Part shown: one piece after another, positions 1 through 64,000 of the stretch
Layout of the letters: each line of letters opens with the position of its first letter
How positions within the stretch are numbered: position 1 is the first letter of the stretch
From: Vicinamibacterales bacterium
GTDB lineage: Bacteria; Acidobacteriota; Vicinamibacteria; Vicinamibacterales; 2-12-FULL-66-21
DNA length: 64,000 nt
Assembly (NCBI GenBank): GCA_035699745.1
Contig: DASSPH010000029.1
Location: forward strand, 1 to 64,000
Direction: 5' to 3'
Position numbers and translations under genes: made by a program
Notes under the pieces: model-generated
What the model saw: the letters and a program-made list of their open reading frames with translations, nothing else
Database searches by the model: none
What the model was told of the DNA's origin: nothing

Positions 1-1210
1 GCGCTACGCACGCGAGGTGTATCACCCGTGGTACGCGCATCCCGATCGGCTGTTCCTGATGCTGCTGGCGATCGGCACGCTTGCCGGATGGCTGATCGTC
101 CGGCTCGGCGCGATCCTGCCGCGGCGCGCGCACGGCGCGCGACATCCGATCCTGGTCTGGAGCCTCGCGCTGCCGCTCTGGGTCGGGCTCGCCGGCGTGA
201 CCGCCGCGCTGGCGCCGGTCGCCGGCTACTTGTGGACGCTGCCGCTTCTCACAATCGGCGCCGGCCTGCTCGCGGTCCCGCCAGCCCGGATTTCAGGGGT
301 GCGCGCGGTCTCGGTCGTGGCGCTCGCCGTCGCCGGCACTCTGTGGCTGTTCGATACCGCCGACCTTCTCCGCTTCATGGTGCCGCTCTTCGGACGATTG
401 CCGCTGGTGACGCCCGTCTACGTCTACCCGGCACTCATGCTCGCGTGCGGCGCGATGGTCGTCCCGCCGTTCATCGCCACCACCGCCGCGGTGGCCCCGC
501 TCGTACGCCCGTCGCTGATTACGACCGCTCTGCTCGTCGCGGTGGCGGTCTCGATGGGCGCCGCGTTCTTCGCGCCGGCCTACACCTACGAGCGGCCGCA
601 GCGGCGCAGCGCGCGGGCGATCGTCGAGCCGGGCGCGGCGACGGCAACGTATGAGGTCGCGTCGCAGGAACCCGGGATCGACCTCGACGCCGGTGCGCCG
701 GAAGGCTGGTACCGCGCGACCGATGCTCCCGCGGCGAGCGTTCCGCTCGGACGGTATCCGCAGCCGTTCGTCTTCCGTGCCACCGCGCCGAGCCCCGGCC
801 CCGCTCCTGCGGCGGTGACCGAGTTCTCGCTCAAGGCAGTTCCCGCCGGCACCGAGGTGACGATGACGATCGTCCCGCGCGAGCCGGGGCTCACCGCATT
901 GTTCGTCCTGCCCGACGGGATCACGCCGGCACGCTCCAACCTTCCCGGCGCGGTCACCCGCGGGCGATGGCGCGTCGTCTACGCCGGCATTCCCAGCGAC
1001 GGCGTGACGTGGCGCGCGTCGTTCAAGGCGGGGCTCGAATCGCGGCTGACCGGGGCGCGCGCGGTCGTGGTGTCATCGCGGTTTCCGGGGGGCACCGGAT
1101 GGCAGTCGCTGCCCGCGTGGCTGCCGCAGCAGAACACCGTCTGGGACGCGGACGTCGCCTGGGTGCTCGCCGCGGCCGCGCCGATTCCTCCAGTGCCGCC
1201 GCTGCGCTGA
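1..1210 (+). CDS. Probable M28-type membrane peptidase, C-terminal part (5' end outside window)
   Basis: The frame is open from base 2 to the stop at 1208-1210, so the true start lies upstream; about 402 residues are visible. The first ~195 visible residues contain about six hydrophobic membrane segments separated by short basic loops. The remaining ~200 residues are soluble and beta-rich, with a 'PREPGLTALFVLPDG'-like stretch. No catalytic or metal-binding residues lie in the visible part. The family assignment rests only on resemblance to the layout of ERMP1/Fxna-type M28 peptidases (peptidase domain, then multi-span membrane region, then soluble tail). Another polytopic membrane protein is possible. 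The UMF1 transporter follows after 3 nt, so the two are probably co-transcribed. Confidence 0.45.
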   Translation, partial: RYAREVYHPWYAHPDRLFLMLLAIGTLAGWLIVRLGAILPRRAHGARHPILVWSLALPLWVGLAGVTAALAPVAGYLWTLPLLTIGAGLLAVPPARISGVRAVSVVALAVAGTLWLFDTADLLRFMVPLFGRLPLVTPVYVYPALMLACGAMVVPPFIATTAAVAPLVRPSLITTALLVAVAVSMGAAFFAPAYTYERPQRRSARAIVEPGAATATYEVASQEPGIDLDAGAPEGWYRATDAPAASVPLGRYPQPFVFRATAPSPGPAPAAVTEFSLKAVPAGTEVTMTIVPREPGLTALFVLPDGITPARSNLPGAVTRGRWRVVYAGIPSDGVTWRASFKAGLESRLTGARAVVVSSRFPGGTGWQSLPAWLPQQNTVWDADVAWVLAAAAPIPPVPPLR

Positions 1211-1213
1211 ACG

Positions 1214-2509
1214 ATGACGCGTCTGCTCGATCGCCTCGGGCTCGGCCGCCGCGATCTGCGCGCCTGGGCGATGTACGACTGGGCCAACTCCGCGGTGCAG
1301 ACGACGATCATCGCGGCGATCTTCCCCATCTATTTTCAGAAGGTCTCGGCGGCGAACCTGCCGGGGCCCGAGGCGACCGGCCGTTTCGCCTGGGCGACGA
1401 CGATCGCGATCGTCATCGTCGCGGTCGTGGCGCCGGTGCTCGGCGCGATCGCGGATCGCACGCCGATCAAGAAGCGGCTGCTCGCCGTGTTTCTCGCAAT
1501 CGGCGCCGCCGCGACGGCGGCGATGTTCTTCCTGTCGCGCGGCGACTGGGCGCTGGCGCTGACGCTGTTCGTCGTCACCAACGTGGGCGTCGCCGGCAGC
1601 ATCGTCTTCTACGAATCGCTGCTGCCGCATATCGTCGTCGAGGGTGAGCTGGACCGGGTGTCGACCGCCGGCTACGCGCTCGGCTATCTCGGCGGCGGCG
1701 TGCTGCTCGCGATCAACATCGTGATGATGGCGAACCCGACGTGGTTCGGCCTGCCGGATCGGGATACCGCCGTCCGGGCCAGCCTGGCAAGCGTCGCCGT
1801 GTGGTGGGTGCTGTTCTCGATTCCACTGTTCCGCCACGTCCCGGAGCCGACGCTGCTCGACCGTAACCGCGACGCGGCGCACCCGGGTGGAATCGCGGCG
1901 GCATTCCGGCAACTGTTCCATACACTCCGGGAACTGCGTCGCTATCGTGACGCCTTCCTGTTGCTGCTCGCGTTCCTGGTCTACAACGACGGCATCCAGA
2001 CGATCATCCGGATGGCGACGACCTACGGAACCGAGATCGGCATCGACGAGAACGCGATGATCGGAGCGCTGCTGCTGACGCAGTTCATCGGCGTGCCGTT
2101 CGGGTTTCTGTTCGGCGCGTTTGCCGGAAAGGTCGGCGCGAAGCGGGCGGTGTTCGTCGGTCTCGCGGTCTATTCGCTGATCACCGTGCTCGGATACTTC
2201 ATGCGGACCGCGACGCATTTCTTTGCGCTGGCGGTGATGGTCGGCGTCGTGCAAGGCGGGACGCAGGCGCTGAGCCGATCGCTGTTCGCCAGCATGATTC
2301 CGAAGGAGAAGTCGTCCGAGTTCTTCGCCTTCTTCGGCGTGTTCGAACGGTATGCCGGCGTGCTGGGACCGGCGGTGTTCGCCTGGGTGGTGACCCAGTC
2401 CGGCACCAGCCGCAACGCGATCCTGTCGATCCTGGGGTTCTTCGTCGTCGGCGCGGTGCTGCTGATGCTGGTGGACGTGGAAGCGGGGCGGCGCGCGGCG
2501 CGGAGTTAG
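1214..2509 (+). CDS. MFS transporter, UMF1 family (Atg22-like)
   Basis: This 431-residue polytopic inner-membrane protein has about 12 hydrophobic segments. The N-terminal motif RAWAMYDWANSAVQTT (residues 15-30) is the hallmark of UMF1/Atg22-like major facilitator transporters. A second MFS-like repeat starts near residue 250 ('LVYNDGIQTIIRM'). In yeast Atg22 exports amino acids from the vacuole; the substrate of bacterial UMF1 proteins is generally unknown, so none is assigned. The ATG lies 3 nt after the upstream stop, suggesting an operon. The gene runs convergently towards the S9 peptidase, and the 84-nt gap is filled entirely by a heptamer repeat. Confidence 0.85.
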   Translation: MTRLLDRLGLGRRDLRAWAMYDWANSAVQTTIIAAIFPIYFQKVSAANLPGPEATGRFAWATTIAIVIVAVVAPVLGAIADRTPIKKRLLAVFLAIGAAATAAMFFLSRGDWALALTLFVVTNVGVAGSIVFYESLLPHIVVEGELDRVSTAGYALGYLGGGVLLAINIVMMANPTWFGLPDRDTAVRASLASVAVWWVLFSIPLFRHVPEPTLLDRNRDAAHPGGIAAAFRQLFHTLRELRRYRDAFLLLLAFLVYNDGIQTIIRMATTYGTEIGIDENAMIGALLLTQFIGVPFGFLFGAFAGKVGAKRAVFVGLAVYSLITVLGYFMRTATHFFALAVMVGVVQGGTQALSRSLFASMIPKEKSSEFFAFFGVFERYAGVLGPAVFAWVVTQSGTSRNAILSILGFFVVGAVLLMLVDVEAGRRAARS

Positions 2510-2593
2510 CTGCCGGCTACCGGCTACCGGCTACCAGCTACCAGCTACCGGCTACCGGCTACCGGCTACCGGCTGCCGGCTGCCGGCTGCCGG
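2510..2593. repeat. 12-copy heptamer tandem array (CTRCCRG)
   Basis: Twelve uninterrupted 7-bp units fill the whole gap between two convergent genes. The units are 1x CTGCCGG, 2x CTACCGG, 2x CTACCAG, 4x CTACCGG and 3x CTGCCGG. The array begins on the base after the UMF1 stop codon. A thirteenth truncated unit (CTA at 2594-2596) is the stop codon of the S9 peptidase gene on the other strand. Confidence 0.95.
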
Positions 2594-4564
2594 CTAGTTG
2601 AGCAGGAAGCTCTGGATGAACACGATCCAGGCGTTGAGCATCCAGCTCACGTTCGCGATCGTGTTCGGGAAATTGTCGTGGCTGGCGTCGGCGAACTCCG
2701 CATACCAGACCGGGGCGTTGTTTCTCTTGAGCGCCGTCAGGAGCTCTCGCGCCTGACCCACGGGAACGCGGATGTCTTTCGCGGGATGCAGGATGAACGT
2801 CGGCTTCTTCAGGTCTGCGGCGCGGGTCACCGGTGAGATCGACTTGAGAAACTCCCGCATCTGCGGATCGCGTTCGTCGCCGAACTCCTGGCGGCGGTTG
2901 TCCTGTCGCGCCGCATCGGTCGTCTCGAGGTAGGTGTTTATGTCGGTAATGCCGGCGCCGGCGATGATGCCGCGGATGCGGCTGTTGTAGTGAATGCCGG
3001 CTTCGAGCGCCAGCCAGCCGCCGTAGCTGGCGCCGGTCAGCATGATGCGGTTCCCGTCGAGATCGCCGCGGGTCGCGATCCAGTCGAGCAGCGCGCCGAT
3101 GTCCTTGATCGCCCCTTCACGGCCGCGCCCGTCATCCATCTGCTGGAACTTGCGGCCGAAGCCCGACGATCCGCGGACGTTCGGAAACACGATTGCGATC
3201 CCCATCTCGTTGAGGAAGTAGTTGCTGCGGCCCTGCCACCGGGCGCGCTCGGACGTGTCCGGCCCGCCGTGGATGTTGACCAGGACGGGACGCGGTCCGC
3301 TGAATTTCGCCGCCGGCCGGTACAACACCCCCGAGATCGGCGTGCCGTCGAAGCCCTTCCACTCGATGACTTCGGGAGCGGGCAGTACCTCCGGGTTGAA
3401 GCTGGCCTCGCTGCTGGTCCACCGGGTCACCGTGCCCAGCGCGACGTCGAGAGAATACACATCCCCCTGCGACTTGATCGAGCCCAGCGTGAACGCGATC
3501 TCGCGCGACGCCGGCCGCCATCGCAGCTGCGATACCAGCCCGCGCGGAAGGCCCGAGAACGTCCGCGGCTTCATGGTCGCGACGTCCAGGATCTGCAGTT
3601 CCGTCGACGTGCCCTTGTCGACGACGATGGCGAGCAGCAGGCCGTCGGAGGAGAACTCGAAACCAGCCGATCCGTGGAGTCCGCCGATCGCGTCGACGAC
3701 CATGCCTTCCGGCGTCGCCGCGGTCCACTTGCAGTTCGCCGGCTCGCACCGCCACAGACGGAAGTCTCCGCCCTGGCGATCGCTGAGCGCGTAAACCCGG
3801 CGGCCGTCCGCGGAGAAACGCGGATTGAACCAGGCGGCTTTCTCGCCGTCGCGCGGTGTCAGTGCCTTGCGCTCACCCGTCTTGACGTCGACCGTCCAGA
3901 GGTAGGTCTCGGCGTTCGCGAAGACTTCGTTGACCAGCAGGGTGGATCCATCCGGAGACCAGTCCTGCGGACTCCAGTTGCCTTCCGCTTCGATGACCCG
4001 CCGCTTGGTCGCCGGATCGGATATGAGCATGACGTACAGATCGCGATCGCGGCCGTTCCGCTCGGCGGAGTCGAACGCCACCCACTTTCCCGCGCGCGCG
4101 AACACGTGCGGATACCGCGTCTTCGAGGCCGTCACCCGCGACGACTCGCCGGTGGCGAGATCGTAGCGATACAGCGACCGCAGCTCGGCGCCGTCCGGAT
4201 CGTATTGATAGAAGAACGTGTTCGGATCCGTGGGGTCGAACGCGACGTTGGTGAAGATCGGAAGACTGCGATCCGACCACGTCAGCTGGCGGCGGTAGCG
4301 CAGCGGGCCGTCAATCCAATAGAGCTGGGTCGTATTGCCGAGGGCGGTCGTGATCAGGACCTGCCGCTTCGCCGGATGCCAGGCCATCAGCTGCGCCTGG
4401 CGGAACTGCGCGTAGCGCGCGAGGCCGTCGGCCACGCTCTGTGGAATCGGCGGAATGCCTTCGGTGGTGACCGACGGGGGCGTCGCCAGAACCTTCTCCT
4501 GCGCGTGGATGATCGCCAGCGCCGGCAGCAGCGCCAGCGCGGCGGCGCACACGAAATGTCGCAT
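2594..4564 (-). CDS. Secreted S9-family (prolyl oligopeptidase) serine peptidase
   Basis: The 656-residue protein starts with a signal peptide (MRHFVCAAALALLPALAIIHAQ), so it is exported. An N-terminal beta-propeller of TolB/WD40-like repeats (about 60-390) precedes a C-terminal alpha/beta-hydrolase domain. The nucleophile is in GASYGG (about residue 515), the acid in HPAKDIRVP and the histidine in DASHDNFP, which completes the triad. It should cleave oligopeptides as an S9A/S9C-type exo- or oligopeptidase. The ATG at 4564 was chosen because it opens the signal peptide and has an AGGG-type ribosome site; an in-frame ATG 18 codons upstream would bury it. A perfect TATAAT on the minus strand at 4607-4612 fits a promoter with a ~35-nt leader. 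Confidence 0.9.
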   Translation of the reverse strand: MRHFVCAAALALLPALAIIHAQEKVLATPPSVTTEGIPPIPQSVADGLARYAQFRQAQLMAWHPAKRQVLITTALGNTTQLYWIDGPLRYRRQLTWSDRSLPIFTNVAFDPTDPNTFFYQYDPDGAELRSLYRYDLATGESSRVTASKTRYPHVFARAGKWVAFDSAERNGRDRDLYVMLISDPATKRRVIEAEGNWSPQDWSPDGSTLLVNEVFANAETYLWTVDVKTGERKALTPRDGEKAAWFNPRFSADGRRVYALSDRQGGDFRLWRCEPANCKWTAATPEGMVVDAIGGLHGSAGFEFSSDGLLLAIVVDKGTSTELQILDVATMKPRTFSGLPRGLVSQLRWRPASREIAFTLGSIKSQGDVYSLDVALGTVTRWTSSEASFNPEVLPAPEVIEWKGFDGTPISGVLYRPAAKFSGPRPVLVNIHGGPDTSERARWQGRSNYFLNEMGIAIVFPNVRGSSGFGRKFQQMDDGRGREGAIKDIGALLDWIATRGDLDGNRIMLTGASYGGWLALEAGIHYNSRIRGIIAGAGITDINTYLETTDAARQDNRRQEFGDERDPQMREFLKSISPVTRAADLKKPTFILHPAKDIRVPVGQARELLTALKRNNAPVWYAEFADASHDNFPNTIANVSWMLNAWIVFIQSFLLN

Positions 4565-4606
4565 GATCCGGCCCTTCCGAAAGAGCTGCAGGGGAGTGCA
4601 GGAGCC

Positions 4607-4612
4607 ATTATA
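4607..4612 (-). promoter_or_regulatory. -10 box candidate for the S9 peptidase gene
   Basis: A perfect TATAAT on the minus strand lies 42 nt upstream of the S9 start. The DNA upstream lacks a convincing -35 hexamer at 17 nt. The leader would include the ribosome-binding site. Confidence 0.35.
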
Positions 4613-4665
4613 GTGCACCGATCGCGCAAACTTCCCGGGGAGCGGGCACGTCCAACCAGAGCACG

Positions 4666-5601
4666 ATGCGAGTCGTCATCGCCGGCGGCGGCGGGTTTCT
4701 CGGCGGTCCACTGGCGTGGGCGTGGGCCGAAGACGGACACGACGTCCGCGTGCTGACCCGCGGCCTCGCGCCCGGGCAGGCGCAGCACGAGTCGGGCACC
4801 GGCCGCCCCGGGATCACGCGGGTCGGCTGGGAGCCGGACGGCAGCGCCGGGCAGCTCGCCCGCGAGTTCGACGGCGCCGCCGCAGTGGTCAATCTCGCCG
4901 GCACCTCGATCGCCGGCGGGCGCTGGACCCCGGCGCGCAAGAAGGCCATTCACGACAGCCGCATCCGCGCCACGCAGTCGCTGGCGGCGGCGTTCGGCGG
5001 CGTGGCGTCGCCGCCAGGGACGTTCATCAGCGCCAGCGGCGTCGGCTATTACGGCGATCGCGGCAGCGACGTGCTGACCGAGAGCGCCGCGCCCGGATCG
5101 GATTTCCTGGCCAACGTCTGCGTAGCGTGGGAAGCGGAGGCACGGCGCGCCGAGCGGAGCGGCGTCCGCGTCGTGCTGCTGCGTACGGGGATGGTGCTCG
5201 AGAAGGAAGGCGGCGCGCTGCCCCGGATGATGCGCCCGTTCCGGTTCTTCGTCGGCGGGCCGATCGCGGGCGGCCGCCAGTACGTGTCCTGGATCCATCG
5301 GCACGACTGGACCGAGATGGTCCGCTGGATCGTCGAGACGCCGGACGTCGCCGGGCCGCTGAACGTCACGGCGCCGCATCCGGTGACCAACCGGGATCTC
5401 GCGCGCGCGCTGGGACGCGCGCTGCGCCGGCCGGCGCTCGCCCCCGCGCCGCGGGTCGTGCTGAAACTGGCGCTCGGGGAAATGGCGGAGGGCCTGCTGT
5501 TCGCGAGCCAGCGCGCCGTGCCGTCCCGGGCATTGGCGGCCGGCTATCACTTCCGCTATCCCGAAATCGACATCGCGTTCAGAGGAATCTTCGGCGACTG
5601 A
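4666..5601 (+). CDS. TIGR01777-family NAD(P)-dependent epimerase (YfcH/SDR39U1-like)
   Basis: A 311-residue extended short-chain dehydrogenase. The nucleotide-binding motif GGGGFLGGPLA is at residues 6-16, followed by 'VVNLAGTSIAGGRW' and the family-typical 'SASGVGYYGDRG' (about residue 125). The C-terminal part matches the DUF1731 tail, with a lipid-facing 'GEMAEGLLFASQRAVPSRALAAGYHFRYPEI' type ending. The substrate is not known for this family; a role in cell-envelope or lipid-linked sugar metabolism is only a guess. It is transcribed alone, divergent from the S9 peptidase and convergent with the flavoprotein. Confidence 0.85.
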   Translation: MRVVIAGGGGFLGGPLAWAWAEDGHDVRVLTRGLAPGQAQHESGTGRPGITRVGWEPDGSAGQLAREFDGAAAVVNLAGTSIAGGRWTPARKKAIHDSRIRATQSLAAAFGGVASPPGTFISASGVGYYGDRGSDVLTESAAPGSDFLANVCVAWEAEARRAERSGVRVVLLRTGMVLEKEGGALPRMMRPFRFFVGGPIAGGRQYVSWIHRHDWTEMVRWIVETPDVAGPLNVTAPHPVTNRDLARALGRALRRPALAPAPRVVLKLALGEMAEGLLFASQRAVPSRALAAGYHFRYPEIDIAFRGIFGD

Positions 5602-5665
5602 GGCCACCGATCACACGGATGGCGCGAACGAAATCAGAAGTCCGCGCGGTCAGTGAAATCCGTGG
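5602..5665. repeat. Imperfect inverted repeat in a convergent gap (CACGGAT family)
   Basis: CACGGAT (5614-5620) pairs with ATCCGTG (5658-5664), and inside it GCGCG (5622-5626) pairs with CGCGC (5643-5647). The element fills the 64-nt gap between two convergent genes. There is no T-run, so a factor-independent terminator is not supported. A related stretch with repeated CACGGAT occurs at 39507-39565. Confidence 0.5.
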
Positions 5666-6880
5666 CTACAGCACCCGCGCGAACCCGAACTGCTCGTCCC
5701 CCTTCGCCGGCTCCTGCAGGTAGGCGCGCAGCAGCACGCGCGCGGCGAGCCACGCCGTCCCCGCGCCGTGGCGGCCGCTGCCGAGTGCGAACAGGTGCCG
5801 CGGGAAGTTCCGGTGCGGACCGATGACCGGAAGATCGTCCGGCGAGCCGTACGAGTCGGCGTCCCAGCCCCACTCGGGCTGCAGACCCGAGATCGCCGGA
5901 TACAAGGTCGTCAACTCGTACATCAGCTCGTGCACCTCCGGAACGCGCAGCTTGTCGCGCGCACGGCCGGCGACGACGGGACGCTCGCCGCCGGCGACCA
6001 GCACGCGATCGTCCTTGAGCCATCGCACCAGGCGCGGCGGCACGTGAGTGTCGCGCACCGCGGTGGTGCGCTTGCCGACTTCCCGGCGCACGGCCGCCGG
6101 CAGGGGCTGGGTCACGGCCGCATACGACATCGTCGGCGCGAAGTGCCGCCGCAGGGCACGCAGATCATCGGGCAGCGCGCCCGTGGCAATGATCACCGCG
6201 CCAGCCGTCACGACGCCCGTCTGGGTGGTCACCTGCACGGACTTTCGTCCGGCGCGGATGCGGCGCGCGCGGGAGTGTTCGTGGATCTGCGCGCCCTTCG
6301 CGGCGGCCGCCGAGGCGAGGCCGAGACACGCGCGGTACGGGTCCAGCGCTTCTCCCCTCGTGCGGATTCCGCCCGCCGCGGCAAGCCCGGTCTCGGCGCT
6401 CACCGCGCGCGCCGTGAGCCAGGACGCCTCCAGCCCGGCGTCGCGCCGGGCGCTCGACTCTTTGGCGAGCCGCCGCGCCCCGTCGGCGTCGCGCGACAGC
6501 AGGATCAGATCCTGCGGCACGACGTCGGCGCGGACGCCGGCACGCCGCAACGCGGCGCTGAAGTCGAGGGAGGCGCGTCTGAAGCTCTGCCACAGGTGGC
6601 GGGCGGTCCGCAGCCCGTGCCGCGCCGCGCTCTCCTGGAACGAGGCGTCCAGCGACTGCCGCAGCAGACCGGCGCTCGCCGCGGTCGCGCCGGCGCCCAG
6701 ACGCTCCGCCTCCAGCAGCACGACCTCCACCCCTGCGCCCGCGAAGGCGAGCGCACAGGCACAGCCCGTCAGGCCGCCGCCAATGATGACCACGCCGGAT
6801 GTCTGTTCTCCGCGCTGTCGTGAATAGTCGGGCCGCCGCGACCGGGGGAACGTATCGAAGAAGTAAGGAACAGACCGCAT
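5666..6880 (-). CDS. FAD-dependent oxidoreductase (DAO superfamily)
   Basis: This 404-residue flavoprotein has the Rossmann FAD-binding motif VVIIGGGLTGCACALAFAGAG near residue 30 and a second dinucleotide element 'EVVLLEAERLGAGATAASAG'. The C-terminal 'GSGRHGAGTAWLAARVLL' closes the FAD fold. The middle matches D-amino-acid oxidase/glycine oxidase-like enzymes that oxidise amines or amino acids. The substrate is not predictable. The ATG at 6880 was chosen because upstream codons overlap the divergent gene starting at 6945. A TAGAAT box at 6891-6896 on the minus strand sits 10 nt before it. Confidence 0.85.
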   Translation of the reverse strand: MRSVPYFFDTFPRSRRPDYSRQRGEQTSGVVIIGGGLTGCACALAFAGAGVEVVLLEAERLGAGATAASAGLLRQSLDASFQESAARHGLRTARHLWQSFRRASLDFSAALRRAGVRADVVPQDLILLSRDADGARRLAKESSARRDAGLEASWLTARAVSAETGLAAAGGIRTRGEALDPYRACLGLASAAAAKGAQIHEHSRARRIRAGRKSVQVTTQTGVVTAGAVIIATGALPDDLRALRRHFAPTMSYAAVTQPLPAAVRREVGKRTTAVRDTHVPPRLVRWLKDDRVLVAGGERPVVAGRARDKLRVPEVHELMYELTTLYPAISGLQPEWGWDADSYGSPDDLPVIGPHRNFPRHLFALGSGRHGAGTAWLAARVLLRAYLQEPAKGDEQFGFARVL

Positions 6881-6944
6881 CCGCCCGTGGATTCTAACCT
6901 CAACGGCGCGCCGGCGTAGCACGCGGTTTGCGTAGCACTCTGCC

Positions 6945-8102
6945 ATGACTCTCAACGACCAGCTCGCCCGCCTTGCCGCCTTCGAACCCTCGCCCTATCC
7001 GGTCATCAGCCTGTATCTGGATACACAGCCGGACGGCCGCGGGCGCGATCATTACCAGACGTTCGTACGCAAGGAACTGAAGGCCCGCGCGCAGACCTAC
7101 CCGCAGCGCAGCCCCGAGCGCGAAATGCTGGATCGCGACATGGAACGCATCGCCTCGTATCTCGAGAACAGCGTCGAGCCGTCGGCCAACGGCATCGCCA
7201 TCTTCGCGTGCGACGCGGCCGAGCTGTTCGAGGCGGTTCAGTTCGATGCGCCGCTCGGCGACCACTGGCTGTACGTCGGCGACACGCCGCACCTGTATCC
7301 GCTGGCGCGGGTGGCGTCCCAATATCCGCGCTACGCGGTCGTCCTCGCCGACACCTGCCGCACGCGAATTCTCGTCATGGCCGCCGGCGGCGTGGCTGCC
7401 GACACCGCGGTCGAGGGACCCAAGACCCGCCGGACCTCGCAGGGCGGCTGGTCCCAGGCGCGGTACCAGCGGCACGTCGAGAACTATCACCTGCAGCACG
7501 TCAAGGACGTCGCCGCCACGCTGGAGCGGATCGTCATGCGGGAAGGCATCGACCGCGTCATCGTCTCGGGCGATCCCGTGGTGATACCGCTGCTGCGGGA
7601 GCAGCTGTCGAAATCGCTGGCCGGCAAGGTGGTCGACGAGCTGACGATTCCGTCGGACGCGCCGGAGGCGGATGTGCTCGCCGCGACGCGCGGGTCGATC
7701 ATGGAGGCCGATGCGAAGACCGACCGCGAGAAGGTGGACGCCGCGATCGGCGCGTATCGCGCCGGCGGCCTCGGCGTCGTCGGCCCGGACGCCACGCTGC
7801 TCGCGCTCACCAACGGCCAGGTCGACGAACTGCTGATCACGGCGTCGCTGGCGTCGCTCGAGGGTCTGCGCGGCACGCGCGCCGCCGAGATGGCGATTGC
7901 GAACGACACCGCGATTGCCGAGCCCGCGGTGGAGCCCTCGGCCGCAGGAGAACCCGCGGCCGCCGAGATGGGAACGGTGCGCCTCGCCGACGAACTGGTG
8001 ACGAAAGCGCAGCAGACGGCGGCGCGGATCTCGTTCATCGAAGATCCATCGCTGCTCGAGGCGTACGGCGGCGTCGCGGCGACGCTGCGCTATCGAATCT
8101 AG
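6945..8102 (+). CDS. Bacterial eRF1-like protein (baeRF/Vms1-Ankzf1 family)
   Basis: A 385-residue protein with the architecture of the bacterial archaeo-eukaryotic release-factor family: an N-terminal domain (1-130), an RNase H-like middle domain beginning 'YAVVLADTCRTRILVM' (130-150), and a C-terminal L7Ae-like domain. The middle domain carries the loop GGWSQARYQRHVEN (167-180). It occupies the place of the GGQ loop of eRF1 and the GSQ of Vms1, which contact the tRNA acceptor end. Here the glutamine is tryptophan. The family is thought to release or cleave peptidyl-tRNA on stalled ribosomes, but this is not proven for bacterial members. It is a single gene divergent from the flavoprotein. 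Confidence 0.8.
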   Translation: MTLNDQLARLAAFEPSPYPVISLYLDTQPDGRGRDHYQTFVRKELKARAQTYPQRSPEREMLDRDMERIASYLENSVEPSANGIAIFACDAAELFEAVQFDAPLGDHWLYVGDTPHLYPLARVASQYPRYAVVLADTCRTRILVMAAGGVAADTAVEGPKTRRTSQGGWSQARYQRHVENYHLQHVKDVAATLERIVMREGIDRVIVSGDPVVIPLLREQLSKSLAGKVVDELTIPSDAPEADVLAATRGSIMEADAKTDREKVDAAIGAYRAGGLGVVGPDATLLALTNGQVDELLITASLASLEGLRGTRAAEMAIANDTAIAEPAVEPSAAGEPAAAEMGTVRLADELVTKAQQTAARISFIEDPSLLEAYGGVAATLRYRI

Positions 8103-8737
8103 GCCGGACGCTTCGCTTCCCGGACGCCGCCGGCGCTCGTCCGCGGGCGCCCGCGCGACCCGCGGATAGCGACGATTGCCGACACGATCGTGCCGATCAC
8201 CGCGAGCGCGATGATCACGCCCACCACCGCCTGAAAGGCCGGCGTATTCATCCATCGCAGAATCTGGCTGCCGTACACATAGGCGAGCGCTCCTTCGACG
8301 CCGAAGCGGAAGATGCGGGCGCCCGCCAGTCCCGAGAAGAAGGCCCACGGGTTCATGGCCAGCGCGCCGCTCGCGAGCACGAAGGGTGTGAAAGGAAACG
8401 GCGGGGGGATCAGCGCCAGTCCGGCCATCACATACGCGCCTTGATTGACGCGGGCCTTCACCCGTTCGAGCCGGCGAGGGTTGACGAGCCGCGTCAGCCC
8501 CTTCTCTCCCAGCTTCTTGCCGATCCAGTAGGTCCCGGCGGCGCCGAGCATCGACCCGGCGGTGGCCAGCAGCGCGTAGAGCCAGAAGAGTTCAGGCCTG
8601 CGCGCCGTCATGACGATGACGACGAAGTCGATGCCGAGGGGCAGGAAGAAGACGAGCGATGCGTCGAGCACGCCCATGACGACGAGGCCCGGAGGGGTGA
8701 GGAAATACCCGAGAATGGAGAAGAAGAACCGGCGCAC
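8099..8737 (-). CDS. VTT-domain (DedA/SNARE-associated, YqaA-like) membrane protein
   Basis: About 212 residues with an N-terminal hydrophobic segment (ILGYFLTPPGLVVMGVLDAS). Further segments include the VTT motif region 'GSMLGAAGTYWIGKKLGEKG' and 'ALIPPPFPFTPFVLASGALAM', with a final membrane span near the C-terminus. The family is implicated in lipid scrambling and membrane homeostasis. No ATG precedes the conserved start, so GTG at 8737 (VRRFFFSILGYF) is the best start. The stop TAG overlaps the stop of the convergent baeRF gene in the tetranucleotide CTAG at 8099-8102. Confidence 0.75.
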   Translation of the reverse strand: MRRFFFSILGYFLTPPGLVVMGVLDASLVFFLPLGIDFVVIVMTARRPELFWLYALLATAGSMLGAAGTYWIGKKLGEKGLTRLVNPRRLERVKARVNQGAYVMAGLALIPPPFPFTPFVLASGALAMNPWAFFSGLAGARIFRFGVEGALAYVYGSQILRWMNTPAFQAVVGVIIALAVIGTIVSAIVAIRGSRGRPRTSAGGVREAKRPA

Positions 8738-8770
8738 GCGCGGGTGGAAGCAAACCCGGCGCCGATCGGG

Positions 8771-8776
8771 AATAAT
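8771..8776 (+). promoter_or_regulatory. -10 box candidate, leaderless configuration
   Basis: AATAAT (5/6 match to TATAAT) lies 6 nt before the ATG of the DUF885 gene, so transcription would begin at or next to the start codon. No Shine-Dalgarno sequence is visible. Confidence 0.35.
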
Positions 8777-8782
8777 CGTCCG

Positions 8783-10087
8783 ATGACTCGAGCCCTCGCC
8801 TTCGGCTGCGTCGTTCTCTCGATGGCCGCGGCGGCGCCGCAGCGCGGCGCCCCGGCGGGGACGGCAGATCCCATGGCCACCATCTCCCGTGATTACGTCA
8901 CCCTCGTGCTGGCCCTGGGCAGGCACGATCGCGATTACGTCGACGCCTATTACGGCCCCGATGACCTGAAGAAGGAAGCCGAATCGGCCGGCCTCGGCCT
9001 CGACGCGATCGGCGAGCGCGCCGCGGCGCTGCTGGATCGCGTCCGGAAGATGCCCAAAGGGGCCGACGACCTGTCGGCGCTGCGGCAGCAGTATCTCGAG
9101 AAGCAGCTCGGCGCGCTGGCGGCGCGGGTGCGGATGCTGAAGGGAGAAAAGCTGTCGTTCGACGCCGAGTCCAGGGCGTTGTACGACGCCGAGGCGCCGC
9201 GCCACGACGAGGCGCATTTCAAGGCGGTGCTGGACAAGCTCGAGCGGCGGTTCCCCGGAAACGGACCGCTGGTGGAGCGGTTCGACGCGTGGCGGCGCGC
9301 GTTCGTGATCCCGCGTGACAAGCTGGACGCGGTCTTTCAGACGGCGATCGCCGCCTGCCGCGAGCGCACCGCCGCGCACGTCACGCTGCCGCCCGGCGAG
9401 CAGTTCACCGTCGAGTACGTGACCAACAAATCGTGGAGCGGTTACAACTGGTACCAGGGGAACTTCCGGAGCCTGATCCAGGTGAACACCGACCTGCCGA
9501 TCTACATCGATCGCGCGATCGATCTCGCCTGCCACGAAGGCTATCCGGGGCATCACGTCTACAACGCGCTGCTCGAACAGCACCTGGTGAAGAACCGCGG
9601 CTGGCTCGAGTTCACGGTGTATCCGCTCTTCAGCCCGCAGTCGCTGATCGCGGAGGGCACGGCGAACTACGGCATCGACGTGGCGTTCCCCGGACCGGCA
9701 CGGGCGGAGTTCGAGAAGACGAAGCTGTTTCCGCTCGCCGGTCTCGATCCGGCGCGCGCCGCCGAGTACTACGACGTGCAGGCGCTCGTCGAGCAGCTCT
9801 CGTACGCCGGGAACGAGGCGGCGCGAGCGTATCTGGACGGGAAGATCGATCGCGAGGCGGCCGCCGCGTGGCTGCAGCGGTATGCGCTGATGTCGAAGGA
9901 CCGCGCCGCGCAGCGGATCCGCTTCTTCGATCAGTACCGCAGCTACGTGATCAACTACAACCACGGCAAGGATCTCGTCCGCCGTTACATCGAATCGAGA
10001 GGCGGGACGGCGGGCAATCCCGCGAAGCGCTGGCAGGAATTCGAAACGCTGCTGTCGTCGCCGCGTCTGCCGTCCGGCCTGCGGTGA
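8783..10087 (+). CDS. DUF885-family secreted metallopeptidase-like protein
   Basis: A 434-residue protein with an N-terminal signal peptide (MTRALAFGCVVLSMAAAAPQ). The family signature HEGYPGHH is at residues 251-258, preceded by 'IDRAIDLACHEG' and followed by 'SLIAEGTANYGID'. Together these resemble a zinc HExxH-type site with a downstream glutamate. It is shorter than many DUF885 proteins of 550-600 residues, but the start with signal peptide and the C-terminus look complete. A secreted peptidase role is an inference. Its stop TGA overlaps an in-frame GTG of the next gene (GTGA, 10084-10087). Confidence 0.8.
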   Translation: MTRALAFGCVVLSMAAAAPQRGAPAGTADPMATISRDYVTLVLALGRHDRDYVDAYYGPDDLKKEAESAGLGLDAIGERAAALLDRVRKMPKGADDLSALRQQYLEKQLGALAARVRMLKGEKLSFDAESRALYDAEAPRHDEAHFKAVLDKLERRFPGNGPLVERFDAWRRAFVIPRDKLDAVFQTAIAACRERTAAHVTLPPGEQFTVEYVTNKSWSGYNWYQGNFRSLIQVNTDLPIYIDRAIDLACHEGYPGHHVYNALLEQHLVKNRGWLEFTVYPLFSPQSLIAEGTANYGIDVAFPGPARAEFEKTKLFPLAGLDPARAAEYYDVQALVEQLSYAGNEAARAYLDGKIDREAAAAWLQRYALMSKDRAAQRIRFFDQYRSYVINYNHGKDLVRRYIESRGGTAGNPAKRWQEFETLLSSPRLPSGLR

Positions 10088-11058
10088 CCCCCCGCGCCAC
10101 GGGCTGGCGGCCATGTTGCTTCATCGCGCTGGGCATGGCTGGCAAGGCTGACCGGGCGCGAAGCTGGACCGGAATTCTGGAGGCGCTCTACGCGGGCTCG
10201 TGGAACCCGTCCCTGCGGCGGTTCCGATCGCCGTTTGCGTTCCGCGGGCTGCAGTGCGCCGAACACACGCTGTCGAGCTCGCTGCTCCGGCTCGCGGGCC
10301 GGGCGGATATCCGCACCCTCGAGCTGGCGCTGCTGCGCAACTTCCGAAAATACGCCGCGACCGATTCGAGCCACGCCGACTCGATCTGGGACTGGCTCGC
10401 GCTCGGGCAGCACCGCGGCCTCCCGACGCGGCTGCTCGACTGGACGTACTCGCCGCTCGTCGCGCTCCACTTCGCCACCGAGGCGCCCGAGGCATTCGAT
10501 CGCGACGGCGTGGTCTGGTGCGTCAACTTCGTCGAGGCCAACAAGCGGCTGCCGCCGCGGTTGCGGCGGATCATGGCGCGGGAGGGATCGCAGACCGTCA
10601 CGGTCGACATGCTGGCGGTGTTCAAGGAGCTGCGCGACTTCGACCGCCTCTCGCGCACACCGTTCCTCGTGTTCCTCGAGCCGCCCGCGATCGACCGCCG
10701 GATTCTGAACCAGCTGGCGCTGTTCTCGTTGATGAACAGCCCCGACGCCGAGATCGACGCCTGGCTGCAGCGTCATCCCGACCTGTCGCGGCGCGTGATC
10801 GTTCCCGCGGAGCTGAAATGGGAGATCCGGGACAAGCTCGATCAGGCCAACGTGAACGAGCGGATCCTCTTTCCCGATCTCGACGGCCTGAGCCGCTGGC
10901 TCACGCGCTACTATCTTCCGGCGGCTTCCGCGCCGCGACTGGCCGGACCATATGGCTCCCATCCCGAACACGATGCGCGCGATCGAGATCTCCGCGCCCG
11001 GCGGACCGGAGGTGCTGCGCCTCGCCGACCGTCCGCTGCCCGAGCCCCGCGAGGGTGA
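10084..11058 (+). CDS. FRG-domain protein
   Basis: The FRG domain is recognised from the FRG triplet itself (FAFRGLQCAEHTLSSSL) and the downstream 'WLALGQHRGLPTRLLDWTYSPLVALHFA' block, cut here for length (residues about 105-130). The family is of unknown biochemical function; members occur alone, with toxins or in phage-defence settings. Two starts are possible: GTG at 10084, overlapping the upstream stop as GTGA and giving 324 residues, or ATG at 10135 (MAGKADRARSW, 307 residues). I list the longer, coupled form, though conservation begins after 10135. The 3' end runs 107 nt into the quinone oxidoreductase gene, and its last ~35 residues are low-complexity basic. Confidence 0.7.
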   Translation: MTPRATGWRPCCFIALGMAGKADRARSWTGILEALYAGSWNPSLRRFRSPFAFRGLQCAEHTLSSSLLRLAGRADIRTLELALLRNFRKYAATDSSHADSIWDWLALGQHRGLPTRLLDWTYSPLVALHFATEAPEAFDRDGVVWCVNFVEANKRLPPRLRRIMAREGSQTVTVDMLAVFKELRDFDRLSRTPFLVFLEPPAIDRRILNQLALFSLMNSPDAEIDAWLQRHPDLSRRVIVPAELKWEIRDKLDQANVNERILFPDLDGLSRWLTRYYLPAASAPRLAGPYGSHPEHDARDRDLRARRTGGAAPRRPSAARAPRG

Positions 11059-11992
11059 GGTCCTCGTCCGCGTCATCGCCGCCGGCGTGAACCGGCCGGA
11101 CGTCATGCAGCGGATGGGCAAATACCCGCCGCCGCCCGGCGTCACCGACATTCCCGGACTCGAGCTCTCCGGCCGGATCGTCGCCACGCGCGGTACGTCG
11201 AGGTTCGAGGACGGGCAGATCGTCTGCGCGCTCGTCGCCGGCGGGGCTTACGCCGAGTACTGCGCCGTACCGGCCGAGCAGTGCCTGCCGGTTCCCCCCG
11301 GCATTCCGGCCGCGCACGCCGCGGCGATTCCGGAAACCTACTTCACGGTGTGGACGAATCTCTTCGATCGCGGCCGGCTGCGGCATGGCCAGACGGTGCT
11401 CGTGCACGGAGGGACGAGCGGCATCGGCACGACGGCGATTCAGCTCGCGCGCGCCTTCGGCGCCACGGTCATTGCCACCGCCGGCTCTGACGAGAAGTGC
11501 GCAGCGTGCCGCGCGATCGGCGCCAGCGTCGCAGTCAATTACACCCGCGACGACTTCGTCGCCGAGGTCCGCTCCGCAACCGGCGGCCGCGGCGTCGACG
11601 TCGTCCTCGACATCGTCGGGGGAGACTACCTGCCGCGGAATCTCGAGTGTCTGCGCATGGACGGGAGGCTGGTCCAGATCGGGCTGATCGGCGGATCGCG
11701 GGCGTCGATCGACTTGCGCGGCGTGCTGCAGAAGCGCCTGACGATCACCGGGTCGACGCTCCGTCCGCGATCCGCCGCGGAGAAAGGGCTCATCGCCTGC
11801 GATCTCGAGCAGCATGTCTGGCCGCTGCTGGCGCGGGGGGACGTGCGTCCTGTCGTCCACGGGGAGATGCCGCTCGAGCGAGCCGCAGACGCCCATCGGG
11901 AGCTGGAGGCGGGCAGGGTGATCGGAAAGCTGATCCTGCGGGTCAGCGCCGAGCCCGAATCTTCTCCTTTCCGTACTCCACCAGCCGCTTGA
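10952..11992 (+). CDS. Zinc-independent NAD(P)H:quinone oxidoreductase (QOR/PIG3-like)
   Basis: A 346-residue medium-chain reductase. It has an N-terminal GroES-like domain ('EGEVLVRVIAAGVNRPDVMQR') and the cofactor loop VLVHGGTSGIGTTAIQLARA near residue 150. The 'VDVVLDIVGGDYLPRNLECL' block is typical of TP53I3/PIG3-like quinone reductases. The structural-zinc cysteine cluster is absent, which fits the zinc-independent branch. The ATG at 10952 lies inside the FRG gene; an alternative ATG at 10973 (MRAIEISAPGG) matches the family start better. The 3' end overlaps the end of DUF763 by 50 bp. Confidence 0.85.
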   Translation: MAPIPNTMRAIEISAPGGPEVLRLADRPLPEPREGEVLVRVIAAGVNRPDVMQRMGKYPPPPGVTDIPGLELSGRIVATRGTSRFEDGQIVCALVAGGAYAEYCAVPAEQCLPVPPGIPAAHAAAIPETYFTVWTNLFDRGRLRHGQTVLVHGGTSGIGTTAIQLARAFGATVIATAGSDEKCAACRAIGASVAVNYTRDDFVAEVRSATGGRGVDVVLDIVGGDYLPRNLECLRMDGRLVQIGLIGGSRASIDLRGVLQKRLTITGSTLRPRSAAEKGLIACDLEQHVWPLLARGDVRPVVHGEMPLERAADAHRELEAGRVIGKLILRVSAEPESSPFRTPPAA

Positions 11993-13034
11993 GCGCCTTG
12001 ACGCGCTCGGATCGATCGATGTTCGCCTTGTTCACCGCGGCGCGCAGCACCTCGACGGTCCTGTCGTACGTTTCGAGATCGACGGGATAAGGGAATCCGT
12101 CCTTGCCTCCCACCGCGAACGAGAATCGCGCCGGATCGCGCGTGCTCGCCGGCGTGCCGTAGATCACTTCGGACGCCAGGGCCAGCGCGCGCAGCGTCTT
12201 CGCTCCCACCCCTTCCATCCCGAGCAGCGTCTCGAAGTCCTCCGGCGCCCGCTCGTACGTCTTCAGCAGGATCCTGTCGAGATGCTGCGGATTGACATCG
12301 GCGATGAGGACCGCGTGGCGGCGGGGCATCGACAGCAGCGGCAGGCCGCGCAGCGCGTCGAGCACGACGCCCGGCTTCTCGCGCGCGAGAAGCGCGGACG
12401 AGGTGCGCGCGCCGGCGCTTTCCTCCGCCACCAGGTTCAGCGTCGGCGCCTCCGCTTCGGCGCACACCGCAGCGTGCGGCTCGTTGACGAAGCTCGAGAG
12501 CCGGGCGGCGAGCCAGTGGTACCGTCTCGCCATCCCGTTGGCGTCGTTCATCCCCTGCTGGACGACGCACCAGCCGCCGGCGGGGGTGAAGAAGAACGCG
12601 TGGTGATACAACTGGTAGCCGTCCTGCACCGCGGCGCTGTCGACCTTCGCGGACATGCGGCTCGCGTAGACCAGCGGGCGGGCGTCGATCGACAGGCCGT
12701 CGCAGTAGTGCGCGATCTCGCCGGGCGTGCGCCGTGAGACCGCTCCCTTGCCGCCGCCGACATGGATCTGGAGGTCGCGCTCGGTTCCGCGCAGTCCTTC
12801 CTTGAGCGCACCCGTCACGGTGGTGGTGACGCCGCTCGAATGCCAGTCGAAGCCGAGCACGCAGCCGAACGCCTGGAACCAGTACGGATCCGACAGCCGC
12901 CGCAGCACTTCGTCCGGACCGTACTCCTGGACGATGTGCGCGACGATCTCGCGGGAGAGCCGCACCATCCGCGAGAAGAGCCACGCCGGCGCGCGGCCGC
13001 CGTGCAGCGGAAGCTGTGCAGAACCGGTTCGCAC
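11943..13034 (-). CDS. DUF763-family protein
   Basis: 363 residues beginning VRTGSAQLPLHGGRAPAWLF, the conserved start of DUF763. This is followed by 'HIVQEYGPDEVLRRLSDPYWFQAFGCVLGFDWHSSG' and 'QIHVGGGKGAVSRR'. A helix-hairpin-helix-like stretch 'FETLLGMEGVGAKTLRALALASEVI' lies near the C-terminus and suggests DNA contact. The family is uncharacterised and shared by archaea and bacteria. GTG at 13034 was chosen from the conserved start. A GATAAT box (13041-13046, minus strand) sits exactly 6 nt upstream, with no ribosome-binding site. Confidence 0.85.
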   Translation of the reverse strand: MRTGSAQLPLHGGRAPAWLFSRMVRLSREIVAHIVQEYGPDEVLRRLSDPYWFQAFGCVLGFDWHSSGVTTTVTGALKEGLRGTERDLQIHVGGGKGAVSRRTPGEIAHYCDGLSIDARPLVYASRMSAKVDSAAVQDGYQLYHHAFFFTPAGGWCVVQQGMNDANGMARRYHWLAARLSSFVNEPHAAVCAEAEAPTLNLVAEESAGARTSSALLAREKPGVVLDALRGLPLLSMPRRHAVLIADVNPQHLDRILLKTYERAPEDFETLLGMEGVGAKTLRALALASEVIYGTPASTRDPARFSFAVGGKDGFPYPVDLETYDRTVEVLRAAVNKANIDRSERVKALKRLVEYGKEKIRARR

Positions 13035-13040
13035 GGTTCC

Positions 13041-13046
13041 ATTATC
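13041..13046 (-). promoter_or_regulatory. -10 box candidate, leaderless configuration (DUF763)
   Basis: GATAAT on the minus strand (5/6 match) ends 6 nt before the GTG start of the DUF763 gene, predicting an mRNA with almost no leader. Confidence 0.35.
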
Positions 13047-13075
13047 GCCGCGCGCGGGTGCTATTCTAGGCGCCG

Positions 13076-14866
13076 GTGGTGGCGCCGAAACGTCCGTCCT
13101 GGAGTCTCGTCGCCGCCCTGCTCGTCTGCGCCTACGGCGCGCTGCTTCGTCTCGACGCGCTCGCGGCCAAGTACGGGCCGCTCGAGCATCCCGCGTGGGC
13201 GCGCGTCGCGACCCGCGATATTGCTCCGCTCGCACGCCACGTCCGGCCCGCCTCGATTGCGTGGGGCCGCGAGCCGCGCCCGTACGTGGGCGGCGATCCC
13301 TACACGTATCTGAAGTACGCGCGCGAGATGCGATCGTTCTATCAGGCGCACGTCCGGGAGCCGGTGTTCCTGGCGACGACCCGGGCGGCGCTGTGGAGCG
13401 TGGATGGACAGGATGTCGGGATCAGCTTCGCGTCGGCGGCCGGCTCCGTGGCCGCGATCTTCGCCACGTATCTGCTCGGCGCCGCGCTGGTCTCTCCCGC
13501 GGGCGGCCTGCTTGCCGCGCTGCTGCTCGCGATCGAGTACGACGCGATCTCGTGGGCCGTCGACGGGTGGCGCGACGACACGTTCACCGCGTTCTTCGTC
13601 CTTGCGGTGTGGGCGCTCGTCCGGTTCCGGCAGCAGCCGACGTTCGCCAGGGCGCTCGCCGTCGGACTGCTCGGCGGCATCGCCTGCCTGACGCGGCTCA
13701 CCGCGCTCTCGTTCATCCTGCCGGCCCTCGCATGGATTCTCGTCGAACGCCGCAGTGAAGGCCGCCGGCTCGTCGAACACACCGCCGTGGCGGCGGCCAT
13801 GCTCGCCGCCGTCGTGGCGCCATACCTCGTGAGCTGCGCGATCGCTTCGGGCGATCCATTCCTGGCGGTGAATTATCACACCGGCTACTACCGGCACGCC
13901 GAAGGCCTGTCGTCCGCGGCGCCGATGTCCGCCGCCGATTACATCCGCTCCAAGATTACCCGCCGGCCGTTCGCCGCAATGGACGTGGCGGCCATCGGCC
14001 TGTTCGTCCGGCCGTTCGAGCGGAAGTGGTGGCCGTTCGATCTGTGGCGTGCCGGCCTCGCCGGCGTGCTGCGCCGGGTTGCGGTTGCCGGTCTGGCGGT
14101 CTGGCTGTTCCTGCCCGCCGGACGCTTCATGCTGTTCGTGCTGACGCTCTCGCTCCTGCCCTACGCCTTCACCTGGAATCTCGGCGGCGGCGGCGAGTGG
14201 CGGTTCACCATGCACGTCTACTCGATCTACCTCGTGGCTGCCGTCGACGCGTCGTTCAGAGCCGCGGCTCTCGTGTTCGCCGCCTTGCGCGAGCGCCGTG
14301 CGGGTCTGGCGGGCGTATCGTGGAGGCGGGTGGTACCGCGCACCGCAGTCGTGGCGGCGGCCGCCGCCGCGGGATTCGCCCTGGTATTCGGCATGCCATG
14401 GCTGGTGAAGCGCGAGGCGATCGCCGCGGGCGACGCGGTGAACGTCGAGGCGGGCGCACGCGACCGCATCTTCTTCCGCCGCGGCTGGTCGGAGCCGCAC
14501 GCCGAAGGAGCCGTCACCGTCCGCGTATCCCTGACGGATCGCGCCGCCGTCCACTTCCCGCTCCCGCAGAAGCGCGCCTACGAGATCGCGCTGCGCGTCG
14601 ACCCGGTCGTGCCGGATCTGCAGCAGCGGATGATGGTGCTCTTCAACCGTCAACTGGTCGGACGGCCGCAGCTCTCCTGGGATCCGAACCGGATCGGGAC
14701 CTACCGGCTCTCGCTGCCGGCGGCCTGGGTGCGCGCCGGCGACAACGAGCTGGAGCTCATTCCGGAGAAGATGGTGACGGCAGCGCAGGCCGGCCCGCGG
14801 TTCGCGTGGATCGATCCGTCCGCGCAGCTCGGTCTTCGGTTCTGGTACCTGCGCGTGCTCGATTGA
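13076..14866 (+). CDS. Multi-span membrane protein, GT39/dolichyl-phosphate-mannosyltransferase-like
   Basis: 596 residues with an N-terminal membrane anchor, then a periplasmic loop 'YVGGDPYTYLKYAREMRSFY' containing the DPY-type acidic motif seen in polyprenyl-sugar-dependent glycosyltransferases and oligosaccharyltransferases. About ten further membrane segments extend to residue 450. The C-terminal ~150 residues are soluble and beta-rich. Transfer of a sugar from a lipid carrier at the outer face of the inner membrane is the likely role, but the substrate is unknown. Start GTG at 13076 or GTG at 13079. A TATTCT box lies 8 nt upstream at 13062-13067. Confidence 0.65.
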   Translation: MVAPKRPSWSLVAALLVCAYGALLRLDALAAKYGPLEHPAWARVATRDIAPLARHVRPASIAWGREPRPYVGGDPYTYLKYAREMRSFYQAHVREPVFLATTRAALWSVDGQDVGISFASAAGSVAAIFATYLLGAALVSPAGGLLAALLLAIEYDAISWAVDGWRDDTFTAFFVLAVWALVRFRQQPTFARALAVGLLGGIACLTRLTALSFILPALAWILVERRSEGRRLVEHTAVAAAMLAAVVAPYLVSCAIASGDPFLAVNYHTGYYRHAEGLSSAAPMSAADYIRSKITRRPFAAMDVAAIGLFVRPFERKWWPFDLWRAGLAGVLRRVAVAGLAVWLFLPAGRFMLFVLTLSLLPYAFTWNLGGGGEWRFTMHVYSIYLVAAVDASFRAAALVFAALRERRAGLAGVSWRRVVPRTAVVAAAAAAGFALVFGMPWLVKREAIAAGDAVNVEAGARDRIFFRRGWSEPHAEGAVTVRVSLTDRAAVHFPLPQKRAYEIALRVDPVVPDLQQRMMVLFNRQLVGRPQLSWDPNRIGTYRLSLPAAWVRAGDNELELIPEKMVTAAQAGPRFAWIDPSAQLGLRFWYLRVLD

Positions 14867-14877
14867 GCACGCCGGCG

Positions 14878-16857
14878 TCAGCGCCGCGCGTCGAGCTGCG
14901 TCGTCCGCTGGCGATCGAGCGCGGCCGCCAGTTCCACCAGGCGCACGAATTCCGCGCGATAGCCGTCGGGATCGTCGGCGCGGCCCGCACGCGCCAGGCG
15001 GACGACGTCCGACCAGGCCGCGTCGGCCTTGAACGGTGAATCGCGCAGCAGCATGCCGAACGCCGCCACCGCGGAGGCGAACGTGAGGTGGCGCGGCGAA
15101 GCCGTGTTGCGGTCCGCCACCGGAACGGTGACGAGCGTGCTCACCTCCCCGTCCGGCTTCTTGTAGCGAACCTTCACGTGCATCAGCTCGCTGGACGGGA
15201 TGATGCTCCTCCCGCTCACCCGCTGCCCAAACCCGTCGTCGGGGCGCTGATAGCGCAGCGGATCGACCCCGCCCGTGCTGATCTCTTCTCCACGAGGCAC
15301 GATCTCGTACAGCGCGGTCACTGTGTGGCCGGCTCCCAACTCACCCGCATCCTTCGCGTCGTCGTTGAAGTCGCGGGCGCGGAGACGCCGGTTCTCGTAG
15401 CCGACCAGACGGTACGCGCCGACCACCGCGGGATTGAACTCGACCTGGATCTTCACGTCCTTGGCCACGGTCACGAGGGTGGAGCCGGCCTCGTTGATCA
15501 GCACCCGGCGCGCTTCGGTCAGCGAATCGAGATACGAGTAGTTGCCGTTGCCCTTGTCCGCCAGCATCTCCATTCTGGCGTCCTTCAGGTTGCCGGTGCC
15601 GACGCCCAGCACCGAGAGGAAGACGCCGGTCGCGCGCTTCTCTTCGATCATCCTCTTCAGCGCGTCCATGGCGGTGATGCCGACGTTGAAGTCGCCGTCG
15701 GTGGCGAGGATGACGCGGTTGATTCCGCCCTTGACGAAGCTGGCGGCGGCCATTTCATATGCGAGCTGAATGCCGGCGCCGCCGTTCGTCGAGCCGCCGG
15801 CGGCGAGCATCCCGATCGCGTTCTGGATCTCGGCGCGCCGGTCGCCCCGCGTCGAGTGCAGCGCGACCCCGCTGGATCCCGCATAGGTGACGATGCCGAC
15901 GCGATCCTCCGGACGAAGCGTCTCGGCGAGCATCTTCATCGCGTTCTTCACGAGCGGCAGCTTGTCGTCGCTCGCCATCGAGCCGGATACGTCGAGCAGG
16001 AACACGAGATTGCGCGGCGGGATCCTGCCCGGCGGCACCCGGCGCGCCTGCAGTCCGATCAGCGCCAGGCGATGGCGGCCGTTCCACGGGCAGGGCGCCA
16101 CCTCGGTGGTAATGCCGAACGGAGCGCCCTGAATCGAGTCCGCGTAGTCGAAGCGGAAGTAGTTGATCAACTCTTCGACGCGGACGGCGTCCGCAGGCGG
16201 CAGACGCCCCTCGTTGAGGAAGCGGCGGACGTTGGTGTACGACGCCGTGTCGACGTCGATCGAGAAGGTGGACAGCGGCTGATCGAGGGGCCGCCGGAAC
16301 TTGTTCTCCTCGATGGCCGCATAAGACTCCGTGTCTGGCGGCGGCATGAAGTTGTAGATGCCGGTGACCGCGCCCGCTCCTGCGCCGGCGCGTCCACCCG
16401 GCCGCGGCTCGGACCGTGACACCGCCCCGGGCGCCGCCGGGGGCGGTGGGGGAGCCGCCGGCGCCGCATTGGGCGATCCCGTTATTCTGAGCGCAACCGC
16501 GTCGGCGGTCACCGTCACCTTTTCGCTCGCACTCCCGATCTGCAGGCGGATGCGCAGCGGAGCCGGCGGCGCGGAGCCCACCGGGAGGGACATCACGGCC
16601 TGCCGGAACCCGGCGAGCGTGACGCGGATCTCGTAGGCGCCCGGGCTGACGTCGCCGAACCTGAACGATCCGTCAGACCCGCTGACGTCGGCGGCCGTGA
16701 CCTTGCCGGCGGACACCAGCTCGACCCTCGCTCCCGGGATGGCGGTCCCCGCCGGGTCCACGACGAAGCCCTGGACCAGCACCCCGGCGGCGCGGCCGGT
16801 AACGGTCAGCAACGGCAAGAGAAGAGCAACGAGGAACGCGCGACTGGCTGCCCGCAT
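14878..16857 (-). CDS. YfbK-type VWA protein with carboxypeptidase-regulatory-like domain
   Basis: A 659-residue exported protein. In order it has a signal peptide, a carboxypeptidase-regulatory-like beta domain ('GFVVDPAGTAIPGARVELV', about 30-110), a proline/alanine/glycine-rich linker (130-165) and a YfbK-type N-terminal VWA-associated domain ('LSTFSIDVDTASYTNVRRFLNEG'). The VWA domain follows, with an intact MIDAS DVSGS at about 289-293, and then a DUF3520-like tail. VWA domains bind protein partners through the metal site; the partner is unknown. The ribosome site AGGAGG (16865-16870) is 7 nt from the second ATG and 1 nt from the first, so 16857 is the start. Confidence 0.88.
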   Translation of the reverse strand: MRAASRAFLVALLLPLLTVTGRAAGVLVQGFVVDPAGTAIPGARVELVSAGKVTAADVSGSDGSFRFGDVSPGAYEIRVTLAGFRQAVMSLPVGSAPPAPLRIRLQIGSASEKVTVTADAVALRITGSPNAAPAAPPPPPAAPGAVSRSEPRPGGRAGAGAGAVTGIYNFMPPPDTESYAAIEENKFRRPLDQPLSTFSIDVDTASYTNVRRFLNEGRLPPADAVRVEELINYFRFDYADSIQGAPFGITTEVAPCPWNGRHRLALIGLQARRVPPGRIPPRNLVFLLDVSGSMASDDKLPLVKNAMKMLAETLRPEDRVGIVTYAGSSGVALHSTRGDRRAEIQNAIGMLAAGGSTNGGAGIQLAYEMAAASFVKGGINRVILATDGDFNVGITAMDALKRMIEEKRATGVFLSVLGVGTGNLKDARMEMLADKGNGNYSYLDSLTEARRVLINEAGSTLVTVAKDVKIQVEFNPAVVGAYRLVGYENRRLRARDFNDDAKDAGELGAGHTVTALYEIVPRGEEISTGGVDPLRYQRPDDGFGQRVSGRSIIPSSELMHVKVRYKKPDGEVSTLVTVPVADRNTASPRHLTFASAVAAFGMLLRDSPFKADAAWSDVVRLARAGRADDPDGYRAEFVRLVELAAALDRQRTTQLDARR

Positions 16858-16864
16858 GTCCATC

Positions 16865-16870
16865 CCTCCT
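16865..16870 (-). promoter_or_regulatory. Ribosome-binding site deciding the VWA gene start
   Basis: AGGAGG on the minus strand. The spacing to ATG at 16857 is 7 nt; to the ATG at 16863 it is only 1 nt, which is not usable. Confidence 0.7.
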
Positions 16871-16922
16871 ATTCGCTGGCGAAGGATTAGACCCCGAAGG
16901 GGCCGACTTGGCCGGCGAATCG

Positions 16923-17028
16923 CTAATCCCTAATCGATCATCCCGGATCCTGGATCCCGAATCCCGAATCCCGGATCCCGAATCCCTCATCTGAATCCCT
17001 CATGCTGAATGCCTGATCTGGTTCCCGG
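16923..17028. repeat. Left inverted repeat-rich flank of the four-helix-bundle gene
   Basis: Begins CTAATCCCTAATC and continues as degenerate copies of GATCCCGAATCCC-type units (period about 7). The same 13-nt tip recurs in inverse orientation at 17574-17586 on the far side of the four-helix-bundle gene. A small hairpin CCCC-GAA-GGGG lies just outside at 16892-16902. Confidence 0.8.
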
Positions 17029-17068
17029 CGGGTTCAGATCGGCACTTCTTATGCTCGGGTCGCCCGGC

Positions 17069-17497
17069 ATGTCCAACACTCTCGAGGAATTGCCGATCTA
17101 CGGAGAAGTCCAGAAGTTCTGGCACGCAGTGAACGAAGTCCTTCAGACGCCGGCGCTGCGCAGCGATGGCGATTTGTGCAAGCAGATCGCAAGAGCGAAC
17201 GACTCTATCGACGCGAACATGCAGGAGGGCTTCGAACAGCCGACGGACGCGTCCTTCGGCAACTTCGTATTCATCGCCAAAGCGTCAACTGCCGAAGTCA
17301 TTTCGCGGATGAAGCAGGCAAGACGCAAACAGCTCATTTCCGACGCCCAACTCGCACGGATCGAGGAACTGGGGGTTACGCTCGGCAAGATGATGGGCGG
17401 TTTCATCAAGTACCTGAGCAGGAGCGGTTTCACCGATCGAGGACGCCACGGCGTCGCTCCGACATCCCCGCGCCCCGGTAACTTGCGGCGACGTTAG
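17069..17497 (+). CDS. Four-helix-bundle protein (S23 / 23S rRNA intervening-sequence family)
   Basis: 142 residues from ATG 17069 (MSNTLEELPIYGEVQKF). The helical core 'LCKQIARANDSIDANMQEGFEQ', followed by 'NFVFIAKASTAEVISRMKQA', matches the TIGR02436-type four-helix-bundle family, first described as ORFs inside 23S rRNA intervening sequences and related to the Avd protein of diversity-generating retroelements. No rRNA or reverse transcriptase is nearby. The C-terminal ~25 residues are basic and unstructured. Upstream in-frame ATGs at 17009 and 17051 are possible starts; no ribosome site distinguishes them. The gene is bracketed by inverted repeats (16923-17028 and 17520-17586) that end inside the parE stop region. 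Confidence 0.75.
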   Translation: MSNTLEELPIYGEVQKFWHAVNEVLQTPALRSDGDLCKQIARANDSIDANMQEGFEQPTDASFGNFVFIAKASTAEVISRMKQARRKQLISDAQLARIEELGVTLGKMMGGFIKYLSRSGFTDRGRHGVAPTSPRPGNLRRR

Positions 17498-17519
17498 AAC
17501 AACAGCATCCGCGCTTCAG

Positions 17520-17586
17520 GACTCAGAATGCGATTCGGGATTCAGGATTCAGGATTCGGGATCAGCGATCAAGGATTAGGGATTAG
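17520..17586. repeat. Right inverted repeat-rich flank of the four-helix-bundle gene
   Basis: Degenerate GATTCGGGATTCAG-type units ending GATTAGGGATTAG (17574-17586), the exact reverse complement of the 13-nt tip at 16923-16935. The stop codon of parE (17583-17585, minus strand) lies within this tip. Confidence 0.8.
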
Positions 17587-19496
17587 ACGTCCAGCTCCAC
17601 CGCTTCTTCCGCTCGTTCCATGATGAACCGGAACCGCGCGGATGGATCTTTCCCCATCAACTCGTTGATCACGCGATCGGTGACGATCTGATCGCCGATC
17701 TCGACACGCAGCAGCCGCCGCGTCCGCGGGTTCATCGTCGTCTCCCACAGCACCTTCGGCATCATCTCGCCGAGCCCCTTGAAGCGCGTGATCTCCGGGT
17801 TGGCGCGGCCGTTGCCGTGAAGCTTCAGCAGCCGCGCCTTGTGGGCGTCGTCCAGCGCCCAGTAGGTTTCCCTGCCGACGTCGATCCGGTAGAGCGGCGG
17901 CTGGGCGAGGAACACGCGCCCGCTGGCGATCAGCGGCTGCATGTGGCGGAAGATGAACGTCAGCAGCAGGGTCGAGATGTGATGGCCGTCCGAATCCGCG
18001 TCGGCGAGGATGATCACCTTGCCGTAGCGCAGCCGCGAGAGATCGAAGTTCTTGCCCAGGCCGCAGCCCAGCGCCGTAACCAGATCGGTCAGCTCCTTGT
18101 TCTCGAGCACCTTCGCCAGCGAAGCGCTCTCGGTGTTCAACACCTTGCCGCGCAGCGGCAGGATCGCCTGGCGCGTGCGATCGCGCCCCTGTTTCGCCGA
18201 GCCGCCGGCCGAGTCGCCTTCGACGATGAAGATCTCGCTGTCGTCGCGGCCCGGCGACGAACAGTCGCTCAGCTTGCCCGGCAGGGTGAGACGGCCGGAG
18301 GTCGCGCTCTTGCGCGTGACCTCCTGCTGCGCGGCGCGGCTCGCCTCGCGGGCACGGGCGGCGAGAATGATGCGCGCGACGATCGACTCGGCCACCGAGA
18401 TGTTGGTGTTCAACCAGTGCTCGAGCGCGGGGCGCACCTGCGAGTCGACGGCGGCGGTCACCTCGGGATTGTTCAGGCGATCCTTGGTCTGCCCCTGGAA
18501 TTGCGGCTCCTGCACGAACACGCTGAGCACGGCGACGAGCCCCTCGCGGATGTCTTCCGCCGTCAGCGTCACGCCCTTGGGGGAGAGGTTGTGCGTGTCG
18601 ATGAAATTCCGCACCGCCTTGCCGAGGCCGGCGCGGAACCCGTTCTCGTGCGTCCCGCCCGATCCCGTCGGAATCCCGTTCACGTAGCTGCGCACGTGCT
18701 CGTCGGTGGACTGCGTCCACTGCAGCGCGAGATCGAGCCGGATTCCGCCGCCGTCGTTGTCGCGCGTCAGCGTGAACGGCGCGTCGTGCACCGGCGTGGC
18801 GGTCCGCTCGCCGATGATCTGCTTCAGGTAATCGGCAATCCCCTCGGAATGCTGGAAGACGGTCTTCTCGCCGCGCGCCTCGTCTTCGAATGTGATGCGG
18901 ACGCCCTTGTGCAGGTAGCTGGAGATCTCCAGCCTCGCCTTGATGACGTCCGGATCGAACTCGACCTTCGGGAAGATCGTCGTGTCCGGTCTGAAGAACA
19001 CGGTCGTTCCAGTGCCGCGGACCGCGCCGAGCTTCCTGACCGCCCCGACGGGAACCCCCTGCTTGAAGCGCTGCTCCCACGCGGCGCCGTCGCGCTTCAC
19101 CGTGGCGACCAGCTCCTTCGACAGCGCGTTGACGACGCTCGCGCCCACGCCGTGAAGGCCCCCCGCGGTCTTGTAGTTCCCGGCTTCGAACTTGCCGCCG
19201 GCGTGGAGCGTCGTGAAGATGACCTCGAGCGCGCTCTTCTTCGTCTTCGGATGCTTGTCGACCGGAATGCCGCGCCCGTCGTCGGTGACGGTGATCGAGG
19301 CGCCGTCGTCGTGGAGCGTGACGGTGATGTTCGACGCGTACCCGTTCATCGCCTCGTCGATGGCGTTGTCGACGATTTCCCAGACGAGATGGTGCAGCCC
19401 GGCGCTGCCGACGCCCCCGATGTACATGCCGGGGCGCTTGCGGACGGGCTCGAGCCCTTCGAGGACCGTGATGTCTTTTGCGGTGTAGGTCGCCAC
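17583..19496 (-). CDS. parE: Type IIA DNA topoisomerase subunit B (ParE-like)
   Basis: 637 residues with all GyrB/ParE elements: 'DNAIDEAMNG' and 'DDGRGIPVD' (ATPase), 'TAGGLHGVGASVVNALS' (lid and ATP loop), TOPRIM 'EGDSAGGSAKQGRDR' and the metal site DADSDGHH. The C-terminal 'RFKGLGEMMPKVLWETTMNPRTRRLL' is present. DADSDG rather than DADVDG and 'PLRGKVLNTESA' favour the ParE side, in keeping with the ParC-like partner at 29311-31686. With subunit A it should pass duplex DNA to decatenate or relax. GTG at 19496 opens the conserved MATYTAKDITVLEGLEPVRKR-type start. The 42-nt upstream spacer contains two copies of GCGGACT. Confidence 0.88.
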   Translation of the reverse strand: MATYTAKDITVLEGLEPVRKRPGMYIGGVGSAGLHHLVWEIVDNAIDEAMNGYASNITVTLHDDGASITVTDDGRGIPVDKHPKTKKSALEVIFTTLHAGGKFEAGNYKTAGGLHGVGASVVNALSKELVATVKRDGAAWEQRFKQGVPVGAVRKLGAVRGTGTTVFFRPDTTIFPKVEFDPDVIKARLEISSYLHKGVRITFEDEARGEKTVFQHSEGIADYLKQIIGERTATPVHDAPFTLTRDNDGGGIRLDLALQWTQSTDEHVRSYVNGIPTGSGGTHENGFRAGLGKAVRNFIDTHNLSPKGVTLTAEDIREGLVAVLSVFVQEPQFQGQTKDRLNNPEVTAAVDSQVRPALEHWLNTNISVAESIVARIILAARAREASRAAQQEVTRKSATSGRLTLPGKLSDCSSPGRDDSEIFIVEGDSAGGSAKQGRDRTRQAILPLRGKVLNTESASLAKVLENKELTDLVTALGCGLGKNFDLSRLRYGKVIILADADSDGHHISTLLLTFIFRHMQPLIASGRVFLAQPPLYRIDVGRETYWALDDAHKARLLKLHGNGRANPEITRFKGLGEMMPKVLWETTMNPRTRRLLRVEIGDQIVTDRVINELMGKDPSARFRFIMERAEEAVELDV

Positions 19497-19538
19497 TAGG
19501 AATTCTGCGGACTGCGGACTGCGAAACCGACGCCTATT

Positions 19539-22520
19539 CTATCGCGGAACGATCCACGTGCCCGAGAGGCGATCCTGTATCGCGCGCGACGGGCGGAGGA
19601 TCGCCCACGCCGCGCCCGCCGCGAGCACGGCGACCAGCAGCAGATCGAGGACCATGAACCCATAGCCGCCTTTCGTGATGTCCGGGCCGTACTTGAACGC
19701 AAAGAACAGCGCCACCATCGGGCTCCACGTGACCGCCGCACGCCACAGGCCGCGCACCCGCGAGATCCGCTTGCCCTTGCGGTTGACCAGCGCCGCGCCG
19801 AAGGGCCTGAACGTGAAGCCGCTGCCGGTGGCGAGCGCGCCGATCCCCGCAAACACCGCGATGGCGATGAACGTGCCGCCAAACGTCGCGACGACGATTC
19901 CCGCGAGCGCGCGGGCGCTGGCGAGTTTGGCGAGCCCTTGCGCCTGGCTGGCGAGAATCGGCGCCACGGTCGCTTCCGCACGCTGCACCTGCTCCGGCGT
20001 TCGCTGGCGATGCCGCTCGACCGCGCGGCGCGCCCGCTGCCGCCCGCCGCGCGCGCCGATCTTGATGTTCTGGTTCTCCCACGTGGCGGAGCGCTCGATC
20101 GTCCGCGCCATGTGCTCGGCGAGATAGACCTCGATGTCGTCGCGCCGCTGCTGGACGGCGGGGTCCGGCTTGTCGGCCAGCGACTCCTCCGCCTCCTCCA
20201 GCTCGTCGAGCAGCGCTTCGAGGCTGAAGAGCGTGCGATCCGCCAGCTTGCCGTTGCTGACCAGGGCGATCGAACCGGCGGAGATCAGCGTGATCGCGAT
20301 GGGTCCGGCGGCGCAGACCGCGATCTGCCCGGCGCGCCGGGATCTCGAGACGGAGGCCGGCGTCTCCCCGACATCGTCGAGCCCTTCGAGAATCGCCGTG
20401 CCCGACGCGAAGCGCCCGTCCCGGAGCGAGAGCAGGAACGCCCGGGCCCGGAGCGGCAGCGGCGTCTCCGGCCCCATCGTCTGCGCCTGTTCGAAGGGAA
20501 TGCCGAGCAGTGCCGCCGTCGCGATGCCGTGGAGGAACTTCTGGACGCCGGCGAGATCCGCCGGTGCCGGCTCCTGCTCGACCGCCGGCGGCCGCCCCGG
20601 CGCCGGCCACTCGAGCAGGCGTGCGTGACCATCAGCGCCTATCCACACTCGGGACGGCATCAACGGCGGGAGCGATCCATCCTCGAGGGCGGCCACCGCT
20701 TCGCGGGTGAGATCCGCGACCCAGTGCCGGACACGGGACCACGGCTGTGGTGCCGGAAGCCGCATGTCGAACGGCTCGCCTTCCAAAGCCTCGTACGCGT
20801 CCCAGCACTCGTTCGCGTCGCGCCGCCCGGCGAGCCACCGCAGCCTCGCGGGGCGTCCGAGGTCGCGGCGTCCGGCCGGCAACGGCGGCGTCCGCGGCGG
20901 CAGCAGCTCGATCCAGACGCGGCGATTCAGCCGATCGTCGAATCCTTCCACTCGCGCCGGTTCGCTCACGGCCGCCGGCGTTCCGGCCGGCACGAGGAAC
21001 GGACCGATCCGATCGCTGGGCTCGAACGGGGCCGCCGCCTCCACCACCGTGCGGGCCGTCCGCTCGCGCGCTTCGGCGCGCGCGCGGCGGCGGACGACGC
21101 GCGTGCTGGTGAAGCGGTCGTGGAGCGCGGTGTAGCCGTTCTTCCGGCGAGCCGGATAGAACAGCAGCGCCAGCCACAGCGCCGCCATCGTCGCCGTCAC
21201 GGCACTCGTCGACACCGCAGGATTCGCGAGCAGCATCAGGGAGGCGGCGACCTGCTTGACCAGCTGCAGCGGCCCTTCGAACGCGAGCGCGCGCAAGGCG
21301 GCGCGCCGGAACCCGGGGCTCACCTGGTGTTCGTCGATCACGCGAAGGCCCAGCAGCGCCTTGCCGGCGCCGGCGCCCCACACGCCTTCGCACCAGCCGT
21401 AGTAGAGCACCGCGATCGCGACCGTGGCCGCGGCGACGATGAATCCGTCGGCGCGATGGTCGAACACCGGCCGCAGCTGCAGCAGAAGGTTGACGGGAAT
21501 GAGCGGCAGGCCGAGCAGCCAGGTGTCGAGGATGCCGGCGACCGTGCGGCGAACGATCGGCGCGGTGGTCACGCGCGCCGAGCCGAACGGCTCCAGCGCC
21601 GTCCGCAGCGCGGCGTAGTTCGGGTACCGCTCGGACGGCGTCTTCGCCAGGCACTTCGCGACGATCGCCGCCAGGCCGCGCGGCAGGTCCGGCCGGATCT
21701 CCGTCAGCAGCGGCGGCGGCTCGGACGCGACCTTCTTGAGCAGCGAGGTCGTGTCACGATCGTCGAACGGCGCGCGCCCGGCGAGGAGATAGAAGAGCGT
21801 CGCCCCCACCGAGTAGATGTCCGAGCGGACATCCAGGCTCTCGCCGCGCAGCTGCTCCGGCGAGGCAAACCCCGGCGTGCCCAGAATGGTCCCGGTGCTC
21901 TTGTGGTCCCGGTGCGCGGCGACCGAGAGGCCGAAGTCGCCGACCAGCACGCGGCCGTCGCGGTGCACGAAGCAGTTCGACGGCTTGATGTCGCGGTGCA
22001 GGATGCCGATCTCCGCCGCAGCCTCGAGGCCGGGAATCACCTGCAGGATCGCGTCGACGGCCTGCGTGCCGGGCATCTTTGCTCCCGGCACCACCAGGTC
22101 CTTCAGCGTCCCTTCGGGCACCAGCTCCATGGTGATGACCGGGAACCCCTGGATTTCGCTCGTGCCGAAAACGTAGACGCAGTTCGGATGGCTCAACGAC
22201 GCGGCGAGCTGTCCCTCGCGAAGGAATCGGGCTCGTTCCTCGTCGTCGCCCAGGCCGCGCGAGAGCAGCTTCAGCGCGATGCGGCGGCCGCTCTCGATTT
22301 CCTCCGCCTCGTACACCTGCCCCATCCCGCCCTTGCCGAGCGGGCGGACGATGCGGTAGCCGCCGAACTGCTGGCCGCCGGAGAAGAGAAACGGGAGGTC
22401 CGCGGGCATCCCGGTCGCCGTCGGCGACATCGACCGGGTCACGCCGTCCGACGACCACATCGCCGCGAAATCGGTATCCTGCGGCCGGGTGTCGTCGCGC
22501 CTGTCGTCCGGCGGACTCAT
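19539..22520 (-). CDS. Serine/threonine protein kinase fused to an RDD membrane domain
   Basis: 993 residues. The Hanks-type kinase domain spans about 55-310: G-loop GKGGMG (62-67), lysine K84, catalytic HRD (175-177) in HRDIKPSN, DFG (195-197), and SPE in place of APE (220-222). It is complete and should be active. An RDD-like membrane domain follows (about 320-475). A long cytoplasmic segment comes next, then a membrane span ('IAVCAAGPIAITLISAGSIALV' region), a coiled-coil-like acidic stretch (about 765-815) and three or four C-terminal membrane segments. RDD domains are usually small and at protein ends, so this placement is uncommon. The gene starts 21 nt after the DinB-fold gene and precedes parE. 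Confidence 0.88.
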   Translation of the reverse strand: MSPPDDRRDDTRPQDTDFAAMWSSDGVTRSMSPTATGMPADLPFLFSGGQQFGGYRIVRPLGKGGMGQVYEAEEIESGRRIALKLLSRGLGDDEERARFLREGQLAASLSHPNCVYVFGTSEIQGFPVITMELVPEGTLKDLVVPGAKMPGTQAVDAILQVIPGLEAAAEIGILHRDIKPSNCFVHRDGRVLVGDFGLSVAAHRDHKSTGTILGTPGFASPEQLRGESLDVRSDIYSVGATLFYLLAGRAPFDDRDTTSLLKKVASEPPPLLTEIRPDLPRGLAAIVAKCLAKTPSERYPNYAALRTALEPFGSARVTTAPIVRRTVAGILDTWLLGLPLIPVNLLLQLRPVFDHRADGFIVAAATVAIAVLYYGWCEGVWGAGAGKALLGLRVIDEHQVSPGFRRAALRALAFEGPLQLVKQVAASLMLLANPAVSTSAVTATMAALWLALLFYPARRKNGYTALHDRFTSTRVVRRRARAEARERTARTVVEAAAPFEPSDRIGPFLVPAGTPAAVSEPARVEGFDDRLNRRVWIELLPPRTPPLPAGRRDLGRPARLRWLAGRRDANECWDAYEALEGEPFDMRLPAPQPWSRVRHWVADLTREAVAALEDGSLPPLMPSRVWIGADGHARLLEWPAPGRPPAVEQEPAPADLAGVQKFLHGIATAALLGIPFEQAQTMGPETPLPLRARAFLLSLRDGRFASGTAILEGLDDVGETPASVSRSRRAGQIAVCAAGPIAITLISAGSIALVSNGKLADRTLFSLEALLDELEEAEESLADKPDPAVQQRRDDIEVYLAEHMARTIERSATWENQNIKIGARGGRQRARRAVERHRQRTPEQVQRAEATVAPILASQAQGLAKLASARALAGIVVATFGGTFIAIAVFAGIGALATGSGFTFRPFGAALVNRKGKRISRVRGLWRAAVTWSPMVALFFAFKYGPDITKGGYGFMVLDLLLVAVLAAGAAWAILRPSRAIQDRLSGTWIVPR

Positions 22521-22541
22521 CGAGCTGTTCGCCCGCCCATG

Positions 22542-23027
22542 CTAGAGACCGAGCACCTTCTTGAGGATGGCGATCTGCCCGGAGTGGTAGGCGTCGTGCT
22601 GGACGATGCCGTGCAGCAGCTCGTAATAGGTGACGCCGGTGCCGAGCTCCCGGTTGCGCGGATCGTTGGTCGGCTGCAGCATGCGATCGTCGGCGAGGCC
22701 GGCCACCACGGCGACGAGGGCGCGATGGGCCTCGTCGAACGCGGCGAGCGCCGCCTGCCACCGGGCTTCGGTCGCATCGCCCACCGCCGGCCAGTCGCCG
22801 CCGGCGGGTTCGCCCGCCGGGTTGCCGGCGGCGCGGCGGGCCACTTCGTTGCGCCAGCCCGTCATGTGCAGCACGATTTCCCAGATCGAGTGCGCGCCGT
22901 TCGGCGGCCGGCGCGCCGCCTGGTCCCAGGTGACGCCGCGGAGGACCGCCTTGACCGGCGATCCATGCCAGGGATCGCCGTCGTGCGCGCGCTCGAGTTG
23001 ATCGATTAATCGAGACGTTTCGGACAT
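22542..23027 (-). CDS. DinB-superfamily (DfsB/YfiT-like) four-helix protein
   Basis: 161 residues, MSETSRLIDQLERAHDGD start. The conserved metal ligands of the DinB fold are visible: 'SIWEIVLHMTGWRNEV' (H near 55) and 'ELLHGIVQHDAYHSGQIAIL' (two H near 140). The family includes thiol transferases and proteins of unknown role; no specific substrate is suggested. The start codon shares bases with the stop of the upstream lipoprotein gene (TGATG at 23025-23029), which points to translational coupling. Confidence 0.82.
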   Translation of the reverse strand: MSETSRLIDQLERAHDGDPWHGSPVKAVLRGVTWDQAARRPPNGAHSIWEIVLHMTGWRNEVARRAAGNPAGEPAGGDWPAVGDATEARWQAALAAFDEAHRALVAVVAGLADDRMLQPTNDPRNRELGTGVTYYELLHGIVQHDAYHSGQIAILKKVLGL

Positions 23028-23926
23028 CAGGGAACCTTGACCACCTGGACGAAATCGACGCGTGCGGTCGACGTTCGTCCGTCGAAGATGCGCAGGTAGG
23101 AGAATCCGCCGCGCAACCGGCCGAAATCGTCCACCGATGCCGACAACGCCGTCACGCGATCGGCGATCCGCCCACCCAGTTCGTCGCGGCCGCCGGTCAG
23201 CTCGATGCTTCGCGCCCGCGCGGCGCCGGCGACGGGAATTCGCGTCGAGACGGGAATCAGCTCGCCAGCAGCCTCGTTTGCGCCAACCGACAGCGTCAAC
23301 TCGATGTACTCCACGTAGCCGGGGCTGTTGAACAGGCCGCACAGCGGCCTCCCGGTCTCGTCGACACAGTCGCGCACCAGATAGAACCCTTTCCACGTCC
23401 CGCCGAGATCGGCAACGAAGGCGTCGAGACTCTGCCGTCTCGCGGACACGATGCTGCCGTCTCCCTGAGAGACGTACTTGTCGAGAGATGAAAGCAGCGT
23501 GGTGCGCTCGAACCGCATCGCGCCCCGGAGTCCGGTTGCCGGATCGAGGCGCAGCGAGGGAGCCGCGAATGTCACGGAGCCCCGCGCGCCGCTGGTGCCG
23601 CCGGTTGCCTCGCTCCCGGCGAGCGAGAGCGATCCGTCCGGCTGGACGTCGCCGGCGACTTCCAGGCTGCCGCCGTACTGCGAGGCAAAGACACCCACCA
23701 CGTGATTCAGCGTCTGCCGGAGCCGCAGCGAAAACGGATCGTCGCGATCGATCCTGCCCGAACAGTGGAGACCCGCGCAGGCCTTGTATGCGAACGTGCC
23801 GGACCAGTAGCCCGAGAAATCCGCGTACGCCACGACAGCCGGCGGCGGCGTTGCGGGTGATGACGGCGCGGACGGAGCCTTGCTGCAGGCGGCAAGCACG
23901 CAGAGCGCGGCGGCGGCGCGGCGCAT
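23027..23926 (-). CDS. Putative lipoprotein of unknown function
   Basis: 299 residues starting MRRAAAALCVLAACSKAPSA, a lipobox (LAAC) with the acylated cysteine near residue 15. The rest is predicted beta-rich with alternating glycine, and a repeat-like pattern ('FSGYWSGTFAYKACAG' and 'LGGTWKGFYLVRDCVD') suggests two similar beta-barrel or lipocalin-like halves, each with a cysteine pair. I do not recognise a named family. A good ribosome site (GGGAGGT) lies 5 nt before the ATG. It lies 14 nt downstream of the E2 gene and may be in the same transcript. Confidence 0.7.
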   Translation of the reverse strand: MRRAAAALCVLAACSKAPSAPSSPATPPPAVVAYADFSGYWSGTFAYKACAGLHCSGRIDRDDPFSLRLRQTLNHVVGVFASQYGGSLEVAGDVQPDGSLSLAGSEATGGTSGARGSVTFAAPSLRLDPATGLRGAMRFERTTLLSSLDKYVSQGDGSIVSARRQSLDAFVADLGGTWKGFYLVRDCVDETGRPLCGLFNSPGYVEYIELTLSVGANEAAGELIPVSTRIPVAGAARARSIELTGGRDELGGRIADRVTALSASVDDFGRLRGGFSYLRIFDGRTSTARVDFVQVVKVP

Positions 23927-23940
23927 TCGTACCTCCCTGT

Positions 23941-25218
23941 CTATTCGATCAGGAGCGCCCCGGGGTCCTCGACGAGCTGTTTCACGCGCACCAGGAACTG
24001 AACGGCTTCGGCGCCATCCACGATCCGGTGATCGTAGGTCAGCGCCATGTACATCATCGGCCGAATCTGGACCTGTCCGTCCACCGCCATCGGCCGATCC
24101 TTGATCGCGTGCAGGCCGAGAATGCCGACCTGCGGCGGATTGAGGATCGGGGTGCTGAGCAGCGAGCCGAACACGCCGCCGTTGGTGATGGTGAAGGTGC
24201 CCCCCTTCAAATCCGCCAGCGACAGCGTCCCGTCGTCGGCCGCCTTCGCGAAGGCGCGGACCTTCTGTTCGATCTGCGCGAACGACATGCGATCGGCGTC
24301 GCGCAGCACCGGAACGACGAGACCTTCGGCGGCGCCGACGGCGATGCCGATGTCGAAGTAGTGCTTGAGCACCATTTCGTCTCCCTGGATCTCGGCGTTG
24401 ATGCGGGGGAACGCGCGCAGCGCGCCGATGGCGGCCTTGACGAAGAAGGAGGTCAGGCCGAGCCCGACGCCGTAGCGCTCCTTGAACGGTTGCTTGTGCC
24501 GCTCGCGGATCGCCATCACCGCGCTCATGTCCACCTCGTTGAAGGTGGTGAGCATGGCGGCGGTGCTCTGCGCCTCGACGAGGCGCCGGGCGATCGTGGC
24601 GCGGCGTTTCGACATGCGCACGCGCTCTTCCGTGCGATCGCCCGCCGTCGCGCCGGACGGCGCTTCGACGCGGTTCGGCGCAGGCGCCGGCCGCGCGGCC
24701 TGCGCCTCACCCTGCGCTGCGGGAACGGCGAGGGCCTCGACGTCGCGCTTCATCACGCGCCCGGCCTCGCCGCTGCCGGCCACCTGCTTCAGATCCACCG
24801 ACTTCTGCTGCGCGGCGTTGCGTGCGGCCGGCGTGGCGCGCTTCTTCTCGTCGGAGACGGATGCGGGTCGTGCGTCGGGTCTCGCGGCGGCCGCCGGGGA
24901 TGCCGGTTCGCCCGCAGGCGCGGGCTTCGGCGGCGGCGCACTCTGCGGCGGCGCTTCGGCCCTGGGCGCCGCAGCGGCACCGCCGTCCTCGATCACGCCG
25001 AGCACTTCCCCGACCTTGACGTCCGCGCCGTCGCCGTGTGCGATCCTGCCGAGCACCCCGCCCTGCGGCGCGGCGACCTCGAGGTCGATCTTGTCGGTCT
25101 CGAGCTCGACCAGCGGCTCGCCGACCGAAACGGCGTCCCCTTCCTTCTTCAGCCAGCGCGCGACACGCGCATCCACGATCGACTCGCCGACTTCCGGAAC
25201 TACGACGTTTGCGGGCAT
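23941..25218 (-). CDS. sucB: 2-oxoglutarate dehydrogenase E2 (dihydrolipoyl succinyltransferase)
   Basis: 425 residues, starting [14 protein letters not shown]. The lipoyl domain carries the lipoylated lysine in ETDKIDLEV (K43). An Ala/Pro/Glu-rich linker follows, then the E1/E3-binding domain ('[18 protein letters not shown]'). The catalytic acyltransferase domain has the active-site [16 protein letters not shown] near residue 395. It transfers succinyl from lipoamide to CoA in the TCA cycle. The E1 gene lies 49 nt upstream. No E3 (lipoamide dehydrogenase) gene is in the window. The start follows family conservation; an in-frame ATG ten codons upstream is less likely. Confidence 0.92.
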
Positions 25219-25267
25219 TTTCCAGGAGCTCCCACTCCGAACCGCCAAGCGCTAATTACCGCCTCTT

Positions 25268-28093
25268 CTACCCAGCGACCTGCTCCGGTGTGGGCCTCGT
25301 GCCCGGCCTGGCGCGGCCGGCGGTGGTCTTCGAGGGCGCAAACGCGGCGTCGATCAGGAGCTGCTGCTGCCGCGCATGACGCGCCGCCGAGCCTTCCGCG
25401 GGACTGGCGCTGCGCGGCCGCGCGATCGCCCGCACCGGCCGTCCAGCCGCCAGCTCCACGAGGTGAGGACGGATGAAGTCCCAGGCGCCCATGTTCTCGG
25501 GCTCTTCCTGGACCCAGATGATTTCCTGCGCGGACGGATACGCGTCCAGCAGGGCGCGCAGGCTCTGCGAGGGCACCGGATACAACTGCTCGACGCGGCC
25601 GATCGCCAGATCCCGCGCCGCGGCGCGCTGGTCGCTGCCGGCGAGGTCGACGTAGATCTTGCCGCTGCACAGCAGCACCCGCCGGATCTCGCCGGCGCGG
25701 CCGCGCGCGTCGTCGTCGTCGATGACCGAGCGGAAGCGGCCTTCGGCCAGCTCGCGCGGCGCCGACGCGACCATCGGGTGGCGCAGAAGGCTCTTCGGGG
25801 TCAGGATGACCAGCGGCAGCGGATCCGTGAGCAGCAGGGCGGCCTGCCGGCGCAGCAGATGGAAGTACTGCGCCGCGGTGGTGCAGTTCGCGATCCGCAT
25901 GTTGATGTCGGCGGCGAGCTGCAGGAACCGCTCGGGGCGGGCGCTGGCGTGATCGGGCCCCTGCCCTTCATGCGCGTGGGGCAGCAGCAGCACCAGCGAC
26001 GGCCGCTGTCCCCACTTCACGCGCGCCGAGGTGATGAACTCGTCGACGATGACCTGGGCGCCGTTGATGAAATCCCCGTACTGCGCTTCCCAGATCACCA
26101 GCCGGGCCGGCGCCTGGATGTTGTAGCCGTACTCGAACCCCAGGGCGCCGTTCTCGGACAGGGGACTGTTGCAGATCTCGAAGCCGGCGCGCGCCTGCGG
26201 CAGCGCCTGCAGGGCGACGTGCGTCTGGCCGCTGCGCACGTCGTGGAGGACGGCGTGGCGGTGGCTGAACGTCCCGCGCTCGACGTCTTCACCCGTCAGG
26301 CGCACGGCGGTGCCGTCGGCGAGAATCGACGCGAGCGCAAGCTCCTCCGCCAGCGACCAGTCCACCGTTCGCTCGTCCGGCTGGTCCAGGGCATGCGTGC
26401 GCTTTTCGCGAAGCCGCTCGAGCTTCTTGTGAACGGTGAAGCCTTCAGGAACGGTGAGCAGCGCCCGATTGAACTCGCCCAGCCGGTCGATCGGCACGGC
26501 GGTGTGCGCGCGCGCCGCCGCGCCGGGCGGCGGCACCGCGGGCATCGGCTCGACGAAGTGCTCCTCGGGCTGCAGCCGATCGAACGTCTGCTGCAACTGG
26601 TTCATGTACTTCGCCACCAATGCGCCGGGAACGCCTGCCTCGATCACGCCGCGCGAGACCAGCGTGCGCGCCCAGATTTCCCGGACGGTCGGGTGCTCGG
26701 CGATGGTGTGGTACATCACGGGCTGGGTGAAGCCCGGCTCGTCTCCTTCGTTGTGCCCCCAGCGGCGGTAGCCGACCAGATCGATGAGGAAGTCGCGGCG
26801 GAAGCGCATGCGATACGCGATCGCGAGCCGCGCCGCTTCGACGCAGGCGACCGGATCGTCCGCGTTGACGTGCACGATCGGGATCTTGAATCCGCGCGCC
26901 AGGCCGCTGGCGTACGACGTGCTGTAGGACTCGGTCGAGTCGGCCGTGAACCCGAGCTGGTTGTTGACGATGATGTGAATCGTTCCGCCGGTGTCGTAGC
27001 CGGGGAGCCGGCTGAGGTTCAGCGTCTCGGCGACGATGCCCTGGCCGGGAAACGCGGCGTCGCCGTGGATCAGGATCGGCAGGCTGCGCGACGGGTCGAA
27101 CCTCGGCGCCCCGCGCCCGTCGGCGCGCGTGCCGGCGGCGCGCGCCATGCCGACGACCACCGGATCGACCGCCTCGAGATGGCTCGGGTTCGGCGGCATC
27201 GAGACCTCGAGCGCGATCTCGCGGCCGTCCTTGATGGCGCGGTGCGCGCCGGCGTGATACTTGACGTCGCCCGCCCACGCCATGTCTTCGCGGAAGTTGC
27301 GCGACGAGAGCGGATCCTTGAACTCGGCGAGGATCTGCTCGTACGGCTTGCAGAGCACGTGCGCCATCACGTTCAGCCGGCCGCGATGCGCCATGCCGAT
27401 CAGGATCGATCCGACGCCGGTTTCGCCGGCGTCGCCGATCACCTCGTCGAGAATGGGCACGAGCATGTCGAGCCCTTCGATCGAGAAGCGGGTCTTCCCG
27501 GGAAAGGTGCGGTGCAGGAAGCGCTCGAACACCTCGACCTGCGTCAGCCGCTCGAGCAGCGCCACCGGATCGATCGGGTCGTGCGGCTCGCGAAAGCGCC
27601 CCTCTTCCGCGGCGCGGCGCAGCCATTGCCGCTCCTCGGGCACGAACACCTGAGCGTAGTCGTAGCCCGTGGTCGAGCAGTAGACGCGCCGCAGCGCGGC
27701 CACCAGCTCCTGCATGCTGCCGGCCTGCGCGGTGAGCGGCGAGTTCACCAGCGTCGCGGGAATGCGGCGGAGATCCTCTTCGGTCAGGCGGTGCCGCTCG
27801 GGACGAAGCGTCGGATCGCCGATCGGCGGTGTACCGAGCGGATCGAGCTGCGCGGCGAGATGGCCGTAGCGGCGGATCGACTGGGCGAGATTGACGGCGG
27901 ACACGGCGGCGCGCAGCGGGACGCCGGCGTCGGAGCCCGGCGCCTCAGCTGGTGCGTCTTCGGCCGGCGGCGTCCACGACTCGAAGAACGCGCGCGTTTC
28001 GGCGTCGACGGACGCCGGATCGTGACGAAAACGGTCGTAGAGCTCGAGTACGTAGCCGCGATTGATGCCGGAAACGTCCAGCCACCCAGACAT
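25268..28093 (-). CDS. sucA: 2-oxoglutarate dehydrogenase E1 component
   Basis: 941 residues. The N-terminal E2-binding start 'GYVLELYDRF' is present. The thiamine-diphosphate domain includes 'IGMAHRGRLNVMAHVL', 'IHGDAAFPGQGIVAETLNL' and 'IHIIVNNQLGFTAD'. The transketolase-like domain has 'VIWEAQYGDFINGAQV' and the C-terminal domain 'WVQEEPENMGAWDFI'. It decarboxylates 2-oxoglutarate and succinylates the lipoyl group of E2. Length is normal for SucA/OdhA. The ATG follows AAGGAT at an unusually short distance. The 24-nt gap to the divergent zinc-ribbon gene contains a TATAAT for the other strand. Confidence 0.95.
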   Translation of the reverse strand: MSGWLDVSGINRGYVLELYDRFRHDPASVDAETRAFFESWTPPAEDAPAEAPGSDAGVPLRAAVSAVNLAQSIRRYGHLAAQLDPLGTPPIGDPTLRPERHRLTEEDLRRIPATLVNSPLTAQAGSMQELVAALRRVYCSTTGYDYAQVFVPEERQWLRRAAEEGRFREPHDPIDPVALLERLTQVEVFERFLHRTFPGKTRFSIEGLDMLVPILDEVIGDAGETGVGSILIGMAHRGRLNVMAHVLCKPYEQILAEFKDPLSSRNFREDMAWAGDVKYHAGAHRAIKDGREIALEVSMPPNPSHLEAVDPVVVGMARAAGTRADGRGAPRFDPSRSLPILIHGDAAFPGQGIVAETLNLSRLPGYDTGGTIHIIVNNQLGFTADSTESYSTSYASGLARGFKIPIVHVNADDPVACVEAARLAIAYRMRFRRDFLIDLVGYRRWGHNEGDEPGFTQPVMYHTIAEHPTVREIWARTLVSRGVIEAGVPGALVAKYMNQLQQTFDRLQPEEHFVEPMPAVPPPGAAARAHTAVPIDRLGEFNRALLTVPEGFTVHKKLERLREKRTHALDQPDERTVDWSLAEELALASILADGTAVRLTGEDVERGTFSHRHAVLHDVRSGQTHVALQALPQARAGFEICNSPLSENGALGFEYGYNIQAPARLVIWEAQYGDFINGAQVIVDEFITSARVKWGQRPSLVLLLPHAHEGQGPDHASARPERFLQLAADINMRIANCTTAAQYFHLLRRQAALLLTDPLPLVILTPKSLLRHPMVASAPRELAEGRFRSVIDDDDARGRAGEIRRVLLCSGKIYVDLAGSDQRAAARDLAIGRVEQLYPVPSQSLRALLDAYPSAQEIIWVQEEPENMGAWDFIRPHLVELAAGRPVRAIARPRSASPAEGSAARHARQQQLLIDAAFAPSKTTAGRARPGTRPTPEQVAG

Positions 28094-28098
28094 ATCCT

Positions 28099-28104
28099 TA
28101 TAAT
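28099..28104 (+). promoter_or_regulatory. -10 box candidate for the zinc-ribbon gene
   Basis: A perfect TATAAT on the plus strand lies 13 nt before the ATG at 28118. The predicted leader is about 7 nt and lacks a ribosome-binding site. Confidence 0.35.
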
Positions 28105-28117
28105 CCTACCCTGAGTA

Positions 28118-28399
28118 ATGGGACGATTCTTCGCAGCGCTGAAGGCTGGAGTGAAGGGTTTCAAGACCGCGAACGATCCGGCCGAGTTCACCGTCGCCGG
28201 CCGGCCGGTGCGGTGCCCGCACTGCGGCGAGACGAAGTTCGCGCAGGACGACGCGCTCCTGAACACGCGCCTGCGGTCCGTGTTCAACGTCGACTGGGCC
28301 GATCCCGTCGCGACGATTCTGATCTGCGCCGAGTGCGGCCGCCTCGAGTGGTTCCTCAACGAGCCGACACCGCGCGCCAGTCGATCCGCAAAGCGCTGA
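28118..28399 (+). CDS. Small zinc-ribbon protein
   Basis: 93 residues with two CxxC pairs: CPHCG (33-37) and CAECG (70-74), spaced like a single zinc ribbon with a long beta insertion. The N-terminus (MGRFFAALKAGVKGFK) is amphipathic. It resembles short 'zinc-ribbon domain-containing' proteins annotated without function. It sits between sucA (divergent) and the GH16 gene (37 nt downstream, same strand). A nucleic-acid-binding or metal-handling role is only a guess. Confidence 0.7.
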   Translation: MGRFFAALKAGVKGFKTANDPAEFTVAGRPVRCPHCGETKFAQDDALLNTRLRSVFNVDWADPVATILICAECGRLEWFLNEPTPRASRSAKR

Positions 28400-28436
28400 C
28401 CGGATCCGCCATCGCGCAGGTTCACTGGAATCCGAG

Positions 28437-29267
28437 ATGCGACATCTCACCGGAATCGCCGTCCTCGCGCTCCTGCCGCTGGTCGCCACGGGACGCGCCG
28501 ATCCGCAGGCCGCTGCCGTCACGTTTGCCGAGGAGTTCTCGGGGCCCGATCTGGATCGGACCCGATGGAACGTGATCACGACCGGCCGTACCGTCAACGA
28601 CGAGCAGCAGGCCTACGTCGATTCTCCGGAGGTGCTCTCCATCGAGGACGGCATGCTCGTCATCCAGCCGCGATTCCGGCCCGGGTTCAAGACGCCGGAA
28701 GGACGCGCGTTCGATTTCGTGTCGGGGCGCATCGACACACGCGACAAGTTCTCGTTCACCTACGGGCGCGCCGCGGCGCGGATGAAGCTGGCGGCCGGCG
28801 CGGGGCTGTGGCCGGCATTCTGGGCGCTGGGCGGCGGGCGCTGGCCGGACACCGGAGAGATCGACATCATGGAGAACGTCGGGGATGCGGGGTGGACCAG
28901 CGTGGCGCTGCACGGCCCGGGCTATTCGGGCGATACGCCGCTGGTCAGGCGGACGCCGATGCCCGCGCCTGCGGATGCGACCGCGTGGCACGTCTATGCG
29001 GTGGACTGGAGCACCGATGCCCTGGTGTTCACCGTGGACGGCCGCGAGGTCTATCGCGCAACCCGCGAGATGGTGGAGCGCTTCGGGCGGTGGTCGTTCG
29101 ACAACCCGAAGCACCTGATCCTGAACCTCGCGCTGGGCGGCAACTATCCTGCGGCGGTCAACAGGACGGCGGTGCCGTATCACGGGCTGCCGGACTCGAC
29201 CGTTCGGGCGATCCAGCGCAGCGAGGCGCGCATCCTCGTCGATTGGGTCCGCGTCAGCACGAAATGA
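28437..29267 (+). CDS. Secreted glycoside hydrolase family 16 (laminarinase-like)
   Basis: 276 residues with a signal peptide (MRHLTGIAVLALLPLVATGRA). The GH16 catalytic motif is GEIDIMENVG, with nucleophile E141, D143 and acid/base E146. Aromatic cleft residues appear in 'LWPAFWALGGGRWP' and 'WSFDNPKHLILNLALGGNYP'. The EIDIME spacing with the extra methionine is typical of beta-1,3- or beta-1,3-1,4-glucanases. It would act outside the inner membrane on laminarin-type or mixed-linkage glucans. Confidence 0.9.
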   Translation: MRHLTGIAVLALLPLVATGRADPQAAAVTFAEEFSGPDLDRTRWNVITTGRTVNDEQQAYVDSPEVLSIEDGMLVIQPRFRPGFKTPEGRAFDFVSGRIDTRDKFSFTYGRAAARMKLAAGAGLWPAFWALGGGRWPDTGEIDIMENVGDAGWTSVALHGPGYSGDTPLVRRTPMPAPADATAWHVYAVDWSTDALVFTVDGREVYRATREMVERFGRWSFDNPKHLILNLALGGNYPAAVNRTAVPYHGLPDSTVRAIQRSEARILVDWVRVSTK

Positions 29268-29310
29268 GCCGGCGCCGGCGCGCGCCGCGGCCGTCGGACG
29301 TCTCAGCTCC

Positions 29311-31686
29311 CTATTCGAACGGCGGCGGTGCGTCCGGCGTCGGCGAGATCACCCGGGTGAACTGACCGCGCTGCAGCAGCTCGCGCCCTTTGCCGCCGCG
29401 CCCCGTGACCTCGTACTTGGCGGTGCTGATCGTCTGCTCGGCGCCGCGGCTCGTTTCGACGGTCAAGAGGTCGCGATCGCCGGTCGAGGCGATGAAGCCC
29501 AGCACGCGATCGTCTTTCGACGCCAGCTTGATCAGGATGACGCCGCGGCCGGGGCCGGAGAGGAAGTTCACTTCCTCCGCCCTGGCGAGCAGCCCGCGCG
29601 CATCGCGCGTTGCCGCGATCAGCACCTCGCCGCCCGACAGGCGCGAGACCCCGACCACCTCGGCTCCTTCCGCCGTTCGCGCGAACCGCCGGCCGGCCCG
29701 CGTGCTCGGTTCGACGAACGGCTCCAGCGAGAAGCGCAGACTGTAGCCGTCGCTCGTGACCGCCACGGCGTGCACCTTCGGTTCGGCCCCTTCCTTCTTC
29801 GCCGTAATCTCCCCCGCGACCCGCGGATCGAGGCTCAGCGCCGCGACGATCCGCTCGCCGTCCTTCAGCTTGAACAGCCGCTGAATCGGCTCGCCATAGC
29901 CGGTGGACGCCGGCACGTCGGCGATGCGCGCCGAATAGGCGACCCCGAAGTTGCTGAAGAACACCACCGTCGCGCGCGTGCTGCCCGCCAGCGCGGCGAG
30001 CACCGAGTCACCCTCCCGCAAGCGGGTGGTGGCCACGTCCTTCACTTCCTTCTGCCGCTTGATCCACCCGTCGCGCGAGACGATGACGACGTTGTCCTCC
30101 TCGACGATGAAGTCTTCAGCCGTGTACTCGGCTTCCCCTTCATCGCTCGAGATGCGGGTGCGCCGCGGGTCGCCGTACTTCTTCTGAATCTCCTCGATCT
30201 CGATCTTGACGATGTCCCAGCGGCTCTCCTCGCTCTTGAGCAGCGTGTTGATCTGCCGCGCGCGCCGGCGCTTCTCTTCCAGCTCCTTGCGGATGACGAG
30301 GATCTCCAGCCTGGCGAGGCGGTAGATCTTCAGCTCGAGGATCGCGTCCGTCTGCTCGGCGTCGAGACTGAAGCGCTTCATGATCGCCTGCGCCGCATCC
30401 GCCTTGCCCTCCGAGCGGCGGACGATCTTCAGGATCTCGTCGAGCGCGTCGAAGACCTGCTCGAAGCCTTCGAGGATGTGAATCCGCTTCCTGAGCGCCT
30501 CGAGCTCGTGCTCCAGCCGGCGCGTCACCACTTCCAGGCGGAAATGGAGGAAGTAGAAGAGCATCTGGTGCAGATCCAGGCGCTCGGGCCGTCCGACTTC
30601 CGGATTGCCTTCCGTCGGCACCAGGCAGGTGAGATTCACCGGGAAGTTGGTCTGCAGCGGCGTGTGCTTGAAGAGGTACGCCATCACCATCTTCTCGTCG
30701 GCGTCCTTCTTCAATTCCAGCGCGATCCGCACGTCGTCGGTGGACAGATCCTTGACGTCGAGCAGCGGCGGCAGTTTGCGGCTGGCCGCGATCTCGCCGA
30801 TCCGCTCGACCAGCGTGGCCTTGTTGACCGTGTAGGGAATGCTGGTGACGTAGACCGTCCTGGCGCCGCGCGTTTCCGGCCCGCTCTCCCAGGTGCCGCG
30901 GAGCCGGATCGCGCCGGAGCCGCTCTTGTAGATCTGTTTGAGCTCCTCCGCGGAGTTGAGCATCTCGCCGCCGGTGGGAAAATCCGGTCCTTTCACGTAG
31001 CGCGCGAGCTGCACGCTGCTCAGGTCCGGGTTGTCGAGCAGCTTGACGAGCGCCGTGCACACCTCCGACAGGTTGTGCGGCGGAATGTTGGTGGCCATGC
31101 CGACGGCGATGCCGGTGGCGCCGTTGATCAGGAGGTTCGGAATCCGCGACGGGAGGACCACCGGCTCGGTCTTCGTGCCGTCGTAGTTCGGCCGGAACGC
31201 GACGGTCGCCTGGTCGATCTCGGTCAGCAGCTCGTCGGAGACCCGCGCCAGCCGGCACTCGGTGTAGCGCATGGCCGCGGCGCTGTCGCCGTCGAGCGAT
31301 CCAAAGTTGCCGGAGCCGTCGATGAGCGGGTAGCGCAGCGAGAACGACTGCGTCATCCGCACCAGCGTCTCGTAGAGCGCGACGTCGCCGTGCGGATGGT
31401 AGCTGCCCATCACGTCGCCGACGACCTTGGCGCACTTGCGGTGCTTCACGTCGGCGGTGAGGTTCTGCTGCCACATCGTGTAGAGGATGCGGCGCTGCAC
31501 CGGCTTCAACCCGTCGCGCACGTCCGGCAGCGCACGCGAGGTGATCACCGAGAGGGCGTAGTTCAGGTACCGCGTCTGCGCCGCTTCGTGGAGCGGAACG
31601 TGCTCGTCGCCGGGGGGCGGCTGGGTATTGTCGTGATCGACGACGTCGAAGAGAGACGCGTCGCCGGATTTCTTGCGTTTGGCCAT
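29311..31686 (-). CDS. parC: Type IIA DNA topoisomerase subunit A (ParC-like)
   Basis: 791 residues. The breakage-reunion domain is GyrA-like: '[18 protein letters not shown]', '[15 protein letters not shown]' and the catalytic tyrosine Y141 in AAMRYTE. The coiled-coil domain follows with '[15 protein letters not shown]'. The C-terminal beta-pinwheel starts '[16 protein letters not shown]' and contains '[19 protein letters not shown]', which is ParC-like and lacks the GyrA box in blade 1; a GRGGKG element appears only near residue 766. V102 and E106 occupy the positions of E. coli GyrA S83 and D87. It should partner the ParE-like subunit 10 kb away. Confidence 0.87.
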
Positions 31687-31758
31687 GGGTGCTGAGCGTC
31701 AGGATAGCAGCTTGCGGCGCTGAGACAACGGAGGTGGACGGAGGGAACGGAGCCCAAC

Positions 31759-31791
31759 ACGGAGGAACGGAGGGAACGGAGGGGAACGGAG
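31759..31791. repeat. Left arm of a 33-bp inverted repeat (ACGGAGG units)
   Basis: 33 bp that match the reverse complement of 31896-31928 at 32 of 33 positions. The unit is CGGAGG(G)(G)AA with a G-run growing from 2 to 4. Downstream copies to about 31820 give four G-runs (GGGG, three times, then GGG), compatible with a G-quadruplex on the plus strand. Confidence 0.9.
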
Positions 31792-31895
31792 GGGAACGGA
31801 GGGGAACGGGAGGGACTTGGGATCTCTTCTGCACAGAAGGTCCTTTCGCCAATTGGCTTGGGCTTGTCGGGGGAGTCCCGGGTAGGCTGTGCTGA

Positions 31896-31928
31896 CTCCG
31901 TTCACCTCCGTTCCCTCCGTTCCTCCGT
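31896..31928. repeat. Right arm of the 33-bp inverted repeat
   Basis: Reverse complement of 31759-31791 with one mismatch; C-rich on the plus strand. It is followed by TTTTTG and two more degenerate CTCCGT units, and lies 47 nt upstream of the PhzF start. Confidence 0.9.
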
Positions 31929-31974
31929 TTTTGTTATCCGTTGTCTCCGTCGGACTCGCACAGGCGCCACGATC

Positions 31975-32886
31975 ATGAGCAGCTTCCGTTACCTCCACTA
32001 CGACGTCTTCACCGACACCGCCCTCGAAGGCAACCAGCTCGCCGTGTTTCCTCAGCCGGCGGGGCTGACGACCGGGACGATGCAGGCGATCGCGCGGGAG
32101 ATGAACTTCTCGGAGTCGACGTTCATCTTTCCGTCCGAGACGCCCGGCACCGACGTCCGCATGCGCATCTTCACGCCCGCCGAGGAGCTGCCGATGGCCG
32201 GCCATCCCACCATCGGGAGCACCTTCGCGCTGGCGCACGAAGGCGTGATCCGCCGCGGTCAGCAGCAGTTCGTCTTCGGGCTCGGCGTCGGCCCGACGCC
32301 GGTCTCGCTCGAGTGGAAAGGGGACGCGCTCGATTTCGCGTGGATGACCCAGAAGAATCCCGCGTTCGGCGGTGAGGTGAGCGACCGGGCGGCGTTCGCC
32401 GGAGCGCTCGGCGTGTCTCTCCAGGACCTCGCCGCGCCCGCGCCGCAGGTGGTGTCGTGCGGAGTGCCGTTCCTGTTCGCCGCGCTCGGCACGCGCAAGG
32501 CGGTGGACGGCGTGTCGGTCGATCCCGCGGCGTTCCGCGAAGTCTGCCGGGCGTCGGGGATAGACGAGCTGCCGCTCTTCATCTTCACCACCGACCGGAC
32601 GGGATCGGCGGCGGACGAAGCCGTCTACAGCCGGATGCTGGCGCCCGGCTTCGGCATCGCCGAAGACCCGGCGACCGGCGGAGCGAGCGGGCCGCTCGGG
32701 TGCTACCTGTACAAGCACCAGATGATCGATCGCGGAAAGCTGGCGCACGCGATCAGCCTGCAGGGGGTGAAGATGAAGCGGCCGAGCCGCATCCACATCT
32801 CGATCGAGGCCGCCGGCGGGGCGATTACCCGCGTGCGCGTGGGCGGGCGCAGCGTGCTCGTCGGGGAAGGGCGCCTGACCTTCTAG
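31975..32886 (+). CDS. PhzF-family isomerase-like protein
   Basis: 303 residues starting MSSFRYLHYDVFTDTALEGN. The PhzF signature includes 'GNQLAVF' (19-25), the catalytic-glutamate motif 'NFSESTFI' and 'MAGHPTIGSTFALA'. The C-terminal 'GIAEDPATGGASGPLGCYL' is also present. PhzF catalyses an isomerisation in phenazine synthesis, but no phenazine genes are here, so this is one of the many PhzF-like proteins of unknown substrate. The ATG at 31975 was chosen from the conserved start. The stop shares CTAG (32883-32886) with the convergent AarF gene. Confidence 0.88.
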   Translation: MSSFRYLHYDVFTDTALEGNQLAVFPQPAGLTTGTMQAIAREMNFSESTFIFPSETPGTDVRMRIFTPAEELPMAGHPTIGSTFALAHEGVIRRGQQQFVFGLGVGPTPVSLEWKGDALDFAWMTQKNPAFGGEVSDRAAFAGALGVSLQDLAAPAPQVVSCGVPFLFAALGTRKAVDGVSVDPAAFREVCRASGIDELPLFIFTTDRTGSAADEAVYSRMLAPGFGIAEDPATGGASGPLGCYLYKHQMIDRGKLAHAISLQGVKMKRPSRIHISIEAAGGAITRVRVGGRSVLVGEGRLTF

Positions 32887-34484
32887 CTTCGCTGATCGCT
32901 GCGGAGGATCTGCACGACCATCAGCGATCCGCCCACCGCGGCGCCGAGGAAGAACAGCATCGCCAGTCCCGGATAGCCGAGGATGCGGAAGCTGGTCTCG
33001 ACCCGCATCAGCATCGCGGCGCCGATGATCATGGCCGCGAGGATCAGGCCGAGCGTGATCCGGTTGGCGACCTTCTGCAGGCCGTCGAGCACCGCCCCCT
33101 CGTCGATCAGCTCCACCCGGACCTTCATCTGCTGGTCCGCGACCGCGTCCAGGATGCGGTTGATCCGGCCGGGCAGCCGCTCGGCGAAGCTCTTGGCCTC
33201 GAGCAGCGACGAGAACGCGGCCGCCGGCGTGACGCTGCGGCGCATCCGCTCCATCATCAGCTCGTTGGCGTTGCGGCGCAGCGACTCCTGCACGTCGAAG
33301 TCGGGAGCCAGCGTGCGGCCGACTTCATCGAGATTCAGCAGCGTCTTGCCGAGAAGCGTGAGCTCGTTCGGCAGCCGCACCCCGCAGCTCACCGCCGCGT
33401 GCGCAACCGCGAGCATCAGCGTGCCCGCCGGCGTGTCCCCGATCTTGCTGTCGCGGCTGCGCACGATCACGTCCGCGATCCGGCGGCGGAATGCCGGCTC
33501 GTCGAAGCCGTCCAGCCGTTCGCCCATCTCGAGCGCGAGGTCCGACGCCTGCTCCGTGCGCCCGTCGGCAACCGCAAGCAGGAAGTTGAGCAGATTCTCC
33601 TGCAGGTCCGGCGAGAGCCGGCTCGCCATCCCGAGGTCGATCAGCGCCAGCCGGCGATCGTCGGTCAGCAGGACGTTGCCCGGGTGGGGATCGGCGTGGA
33701 ACATGCCGTCGAGAATCACCTGGTGCAGGTACGCCCGGAACAGCTCCTCGGCGAGATCCCGCGATCCCGCTTCGGCGAGTACCAGCGGACTGACGGCGGT
33801 GATCTTCTGTCCGCTGATGTAGTCCATCGTCAGCACGCGGGCGCCTGAATAATCGGGAACCGGCTGCGGGACGACGATGCGCCGGAAGCGGGCGAGGTTC
33901 CGGCCGATCTCGACCATGTTCTGTGCTTCCATCCGGTAGTCGAGCTCGCGCAGCACCGACTGGCGCAGTTCTTCCACCACGCGCAGCAGGCTGGCGCGGC
34001 GCGCCTGGTCGGAATGGTGCTCGAGGAACCCGGCGAGGTCCTGAAGCGAATCCATGTCGCGCAGCACCTGCTCGCGGACGTTCGGCCGCTGCACCTTGAC
34101 GGCGACCTCGCGCCCGTCCCTCAGCGCGGCGCGATGCACCTGGCCGAGCGACGCGGCGGCAATCGGCGCGCGGTCGAAACGCGAGAACGCCTTGGAGAGC
34201 CGGACGCCGAGCTCCTCGTTGACGGTGCGCTCGACGTCTTCGTAGGCGAACGGCTCGACGGCGTCCTGCAGGCGCGACAGCCCGCGCAGGGTGTCGGGCG
34301 GGAGGAGATCGGACCGGGTGGAGAGCAGTTGACCGACTTTGACGAATGCGGGTCCCATCTCCTCGAGATCGCCGGCCAGTTCGGCGCCGGTGCTGAACAC
34401 GAGGTCCGACCGGCCGTACTTGAGCAGGAGCGCGGCGATATCGCGGTAGCGGCGCAAATGGTCGAGCTTCAGCGACAACCCCAT
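32883..34484 (-). CDS. AarF/ABC1/UbiB-family atypical kinase
   Basis: 533 residues. The family motifs are 'AFVKVGQLLSTRSDLLPP' (KxGQ), the alanine-rich loop 'AAASLGQVHRA', the lysine in VAVKVQRP, 'ELDYRMEAQN', 'FHADPHPGNVLL' and 'LIDLGMASRL' (DLG in place of DFG). Two hydrophobic segments end the protein, anchoring it in the membrane. UbiB-type proteins support quinone biosynthesis, probably by ATP-dependent lipid handling; no other quinone gene is adjacent. ATG at 34484 is preferred because GGGTGA lies about 5 nt upstream; a GTG three codons earlier is the alternative. Confidence 0.9.
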   Translation of the reverse strand: MGLSLKLDHLRRYRDIAALLLKYGRSDLVFSTGAELAGDLEEMGPAFVKVGQLLSTRSDLLPPDTLRGLSRLQDAVEPFAYEDVERTVNEELGVRLSKAFSRFDRAPIAAASLGQVHRAALRDGREVAVKVQRPNVREQVLRDMDSLQDLAGFLEHHSDQARRASLLRVVEELRQSVLRELDYRMEAQNMVEIGRNLARFRRIVVPQPVPDYSGARVLTMDYISGQKITAVSPLVLAEAGSRDLAEELFRAYLHQVILDGMFHADPHPGNVLLTDDRRLALIDLGMASRLSPDLQENLLNFLLAVADGRTEQASDLALEMGERLDGFDEPAFRRRIADVIVRSRDSKIGDTPAGTLMLAVAHAAVSCGVRLPNELTLLGKTLLNLDEVGRTLAPDFDVQESLRRNANELMMERMRRSVTPAAAFSSLLEAKSFAERLPGRINRILDAVADQQMKVRVELIDEGAVLDGLQKVANRITLGLILAAMIIGAAMLMRVETSFRILGYPGLAMLFFLGAAVGGSLMVVQILRSDQRS

Positions 34485-34524
34485 CGGTTTCACCCGACGG
34501 GCAGAAATTGCAATCGCTGAGCCA

Positions 34525-34566
34525 CACGGCGCGGGTGGGTGAAAACGCCTCGACTGCCGCGCCGTG
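34525..34566. repeat. 10-bp stem inverted repeat between DUF4097 and AarF genes
   Basis: CACGGCGCGG (34525-34534) and CCGCGCCGTG (34557-34566) can pair perfectly around a 22-nt loop. It lies 8 nt after the DUF4097 stop and in the leader of the AarF gene, both on the minus strand. No U-run follows. It could be an attenuator or an RNA-stability element. Confidence 0.5.
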
Positions 34567-34574
34567 CGGACCGT

Positions 34575-35444
34575 CTAGCGCTCGTTGATCGTGACCGGCC
34601 CGTTCACCGTCGAGAGATGCACCGTCACCGGCTCGGCGCCGAGCCGCAGCATCCGCGCGCGTTCGTCCCAGTCGCGCACGCCGCCGCGGCACGCCGCCGC
34701 CCGGCAGCTCCAGGGCGAGTGCGAGGACGACGAGATCTCGACGCCGGTCTGATAGTCGGCGGGAACGGTGACGGTGAGCGGACCGTTGCCGGCGCGCGCC
34801 GTGAGGCTGCCGTCCCAGCGCCGGCCGGTGAGCCGCACGCTGACGGGACCGTTCGAGGTCTCGACGTCGAACGTGCCGCGGCCGCCCTCGACGCTGACCG
34901 GTCCGTTGGCCGCGCGTGCTCTCACGTCGCCGTCGACGCGCGCCAGCGAGATCGGACCGTTCGACGCGCGCAGCGTGAAGGTGCCGGCGAGATCCCTCAC
35001 GCCAATCGGCCCGTTCGTCGTCTCGGCGTCGACCGAGGCGCCGTCCGGCGCCTGCACGATCAAGTGGACGCTCCAGTTGCGGACCTCGCGCCCCTCCCCG
35101 CCGGAGAGGCGGACGCGGTTCCCCGCGACGTCGAGCCGCACGCTGTCTGCCGCCGCCTGCGCGTCGGCGAGCGTCGCGGCGCCGGCGCTGACACAGGCGG
35201 TGACCGCATATTCGCCTCCCGGCCCCCGCTCGATGCGCACGCCGCCGTTCGCGCCGGGGCGCACTTCGAGCGCACCCGCGGTCACGGGCACGCGCACGTG
35301 CTGGACCGAGCGGCCGACCTCCAGGTCGCCGTACGTGGTGTTCACTTGCGAGCAGTCGGCGGCCTCGAGCTGGACCGGACGATTCTGTGCGGGCGCGCCG
35401 AGGGCGAGGGCCAGGGCGCTGGCGAGAGCTGCGGTGCGAAACAT
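34575..35444 (-). CDS. Secreted DUF4097-type beta-repeat protein
   Basis: 289 residues with a signal peptide (MFRTAALASALALALGAPA). Six NGP turns occur at roughly 20-residue intervals: TTNGPIGV, ASNGPISL, AANGPVSV, TSNGPVSV, AGNGPLTV and TVNGPVTI. This is the layout of a beta-solenoid in DUF4097/adhesin-like families. Function is unknown; proteins of this type are often linked to envelope stress or anti-sigma systems, which are not seen here. A Shine-Dalgarno (GGAGGTG) 6 nt before the ATG at 35444 sets the start. Confidence 0.78.
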   Translation of the reverse strand: MFRTAALASALALALGAPAQNRPVQLEAADCSQVNTTYGDLEVGRSVQHVRVPVTAGALEVRPGANGGVRIERGPGGEYAVTACVSAGAATLADAQAAADSVRLDVAGNRVRLSGGEGREVRNWSVHLIVQAPDGASVDAETTNGPIGVRDLAGTFTLRASNGPISLARVDGDVRARAANGPVSVEGGRGTFDVETSNGPVSVRLTGRRWDGSLTARAGNGPLTVTVPADYQTGVEISSSSHSPWSCRAAACRGGVRDWDERARMLRLGAEPVTVHLSTVNGPVTINER

Positions 35445-35501
35445 CGTGGACACCTCCGTCCACTCCACTTGGACGGAGGCGCCCGGCGTTGCGTTGGCCC
35501 G

Positions 35502-37685
<2,184 letters not shown>

Positions 37686-37768
37686 GCGTGCAGTCCCCCC
37701 TTGCAAAGAAGCGATTATGGTCGGGGCGGCGGGGCGCCTGCAAGCGAAAATCGCGGAAAATCTGTTGA

Positions 37769-37774
37769 TATAGT
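37769..37774 (+). promoter_or_regulatory. -10 box candidate for the PadR gene, inside a TGTT-N9-AACA dyad
   Basis: TATAGT (5/6) ends 7 nt before the GTG start. It is enclosed by TGTT (37763-37766) and AACA (37776-37779), a small dyad in an AT-rich island. This is a candidate autoregulatory operator. Confidence 0.35.
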
Positions 37775-37781
37775 TAACAAT

Positions 37782-38135
37782 GTGAGACAAATCAGGCCCG
37801 CGGATTTTTTCGCGCCGATCGTCGGCGAGTTCGAACAGTTCGTGCTGCTGGCGCTCGTCCGCCTCGGCAATGGCGCGTACGGCGCCGCGATCCGGCGGGA
37901 GATCCGCGAACGCACCGGGCGCGACGCGTCGGGCGGCACCGTCTACATGACGCTCGCCCGTCTCGAGCAGAAGAAGATGGTCGCCTCCTATGCCGGCAAT
38001 CCGACCGCGCAGCGCGGCGGCCGCCGGCGCCGCCACTACCTGATCGACACGGCAGGACAGAAGGCGCTCGGCCGCGGCTACCGCGGCATCGTCGCCATGG
38101 CCGAGGGCATCGAGAAGGAACTGCTCGCGCTCTAG
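37782..38135 (+). CDS. PadR-family transcriptional regulator
   Basis: 117 residues from GTG 37782 ([20 protein letters not shown]). A winged-helix core runs '[22 protein letters not shown]' and '[23 protein letters not shown]', with the wing '[19 protein letters not shown]', typical of short PadR regulators that lack the long C-terminal dimerisation helix. No ATG fits the conserved start, and the reading frame upstream carries no similarity. The gene is divergent from glnN and may regulate it or itself. Confidence 0.8.
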
Positions 38136-38145
38136 CCTGGCGCGG

Positions 38146-38583
38146 TCATTCGCTGCGCTCGACCTCCCGCTTGAGGCCTGGCAGGTGCTCCGCGAAGCGC
38201 TCGCGGTTGGTGCGGACCATCAGCGGCAGCAGCAGCCACATCACCCCGCTCGGGCGCAGATTGCAGGTGAACGTGACCACCGTCCCGCCGCGGTCGGGCG
38301 CGAGCAGGTATTCGAACGTGCCGGTGGCCTTCTTCGTCACGCTGCGCAGCCCGAACCGCCGCGCCGTTTCGAAGGCACACACCTCGCAGCGCGTGGTGTG
38401 AACGCGGCCGGGCAGCGCAAACGTGATCTGAAGCTCGGTTCCGACGCGGAGCGGCCCCTCGGTCAGAATCCGCACCTCGCGCACGTGGTCGTGCCAGCGC
38501 GGCGCCTTCGTGAAATCCATCATGAAGGCCCACACCTGTGCCGGCGACCGTTCGATCCGGATGGTGTATTTGAACGACCGCAT
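38146..38583 (-). CDS. SRPBCC-family (polyketide cyclase/START-like) protein
   Basis: 145 residues, [21 protein letters not shown] start, then '[18 protein letters not shown]' and '[18 protein letters not shown]', the pattern of the helix-grip fold that binds hydrophobic ligands. No catalytic residues identify a reaction. The start lies 2 nt after the stop of the DUF1684 gene, so the two are co-translated from one mRNA. It is convergent with the PadR gene (10-bp gap). Confidence 0.82.
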
Positions 38584-38585
38584 CG

Positions 38586-39446
38586 TCAGTGATGGCGCAG
38601 CTCGCCGGCGCGAATCGCGACCGCGAGCTGATTGTCCTTCGTCGGCAGCGGACAGGTGGCGAAGCCGGTGAACGCACAGGGCGGGTTGTAGGCCCGGTTG
38701 AAATCCAGGTCGACGTAGCCGTCCTTCGGCAGCGGGGCGTGCAGGTAGCGGCCGGCTTCGTAGGTCTCGGTGCGGCTCGTGAGATCCTTGAAGATGAAGA
38801 ACAGATCCTCCCGACGGGAGGTTTCGTACACGGGCTCGAGCCGCCAGGTGCGTCCCTCCAGCGTGAACTCGACGTAGCCGGGACTCTCCATCGGCACGAG
38901 CTGACCGAGCACGTTCAACACGGAAACGGTCTTCATCGCCTGGTACGGCGTGAATCGCGCCTTCAGGCGATACGCCGGGTCGGTCGGGAAATAGCGCAGG
39001 CCCGCGAACCTCCTGCGGGCCGGGCTGTCGGGATCGAGCATGCGCAGTCCGACGCGGTCGCCGCGGCGGATGACGAACAGGCTGATGCGCGCGCTCACGA
39101 CCGCGTTCGACTCGCCGCCGGCGAGCACGACCGGTCCCGAGGCGTGTTTCCCCGCCACCTCGACGTGGGCCGCGGGGTCCGGCGCGAAGGTCACCTTACC
39201 GGCCGCCAGGGTGAACACCCCGAGGCGCTTCGGCGCACGCGCCGGCAGCTTGATCTCCGAGGCCGGGTCGCTGCCCGCGCTGTTCGCGCCGTCGTGGAGC
39301 CAGAACAGTCCCTGAACCGCCAGCCATCCGTTGGGGGCCGTCAGCTCCGCCAGACGCTTCTGCCGGTACGTGTCGAGCTCCGCGCGATACGACGCCGTCT
39401 GACCGGCGGCGAGCGCGAGAACGATTGCGGCACAGAGTGATTTCAT
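38586..39446 (-). CDS. Secreted DUF1684-family protein
   Basis: 286 residues with a signal peptide (MKSLCAAIVLALAAGQTAS). The family pattern is 'LTAPNGWLAVQGLFWLHDGANSAGSDP', cut here, then 'VGLRMLDPDSPARRRFAGLRYFP' and the C-terminal 'VDLDFNRAYNPPCAFTGFATCPLP'. The last block carries conserved N, P and C residues. Function is unknown. AAAGGCG precedes the ATG. The SRPBCC gene follows at once. Confidence 0.85.
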   Translation of the reverse strand: MKSLCAAIVLALAAGQTASYRAELDTYRQKRLAELTAPNGWLAVQGLFWLHDGANSAGSDPASEIKLPARAPKRLGVFTLAAGKVTFAPDPAAHVEVAGKHASGPVVLAGGESNAVVSARISLFVIRRGDRVGLRMLDPDSPARRRFAGLRYFPTDPAYRLKARFTPYQAMKTVSVLNVLGQLVPMESPGYVEFTLEGRTWRLEPVYETSRREDLFFIFKDLTSRTETYEAGRYLHAPLPKDGYVDLDFNRAYNPPCAFTGFATCPLPTKDNQLAVAIRAGELRHH

Positions 39447-39506
39447 CGGTCGCGCCTTTCAAGCGTGGCGCGCGCGGCGTCCATACGCGGAGGATACACC
39501 GTTGCC

Positions 39507-39565
39507 GGCCGCGGATGGCACGGATCAGGCCACGGATTACACGGAGCACGCGAGCACACGGAGTC
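39507..39565. repeat. CACGGAT/ACACGGA short repeat cluster
   Basis: CACGGAT at 39519-39525 and 39531-39537, followed by two ACACGGA/CACACGGAG copies, upstream of the crystallin-like gene. The same words appear in the inverted element at 5602-5665, so this may be a dispersed intergenic repeat. Confidence 0.45.
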
Positions 39566-39617
39566 CATCGGCACGGTGATACGATGGCTGCGTTCCCTGC
39601 CACGGAAAGGAGCCTGC

Positions 39618-40331
39618 ATGACGTCCACGAGAATCGCGGTGGCCGCCTGCGCCGCCGTGCTCGCGGTTGCCTCGGCCGCGGAGGCGCAGCGATGGGGTTA
39701 CGGCCGGCGGCCCCGCGACGGCGCGTGCTTCTACGAGGACCGTAACTTCGGCGGTCAGTACTTCTGTGTCGACGCGGGCGCGAACCTGCCGTCGATCCCG
39801 CAGGGGATGAGCGATCGGATCTCCTCGCTTCGCGTCTTCGGCCGGGCGGAGGTCACGATCTATCGCGATTACCGCTTCAACGGGCGATCGACCCGGTTCA
39901 CGCGCGATGTCCGCGACCTCAGGAACGAGGGCTGGAACGACGCCATTTCGTCGCTCGACGTGCGCGGCCGCAATGCCGGCGGCTCCGGCGGCGGCGATCC
40001 CGATCGCATCGTCCGCCGCGCGTACGACGACATCCTCGAGCGCGAGCCGGATTCAGCCGGCCTGCGGCTGTACCGCTCCCGCATTGTCGATGACGGGTGG
40101 ACCGAGGCGCAGGTGCGCGACGCCCTGCGGCGCAGTCCCGAGTACCAGAAGCTGATGGCGGACAAGGCGCGCGAGATCGTGCGTCGTGCCTATCTCAACG
40201 TGCTCAAGCGGGAGCCGGACGCGGGCGCCGGCAGCTACGTCGACAAAGTCGTCCGCCAGCGCTGGACCCAGGCGGATGTGGAGCGGGAGCTGCGCAAGAG
40301 CCCCGAGTACCGCGCCCGCGGCGGACGGTAG
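39618..40331 (+). CDS. Secreted beta/gamma-crystallin (I36-like) protein with two DUF4214-like repeats
   Basis: 237 residues. A signal peptide ending AAEAQ is followed by two Greek-key crystallin motifs ('CFYEDRNFGGQYFCVDAG', then 'VTIYRDYRFNGRSTRFTRDV', each closed by an 'ISSL' turn). After a glycine linker there are two ~50-residue helical repeats: 'RIVRRAYDDILEREPDSAGL...SPEYQ' and 'EIVRRAYLNVLKREPDAGAG...SPEYR'. The repeats resemble DUF4214, a module found in surface proteins. A calcium-binding or structural envelope role is an inference. AAAGGAG (39606-39612), 5 nt before the ATG, sets the start. Confidence 0.78.
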   Translation: MTSTRIAVAACAAVLAVASAAEAQRWGYGRRPRDGACFYEDRNFGGQYFCVDAGANLPSIPQGMSDRISSLRVFGRAEVTIYRDYRFNGRSTRFTRDVRDLRNEGWNDAISSLDVRGRNAGGSGGGDPDRIVRRAYDDILEREPDSAGLRLYRSRIVDDGWTEAQVRDALRRSPEYQKLMADKAREIVRRAYLNVLKREPDAGAGSYVDKVVRQRWTQADVERELRKSPEYRARGGR

Positions 40332-40349
40332 CGCCGTCGACCCCGAGCG

Positions 40350-41432
40350 ATGGCGGTGCGCCGCATTCTCCATGTCGACATGGACGCGTTCTACGCGTCC
40401 GTCGAGCAGCGCGACCGCCCCGAGCTGCGGGGCAAGCCGGTCGCGGTCGGCGGAGACCCGCACCGCCGCGGCGTCGTCGCCGCTGCCAGCTACGAAGCGC
40501 GGACGTTCGGGGTGCGCTCGGCGATCCCGATGGCGCGCGCGGTGCGTCTCTGCCCGCACCTGATCATCGTCAAGCCCGACTTCCGGAAGTATCGCGCCGC
40601 CTCTGACGCGGTGTTCGAGATCTTCCGCTCGGTGACGCCGCTCGTCGAGCCGATGTCGCTCGACGAGGCGTATCTCGACGTCACCGAGAACGCGTGGGGG
40701 GAACCGCTGGGCCGCAACGTCGCGCTGCGGATCAAGCGGGCGATTCGCGACGCGACCGGCCTCACCGCGTCTGCCGGCGTGGCGCCGAACAAGTTCCTGG
40801 CGAAGATCGCCTCTGCCTGGAAGAAGCCCGACGGCCTCACCGTGATCGCGCCGGAACGGGTCGAGCGCTTCCTGCAGACGCTGCCGGTGGACGCGCTGTG
40901 GGGCGTCGGACCGGTGACCGCCGCGCGTCTCCGCGAGCGCGGCATCGAACGGCTGGTCGACGTGCGCACCGCCGACGACGAGGTCCTGCGCGCCGCGGTG
41001 GGGAGCTGGAGTGAGTGGCTGCGGCAGCTCGCCAACGGCATCGACGATCGCGAGGTCGAGCCGCACCACGAGCCCAAATCATCCGGCAGCGAGAACACCT
41101 ACTCGCAGGATCTCACCGACATCAACGAGATCCGCGCCGAGATCGACGGCATGGCGCGAGACGCGGCCGAGTGGCTGGTCGAGCACGGGCTGCTCTGCCG
41201 GACGGTGACGATCAAGGTCCGCTATTCCGATTTCACCACGATCACCCGCAGCCACTCGCGATCGCCGGCCACCCGCGACGACGAAGACATCGCGCAGCGG
41301 GCGGTGAAGCTCCTCGAACGCACCGACGCGGCGAGCCGGCCGGTCCGGCTGCTCGGCGTCAGCGTGCACAACCTGGAAGATCCGTCCGCGCCGTTCGAGC
41401 CGGAAGATCCGCGCCTTCCGTTCGACGACTAA
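40350..41432 (+). CDS. dinB: DNA polymerase IV (Y family, DinB)
   Basis: 360 residues. Catalytic acidic residues are D10 (in HVDMDAFYASVE), D105 and E106 (MSLDEAYLD). The steric gate is Y15. The fingers 'RGVVAAASYEARTFGVRSAMP'-type block, the helix-hairpin-helix 'DALWGVGPVTAARLRERGI' and the little-finger domain are all present. The protein ends DPRLPFDD, a weak candidate for a clamp-binding motif. It copies past damaged bases with low fidelity. No LexA box is evident upstream. The gene begins 18 nt after the crystallin gene. Its stop shares CTAA with the convergent TPR gene. Confidence 0.93.
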   Translation: MAVRRILHVDMDAFYASVEQRDRPELRGKPVAVGGDPHRRGVVAAASYEARTFGVRSAIPMARAVRLCPHLIIVKPDFRKYRAASDAVFEIFRSVTPLVEPMSLDEAYLDVTENAWGEPLGRNVALRIKRAIRDATGLTASAGVAPNKFLAKIASAWKKPDGLTVIAPERVERFLQTLPVDALWGVGPVTAARLRERGIERLVDVRTADDEVLRAAVGSWSEWLRQLANGIDDREVEPHHEPKSSGSENTYSQDLTDINEIRAEIDGMARDAAEWLVEHGLLCRTVTIKVRYSDFTTITRSHSRSPATRDDEDIAQRAVKLLERTDAASRPVRLLGVSVHNLEDPSAPFEPEDPRLPFDD

Positions 41433-42745
41433 CGAGCGGCGGCGTACAAGGCGCGATAAAGCCGCTGCCACTCGCGTCCCGTGGCGAGACGATAGTCGAG
41501 CCAGGGATCGAGGCTCGGGATGGCCGACGACGGGTCGCGGGGCAGCAGCCCGATGGGTGCGATCGCTCCGGTGACGTCGCCGCGCAGCAGCGCGACCTGG
41601 CTCTTCGCGAGCAGCGCGGACTGCGCCTGCGGATACAGGCGCAGCGCCTCGTCGATCTCGTTCGCCGCCTCGCGCAGGCGGCCGAGCGCCTGCTCGGCAC
41701 GGCCGGCGAACAGCCGCGCGAGAAACGCCAGATCCTCCGCGAGCGCCCCGGACAGCGCCGTGCGAGCGTGAACGAGCGCTTCGTCATGGCGTCGCCGCTC
41801 GATCAACACCCGCGCCAGCCGGAGCCGCGCCTCGGCGTACTGCGGGTCGACGGCGAGCGCGCGCCGGAACAGGCGCTCCGCCTCCGCGTCGGCCTCGGCT
41901 TTGGGCGGAATGTCGAGGCCGGCGGCGGCGCGGGTGGCGGCGTTCGCGGAACTGGGAAAACGGCCGCTCTCGCGCCAGCGGCGAATCGCGACCGTATCGA
42001 CGTTGCGCATCAGGACCTGATTCGTCGGCATGCCCTGAATCTCCGCGTACACGGCGCGATCGAACAAGAGGCGCGGATCGTCCGGCACCAGCTTCGCCGC
42101 GTTCGCGAGATGCACCGCGGCCTCCGCGTAGACTCTCCGCTCGAACAGGAATGCCAGCGTGGCGTGATACCAGTCGCCGACGAACGGATCCGCCGGCGCG
42201 GCGTCATGGATGCGGCCGACGAGGCTCCGGACGAAGGGCCAGTTCCAGTCCGACTCGATCTGTCCGAGCACCTCGCCGTCGCGGCTCACCGTCATGCGCC
42301 TGGTCGAGAGGAGCGGCGACTGCGATGCCGGGACCGGCGGCAGCGACGGCAGCGGCGACGGCGGAATCGACTCACGCGCGACCGCGACGTCGCTGTGCAG
42401 GAGCACCGCCCGCTTGAGAAACCCGCCGTAGCCAAGACGGGCGAGCGAGGCTCGCGCGAGCGCGTCGACCTTCCTCTGCAACTCGGTGTCCGGATCGTAG
42501 CGGCGTCCGGACAGAATCGACAGAAAGGTCCGCAACGGATCGTCCAGCAGCTGACGCTCGTGGTAGGTGAACGCCATTATTCGATCGGCCGCCTGATCGA
42601 GGACGCCAGGGGTGTGACTGCCGACCGCGCCGGCCCAACGCTCGAGCACCGCCACACCCGACGCAGGGAAATCCGAGGCGGCGGCCGGCGCGGGCGCCAC
42701 GGCCGCGATGGCCAGAGTCACGAGCGCGATCGCGCGGCGTCGCAT
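41429..42745 (-). CDS. Exported TPR-repeat protein of unknown function
   Basis: 438 residues with a signal peptide (MRRRAIALVTLAIAAVAPAPAAA). TPR-like helical pairs are visible at 'AEAAVHLANAAKLVPDDPRLL', 'AERLFRRALAVDPQYAEARLRLA' and 'REAANEIDEALRLYPQAQSALL'. A proline/serine-rich stretch (about 123-145) separates an N-terminal alpha-helical region. It follows the VWFA gene by 5 nt with a ribosome site (GGTAGGTGAT), so they form a two-gene operon. VWFA plus TPR pairs suggest an envelope complex, but no partner is known. Confidence 0.75.
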   Translation of the reverse strand: MRRRAIALVTLAIAAVAPAPAAASDFPASGVAVLERWAGAVGSHTPGVLDQAADRIMAFTYHERQLLDDPLRTFLSILSGRRYDPDTELQRKVDALARASLARLGYGGFLKRAVLLHSDVAVARESIPPSPLPSLPPVPASQSPLLSTRRMTVSRDGEVLGQIESDWNWPFVRSLVGRIHDAAPADPFVGDWYHATLAFLFERRVYAEAAVHLANAAKLVPDDPRLLFDRAVYAEIQGMPTNQVLMRNVDTVAIRRWRESGRFPSSANAATRAAAGLDIPPKAEADAEAERLFRRALAVDPQYAEARLRLARVLIERRRHDEALVHARTALSGALAEDLAFLARLFAGRAEQALGRLREAANEIDEALRLYPQAQSALLAKSQVALLRGDVTGAIAPIGLLPRDPSSAIPSLDPWLDYRLATGREWQRLYRALYAAAR

Positions 42746-42750
42746 ATCAC

Positions 42751-43587
42751 CTACCTGCCAGGGCCGATCCCGATGTAGCTCTGGCGAGCCTTGACGGACA
42801 GCCCGGGCCGCTTGACGCGCACGTCGAGCCGATGCAGGCCGCCGGGGTCGACGCCATTCGGCGTGAAGGCGAGCACGTAGCGGCTGCGGAAGTCGCTCAG
42901 GATCCGGCGGAAGGCGGACGCCAGTTCCGCTCCCGACGCGACGCGAATCGTCTGACCGCCGGTTGCGTCGGCGAGATCCCCCAGCTCCGAGGAGACGGTA
43001 TCGCCGGCGGAGACGGCGTAGATCACCGCATTCGATCGCTTCGCGGCGTCGACGACGGCATCGGCGGTCAGCCAGCTCGAGGTGTCGTACCCGTCCGTGC
43101 AGACAACGACGAGCGATCGTCCGGGCTGGGCCTGTGTGCTCATGAGCGCGACGAACACGCCGTCGAGCACGGAAGTGTCGCCGGCCGGCTTGACGGCGGC
43201 GAGTTCCGCACGCACGGTATCCAGGTCGGGGGTGAGCGCGAGGCGCAGCGCGACGTCATGGCGGAAGGTGACGAGCGCCGCGCGATCGCCGCGAGTGAGG
43301 CCGGCAAGGAAGGCCTCGCTCGCCCGCAGCAGCTCCGCGTGGCGGCGTCCGTCGATGCTCGCGCTCACGTCGAAGGCGAGCACGGCGTTGATCGGCTCGC
43401 TGGATTCGATCAGATGAACCGGCTGGACGACACCGTTGTCGCGCAGCTCGAAGTCGGCGGCGCTGAGACCGGCGACCGGGACGCGGCCGTCGGTCACCAT
43501 CACGTCGACGCGGACGCCGATGGTCCGCGACGAGAAGGTCTGCAGCAGGATCGCCGTCATCAACGCCGGGACGAGGGACGCGGCCAC
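42751..43587 (-). CDS. VWFA-related Acidobacterial-type domain protein
   Basis: 278 residues beginning with a short hydrophobic signal (VAASLVPALMTAILLQ). The opening 'VRVDVMVTDGRVPVAGLSAADFELRDNG' and the VWA core with MIDAS-like DVSAS, 'GDTSVLDGVFVAL' and the C-terminal 'YVLAFTPNGVDPGGLHRLDVRVKRPG' match the TIGR03436 family, which is strongly expanded in Acidobacteriota. The protein is exported and probably forms metal-dependent protein contacts. GTG at 43587 is the start; TAGGAT lies exactly 6 nt upstream and no ribosome site is seen. Confidence 0.88.
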   Translation of the reverse strand: MAASLVPALMTAILLQTFSSRTIGVRVDVMVTDGRVPVAGLSAADFELRDNGVVQPVHLIESSEPINAVLAFDVSASIDGRRHAELLRASEAFLAGLTRGDRAALVTFRHDVALRLALTPDLDTVRAELAAVKPAGDTSVLDGVFVALMSTQAQPGRSLVVVCTDGYDTSSWLTADAVVDAAKRSNAVIYAVSAGDTVSSELGDLADATGGQTIRVASGAELASAFRRILSDFRSRYVLAFTPNGVDPGGLHRLDVRVKRPGLSVKARQSYIGIGPGR

Positions 43588-43593
43588 GGCGGA

Positions 43594-43599
43594 ATCCTA
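43594..43599 (-). promoter_or_regulatory. -10 box candidate, leaderless configuration (VWFA operon)
   Basis: TAGGAT (TANNNT) on the minus strand, 6 nt before the GTG start of the VWFA gene. Confidence 0.3.
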
Positions 43600-43618
43600 C
43601 TTCGAGGTGCGCGCCCAG

Positions 43619-43849
43619 CGGGTTCTTACGGGTTCTTACGGGTTCTTACGGGTTCTTCGGGTTCTCCGGGTTCTACAGGTTCTACGGGTTCTACGGCAGT
43701 TCTCCGGGTTCGGGTTCTACGGGTTCTCCGGGTTCAACGTCGGTTCTACGGGTTCACGGGAAGTTCGACCAACCCGCACCCGAAGAACCTGAACCCGGAG
43801 AACCTGAACCCGAAGAACCTGTAGAACCCGGAGAACCCGGAGAACCCGT
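43619..43849. repeat. GGGTTCTNC tandem array with an inverted half
   Basis: Nine- and ten-base units of GGGTTCT[A/C/T][C/A] fill the plus strand from 43619 to about 43757, and GAACCCG-type units in the opposite sense fill 43770-43849. The best arms, 43658-43691 and 43806-43839, are reverse complements at 33 of 34 positions. The array occupies nearly the entire 262-bp gap between the VWFA gene (start) and the NYN gene (end), and reaches the NYN stop codon. Confidence 0.95.
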
Positions 43850-45331
43850 TTAAGCGTCTGCCGCGACCGCGACCTTCTTGCGTCCGCCGCGGGGCTTGGC
43901 GACCGACTTCTTTTCGCGCGGCTCCTTCGCCGGCTTCGGCTCCTTGGTACGGGCTGCCCGGCCGCCGGCGGTGCGGCGCCGGGTGCCGCGGGGCGCGTGG
44001 CGCTCCTCGACCGGCGACTGTTCCTCCTCGGCCGGCTGGGTTTCGGCCGCGGGGGCCTCCTCGGCATCCAGAATCGCCGGCGCGGCGCTCTCGCGGACGA
44101 CGTCGCCGTCCACGATCTCCGCCTCGCGCTGCTCGGCGGCGAGCAGTTCGGCTTCCGCCTGCGCCGCCAGGCGCTCGGCGGCGGCGATGTCGGCGGCGTC
44201 GATCGCTCCCACCGCCCGCCCTTCCGCTTCCTTCATGACGTTCCCCTGGAAGAAGCGGATGACGCCCTGGCGATCCCGTTCCATCCGGAAGAGACCTTCC
44301 TTCTGGCACGCCCGCAGCAGATCGTTGAGGCTCTGGAACCCGAACTTCCGCTCGTCGAACGACGGGTCCACTCCTCTCAGGTACTGCTTCACCTGGCGCA
44401 CGTACATCGGCCAGCGCGGCGGCTGCTGCGCGGTCTGGAACAGGCGGCGCACTTCGGCCACCGCTTCGGCGGCCCGCGGCGCGCCGGACGGCTGGTGGGC
44501 GTGCGGCGCGGGCTGCTGCCGCTCCTCCACGGGTGCCGCCGCCGGGGCCGCCGCGGAGACCCCGCGTCCCTCGTCCTTCAGCTCCACCAGGATGTTGCGC
44601 CCGGACTCCTTCAGCGTCACCGCGCCGGCGGCGGCGAGCTTCTCGGCGAAATCGCGGAACGTGCTGGCACCGTAGGTGCGCTCCGAGAACGTCGAGTCGA
44701 GCTGGAGCATCGTGCTCTTCAGCAGCCCGAGCTGCGGCGAGACTTCGCGGTCGCTCAGCACCTTCAGGGCGCGGCGCAGGAGCGGCACCACCTGCTCGAT
44801 CGACGCCGGAGCGCCGGCCGGGCCGGCAGGCCCGCGCCCGCCGCGCTCGCCGCGCGCGCGCCCGCCGATCAGGTTCTCGTAGGCGATGAACTCGTGGCAG
44901 TTGCGCTGCATCACCTGGCTGGTGAACGAGCGGCCGCCGACCACGAAGATCTGTTTGTCGTACTGCTTCAGCTTCTCGACCAGCGAGATGAAGTCGCTGT
45001 CACCGCCGACGATGACGTAGGCGCTGATGTGCGGATGGGTGAACGCCATCTCGAGGGCGTCGAGCGCGAGGTTGATGTCGGCGCCGTTCTTGTCGCCGCC
45101 GGGCGTGAGATTGCGCTGGACCAGCTTGGTCGCATGCTGCGTGAGCGAGCGGCTGTAGTCGCCGGCGCGGGTCCAGTCGCCATAGGCGGTCTTGGACACG
45201 ACGTCGCCGCGCTCCTTGAGCGCCTCGAGGACGACGCCGATGTCGAACTGTGCGTTGAGGGTGTTTTTGACGCCGATTTCGATGTTGTCGAAATCGATGA
45301 AGACGGCAATCTTGAGTCTGGTGTCTGCCAT
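43850..45331 (-). CDS. NYN-domain nuclease with two OST-HTH/LOTUS domains
   Basis: 493 residues. The PIN-like NYN domain (1-155) has all acidic positions: FIDFDN (D13, D15), GGDKNGADINLAL (D80, D85) and VGGDSDF (D111, D113). Two winged-helix OST-HTH/LOTUS modules follow at about 177-252 and 286-365. A long low-complexity tail (370-493) changes from Ala/Glu-rich to Lys/Arg-rich. NYN proteins are RNA endonucleases, and LOTUS domains bind RNA (G-quadruplex RNA in some studies); the layout recalls animal MARF1. The substrate here is unknown. The gene lies 13 nt after a double cyclophilin and may share its transcript. Confidence 0.87.
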   Translation of the reverse strand: MADTRLKIAVFIDFDNIEIGVKNTLNAQFDIGVVLEALKERGDVVSKTAYGDWTRAGDYSRSLTQHATKLVQRNLTPGGDKNGADINLALDALEMAFTHPHISAYVIVGGDSDFISLVEKLKQYDKQIFVVGGRSFTSQVMQRNCHEFIAYENLIGGRARGERGGRGPAGPAGAPASIEQVVPLLRRALKVLSDREVSPQLGLLKSTMLQLDSTFSERTYGASTFRDFAEKLAAAGAVTLKESGRNILVELKDEGRGVSAAAPAAAPVEERQQPAPHAHQPSGAPRAAEAVAEVRRLFQTAQQPPRWPMYVRQVKQYLRGVDPSFDERKFGFQSLNDLLRACQKEGLFRMERDRQGVIRFFQGNVMKEAEGRAVGAIDAADIAAAERLAAQAEAELLAAEQREAEIVDGDVVRESAAPAILDAEEAPAAETQPAEEEQSPVEERHAPRGTRRRTAGGRAARTKEPKPAKEPREKKSVAKPRGGRKKVAVAADA

Positions 45332-45344
45332 GTGAAAACTTGCG

Positions 45345-46466
45345 TTATCCCACGATCCGGACCTTCAGCAGGTCGATGCGCGTGGTTGGAGTCTCGCCAC
45401 TGACGGGCGCGGCTGCGATCTTGTCGAGGACGTCGAGGCCGTCGATCACGCGGCCGAAGACGGTGTACTTCCCGTCGAGCGAGGGCGCGTCCGCTAGAAC
45501 GATGAAGAACGACGTGGTGGCGCTGGCAGGGTCGTCGCCGCGAGCCATCGACACGATCCCTTTGACGTGCCTGGTGTCGTTGAACTCGGGCTGAAGGTTG
45601 TGCACCAGTTTCTGCTGCTTCTCGGTGAGCGGCGTGCCGCGGTCGTTCAGGGCGCCGGTCTGCGCCACGAAACCGCGCACGACGCGGTGAAACGGGGTGC
45701 CGTCGTACACACCTGCCTGCGCCAGCTGCAGGAAGTTGCGCACGTGCTCCGGCGCCTGGCGGGCGTCGAAGCCGATGGTGATGCTCCCCAGGGACGTCTC
45801 GAGCACCGCGGTGCGCCGCTCGAGCTGTTCCGGGGTATCGCTCGCAAACGGCAGCGGTTCCGGCGGCGGCGTGTCCCGGATGGTCACCGATCGGATGACC
45901 ACCCGCTCCAGCGGCGCGCCCTTCGCGTCCGCCGGCAGCTGGGAAATTCGCTCCACCACGTCCATGCCGTCGCTGACGCGGCCGAACAGCGTGAACTGGC
46001 CGGCCAGCGCCGGCTGATCGGTCACGCAGACGAAGAACTGCGCGCCGCCGCTGTCCGGTTGATTGGGCCGGAGCGCCGCGCCCACCGCCCCGCGCGTGAA
46101 CGGCTCGGCGCTGTGCTCCGCCTTCAGCACGCCGAGCCCGCCGCTGCCGTACCGCGACGCCTTGGCGGGATCCTTCGACAGCGGGTCGCCGCCCTGCACG
46201 ATCCCGTTTCTCACGACGCGGTGAAACAGCGTGTTCGCGTACGCCCCCTCAGCGGCCAGTTTCATGAAGTACCCGACATGATTGGGCGCCAGATCCGGCC
46301 GCAAGCCGATGACGAACGTCCCCGCGCTCGTCTCGACCACCGCCTGCTTCCCCGTCATCTGCTCGACGCTCACCCGCGCCTGGAAGGGGACCGGGCCTGC
46401 AGGCTTCCGCCCGGCCTGCAACGGCAGAGCTGCGGCGAACGCGGCCAGCAGGATCAGAACGGGCAC
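45345..46466 (-). CDS. Exported tandem cyclophilin-type peptidyl-prolyl isomerase
   Basis: 373 residues with an N-terminal signal-like segment (VPVLILLAAFAAALPLQAG) that lacks a basic n-region. Two cyclophilin domains are present, about 40-200 and 220-370. Each has a catalytic FHRV block: 'TLFHRVVRNGIVQGGDP' and 'TPFHRVVRGFVAQTGA'. The later blocks are 'SGGAQFFVCVTDQPAL' and 'SATTSFFIVLADAPSL'. The second QGGD-equivalent is QTGA, so the two active sites may differ. It should help fold periplasmic proteins. GTG at 46466 is the start, with TATAAT 9 nt upstream. Confidence 0.87.
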   Translation of the reverse strand: MPVLILLAAFAAALPLQAGRKPAGPVPFQARVSVEQMTGKQAVVETSAGTFVIGLRPDLAPNHVGYFMKLAAEGAYANTLFHRVVRNGIVQGGDPLSKDPAKASRYGSGGLGVLKAEHSAEPFTRGAVGAALRPNQPDSGGAQFFVCVTDQPALAGQFTLFGRVSDGMDVVERISQLPADAKGAPLERVVIRSVTIRDTPPPEPLPFASDTPEQLERRTAVLETSLGSITIGFDARQAPEHVRNFLQLAQAGVYDGTPFHRVVRGFVAQTGALNDRGTPLTEKQQKLVHNLQPEFNDTRHVKGIVSMARGDDPASATTSFFIVLADAPSLDGKYTVFGRVIDGLDVLDKIAAAPVSGETPTTRIDLLKVRIVG

Positions 46467-46475
46467 AACCTACCA

Positions 46476-46481
46476 ATTATA
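46476..46481 (-). promoter_or_regulatory. Perfect -10 box for the cyclophilin gene
   Basis: TATAAT on the minus strand, 9 nt before the GTG start and just after the permease stop. It suggests an internal promoter with a 0-3-nt leader for cyclophilin and NYN. Confidence 0.4.
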
Positions 46482-46497
46482 TGGGACCGCGGGAGAT

Positions 46498-47775
46498 CTA
46501 TTCGTAGTGCAGCGCCTTCACCGGGTCCAGGCGGGACGCGCGGACGGCAGGGTACAGGCCGAAGACGATGCCGATCACCACCGACACGCCGAACGCGAGC
46601 ACGATGGAGCTGGTGGTGACGATCGTCGACCAGCCGGCGAGCATGCCGATGAGCTGCGACAGGCCGACCCCGGTGAGGATGCCGGCGACGCCGCCGGTCA
46701 GCGAGATGATCGTCGTCTCGATCAGGAACTGGCGGACGACGTCGCGCTGCCGGGCGCCGATCGCCCGGCGCACGCCGATCTCGCGCGTCCGCTCCAGCAC
46801 GCTCGCCAGCATGATGTTCATGATCCCGATGCCGCCCACCAGCAGCGAGATCGAGGCGATGGCCACCATGACCATCTCGAAGATCCGCTGCGTGCGGCGC
46901 TGCTCCGCGAGCAGCTCGGCCGGGGAGACGATGGTGAAGTCGCCGGCGCCGCGATGGGCGACGTCGAGGATGCCGCGGATCATCGCCGCCGCCCCGGTGA
47001 TGTCCGAGCCCTGCGCCATCTGCAGGTAGATGCCGTCGATCTCGTCCTTCTGCGCGCTCTGGCCGTCCTCGAGCCGGAAGACCGACGAGTAGAGCGGCAC
47101 GTAAATGATGTTGTTGCGATCCTGCGCCGGAATGCCGGCGACGTCCGACTGCACCGTCAACTGCGGCCCGGCCACCCCGACGACGCGGAACCACTGATCG
47201 TTCACTTTCACGTACTTGCCGATCGGATCCTCGGCGCCGAACAGCGCCGCGGCCGCCGCTTCGCCGAGCACCGCCACCGGCGCCGCCGACGTCGTTTCCG
47301 TCTCGTCGAAGAAGCGGCCCGAGGCAACCTGCAGGCTCGCGATCGTGGCGTAGGACGGCGACACGCCGTAGACCACCGGCGAATCCCCGGCCACCGGCTT
47401 GGGCATCAGCTTCGAGGGCGTGAAGCGTTTGCGCGCGCTCGCGGCGGTGATGTTCTCGATGTTCGACTGGATGACGCGCAGGTCCTGGAACGACAGGCCG
47501 GCCGACAGCTTGCGGACCTTCTGCAGCGCCTGGTTGTCGGGCGCTTCCCGCGCCTCGACGATCAGGTTGCGGACGCCGAGCTGTTCGATGAACGCCATCA
47601 CCTCCTGCTGCGCGCCCGCGCCGATCGACAGCATCGCCACCACCGCCGCGACGCCGAAGATCATCCCCAGCATCGTCAGCAGCGAGCGCAGCTTGTGCGC
47701 GCGGAGGTTCTCCAGGCCGAGCCGCAGCTCGGGCAGCAGGTCGGTGGACCAGAGATGGGTGCGCGTCGAGATCAC
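46498..47775 (-). CDS. MacB-type ABC transporter permease (FtsX fold)
   Basis: 425 residues: an N-terminal membrane segment ('RSLLTMLGMIFGVAAVVAMLSI' region), a large periplasmic MacB core domain (about 60-290) and three C-terminal membrane segments including 'GGIGIMNIMLASVLERTREIGVRRAIGA'. It is the type found in MacAB-like export systems moving lipoproteins, peptides or small molecules. It carries no nucleotide-binding domain, and no ATPase gene is adjacent. GTG at 47775 overlaps the upstream stop (GTGA), so it is translated coupled to the adaptor gene. Confidence 0.9.
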   Translation of the reverse strand: MISTRTHLWSTDLLPELRLGLENLRAHKLRSLLTMLGMIFGVAAVVAMLSIGAGAQQEVMAFIEQLGVRNLIVEAREAPDNQALQKVRKLSAGLSFQDLRVIQSNIENITAASARKRFTPSKLMPKPVAGDSPVVYGVSPSYATIASLQVASGRFFDETETTSAAPVAVLGEAAAAALFGAEDPIGKYVKVNDQWFRVVGVAGPQLTVQSDVAGIPAQDRNNIIYVPLYSSVFRLEDGQSAQKDEIDGIYLQMAQGSDITGAAAMIRGILDVAHRGAGDFTIVSPAELLAEQRRTQRIFEMVMVAIASISLLVGGIGIMNIMLASVLERTREIGVRRAIGARQRDVVRQFLIETTIISLTGGVAGILTGVGLSQLIGMLAGWSTIVTTSSIVLAFGVSVVIGIVFGLYPAVRASRLDPVKALHYE

Positions 47776-49073
47776 TTCGCCATGCCGGTGGTGGGGCCCG
47801 AGGGCGCCCTGGCGCGGCGCGTGGCCACGTCGGGATCGACGAGGGCGATGACGTCCCCCTCGTTCAGCCCGCTGACCACGGCGCGGCTCTCGGTGCGGTT
47901 CTCGACTTTCACGTCGCGCCGTTCGAAGCGGTCGCCGCCGGCCTGCAGGAACACGAAGGTCTTGCCGTTCTTCTCGAACACCGCCTGACGCGGCACGTGC
48001 AGCGCATCCTTGATCTCGCGGCCGTCGATGACGACGCGCAGCGAGGAGCCGGCGCGCATCGCCGGATCCGGCTTGTCGAACTGCAGCGTGATGTCGAACT
48101 GGCGCACGGCGCTCGTCTCGAAGAAGTTGCCGCGCGAGGCGCTGCCGCTCAGCGGCCCGACCCTGGCGGGAAACGTCCGTCCGGGCAGCGCGTCGATCTG
48201 CACCGTCGCCGGCTGGCCCGCCTGCAGGTTGTCGCGATCGGTCTCGGTGACCTTGGCGCGCACTTCCATCATCCCGCTCTCGACGATGTCGGCGATGTTG
48301 CGGCCGGAGAAGGTCGAATCCCCCTCGCGGTATTGCGGCAGGATCATCCCGGTGAAGAAGAAGAACTGCCCGTCGCGGTTCTCCTTCACCGAGACGACCC
48401 CGTCCGACGGCGCCTTGACGATGAGGTTGTCGATGATCCCCTGGGCGCGCTCCATCGCCATCTGCGCCTTGTTGCGCCGCTCCTGCACCACCGCGAGCGC
48501 CGCCTGGCTGGTCGCCGTCCTCGCCGCCGCGTCGTCCTCGAGCTGCTTCAGGCGGCGCCGCGACTCTTCGAGCGTGAGCAGGTTCTTCTGCGCTTCGATC
48601 GCGCCGATGAACTCGTTGCCCGCGGTGTCGAGCTCGGCCCGGCGCACGTTGTAGCGCGCCGTCAGCATGTCGAGCGCCTGCTGCGAGGCGGTGACCGCCT
48701 GGTCGGCGCGCATCTTCACGATCTGCTGCTCGGCCTCGGCGAGATCGGTCTTCGCCTGCTGCAGCGCGTACTCCTGATCGGCGGCGTCGAACTCGATGAC
48801 CTCGTCGTCTTTCCTGACCGCGGTGCCGGTCTGCAGCAGCCGGACGATGCGGAGCATGCCGCCCGCCGGCGGCGCCATCAGGTTGACGGTGCGCCCGGCG
48901 CGCAGCTCGCCGGTGGCGTAGACCGTCAGCTTCAGGGGTCCGCGGACCGCCTTCGCGGTCGGCACGATCGTGCCGCGGTCGGGAAGCACCGGCGCGCCGG
49001 TGGCGAACGTCGCGGCGATCGCCGCGATGACGATCACGCCGAGCGCCCAGACCGCACGCCGCTTCCGGATCAC
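47772..49073 (-). CDS. HlyD-family membrane-fusion adaptor (third of three)
   Basis: 433 residues. It has an N-terminal anchor ('AVWALGVIVIAAIAATFATGA'), a lipoyl/barrel region split by a long coiled-coil hairpin (about 85-220, rich in A, E, Q, K) and the beta-barrel segment 'VTETDRDNLQAGQPATVQIDALPG'. Adaptors of this kind link an inner-membrane pump to an outer-membrane channel. GTG at 49073 overlaps the preceding stop (GTGA). It is coupled on both sides: to the second adaptor upstream and to the permease downstream. Confidence 0.87.
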   Translation of the reverse strand: MIRKRRAVWALGVIVIAAIAATFATGAPVLPDRGTIVPTAKAVRGPLKLTVYATGELRAGRTVNLMAPPAGGMLRIVRLLQTGTAVRKDDEVIEFDAADQEYALQQAKTDLAEAEQQIVKMRADQAVTASQQALDMLTARYNVRRAELDTAGNEFIGAIEAQKNLLTLEESRRRLKQLEDDAAARTATSQAALAVVQERRNKAQMAMERAQGIIDNLIVKAPSDGVVSVKENRDGQFFFFTGMILPQYREGDSTFSGRNIADIVESGMMEVRAKVTETDRDNLQAGQPATVQIDALPGRTFPARVGPLSGSASRGNFFETSAVRQFDITLQFDKPDPAMRAGSSLRVVIDGREIKDALHVPRQAVFEKNGKTFVFLQAGGDRFERRDVKVENRTESRAVVSGLNEGDVIALVDPDVATRRARAPSGPTTGMAK

Positions 49074-50338
49074 GACTTCCTCCGGATCAGTTCCGGCTCG
49101 GGGCGCCGCATCGCGAGCTTGTCGCCGGCCTGCACGCCGGCGCTCACCGCCGCCTGCTCGCGGCCCCGCCGCACGATCTCGATCGACTGCTCGTCGAACT
49201 TCGATCCGTTCAGCCGGTAGACGACCGGGCGTCCGTCCTTCTGGAAGATCGCTTCGGCCGGCACCAGCGTGGCGTCCGGCATCCGGTCGGCGGCGATGCG
49301 CGCCGTGGCGGTCATGCCGGGACGGATGCGCGGATCGCGCTCTTCGAGGACCAGGCCCAGATCGAAGTTCCTGACCGGCGGCCATCCCGACGAGAAGTCG
49401 ACCCGCGCCAGCACCGAGATCAGATCGACTTTCGCGGCGAACTCCTTGCCGGGGACGGCTTCGATCTTCACCGTCGCGGCCTGCCCCACCTTCAGCCGGC
49501 CGCGATCGGACTCGTCGAGGCGGGCTTCGAGATGGATCGACGACAGGTCCGGCAGCTCCAGGATGCCCGCGCCCGCCCAGGCGCGATCCCCTTCGCGGAA
49601 CTCCACGCCGCCGCCGCCGAACGGTCCGCCGGACCGCGGGTTCGGCAGGACGTTGACCGTGCCGTCGGCGGGGGCGACGAGCTTCAGCGCGGCAATCGAT
49701 CGCAGCGTCCGCTCGACGTCCGCGAGCGCCTTGTCGCGGCGGCGCCGCCGCCCGGTGAGCTCCGCTTCGATCGCCGCCGCCGTCGAGAGCGATTTGGCTT
49801 CGATCTCCTTCAACCGCTGTTCGGCGTCGGCGAGCGCCAGCTTGGCGTTCTCGTACTCGAGCCGCGACACGATCTCGCGCTTGCCGAGATCGAGCCTGGC
49901 GCGCTCGACGTCGTACTTGGCCTTGAGGATCTCGGTCTGCCGCTGCTCGGCGGTGATCTTGGTCTGCGCCAGGGACTGCTCGATTTCCCCTTCCGCCGTC
50001 TTCAGCTCGGAGCGGCGCTCCATCAGGCGCTGATTGAGCGACGTCGCGTCGAATTCGACGACCACGTCCCCCTTCTTCACCGCGGCGCCGTTCTTCACCA
50101 GCTTGACGATCTGCAGCTCGCCGCCGGCGTCGAGCGGCGCCGCGAGCTGGATCGATTTCGCCGGCCGGATGTCGCCGCGGATCTGGATGTAATCGACGAA
50201 GTCGCCGCGCGTCACCTCCCCGGTGGTGACGTTGGGGATCGCGCCGCTGCTGCGGGCGTTGATGGCAATGCCCGCGGCGGCAATCGCCACGACGGCGCCG
50301 GCCGCGGCGAGCAGCCGCCTGCTGGGTCGGATTCTCAT
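49070..50338 (-). CDS. HlyD-family membrane-fusion adaptor (second of three)
   Basis: 422 residues. The N-terminal anchor is 'LLAAAGAVVAIAAAGIAINA'. The biotinyl-lipoyl half 'GELQIVKLVKNGAAVKKGDVVVEFD' precedes a coiled coil (about 105-210) and the second half, and the C-terminal beta-barrel is 'LDESDRGRLKVGQAATVKIEAVPG'. The gene begins 4 nt after the first adaptor and ends overlapping the third. Three paralogous adaptors in a row are more than a tripartite pump needs; hetero-oligomeric adaptors are one explanation. Confidence 0.87.
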   Translation of the reverse strand: MRIRPSRRLLAAAGAVVAIAAAGIAINARSSGAIPNVTTGEVTRGDFVDYIQIRGDIRPAKSIQLAAPLDAGGELQIVKLVKNGAAVKKGDVVVEFDATSLNQRLMERRSELKTAEGEIEQSLAQTKITAEQRQTEILKAKYDVERARLDLGKREIVSRLEYENAKLALADAEQRLKEIEAKSLSTAAAIEAELTGRRRRRDKALADVERTLRSIAALKLVAPADGTVNVLPNPRSGGPFGGGGVEFREGDRAWAGAGILELPDLSSIHLEARLDESDRGRLKVGQAATVKIEAVPGKEFAAKVDLISVLARVDFSSGWPPVRNFDLGLVLEERDPRIRPGMTATARIAADRMPDATLVPAEAIFQKDGRPVVYRLNGSKFDEQSIEIVRRGREQAAVSAGVQAGDKLAMRRPEPELIRRKS

Positions 50339-50342
50339 GGGT

Positions 50343-51581
50343 TCACTTCAGGGCGGCGGCGTTGCGCGCGACCGTGACGCCCTCCTGCAGGCCGCCGGCG
50401 ACGACGGCCTCGTGCGTGTTCAACGGGCCGAGGGTGACGTCCTGGCGATCGAACCGGCCGCCGCGCTGCACGCGCACGAACGCGTGCTCCCCTTCGAGCA
50501 CCACCGCGTCGCGCGGCACCACCAGCGCGCCGCGCACGCGATCCAGCTCGACGTCGAGCGACGCCGTCAGGTCGGGCATCAGATTCGGATGTGCTTCCTT
50601 CACCAGGACCAGCACGATGAAGTTGCGCACCTTCGGCGACAGCGTCGACTGCTGGCCGATGGGCGAGATTTGATCCACGGTGCCGTGGAACGTGAGCTCG
50701 GGATAGGCGTCGAGACCGACGCTCACCGGCTGCCCGACGCGCAGGTCGTTCATGTCCGCCTGGTTGACGCGGGCGCGAACGCGCATCACCGCGGGATTGA
50801 CCACTTCGACCACCGGCTGGCCGGGACGCACTTCGTCCCCTTCCATGAACTCGACCATGTTGCCGCCGTTCTTCCAGGTCGTCTTCACCACCGCGACGCC
50901 GGGCAGCGGCGAGGCGATCAGCATGCGCTCGGCGTTCGACTCCGCCTGCTTCATGTTGGTCTCGGCGCGATTGCGGCGGATCTCGAGGATCCGGATGTCG
51001 GCGGCGGCGGCGCGCCGCTTCAACTCGAAGGTTTCCTGGAGCTGCTTCAGCCTGGCTTCCGCCTCCTCGAAGGCGAGCTTGTTCTTCTCGGCCTGGATCT
51101 TCGGCAGCATGTCGTTCTTGACCAGCTCGTTGCGGGTGCGCTCGACGGTGCTCTGCGCCTGCTTCAGCGTGCTCTCGTCGCTGGCGCGGGCCGCCACTTC
51201 CTCCGCCGTCCGCTTCTTGATCTGCTGATCCAGATCGTTCAGCTCGGCGCGCCGGTCCAAGGCGTTGCGGAGCTGATCCTGGCGATCGAACTCCACCAGC
51301 GGATCCCCCGGGTGCACCGAGGTGCCGGCCTTGATCAACCGCATGATGACCAGCGAATTGTTGTTCTGGCCCGACAGGCGGGGCGCCTGGATCGCCGTCG
51401 CCTGGACGGCTTCGACGGTGCCCGCCAGGCGGACGGTGCGCACGAAGTCCCCCTTCCGCACCACCGTCGTCGCCGGCGTGGCGCTGGCGGACTGCTCCGG
51501 ACTGCGCGCGCGAAGCGACAGGCCGGCCGCGGCAATGCCGGCGACCGCGGCGGCGGCGATCAGAATGGACGATTTCTTCAT
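50343..51581 (-). CDS. HlyD-family membrane-fusion adaptor (first of three)
   Basis: 412 residues: a short anchor ('ILIAAAAVAGIAAAGLSLRA'), a coiled-coil hairpin (about 95-195), the barrel 'VNQADMNDLRVGQPVSVGLDAYPE', and the C-terminal membrane-proximal domain 'DAVVLEGEHAFVRVQRGGRFD'. It is the first gene of the adaptor-permease operon. There is no clear ribosome site before the ATG at 51581. The 124 bp upstream to metH contain no obvious terminator or promoter. Confidence 0.87.
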   Translation of the reverse strand: MKKSSILIAAAAVAGIAAAGLSLRARSPEQSASATPATTVVRKGDFVRTVRLAGTVEAVQATAIQAPRLSGQNNNSLVIMRLIKAGTSVHPGDPLVEFDRQDQLRNALDRRAELNDLDQQIKKRTAEEVAARASDESTLKQAQSTVERTRNELVKNDMLPKIQAEKNKLAFEEAEARLKQLQETFELKRRAAAADIRILEIRRNRAETNMKQAESNAERMLIASPLPGVAVVKTTWKNGGNMVEFMEGDEVRPGQPVVEVVNPAVMRVRARVNQADMNDLRVGQPVSVGLDAYPELTFHGTVDQISPIGQQSTLSPKVRNFIVLVLVKEAHPNLMPDLTASLDVELDRVRGALVVPRDAVVLEGEHAFVRVQRGGRFDRQDVTLGPLNTHEAVVAGGLQEGVTVARNAAALK

Positions 51582-51705
51582 GACAGTGCCCTGTATTTCC
51601 GGCGTATTCCGGGCCTGTAATCAGACGGCCGAAGCCACCCTTTGGTTGGGCACCGAACAGGATACCTCAAGCGCTACAAGGGCTTGCGGCCGTGCGGGAG
51701 TGATC

Positions 51706-55464
<3,759 letters not shown>

Positions 55465-55477
55465 CGTGGGAGGTCCT

Positions 55478-56449
55478 CTAGGAACTTGCGGCGGCTTTCA
55501 CGCCGCTCGCGATCAGCACGGTAAACGGGTCGCGCGCACGGCGCGCACCGACGGTAATCTTCACGCCCGAGAGTCCGGCGCGTTCCAGCATCGCGCGCAG
55601 CTCGTCGTCTTCGAAGCCGAGCCACTTGTCGCCGAGGCGCTCGCGGACCCAGGCTTCCTCGTGGCGCCGCAGCTCCAGCAGCAGCACGCGCCCGCCGGAA
55701 CGCAGGATGCGCACCGCCTCGCGCAGCGCCGCGTCCGGATCCTCGGCGTGGTGCAGCGCCTGCGAGAGCAGGGCGACGTCGACGCTCTCGTCTTCCAGCG
55801 GCAGGTTCTCGATCTCGCCGCGCGTCCACTCGATCTCGCCGCGCTCGCCGGGACTGCGGCGGGCCAGCTTGACCGCCGCCAGCGACTTCGCGCGCTCGAG
55901 CACGGCCTCGGAACGATCGACGGCAATGACGCGGCGCGCGAAGCGGCTCGCCTCGATCGTCAGATAGCCTTCGCCGCAGCCGAGATCCGCCACGTCCAGC
56001 TCGGGCAGCAGATGCCCGAGCGCACGGGCCCATGCCGCCCAGCTCCGGCCGGGAACGATCTGCCGGTGCTCGTCGGCCGCACCGTGCTCGTCGAAGTTCT
56101 CCCTGCGCACGCGCCGGACTTCTTCGAGCCGCGCCGCGTCCGCGCGCCCTTCCGGGGATCCCGCGACGGCGTCGAAATGCGCCCGGAGCACCGGCCAGAT
56201 CGGGCCGAAGCCGTTCGCGCCGGACTGCAGCGCCGGCGCCAGGCTGAAAAACGTGAAGCCGGCCTCCTTCCGCTCCTCCACGAGCCCGGCTTCCTTCAGC
56301 AGACCCAGGTGCCTCGACACGCCGGACTGCGCGATGCCGAGGATGGCGGTCAACTCCGACACGTTCAGCCGCTCGGCTTCCAGCAGCCGCAGGATCCTCA
56401 GCCTCGCGTCATCACCCAGCAGGCGGAAGAGTGCCGCCGACGAGATCAT
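55478..56449 (-). CDS. ArsR-family regulator fused to a SAM-dependent methyltransferase domain
   Basis: 323 residues. The N-terminal winged helix (1-95) has '[20 protein letters not shown]' and the recognition region '[29 protein letters not shown]'. It contains no cysteine pair of the kind that binds arsenite or heavy metals. The C-terminal class I methyltransferase domain has motif I '[16 protein letters not shown]' and '[15 protein letters not shown]', plus '[22 protein letters not shown]'. The layout fits SahR-like regulators, which sense S-adenosylhomocysteine through such a domain in other phyla. It lies 13 nt upstream of metH in one operon. No ribosome site precedes the ATG at 56449. 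Confidence 0.88.
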
Positions 56450-56450
56450 T

Positions 56451-56488
56451 GCATCTATAAATCTATATGCGTTGATGCTTATTGTCCA
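56451..56488 (-). promoter_or_regulatory. Promoter with overlapping operator dyad for the ArsR-metH operon
   Basis: On the minus strand TGGACA (56483-56488) and TAGATT (56460-56465) are spaced by 17 nt. A 20-bp imperfect dyad (56451-56470) of the form GCAT-N12-ATGC, symmetric at 14 of 20 bases, covers the -10 element. It also reads as a direct repeat, TATAGAT-T-TATAGAT. A regulator bound here would block polymerase. Confidence 0.5.
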
Positions 56489-56491
56489 GAG

Positions 56492-56497
56492 TAGACT
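56492..56497 (+). promoter_or_regulatory. -10 box candidate, leaderless configuration (DsbA-like gene)
   Basis: TAGACT (TANNNT) lies exactly 6 nt before the ATG at 56504. It is divergent from the ArsR promoter and only 22 nt from the dyad, so the regulator could affect both genes. Confidence 0.3.
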
Positions 56498-56503
56498 TAG
56501 CCC

Positions 56504-57253
56504 ATGAAATTCCAGACACTTCCGGCGACGCTGGTCCTGGCCGGCTTCTGTGCAGGGCCGGCCGCGGCCCAGCTGCCCCCGACACCGCCCGGCGGGTCCC
56601 CCCCGTCCGTCCAGCAGCAGAACGAGGAGATCATCAAGGAGCTGCGGACCATCCGCGCCCTCCTCGAGAGCGTCATCAGGCAGACGCCGCCGCCGCGTCC
56701 GGCCACCGGAAAGGTCAGCAACCTCCAGGGCTACGCGCTCGGCAGGCCGGACGCCCCGTTGACGATGGTCGAGTTCACGGATCTGCAGTGCCCCTACTGC
56801 CGCCAGTTCGCGCTGACGGCGTTCGACGAGATCAGGAAGAACTGGATCGACACCGGCAAGCTGCGCTATATCAGCCGGGACTTCCCGATCGACGTGCTGC
56901 ATCCGCACGCGATGGCCGCCGCCCGCTCGGCGCGGTGCGCCGGCGAGCAGGGGAAGTTCTGGGAGATGCGCCTCACGCTCGTGCGCAACGCCAACGTGCT
57001 CTCCCCCGACTTCATGACGAAGACGGCGGGCGATCTGAAGCTCGACCCGAAAGCGTTCGCCGCGTGCGCCGCCTCGTCGAAGCACGACGCCGCGATCCAG
57101 GCGGAGCTGCAGGAAGGAGCGAAGCTGGGGATCGACGGCACGCCGACGTTCGTGATCGGCCGCACGACGCCCGGCGGCATCGACGGGCCGATGATCGTCG
57201 GCGCGCTGCCGTACGCACAATTCGACGCGAAGCTGAAGGAGCTGCTGAAGTAG
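56504..57253 (+). CDS. Exported DsbA-family thioredoxin-fold protein
   Basis: 249 residues with a signal peptide (MKFQTLPATLVLAGFCAGPAAA). A short coiled coil ('NEEIIKELRTIRALLESVI') and a proline-rich linker precede the thioredoxin-4 domain, with active-site CPYC (about residues 97-100, in DLQCPYCRQF) and cis-proline GTPTF. It should catalyse thiol-disulfide exchange in the periplasm. The CPYC dipeptide is less oxidising than the CPHC of E. coli DsbA. NTF2-like and M13 genes follow. Confidence 0.88.
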   Translation: MKFQTLPATLVLAGFCAGPAAAQLPPTPPGGSPPSVQQQNEEIIKELRTIRALLESVIRQTPPPRPATGKVSNLQGYALGRPDAPLTMVEFTDLQCPYCRQFALTAFDEIRKNWIDTGKLRYISRDFPIDVLHPHAMAAARSARCAGEQGKFWEMRLTLVRNANVLSPDFMTKTAGDLKLDPKAFAACAASSKHDAAIQAELQEGAKLGIDGTPTFVIGRTTPGGIDGPMIVGALPYAQFDAKLKELLK

Positions 57254-57285
57254 ACCAACAACCGGTGTCGTATTCAGGAGGACGC

Positions 57286-57723
57286 ATGAAGATCGCTATC
57301 CGGGCCCTCGTGCTACTCGTACTCACTCCGGGGTTGTCGTTCGCGCAGGACAAGGCGGCACTCGAGAAGACGCTCATCGCCAACGAGCAGAAGATCAACG
57401 AAGCGGTTGCGAAGGGAGACAAGGCCACGTTCTCCTCCCTCGTCGCGGCAGGCGCCATGTCGGTCGACAAGAGCGGCTTCATGCCGATCGCGGAGTTCCT
57501 CAAGGTCTTCGACCAGGTCAAGATCAAGAGCTGGAAGATCGACAATCCGCAGGTCCAGTGGATCGACGCGAACAACGCGATCGTGAACTACACCTGGACG
57601 GGCACCGGCACCTTCATGAACCAGCCGGTGGACTCGCCGACGCTCGCGTCCACGCTGTGGACGAAGAAGGGCACGAAGTGGACGGCGACGTTCCACTCGG
57701 AGATCGCCGCCGCGAAGAAGTGA
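57286..57723 (+). CDS. Exported NTF2-like (DUF4440) protein
   Basis: 145 residues with a signal peptide (MKIAIRALVLLVLTPGLSFAQ). The body fits the cone-shaped SnoaL/DUF4440 fold: 'NEQKINEAVAKGDKATFSSL' helices, then 'IDANNAIVNYTWTGTG' and 'TLWTKKGTKWTATFHSEI' strands. Ligand and reaction are unknown. CAGGAGGA lies 4 nt before the ATG, a strong ribosome site. It probably shares a transcript with the DsbA-like gene (32-nt gap). Confidence 0.8.
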   Translation: MKIAIRALVLLVLTPGLSFAQDKAALEKTLIANEQKINEAVAKGDKATFSSLVAAGAMSVDKSGFMPIAEFLKVFDQVKIKSWKIDNPQVQWIDANNAIVNYTWTGTGTFMNQPVDSPTLASTLWTKKGTKWTATFHSEIAAAKK

Positions 57724-57757
57724 GTCGCTTCGCTGCTGTCTAAAGCCTGAGACCCAA

Positions 57758-59833
57758 CTACCACACCCGGCAGACGGGTTCTTTCGCGACCATCTTCGCG
57801 GGCGCCGAGCAGCTGAAGGCGCTCGCGAATTCCGGCATGTTCACCACGACCCCGTTGGTCCGGTACTCGCCCGGGGAGTGCGGGTTCGTCTGCGCGTGCA
57901 GGCGCGCGATCTCCGGGCTCTTGTTCTCGCACCACATCTGCGCCCAGCCGATGAAGAAACGCTGCTGCGGGGTGAAGCCGTCCGCCTCGCCAAGCGGCCT
58001 GGTCTTGAGCCGCTCCATCAGCGCCATCCATGCCAGGCGGAGACCGCCGTTGTCGGCGACGTTCTCGCCGAGCGTCAGCTTGCCGTTCAGCTTCACGTCG
58101 CCGACCGCGGTGTAGCCGCTGTACTGCTTGTCGAAGCAGGCGGCGCGCTCTTCGAACGCCTTGCCGTCAGCGGGCGTCCACCATTCGCGCAGGTTCCCCT
58201 GCGCGTCGAAGCGGCGTCCCTGGTCGTCGAAGCCGTGCGTCAGCTCGTGGCCGACGACGGCCGCCGCCGCGCCGTAGTTCACCGCGTCATCCGCTGCCTT
58301 GTTGAAGAACGGCGGCTGCAGGATTCCGGCGGGGAAGTTGATGTTGTTCTCGAGCGGGTTGTAGTAGGCGTTCACGGTCGGCGGCGTCATCAGCCACTCG
58401 GTCTTGTCGACCGGCTTGCCGATCTTCGCCATCTGGCGCCGGTACCCGAACAGGTTGGCGCGCTGTGAGTTGCCGTAGGCGTCCCCCCGGACGATGCGGA
58501 GGGACGAGTAGTCGCGCCAGCGATCCGGGTAGCCGATCTTGTTGGCGACGGCGCGCAGCTTCGTTTCGGCCGCCTTCTTGGTCTCGGGAGACATCCAGGT
58601 GATCTCGCCGATGTCGCGGGCCAGCGCCGCTTCGATCGCCTCGACCATCTCCACCGTCCGCGCCTTGCCATCGGCGCCGAACGTCCGCTCGACGTAGATC
58701 TTGCCGAGCGCCTCGCCGAGATCCGCGTCGGCGGCGTCGACGCAGCGCTTCCAGCGCGGCCGCTGCTCCCGCGCGCCGGTCAGCGTCTTGTTGTAGAAGT
58801 TGAAGTTCTCGTCGACGAAGCGCGCCGGCAGCATGTGCGCGTTCGAGTGGATGACGTGCCAGCGCAGGTACGTCTTCAGGTCGGCCAGGGACGTCGCGGC
58901 GATCACCGCGTCGACGGCCTTCATGAAGTCGGGCTCGGTGACGTTCGCGCTGTCTCCCGCCGGCGCTTCCGCCCGCTCCAGATACTGCGACAGGTTGAAG
59001 TTCGGCATCAGCTTCTTCACCTCGTCGCGCGACATCTTGTGGTAGATGTTCGACGGGTTGCGCTGCGCCACCCGATCGAGCGCGCTCCTGGCGAGCGTCG
59101 TCTCGATCTGCATCACCGTCTTCGCGCCCGCCGCCGCGGACGCCGCGCTCGCGCCTCCGAGCTCCAGCATCCTGGCGACGTGGCCGAGGTAGGCCTCCCG
59201 CAGCTTCACCGAATTCGCGTCCTCCTTGAAGTAGTAGTCGCGATCGGGAAGACCCAGTCCGCCCTGCCCGTAAATCAGCATGTACTGGCTCGCGTCCTTG
59301 AAGTCGGGCGCGGATCCGAACCCGAAGAACCCGGTCATGCCCACGGTGTGCATCTGGCCGACGACCGCGGGAATGTCGTTCTTCGTCTTGATGGCGTCGA
59401 CGCGCGCGAGATCGGGAGCAAGCGGCGCGGTTCCCTTCTTCTCGATCTCCGCTTCCGCCATGCAGCTCGCATAGTAGTCGCCCACCTTCTGCATCTCGGC
59501 CGAGGCGGCCGCGGCCCCGGGCCTGGCCGCGTTCTCGAGAATGTCTCTGAGGATCTCGTTGTTGCGGTTCTGCAGCTCTTCGAACCGTCCGTAGCGCGGC
59601 TGATCGGGAGGCGCGGGGTGTTTCGTCATCCAGCCGCCGCAGGCGAACTTGTAGAAGTCGTCGCATGGATTGACGGCGCGATCGAGCGCCGCGAGATCGA
59701 CGCCGGAGCGGCTCACGTCGATCTCCGACTGCGGCGGCCGCGGCAGCTGCTGCGCCGCGAGCTTCACGCTGCCGGAGGCCAACGCCGCGGCGGCGGACCC
59801 GAGCACTATCGCGAACGCTCTCGTGCGTGTCAT
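57758..59833 (-). CDS. Secreted M13-family (neprilysin/PepO) metallopeptidase
   Basis: About 691 residues with a signal peptide (MTRTRAFAIVLGSAAAALASG). It has the M13 N-terminal 'VNPCDDFYKFACGGWMTKHP', the NAYYNP substrate motif, the zinc site HELTH (about 530) in VVGHELTHGFDDQGRRFD and the third ligand in ENVADNGGL. The C-terminus ends CRVW, matching the family CxxW. It cleaves peptides outside the inner membrane. GAGGAG (59841-59846) is 7 nt from the ATG at 59833 and 4 nt from the ATG at 59836, so the former is preferred. Confidence 0.93.
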   Translation of the reverse strand: MTRTRAFAIVLGSAAAALASGSVKLAAQQLPRPPQSEIDVSRSGVDLAALDRAVNPCDDFYKFACGGWMTKHPAPPDQPRYGRFEELQNRNNEILRDILENAARPGAAAASAEMQKVGDYYASCMAEAEIEKKGTAPLAPDLARVDAIKTKNDIPAVVGQMHTVGMTGFFGFGSAPDFKDASQYMLIYGQGGLGLPDRDYYFKEDANSVKLREAYLGHVARMLELGGASAASAAAGAKTVMQIETTLARSALDRVAQRNPSNIYHKMSRDEVKKLMPNFNLSQYLERAEAPAGDSANVTEPDFMKAVDAVIAATSLADLKTYLRWHVIHSNAHMLPARFVDENFNFYNKTLTGAREQRPRWKRCVDAADADLGEALGKIYVERTFGADGKARTVEMVEAIEAALARDIGEITWMSPETKKAAETKLRAVANKIGYPDRWRDYSSLRIVRGDAYGNSQRANLFGYRRQMAKIGKPVDKTEWLMTPPTVNAYYNPLENNINFPAGILQPPFFNKAADDAVNYGAAAAVVGHELTHGFDDQGRRFDAQGNLREWWTPADGKAFEERAACFDKQYSGYTAVGDVKLNGKLTLGENVADNGGLRLAWMALMERLKTRPLGEADGFTPQQRFFIGWAQMWCENKSPEIARLHAQTNPHSPGEYRTNGVVVNMPEFASAFSCSAPAKMVAKEPVCRVW

Positions 59834-59834
59834 C

Positions 59835-60485
59835 ATGCGTCTCCTCGAAGTGCTGTCAGTCTACTCCAGCGATCGCGCCGCAGCCGGACTGGTCCTGGCG
59901 CATGGCGCCGGCGCCGGGCAGCGAAGCCGCTTCATGGTCGAAGCGTCACGCGCGCTGGCGGCCCGCGGCGTCACCGTGGCGACGTTCGACTTCCCGTACA
60001 TGACGAAGGGGCGCAGCGTCCCGGACAAGGCGCCGGTGCTCGAGGCGTCGTGGCGCGAGGCGTTCGCCGCGGCGCGCGGCCACGAAGCGTTCGCGGCGCT
60101 GCCGCTCTTCATCGGCGGCAAGTCGATGGGCGGACGCATCGCGTCGCAGGTTGCGGCGCAGGGGCTCGACGGGCTCGCCGGGCTCGTGTACCTGGGCTAC
60201 CCGCTGCACCCGCCCGGCCGGCCCGAACAGCGCCGCGACGCACATCTGCCTGCCATCCGCGAGCCGATGCTGTTCGTGCAGGGGACGCGCGACGAGTTTG
60301 GAACCTCAGCCGAGATTGCCGCGTTATTGCCGGGCTTGAATCCCCGCGCCGCGCTCCACGAGGTCGAGGACGGCGACCACTCGTTCAAAGTCCGGGTCAA
60401 GATCGCAGGCCGCAGCCAGGACGCCGTTCTGGCCGGCATCTACGACGCCGTCGCCGCATTCGTCCGCGGCGTCGCCGCGGTCTAG
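59835..60485 (+). CDS. Alpha/beta-hydrolase (KANL3/TEX30-like)
   Basis: 216 residues. The fold is seen from 'GLVLAHGAGAGQRSRFM' (oxyanion region), the nucleophile in GGKSMGGRIAS and the 'PMLFVQGTRDEFG' acid region, with a histidine in 'VEDGDHSFKVR'. The GKSMGG elbow and length match the KANL3/TEX30 hydrolase-like family. The reaction is unknown. The ATG (59835-59837) overlaps the first codon of the divergent M13 gene, and there is no ribosome site. GTG at 59850 is an alternative start. Confidence 0.8.
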   Translation: MRLLEVLSVYSSDRAAAGLVLAHGAGAGQRSRFMVEASRALAARGVTVATFDFPYMTKGRSVPDKAPVLEASWREAFAAARGHEAFAALPLFIGGKSMGGRIASQVAAQGLDGLAGLVYLGYPLHPPGRPEQRRDAHLPAIREPMLFVQGTRDEFGTSAEIAALLPGLNPRAALHEVEDGDHSFKVRVKIAGRSQDAVLAGIYDAVAAFVRGVAAV

Positions 60486-60488
60486 AAT
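60483..60488 (+). promoter_or_regulatory. -10 box candidate, leaderless configuration (pepF)
   Basis: TAGAAT (5/6), 6 nt before the ATG of pepF. It includes the stop codon of the alpha/beta-hydrolase gene. No ribosome site lies in the remaining spacer. Confidence 0.35.
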
Positions 60489-60494
60489 CAACTG

Positions 60495-62339
60495 ATGTCC
60501 CAGACGATGGTTCCCCCCGCGCCGCCGGCGCGCAGCCGCAACCGCCCCGAGATCCCGGACCGCTTCAAATGGAACGTGTCCGACATCTTCCAGAGTTGGG
60601 AGGCGTGGGAAGCGGCGTACAAGAAGCTCGAGGCGGGGATCGATCGCTACGCCGAGCTCAAAGGAACGCTCGCCGGCGGACCGGCCGCGCTGCTCAAGGC
60701 GTTCAGCCTGTCCGAGGAGCTCGGCCAGCTCGCCTATCGCGTCTGGTACTACCCGTCGCTGCAGTACGACGAGGATCAGCGCGACAACACGATCAACGCG
60801 AGGCGGCAGCAGGTGCAGATCCTCTTCGCCCGCTGGAAGCAGGCGGAGTCCTGGTTCAGTCCCGAACTGCTGCAGATCCCGCTCGACACCGTCCGCGGGT
60901 GGATGGACCGCGACGCGGATCTGAAGGTCTATCGCTTCGCGATCGAGAATCTCTACCGTCAGCAGGAGCACGTCCTCGACGAAGCCGGCGAGCGTCTGAT
61001 GTCGCTCGCCAGCCGCCTCGCCGCCTCGCCGAACGACGCGTACTGGGCGCTCTCCACGGCGGACGCCAGGTTTCCGAAGATCACCCTCTCCAGCGGGGAG
61101 GAGGTCACCGTCTCGTACGGACAGTACCGCGCGATTCTCGCCACCCGGCACGAACAGGCGGATCGCGAGAAGGCGTTCACGGCGCTGCACGAGACCTACA
61201 ACGGCTCGCTCAACACCTACGCATCGCTCTACAACGCGGTGTGCCAGCGCGACTGGTTCCAGGCGCGGGCGCGCGGTTACACGAGCACGCTCGAAGCGGC
61301 GCTGCACGGCGACAATATCCCCACCTCGGTCGTCGAGAACCTGATCGAGACGACGCGGGCCGGTGTGGCGCCGCTGCGCCGGTATCACCAGCTGCGCCGG
61401 CGCACGCTCGGCGTGCCGTCGTATCACGTCTACGACTTCTCGATCCCGCTGGTGAGCTTCGACAAGAAGTACGACTACGACCAGGTGCTCGACTGGATCG
61501 TCGAAGCGGTGGCGCCGCTCGGTCCCGATTACCAGGCGTTGATGCGGCAGGGCTTCGCCAGCCGCTGGATCGACGTCTACGAGAACGAGGGCAAGCGTTC
61601 GGGCGCGTATTCAGCCCCGGTGTACGGCGTGCACCCGTACATGCTGCTGAACTACACCGACACGATGGACGACGTGTTCACGACGGCGCACGAGATGGGC
61701 CATTCGATGCACACCATCCTGTCGCACGAGTCGCAGCCGTTCATCTACTCCGACTACACGATCTTCGTCGCCGAGGTGCCGTCGACGCTGAGCGAGGCGC
61801 TGCTGCTGGAATACATGCTGGCGCACTCGACCGACCCGACCGAGCGGATCGTGCTGCTGCAGCACGCCATCGACAACATCACCGGGACGTTCTACACGCA
61901 GGTGATGTTCGCCGATTACGAGCTGCGGGCGCATCGGCTCACCGAGCAGGATCAGCCGATCACCGCCGAGATCCTGACCGCCACCTACACGCAGCTGCTG
62001 AAGGACTACTACGGCGACGCGGTGGATCTGAGCGCCTACACCGGGATCACCTGGTCGCGGATCCCGCATTTCTTCAACTCGCCGTACTACGTTTATCAGT
62101 ACGCGACCTGTTTCGCGTCCGCGGCGCAGATCGCCAGGCAGATTCACGCCGGAGGAAAGCCCGCGGCGGAGGCGCGCGATCGGTTCCTCAACCTGCTTCG
62201 CGCCGGCGGCAGCGACTATCCCATGGAGCTGCTGCGCCGGGCCGGCGTCGATCTGGCGCAGCCCGACACGGTGCGCGCGGTGGTGGATCAGCTGGACGAC
62301 CTGGTGACCAGGCTCGAGCGGGAACTGCAGCAGCGGTGA
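60495..62339 (+). CDS. pepF: Oligoendopeptidase F (M3 family)
   Basis: 614 residues. The M3B thimet-like helical domain starts 'FKWNVSDIFQSWEAWEAAYKK'. The zinc motif HEMGH is at 399-403 in TAHEMGHSMHTIL, and the third ligand is the glutamate in 'FVAEVPSTLSEALLLEYML'. The product is cytoplasmic (no signal peptide) and degrades peptides of about 7-17 residues. Length is typical for PepF. It is followed 12 nt later by a NodB-type deacetylase gene. Confidence 0.94.
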   Translation: MSQTMVPPAPPARSRNRPEIPDRFKWNVSDIFQSWEAWEAAYKKLEAGIDRYAELKGTLAGGPAALLKAFSLSEELGQLAYRVWYYPSLQYDEDQRDNTINARRQQVQILFARWKQAESWFSPELLQIPLDTVRGWMDRDADLKVYRFAIENLYRQQEHVLDEAGERLMSLASRLAASPNDAYWALSTADARFPKITLSSGEEVTVSYGQYRAILATRHEQADREKAFTALHETYNGSLNTYASLYNAVCQRDWFQARARGYTSTLEAALHGDNIPTSVVENLIETTRAGVAPLRRYHQLRRRTLGVPSYHVYDFSIPLVSFDKKYDYDQVLDWIVEAVAPLGPDYQALMRQGFASRWIDVYENEGKRSGAYSAPVYGVHPYMLLNYTDTMDDVFTTAHEMGHSMHTILSHESQPFIYSDYTIFVAEVPSTLSEALLLEYMLAHSTDPTERIVLLQHAIDNITGTFYTQVMFADYELRAHRLTEQDQPITAEILTATYTQLLKDYYGDAVDLSAYTGITWSRIPHFFNSPYYVYQYATCFASAAQIARQIHAGGKPAAEARDRFLNLLRAGGSDYPMELLRRAGVDLAQPDTVRAVVDQLDDLVTRLERELQQR

Positions 62340-62351
62340 CGGGGTGATCTG

Positions 62352-63080
62352 ATGTTCTTTCTCATCGCGCTCGGCGTCGGCGTCGTGTTCCTGGCGCACA
62401 CCGCGCCGTTCCCCTTCCTGCTCGAAGCGTTCGCCCCGTCCAAGTCGCTCTGGCGCGTGCGGGACGCGAAGGGACCCGGGACGCCGGCCACGGTGTATCT
62501 CACCTTCGACGACGGGCCGAATCCGACGGCGACGCCGGCCCTGCTCGACGTGCTGCGCGAGCACCAGGCGACGGCGACCTTCTTCCTGATCGACGAACAC
62601 CTGACCGACGCCACCGCGCCGATCGTGCGGCGGATGTTCGAGGACGGCCACGCCGTGGCGCTGCACTCGAACAGCCGGGCGCTGATGATGAAGACGCCGG
62701 AGGATCTCGCCGCCCTGTTGACCGGCTACGCCGACCGCATCGAGCAGCTGGCCGGGTCGCGCCCGTGCCGCCTCTTCCGCCCCCACGCCGGCTGGCGCAG
62801 CGGCTCGATGTACGAGGGACTGGACCTGAGCGAGCACCGGCTGGTCGGCTGGAGCTGGGGGTTGTGGGACTGGAACTGGTTCCGGGCGCGTGAGGCGAGC
62901 GGGCTGGCGGCGCGGCTGGCGAAGCGGGCGTCGCACGGCGACATCATCGTGATGCACGACGGGCATCACGTGGATCCCCGGGCGGACCGCCGCTACGCGG
63001 TCGAGGCCACGCGTCAGCTGGTGCCGGCGCTGCGGCAGCGCGGCTACGAGTTCGGCCGGCTGTGCGTGCCGGCGGCGTAG
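62352..63080 (+). CDS. Polysaccharide deacetylase (NodB domain)
   Basis: 242 residues. An N-terminal membrane segment ('FFLIALGVGVVFLAHTAPFPFLL') anchors the enzyme. The NodB domain has 'VYLTFDDGPNPTATPALL' (catalytic base D and metal D), 'FEDGHAVALHSNS' (metal H), 'LFRPHAGWR' and 'IIVMHDGHH'. It removes acyl groups from a cell-wall or capsular polysaccharide such as peptidoglycan or chitin-like chains; the exact substrate is unknown. GGGGTGAT precedes the ATG. Confidence 0.9.
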   Translation: MFFLIALGVGVVFLAHTAPFPFLLEAFAPSKSLWRVRDAKGPGTPATVYLTFDDGPNPTATPALLDVLREHQATATFFLIDEHLTDATAPIVRRMFEDGHAVALHSNSRALMMKTPEDLAALLTGYADRIEQLAGSRPCRLFRPHAGWRSGSMYEGLDLSEHRLVGWSWGLWDWNWFRAREASGLAARLAKRASHGDIIVMHDGHHVDPRADRRYAVEATRQLVPALRQRGYEFGRLCVPAA

Positions 63081-63090
63081 ACCGCGGCTG

Positions 63091-63762
63091 TCATCGCACG
63101 GCCGCCGTCGCGAGGAGCGGCTCGAGGTAGGGCCACACCGTGTCGGCAATCAGCCGCGCGCCGGCGGCATTCGGATGGATCGCATCATCGCCGTTCAACT
63201 CAGGATTCAGCGCCACCCCGTCGAGCAGGAACGGCACCAGCGGAACGGCGTAGCGCGCGGCGAGGCGCGGGAACACGCGGTGGAACTCCACCGAGTAGTT
63301 CCAGCCGTTCAACGGCGGCGTCTCCATTCCGCAGAGCAGCACGCGGATGCCGCGCGCGTGCGCGCGCTCGATGATGGCGGCGAGATTGCGCTCGATCGCC
63401 GCGATCTCCAGGCCGCGCAGCCCGTCGTTCGCGCCGAGCTCGAGGATCAGGATCCGCGTCTCGCCGGTGAGCGCGGCGTCGAGTCGGCGGACGCCGCCCG
63501 CGGTGGTGTCGCCGCTGACGCTCTCGTTGCGGATCGTCCAGCCCGGATGCGTGCGGTCGAGGCGTCCCTGCAAGACCGCCGGAAAGCTCTGCGAGCGCGA
63601 TGGCGACACCGCCAGGCTGTCGCCGAGCACGACGATCTGCCGCGCAATCACCGGAGCCGCCGTGGAGCCCGGCGCGGTCGGGGCGGACCTCTCCGATCCG
63701 CAGGATGCGGCGCTCAATGCGGCGGCGAGAGACAGGTAGAGCGGCGAGCGAGCCGGGGACAT
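63091..63762 (-). CDS. SGNH/GDSL-family esterase (TesA-like)
   Basis: 223 residues. A signal or lipoprotein-like N-terminus (LSAASC, a marginal lipobox) precedes the SGNH hydrolase. Block I is VVLGDSLAV (catalytic S), then 'NESVSGDTTAGGVRRL' (G), block III 'LILELGANDGLRGL' (N) and block V 'DAIHPNAAGARLIADTVW' (D and H). The order and length match TesA/arylesterase-type lysophospholipases. It should hydrolyse short esters or thioesters in the envelope. It is convergent with the deacetylase gene (10-nt gap). Confidence 0.9.
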   Translation of the reverse strand: MSPARSPLYLSLAAALSAASCGSERSAPTAPGSTAAPVIARQIVVLGDSLAVSPSRSQSFPAVLQGRLDRTHPGWTIRNESVSGDTTAGGVRRLDAALTGETRILILELGANDGLRGLEIAAIERNLAAIIERAHARGIRVLLCGMETPPLNGWNYSVEFHRVFPRLAARYAVPLVPFLLDGVALNPELNGDDAIHPNAAGARLIADTVWPYLEPLLATAAVR

Positions 63763-63814
63763 GAACGTTAAGACGCGCGAGCGCGCGAAATCAGTTCAGC
63801 TCAGCCTCGAGCGG

Positions 63815-64000
63815 TCACTCGTTCGGCCTGCGGCCGAGCGCACCTTTCAGCTTGTCGGCAAGCGATGATCCGAACGACTCCGGCGCCGCGGCCTCCGCCC
63901 GCTGGGAGTACTCGCGCACTTGGTCGGCCTCACGGGCCGCGTCGACCGCCTTGATGCTGAGACGCAGGCGATGGTTCGCGGCATCGATTTCCTGGATCAT
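63815..64000 (-). CDS. rpsA: 30S ribosomal protein S1, C-terminal end (5' part outside window)
   Basis: The 61 visible residues are the end of an S1 RNA-binding repeat ('VIEIDAANHRLRLSIKAVDAAR'-type, matching the RISLSIKA strand of S1 domains). A charged alanine-rich tail follows ('EYSQRAEAAAPESFG') and ends GALGRRPNE. The start lies beyond 64000. S1 holds mRNA on the 30S subunit. The 52-bp gap to the esterase gene contains CGCGCG-AG-CGCGCG (63773-63786) on the transcript's downstream side, a weak terminator-like dyad. Confidence 0.7.
   Translation of the reverse strand: MIQEIDAANHRLRLSIKAVDAAREADQVREYSQRAEAAAPESFGSSLADKLKGALGRRPNE

Follow-up and report, generated by a model that had tools for sequence, protein, structure and literature searches.

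What does a DNA-binding protein with a methyltransferase fold do in front of a methionine synthase gene, and which molecule would it sense there? The question is raised by the window, the whole stretch of 64,000 nucleotides of Vicinamibacterales DNA analysed here, in which a regulator gene leads metH on the reverse strand (table 1). The reading favoured from the sequence, with some confidence short of conviction, is that the protein would act as a ligand-relieved autorepressor of the regulator–metH operon, with S-adenosylhomocysteine (SAH) as its most likely inducer.

Table 1. Features of the regulator–metH locus, in window coordinates.
Feature	Position	Strand	Remark
metH, cobalamin-dependent methionine synthase	51706..55464	-	downstream gene of the operon, 13 nt after the regulator; above the NCBIfam cut-off
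ArsR-type winged helix and class I methyltransferase-fold regulator (SamR/SahR-like, PGRSW clade)	55478..56449	-	323 aa; ATG at 56449, stop at 55478
GCAT-N12-ATGC dyad of the original prediction	56451..56470		chance, unconserved; intact in 1/82 loci
Putative 24-bp operator ATCAACGCATATAGATTTATAGAT, ATC-N18-GAT	56453..56476	-	conserved in relatives' loci
-10 box TAGATT, within the operator	56460..56465	-	TAGATT at this position in 67/82 loci
-35 box TGGACA, with a 17-nt spacer to the -10 box	56483..56488	-	TTG there in 45/82 loci, the window not among these
DsbA/thioredoxin-fold gene, divergent upstream of the regulator	56504..57253	+	neighbour, probably outside the switch

The regulator and its pairing with metH

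The protein joins an ArsR winged helix (Pfam HTH_5, residues 13-58, 5.9e-13) to a class I methyltransferase fold (Methyltransf_11, residues 155-256, 2.1e-23), which is the architecture of SahR. Its only cysteine, C158, lies inside the SAM-binding motif DLGCGEG. A single cysteine is also found in 22/30 orthologues, and none of the 30 has one at the columns of residues 24-52, the DNA-binding helix region in which metal-ligand cysteines were sought. The methyltransferase motif residues D155, G159, G161 and D178 are invariant in 25/25 sequences. The gene had been described as a fusion of a winged helix without a Cys pair and a class I methyltransferase fold, ending 13 nt before metH; this description is correct in each part, the reading frame stopping at 55478 and metH starting at 55464.

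An AlphaFold2 model has a mean pLDDT of 87 and is confident except at residues 118-135. This stretch overlaps part of the most conserved motif of the clade, so that the binding pocket cannot be judged from the model. Foldseek searches with it return general class I methyltransferases, the best being Rv2258c with SAH (TM-score 0.43/0.40), and are uninformative on the ligand. The motif itself occupies residues 130-140, starts with Q and is nearly invariant in the PGRSW clade described below. It lies partly within the low-confidence stretch, stands where SahR has the segment FFxxxAxxWD, and may become ordered around a ligand.

A search of relatives for the same gene pair, suggested with the original prediction, recovers it widely. 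Regulator orthologues (E <= 1e-60) occur in 31/40 genomes searched, the window's own included; the 31st is a fragment in G002, outside the 30 loci that were fetched. metH lies directly downstream in 30/30 of these loci and in 77 of 80 named loci, the best 80 of 136 candidates in one scan. Of the remaining three, L183 ends 105 nt after the regulator gene, and L129 and L141 have no metH match. The regulator–metH pair is conserved across this Vicinamibacterales-type acidobacterial order. The window's genome has no other gene above the family cut-off for metH; a partial MetH-like match lies on contig C70.

The surroundings offer several minor observations. A seven-base tandem repeat (GGGTCGA/GGCCGAG, about five copies, 55414-55453) lies within the first codons of metH, and the metH match begins only at residue 21 in 15/30 relatives. 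Three consecutive frames for HlyD/RND-type membrane fusion proteins, one assigned by NCBIfam and the other two by eye, follow metH on the same strand (47772-51581). Seven loci (L118, L123, L155, L161, L164, L183 and L187) bear the titles of Cyanobacteria, Acidimicrobiia or Bifidobacterium breve together with a regulator and operator of acidobacterial type; they are probably mislabelled assemblies, and metH is not visible in L183.

Promoter and operator

The predicted promoter, TGGACA and TAGATT with 17 nt between them, is present. The dyad GCAT-N12-ATGC had been named as the operator over it, a role that it does not keep. Markov-1 simulations expect 1.24 such dyads per 64 kb, and this is the only copy in the window. 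Both arms are intact in one of 82 loci, which is the window itself, and the dyad ends 1 nt before the ATG, not 2 nt as had been stated. The conserved element is offset from it by 6 bp. A consensus search of 30 upstream regions yields the 24-bp form ATC-nAtnn-ATGTAGATT-nAtn-GAT in 30/30, adjoining the start codon in most; in the window it ends 3 nt before that codon. A dyad over the regulator's own promoter is there, with the -10 box covered, and a palindrome is conserved among relatives, but in another register than the one proposed.

The operator survey parsed 106 of 110 loci (all but L013, L018, L123 and L150), of which 85 are distinct. Predicted operators score at least 20 in 82/85, a count biased towards the operator, since 30 of the surveyed loci served as the training set of the matrix and the best match was taken. 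The other three, L139, L154 and L156, score below 20 yet retain the terminal ATC and GAT. Both outer triplets are exact in 73/82 loci, and in 66/82 an ATC-N10-GAT box, itself poorly palindromic, lies inside the element. An independent matrix, built from 75 loci outside the window's family, scores 44.3 at 56453-56476. The next non-overlapping place in the window reaches 3.0, and the best on one strand of 30 simulated 64-kb windows is 5.6.

The element directly abuts the first in-frame start codon (gap 0) in 62/85 loci, and the gap is at most 4 nt in 81/85. Transcription is expected to start about 7 nt after a -10 box, which places the start point here at or next to the start codon, and the regulator–metH mRNA is probably leaderless, or nearly so. 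The fusion of operator and start codon would form a compact control element. Leaderless genes are predicted at 13.3% on average in three Acidobacteria genomes, according to excerpts of PMC3160421.

ATCAACGCATATAGATTTATAGAT reads as two overlapping ATC-N10-GAT boxes, the first intact and the second degenerate. The doubled form is complete in sister families whose regulators are divergent from ahcY: ATC-N5-ATC-N2-GAT-N5-GAT, two ATC-N10-GAT boxes overlapping by 8 bp, is found in 10/10 of these intergenic regions, the inner ATC being read by eye. In the window operator the inner ATC has become ATA (ATG in most relatives), at the -10 box. Two dimers might sit on such a doubled box.

A second regulator on ahcY, the tree and further sites

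The window's genome encodes one close paralogue, an ArsR-methyltransferase (G000:C20:53990-54931) directly before ahcY, with the operator ATCCGGATGAACGGAT; one ahcY copy was found. The two proteins are 35-39% identical and share domain order and operon logic, a regulator followed by one SAM-cycle enzyme. They differ in the recognition helix, PQSTVSRHLK in the paralogue, and in the segment that reads FFxSxAGxWD in the paralogue and VPGRSWAAW in the window protein. The paralogue occurs in 28/40 genomes (loci L075-L102, the window's own included). ahcY follows it in 27/28, and the remaining locus ends at a contig end. ATCCGG-N7-GAT, a form of ATC-N10-GAT, precedes its start in 27/27 loci with an upstream region, and in 22 of these the element ends in CGGAT. 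A comparison by eye places 21/21 exact ATCCGGATNNACGGAT matches among the 40 genomes at the paralogue–ahcY locus. In the window's genome the metH-type operator was not found at ahcY, nor the ahcY-type at metH. The two operons adjoin in some relatives, in tandem in G014, G027 and G037 and divergently within 3 kb in L130, L151, L175, L182, L183 and L185.

Most sampled genomes of one acidobacterial order thus carry two such regulators, split by enzyme and with distinct operators and recognition helices. Such pairs lend themselves to studying how a single sensor fold acquires another DNA target and perhaps another ligand. The kind of sensor is known. Its division into two private switches, enzyme by enzyme, looks new: among the open-licence papers listed, judged by title and abstract, none was on an acidobacterial or paralogous SahR. 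A Leptospira interrogans record (L111, 2947-6852) has in one row an ArsR-methyltransferase gene, ahcY, a 4Fe4S protein gene and metH, with the element ATATCAAGATATCTTGATAT upstream. This row is the undivided form of the arrangement that is split in two in the window's order.

A maximum-likelihood tree of 76 proteins (midpoint root) separates the two regulators. It excludes the 80 named loci, L081 with its in-frame stop and three repeats (L075, L103 and L104); SahR is represented by seven alphaproteobacterial proteins and one from Leptospira, so that delta and gamma SahR and Xanthomonadales SamR lie outside its sample. The PGRSW clade (support 100/93), called after its signature sequence, holds the 30 metH-linked proteins, ten from other acidobacterial families and the f35 protein, which also precedes metH and has a cut N-terminus. 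The window protein belongs to this clade and not with SahR. The 27 ahcY-linked paralogues group with the seven alphaproteobacterial SahR proteins at 96/71, a grouping subject to a long-branch warning; the Leptospira protein forms a long isolated branch. From this separate placement the metH and ahcY switches look like old lineages, not a recent copy.

Across the phylum, 51 of 197 genomes (at least 90% complete) have a match at 1e-35. Matches at E <= 1e-140 are found in 19/197, all of the window's order, in which G031 lacks one. Outside the order, 14 genomes match at 1e-74 to 1e-86 and 18 at 1e-37 to 1e-57. Eleven loci of the intermediate group of 14 were fetched. In one (L299) the regulator precedes metH. 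The other ten encode members of the same clade from other acidobacterial families, and in 10/10 the regulator and ahcY diverge from an intergenic region that holds a 24-bp ATC-N18-GAT element. Within the window's order, G016 has ahcY divergent across the metH operator. A plasmid search with the window protein gave no match at 1e-15. Relaxing the threshold to 1e-4 brought up 36 records; the seven with a query coverage of 80% or more all come from the SahR set already found with the paralogue.

The symmetric pattern with up to two mismatches matches 73 places in 40 genomes, against ten for a reversed-pattern control. After removal of 31 regulator sites and five second-register overlaps, 37 off-locus sites remain, all of which were read. 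Nine of them precede methionine, threonine or sulfur genes, namely hom (five), asd, metY, thrC and cysD, at 92-332 nt before the first matched residue; target families were assigned by NCBIfam. One of the hom targets is followed by lysC (by eye) and metB (a fragment). All four single-mismatch off-locus sites in the 40 genomes are among the nine. By eye, the other 28 lie within open frames or show no such gene. L193 (1566-1589) and L194 (1603-1626), from the same genus, have a similar promoter context and operator-like site, yet metY comes next in L193 and asd in L194.

In the window's genome no second good operator was found, the next sites carrying 2-3 mismatches. The only one of these at two mismatches, G000:C55:148587, was considered as a further target and rejected, as it lies in a repeat-like palindrome between converging open frames. 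No operator turned up at metK, at the hom riboswitch or at the partial MetH-like match. With a single operator found, the 'SAM-cycle regulon' of this genome comes down to metH, and a wider one was discarded.

The hom gene (homoserine dehydrogenase) of the window's genome has instead a SAM-I riboswitch (L268, G000:C106:12125-12241, - strand), without the 24-bp operator. Together with the metH switch and the separate switch on ahcY, this suggests a separate sensor for each of three arms of the methionine/SAM pathway. Elsewhere the two kinds of control meet. An operator-like site lies 46-88 nt upstream of 5/19 SAM-I riboswitch leaders (18 of the 19 over the cut-off), and none was found within 150 nt upstream of the other 14, the window genome's included. 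The riboswitch follows such a site in L195, L199 and L201, and four of the nine gene-linked sites accompany one (G013, G016 thrC, G032 and G036). Relatives with an operator directly before a SAM-I riboswitch would have one pathway sensed by a protein and by an RNA within the same leader.

Signal, resemblances and alternatives

An operator covering the -10 box and extending to the start codon points to repression and autoregulation. The predicted cycle runs as follows. (i) The ArsR winged helix would bind the 24-bp operator, which spans the region from the -10 box to the start codon. (ii) With the -10 box covered, RNA polymerase would be unable to initiate. (iii) The C-terminal methyltransferase fold, which keeps the SAM/SAH-binding motifs, would serve as the sensor. 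(iv) SAH would accumulate when methyl groups are consumed, and its binding would most likely free the repressor from the operator. (v) Release would allow MetH to convert homocysteine back to methionine. With a leaderless mRNA, operator, promoter and start codon would form one compact module.

SAH is mildly favoured as the ligand. That regulators of the same clade diverge from ahcY, both in sister families and in G016, speaks for a SAM-cycle signal and for SAH in particular. SahR has the same architecture, responds to SAH and binds a 20-bp palindrome, in the excerpted account of PMC4239095. In Ensifer aridi, sahR expression is highest in a sahR deletion mutant, which is read as autoregulation in the accessible part of PMC8877191.

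By context and operator length, the window system most resembles SamR, to which it is likened by description. SamR appears in the consulted portion of PMC4239095 as a predicted regulator of Xanthomonadales with a 24-bp palindrome, a metH neighbourhood and a proposed response to SAM. The window protein, too, is a distant SahR homologue (about 30% identity) encoded next to metH, and its 24-bp palindrome contains ATC-10 nt-GAT, as judged against the published description and not against SamR motif letters. Hom-type targets, part of the SamR regulon (hom, metB, metE, metF, metK, metX2), appear in its relatives, whereas the window's own hom and metK loci have no site. The system differs from SamR in belonging to Acidobacteriota, in the regulator leading metH in one operon, in an operator that abuts the start codon, and in a separate SahR-like paralogue serving ahcY.

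With SahR of alpha-, delta- and gamma-Proteobacteria (PMC4239095, in part) it shares the fused ArsR helix and methyltransferase fold, an operator at its own gene and metH as target. ATC-N10-GAT inside the operator is likewise reported there for gamma-type SahR, and is seen in the Leptospira record. However, identity to four alphaproteobacterial SahR proteins is 28-32%, the operator is 24 bp long and not 20 bp, and alphaproteobacterial operators (ACATAAAGATATCTTTATGT-like; ATATCAAGATATCTTGATAT in Leptospira) have different letters from that of the window. The SahR core regulon (ahcY, metH, metF, metK and its own gene) is represented in the window's genome by the operator at the regulator's own gene and metH, the single target; the metK locus is without one, and ahcY is under the other regulator. 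Within the open-licence literature, as seen in excerpt, SahR/SamR control is described for Proteobacteria. The original prediction had spoken of an autoregulated SAM-cycle switch of SahR type in an acidobacterial-like genome. Host, architecture, conserved metH pair and operator on the regulator's own promoter agree with this; the named dyad does not, and the protein is not simply SahR, since it is the ahcY-linked paralogue, with its ATC-N10-GAT operator, that joins alphaproteobacterial SahR.

The likeness to SamR suggests a different signal. A SamR-like repressor with SAM as corepressor would shut metH, and in relatives hom, metB, metY and thrC, when SAM is plentiful. This is a serious possibility, though not the probable one. 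The 24-bp palindrome and the adjacency of metH fit the description of SamR, for which SAM is proposed in PMC4239095 as excerpted. All four single-mismatch sites and nine of the 37 off-locus sites precede hom, asd, metY, thrC or cysD, and five of 19 riboswitch leaders have an operator-like site upstream; with such targets and such company in relatives, SAM fits as a signal at least as well. Against it, same-clade proteins divergent from ahcY (10/10, and G016) point to SAH, the hom riboswitch locus and metK of the window's genome lack the operator, and 14 of the 19 leaders do so too. A division of ligands between the paralogues is a more speculative proposal, and rather doubtful. SAH would be read on ahcY and SAM on metH (in relatives also on hom and its neighbours). 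Each regulator would use an operator private to it, and with the SAM-I riboswitch the cell would measure the SAM:SAH ratio, or methylation potential.

Autorepression of regulator and metH, the preferred reading, is compatible with a further role on the divergent dsbA-like gene, which had also been proposed. The two start codons are 54 bp apart, and any dsbA promoter in this shared intergenic region would contain or adjoin the operator. Such control is nevertheless unlikely. The dsbA-like gene is upstream in only 2/30 relatives' loci (1.5-kb flanks, some ending at contig ends) and in 3/80 named loci, one of which is the window's genome again, and in nearly all loci the operator adjoins the start codon of the regulator itself.

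An active methyltransferase in the C-terminal domain, acting on arsenite or a small metabolite in an enzyme-regulator like ArsRM, is very improbable. ArsRM fusions exist, the SAM motifs are intact, and there is weak similarity to arsenite methyltransferase models (5.2e-12). That score is far below the family cut-off, however; arsenite methyltransferases carry a set of cysteines where the window protein has one, no arsenic genes were seen among the neighbours examined, and the regulator is paired with metH in 30/30 loci. An ordinary metal-sensing ArsR protein that neighbours metH by chance can be dismissed almost entirely: the NCBIfam HTH_metalloreg subfamily model does pass its cut-off (73.4 over 55), but it also takes the ahcY-linked and sister proteins, and the helix columns free of cysteine in 30/30 orthologues, the fused SAM-binding domain and the metH pairing all speak for a sensor of another kind.
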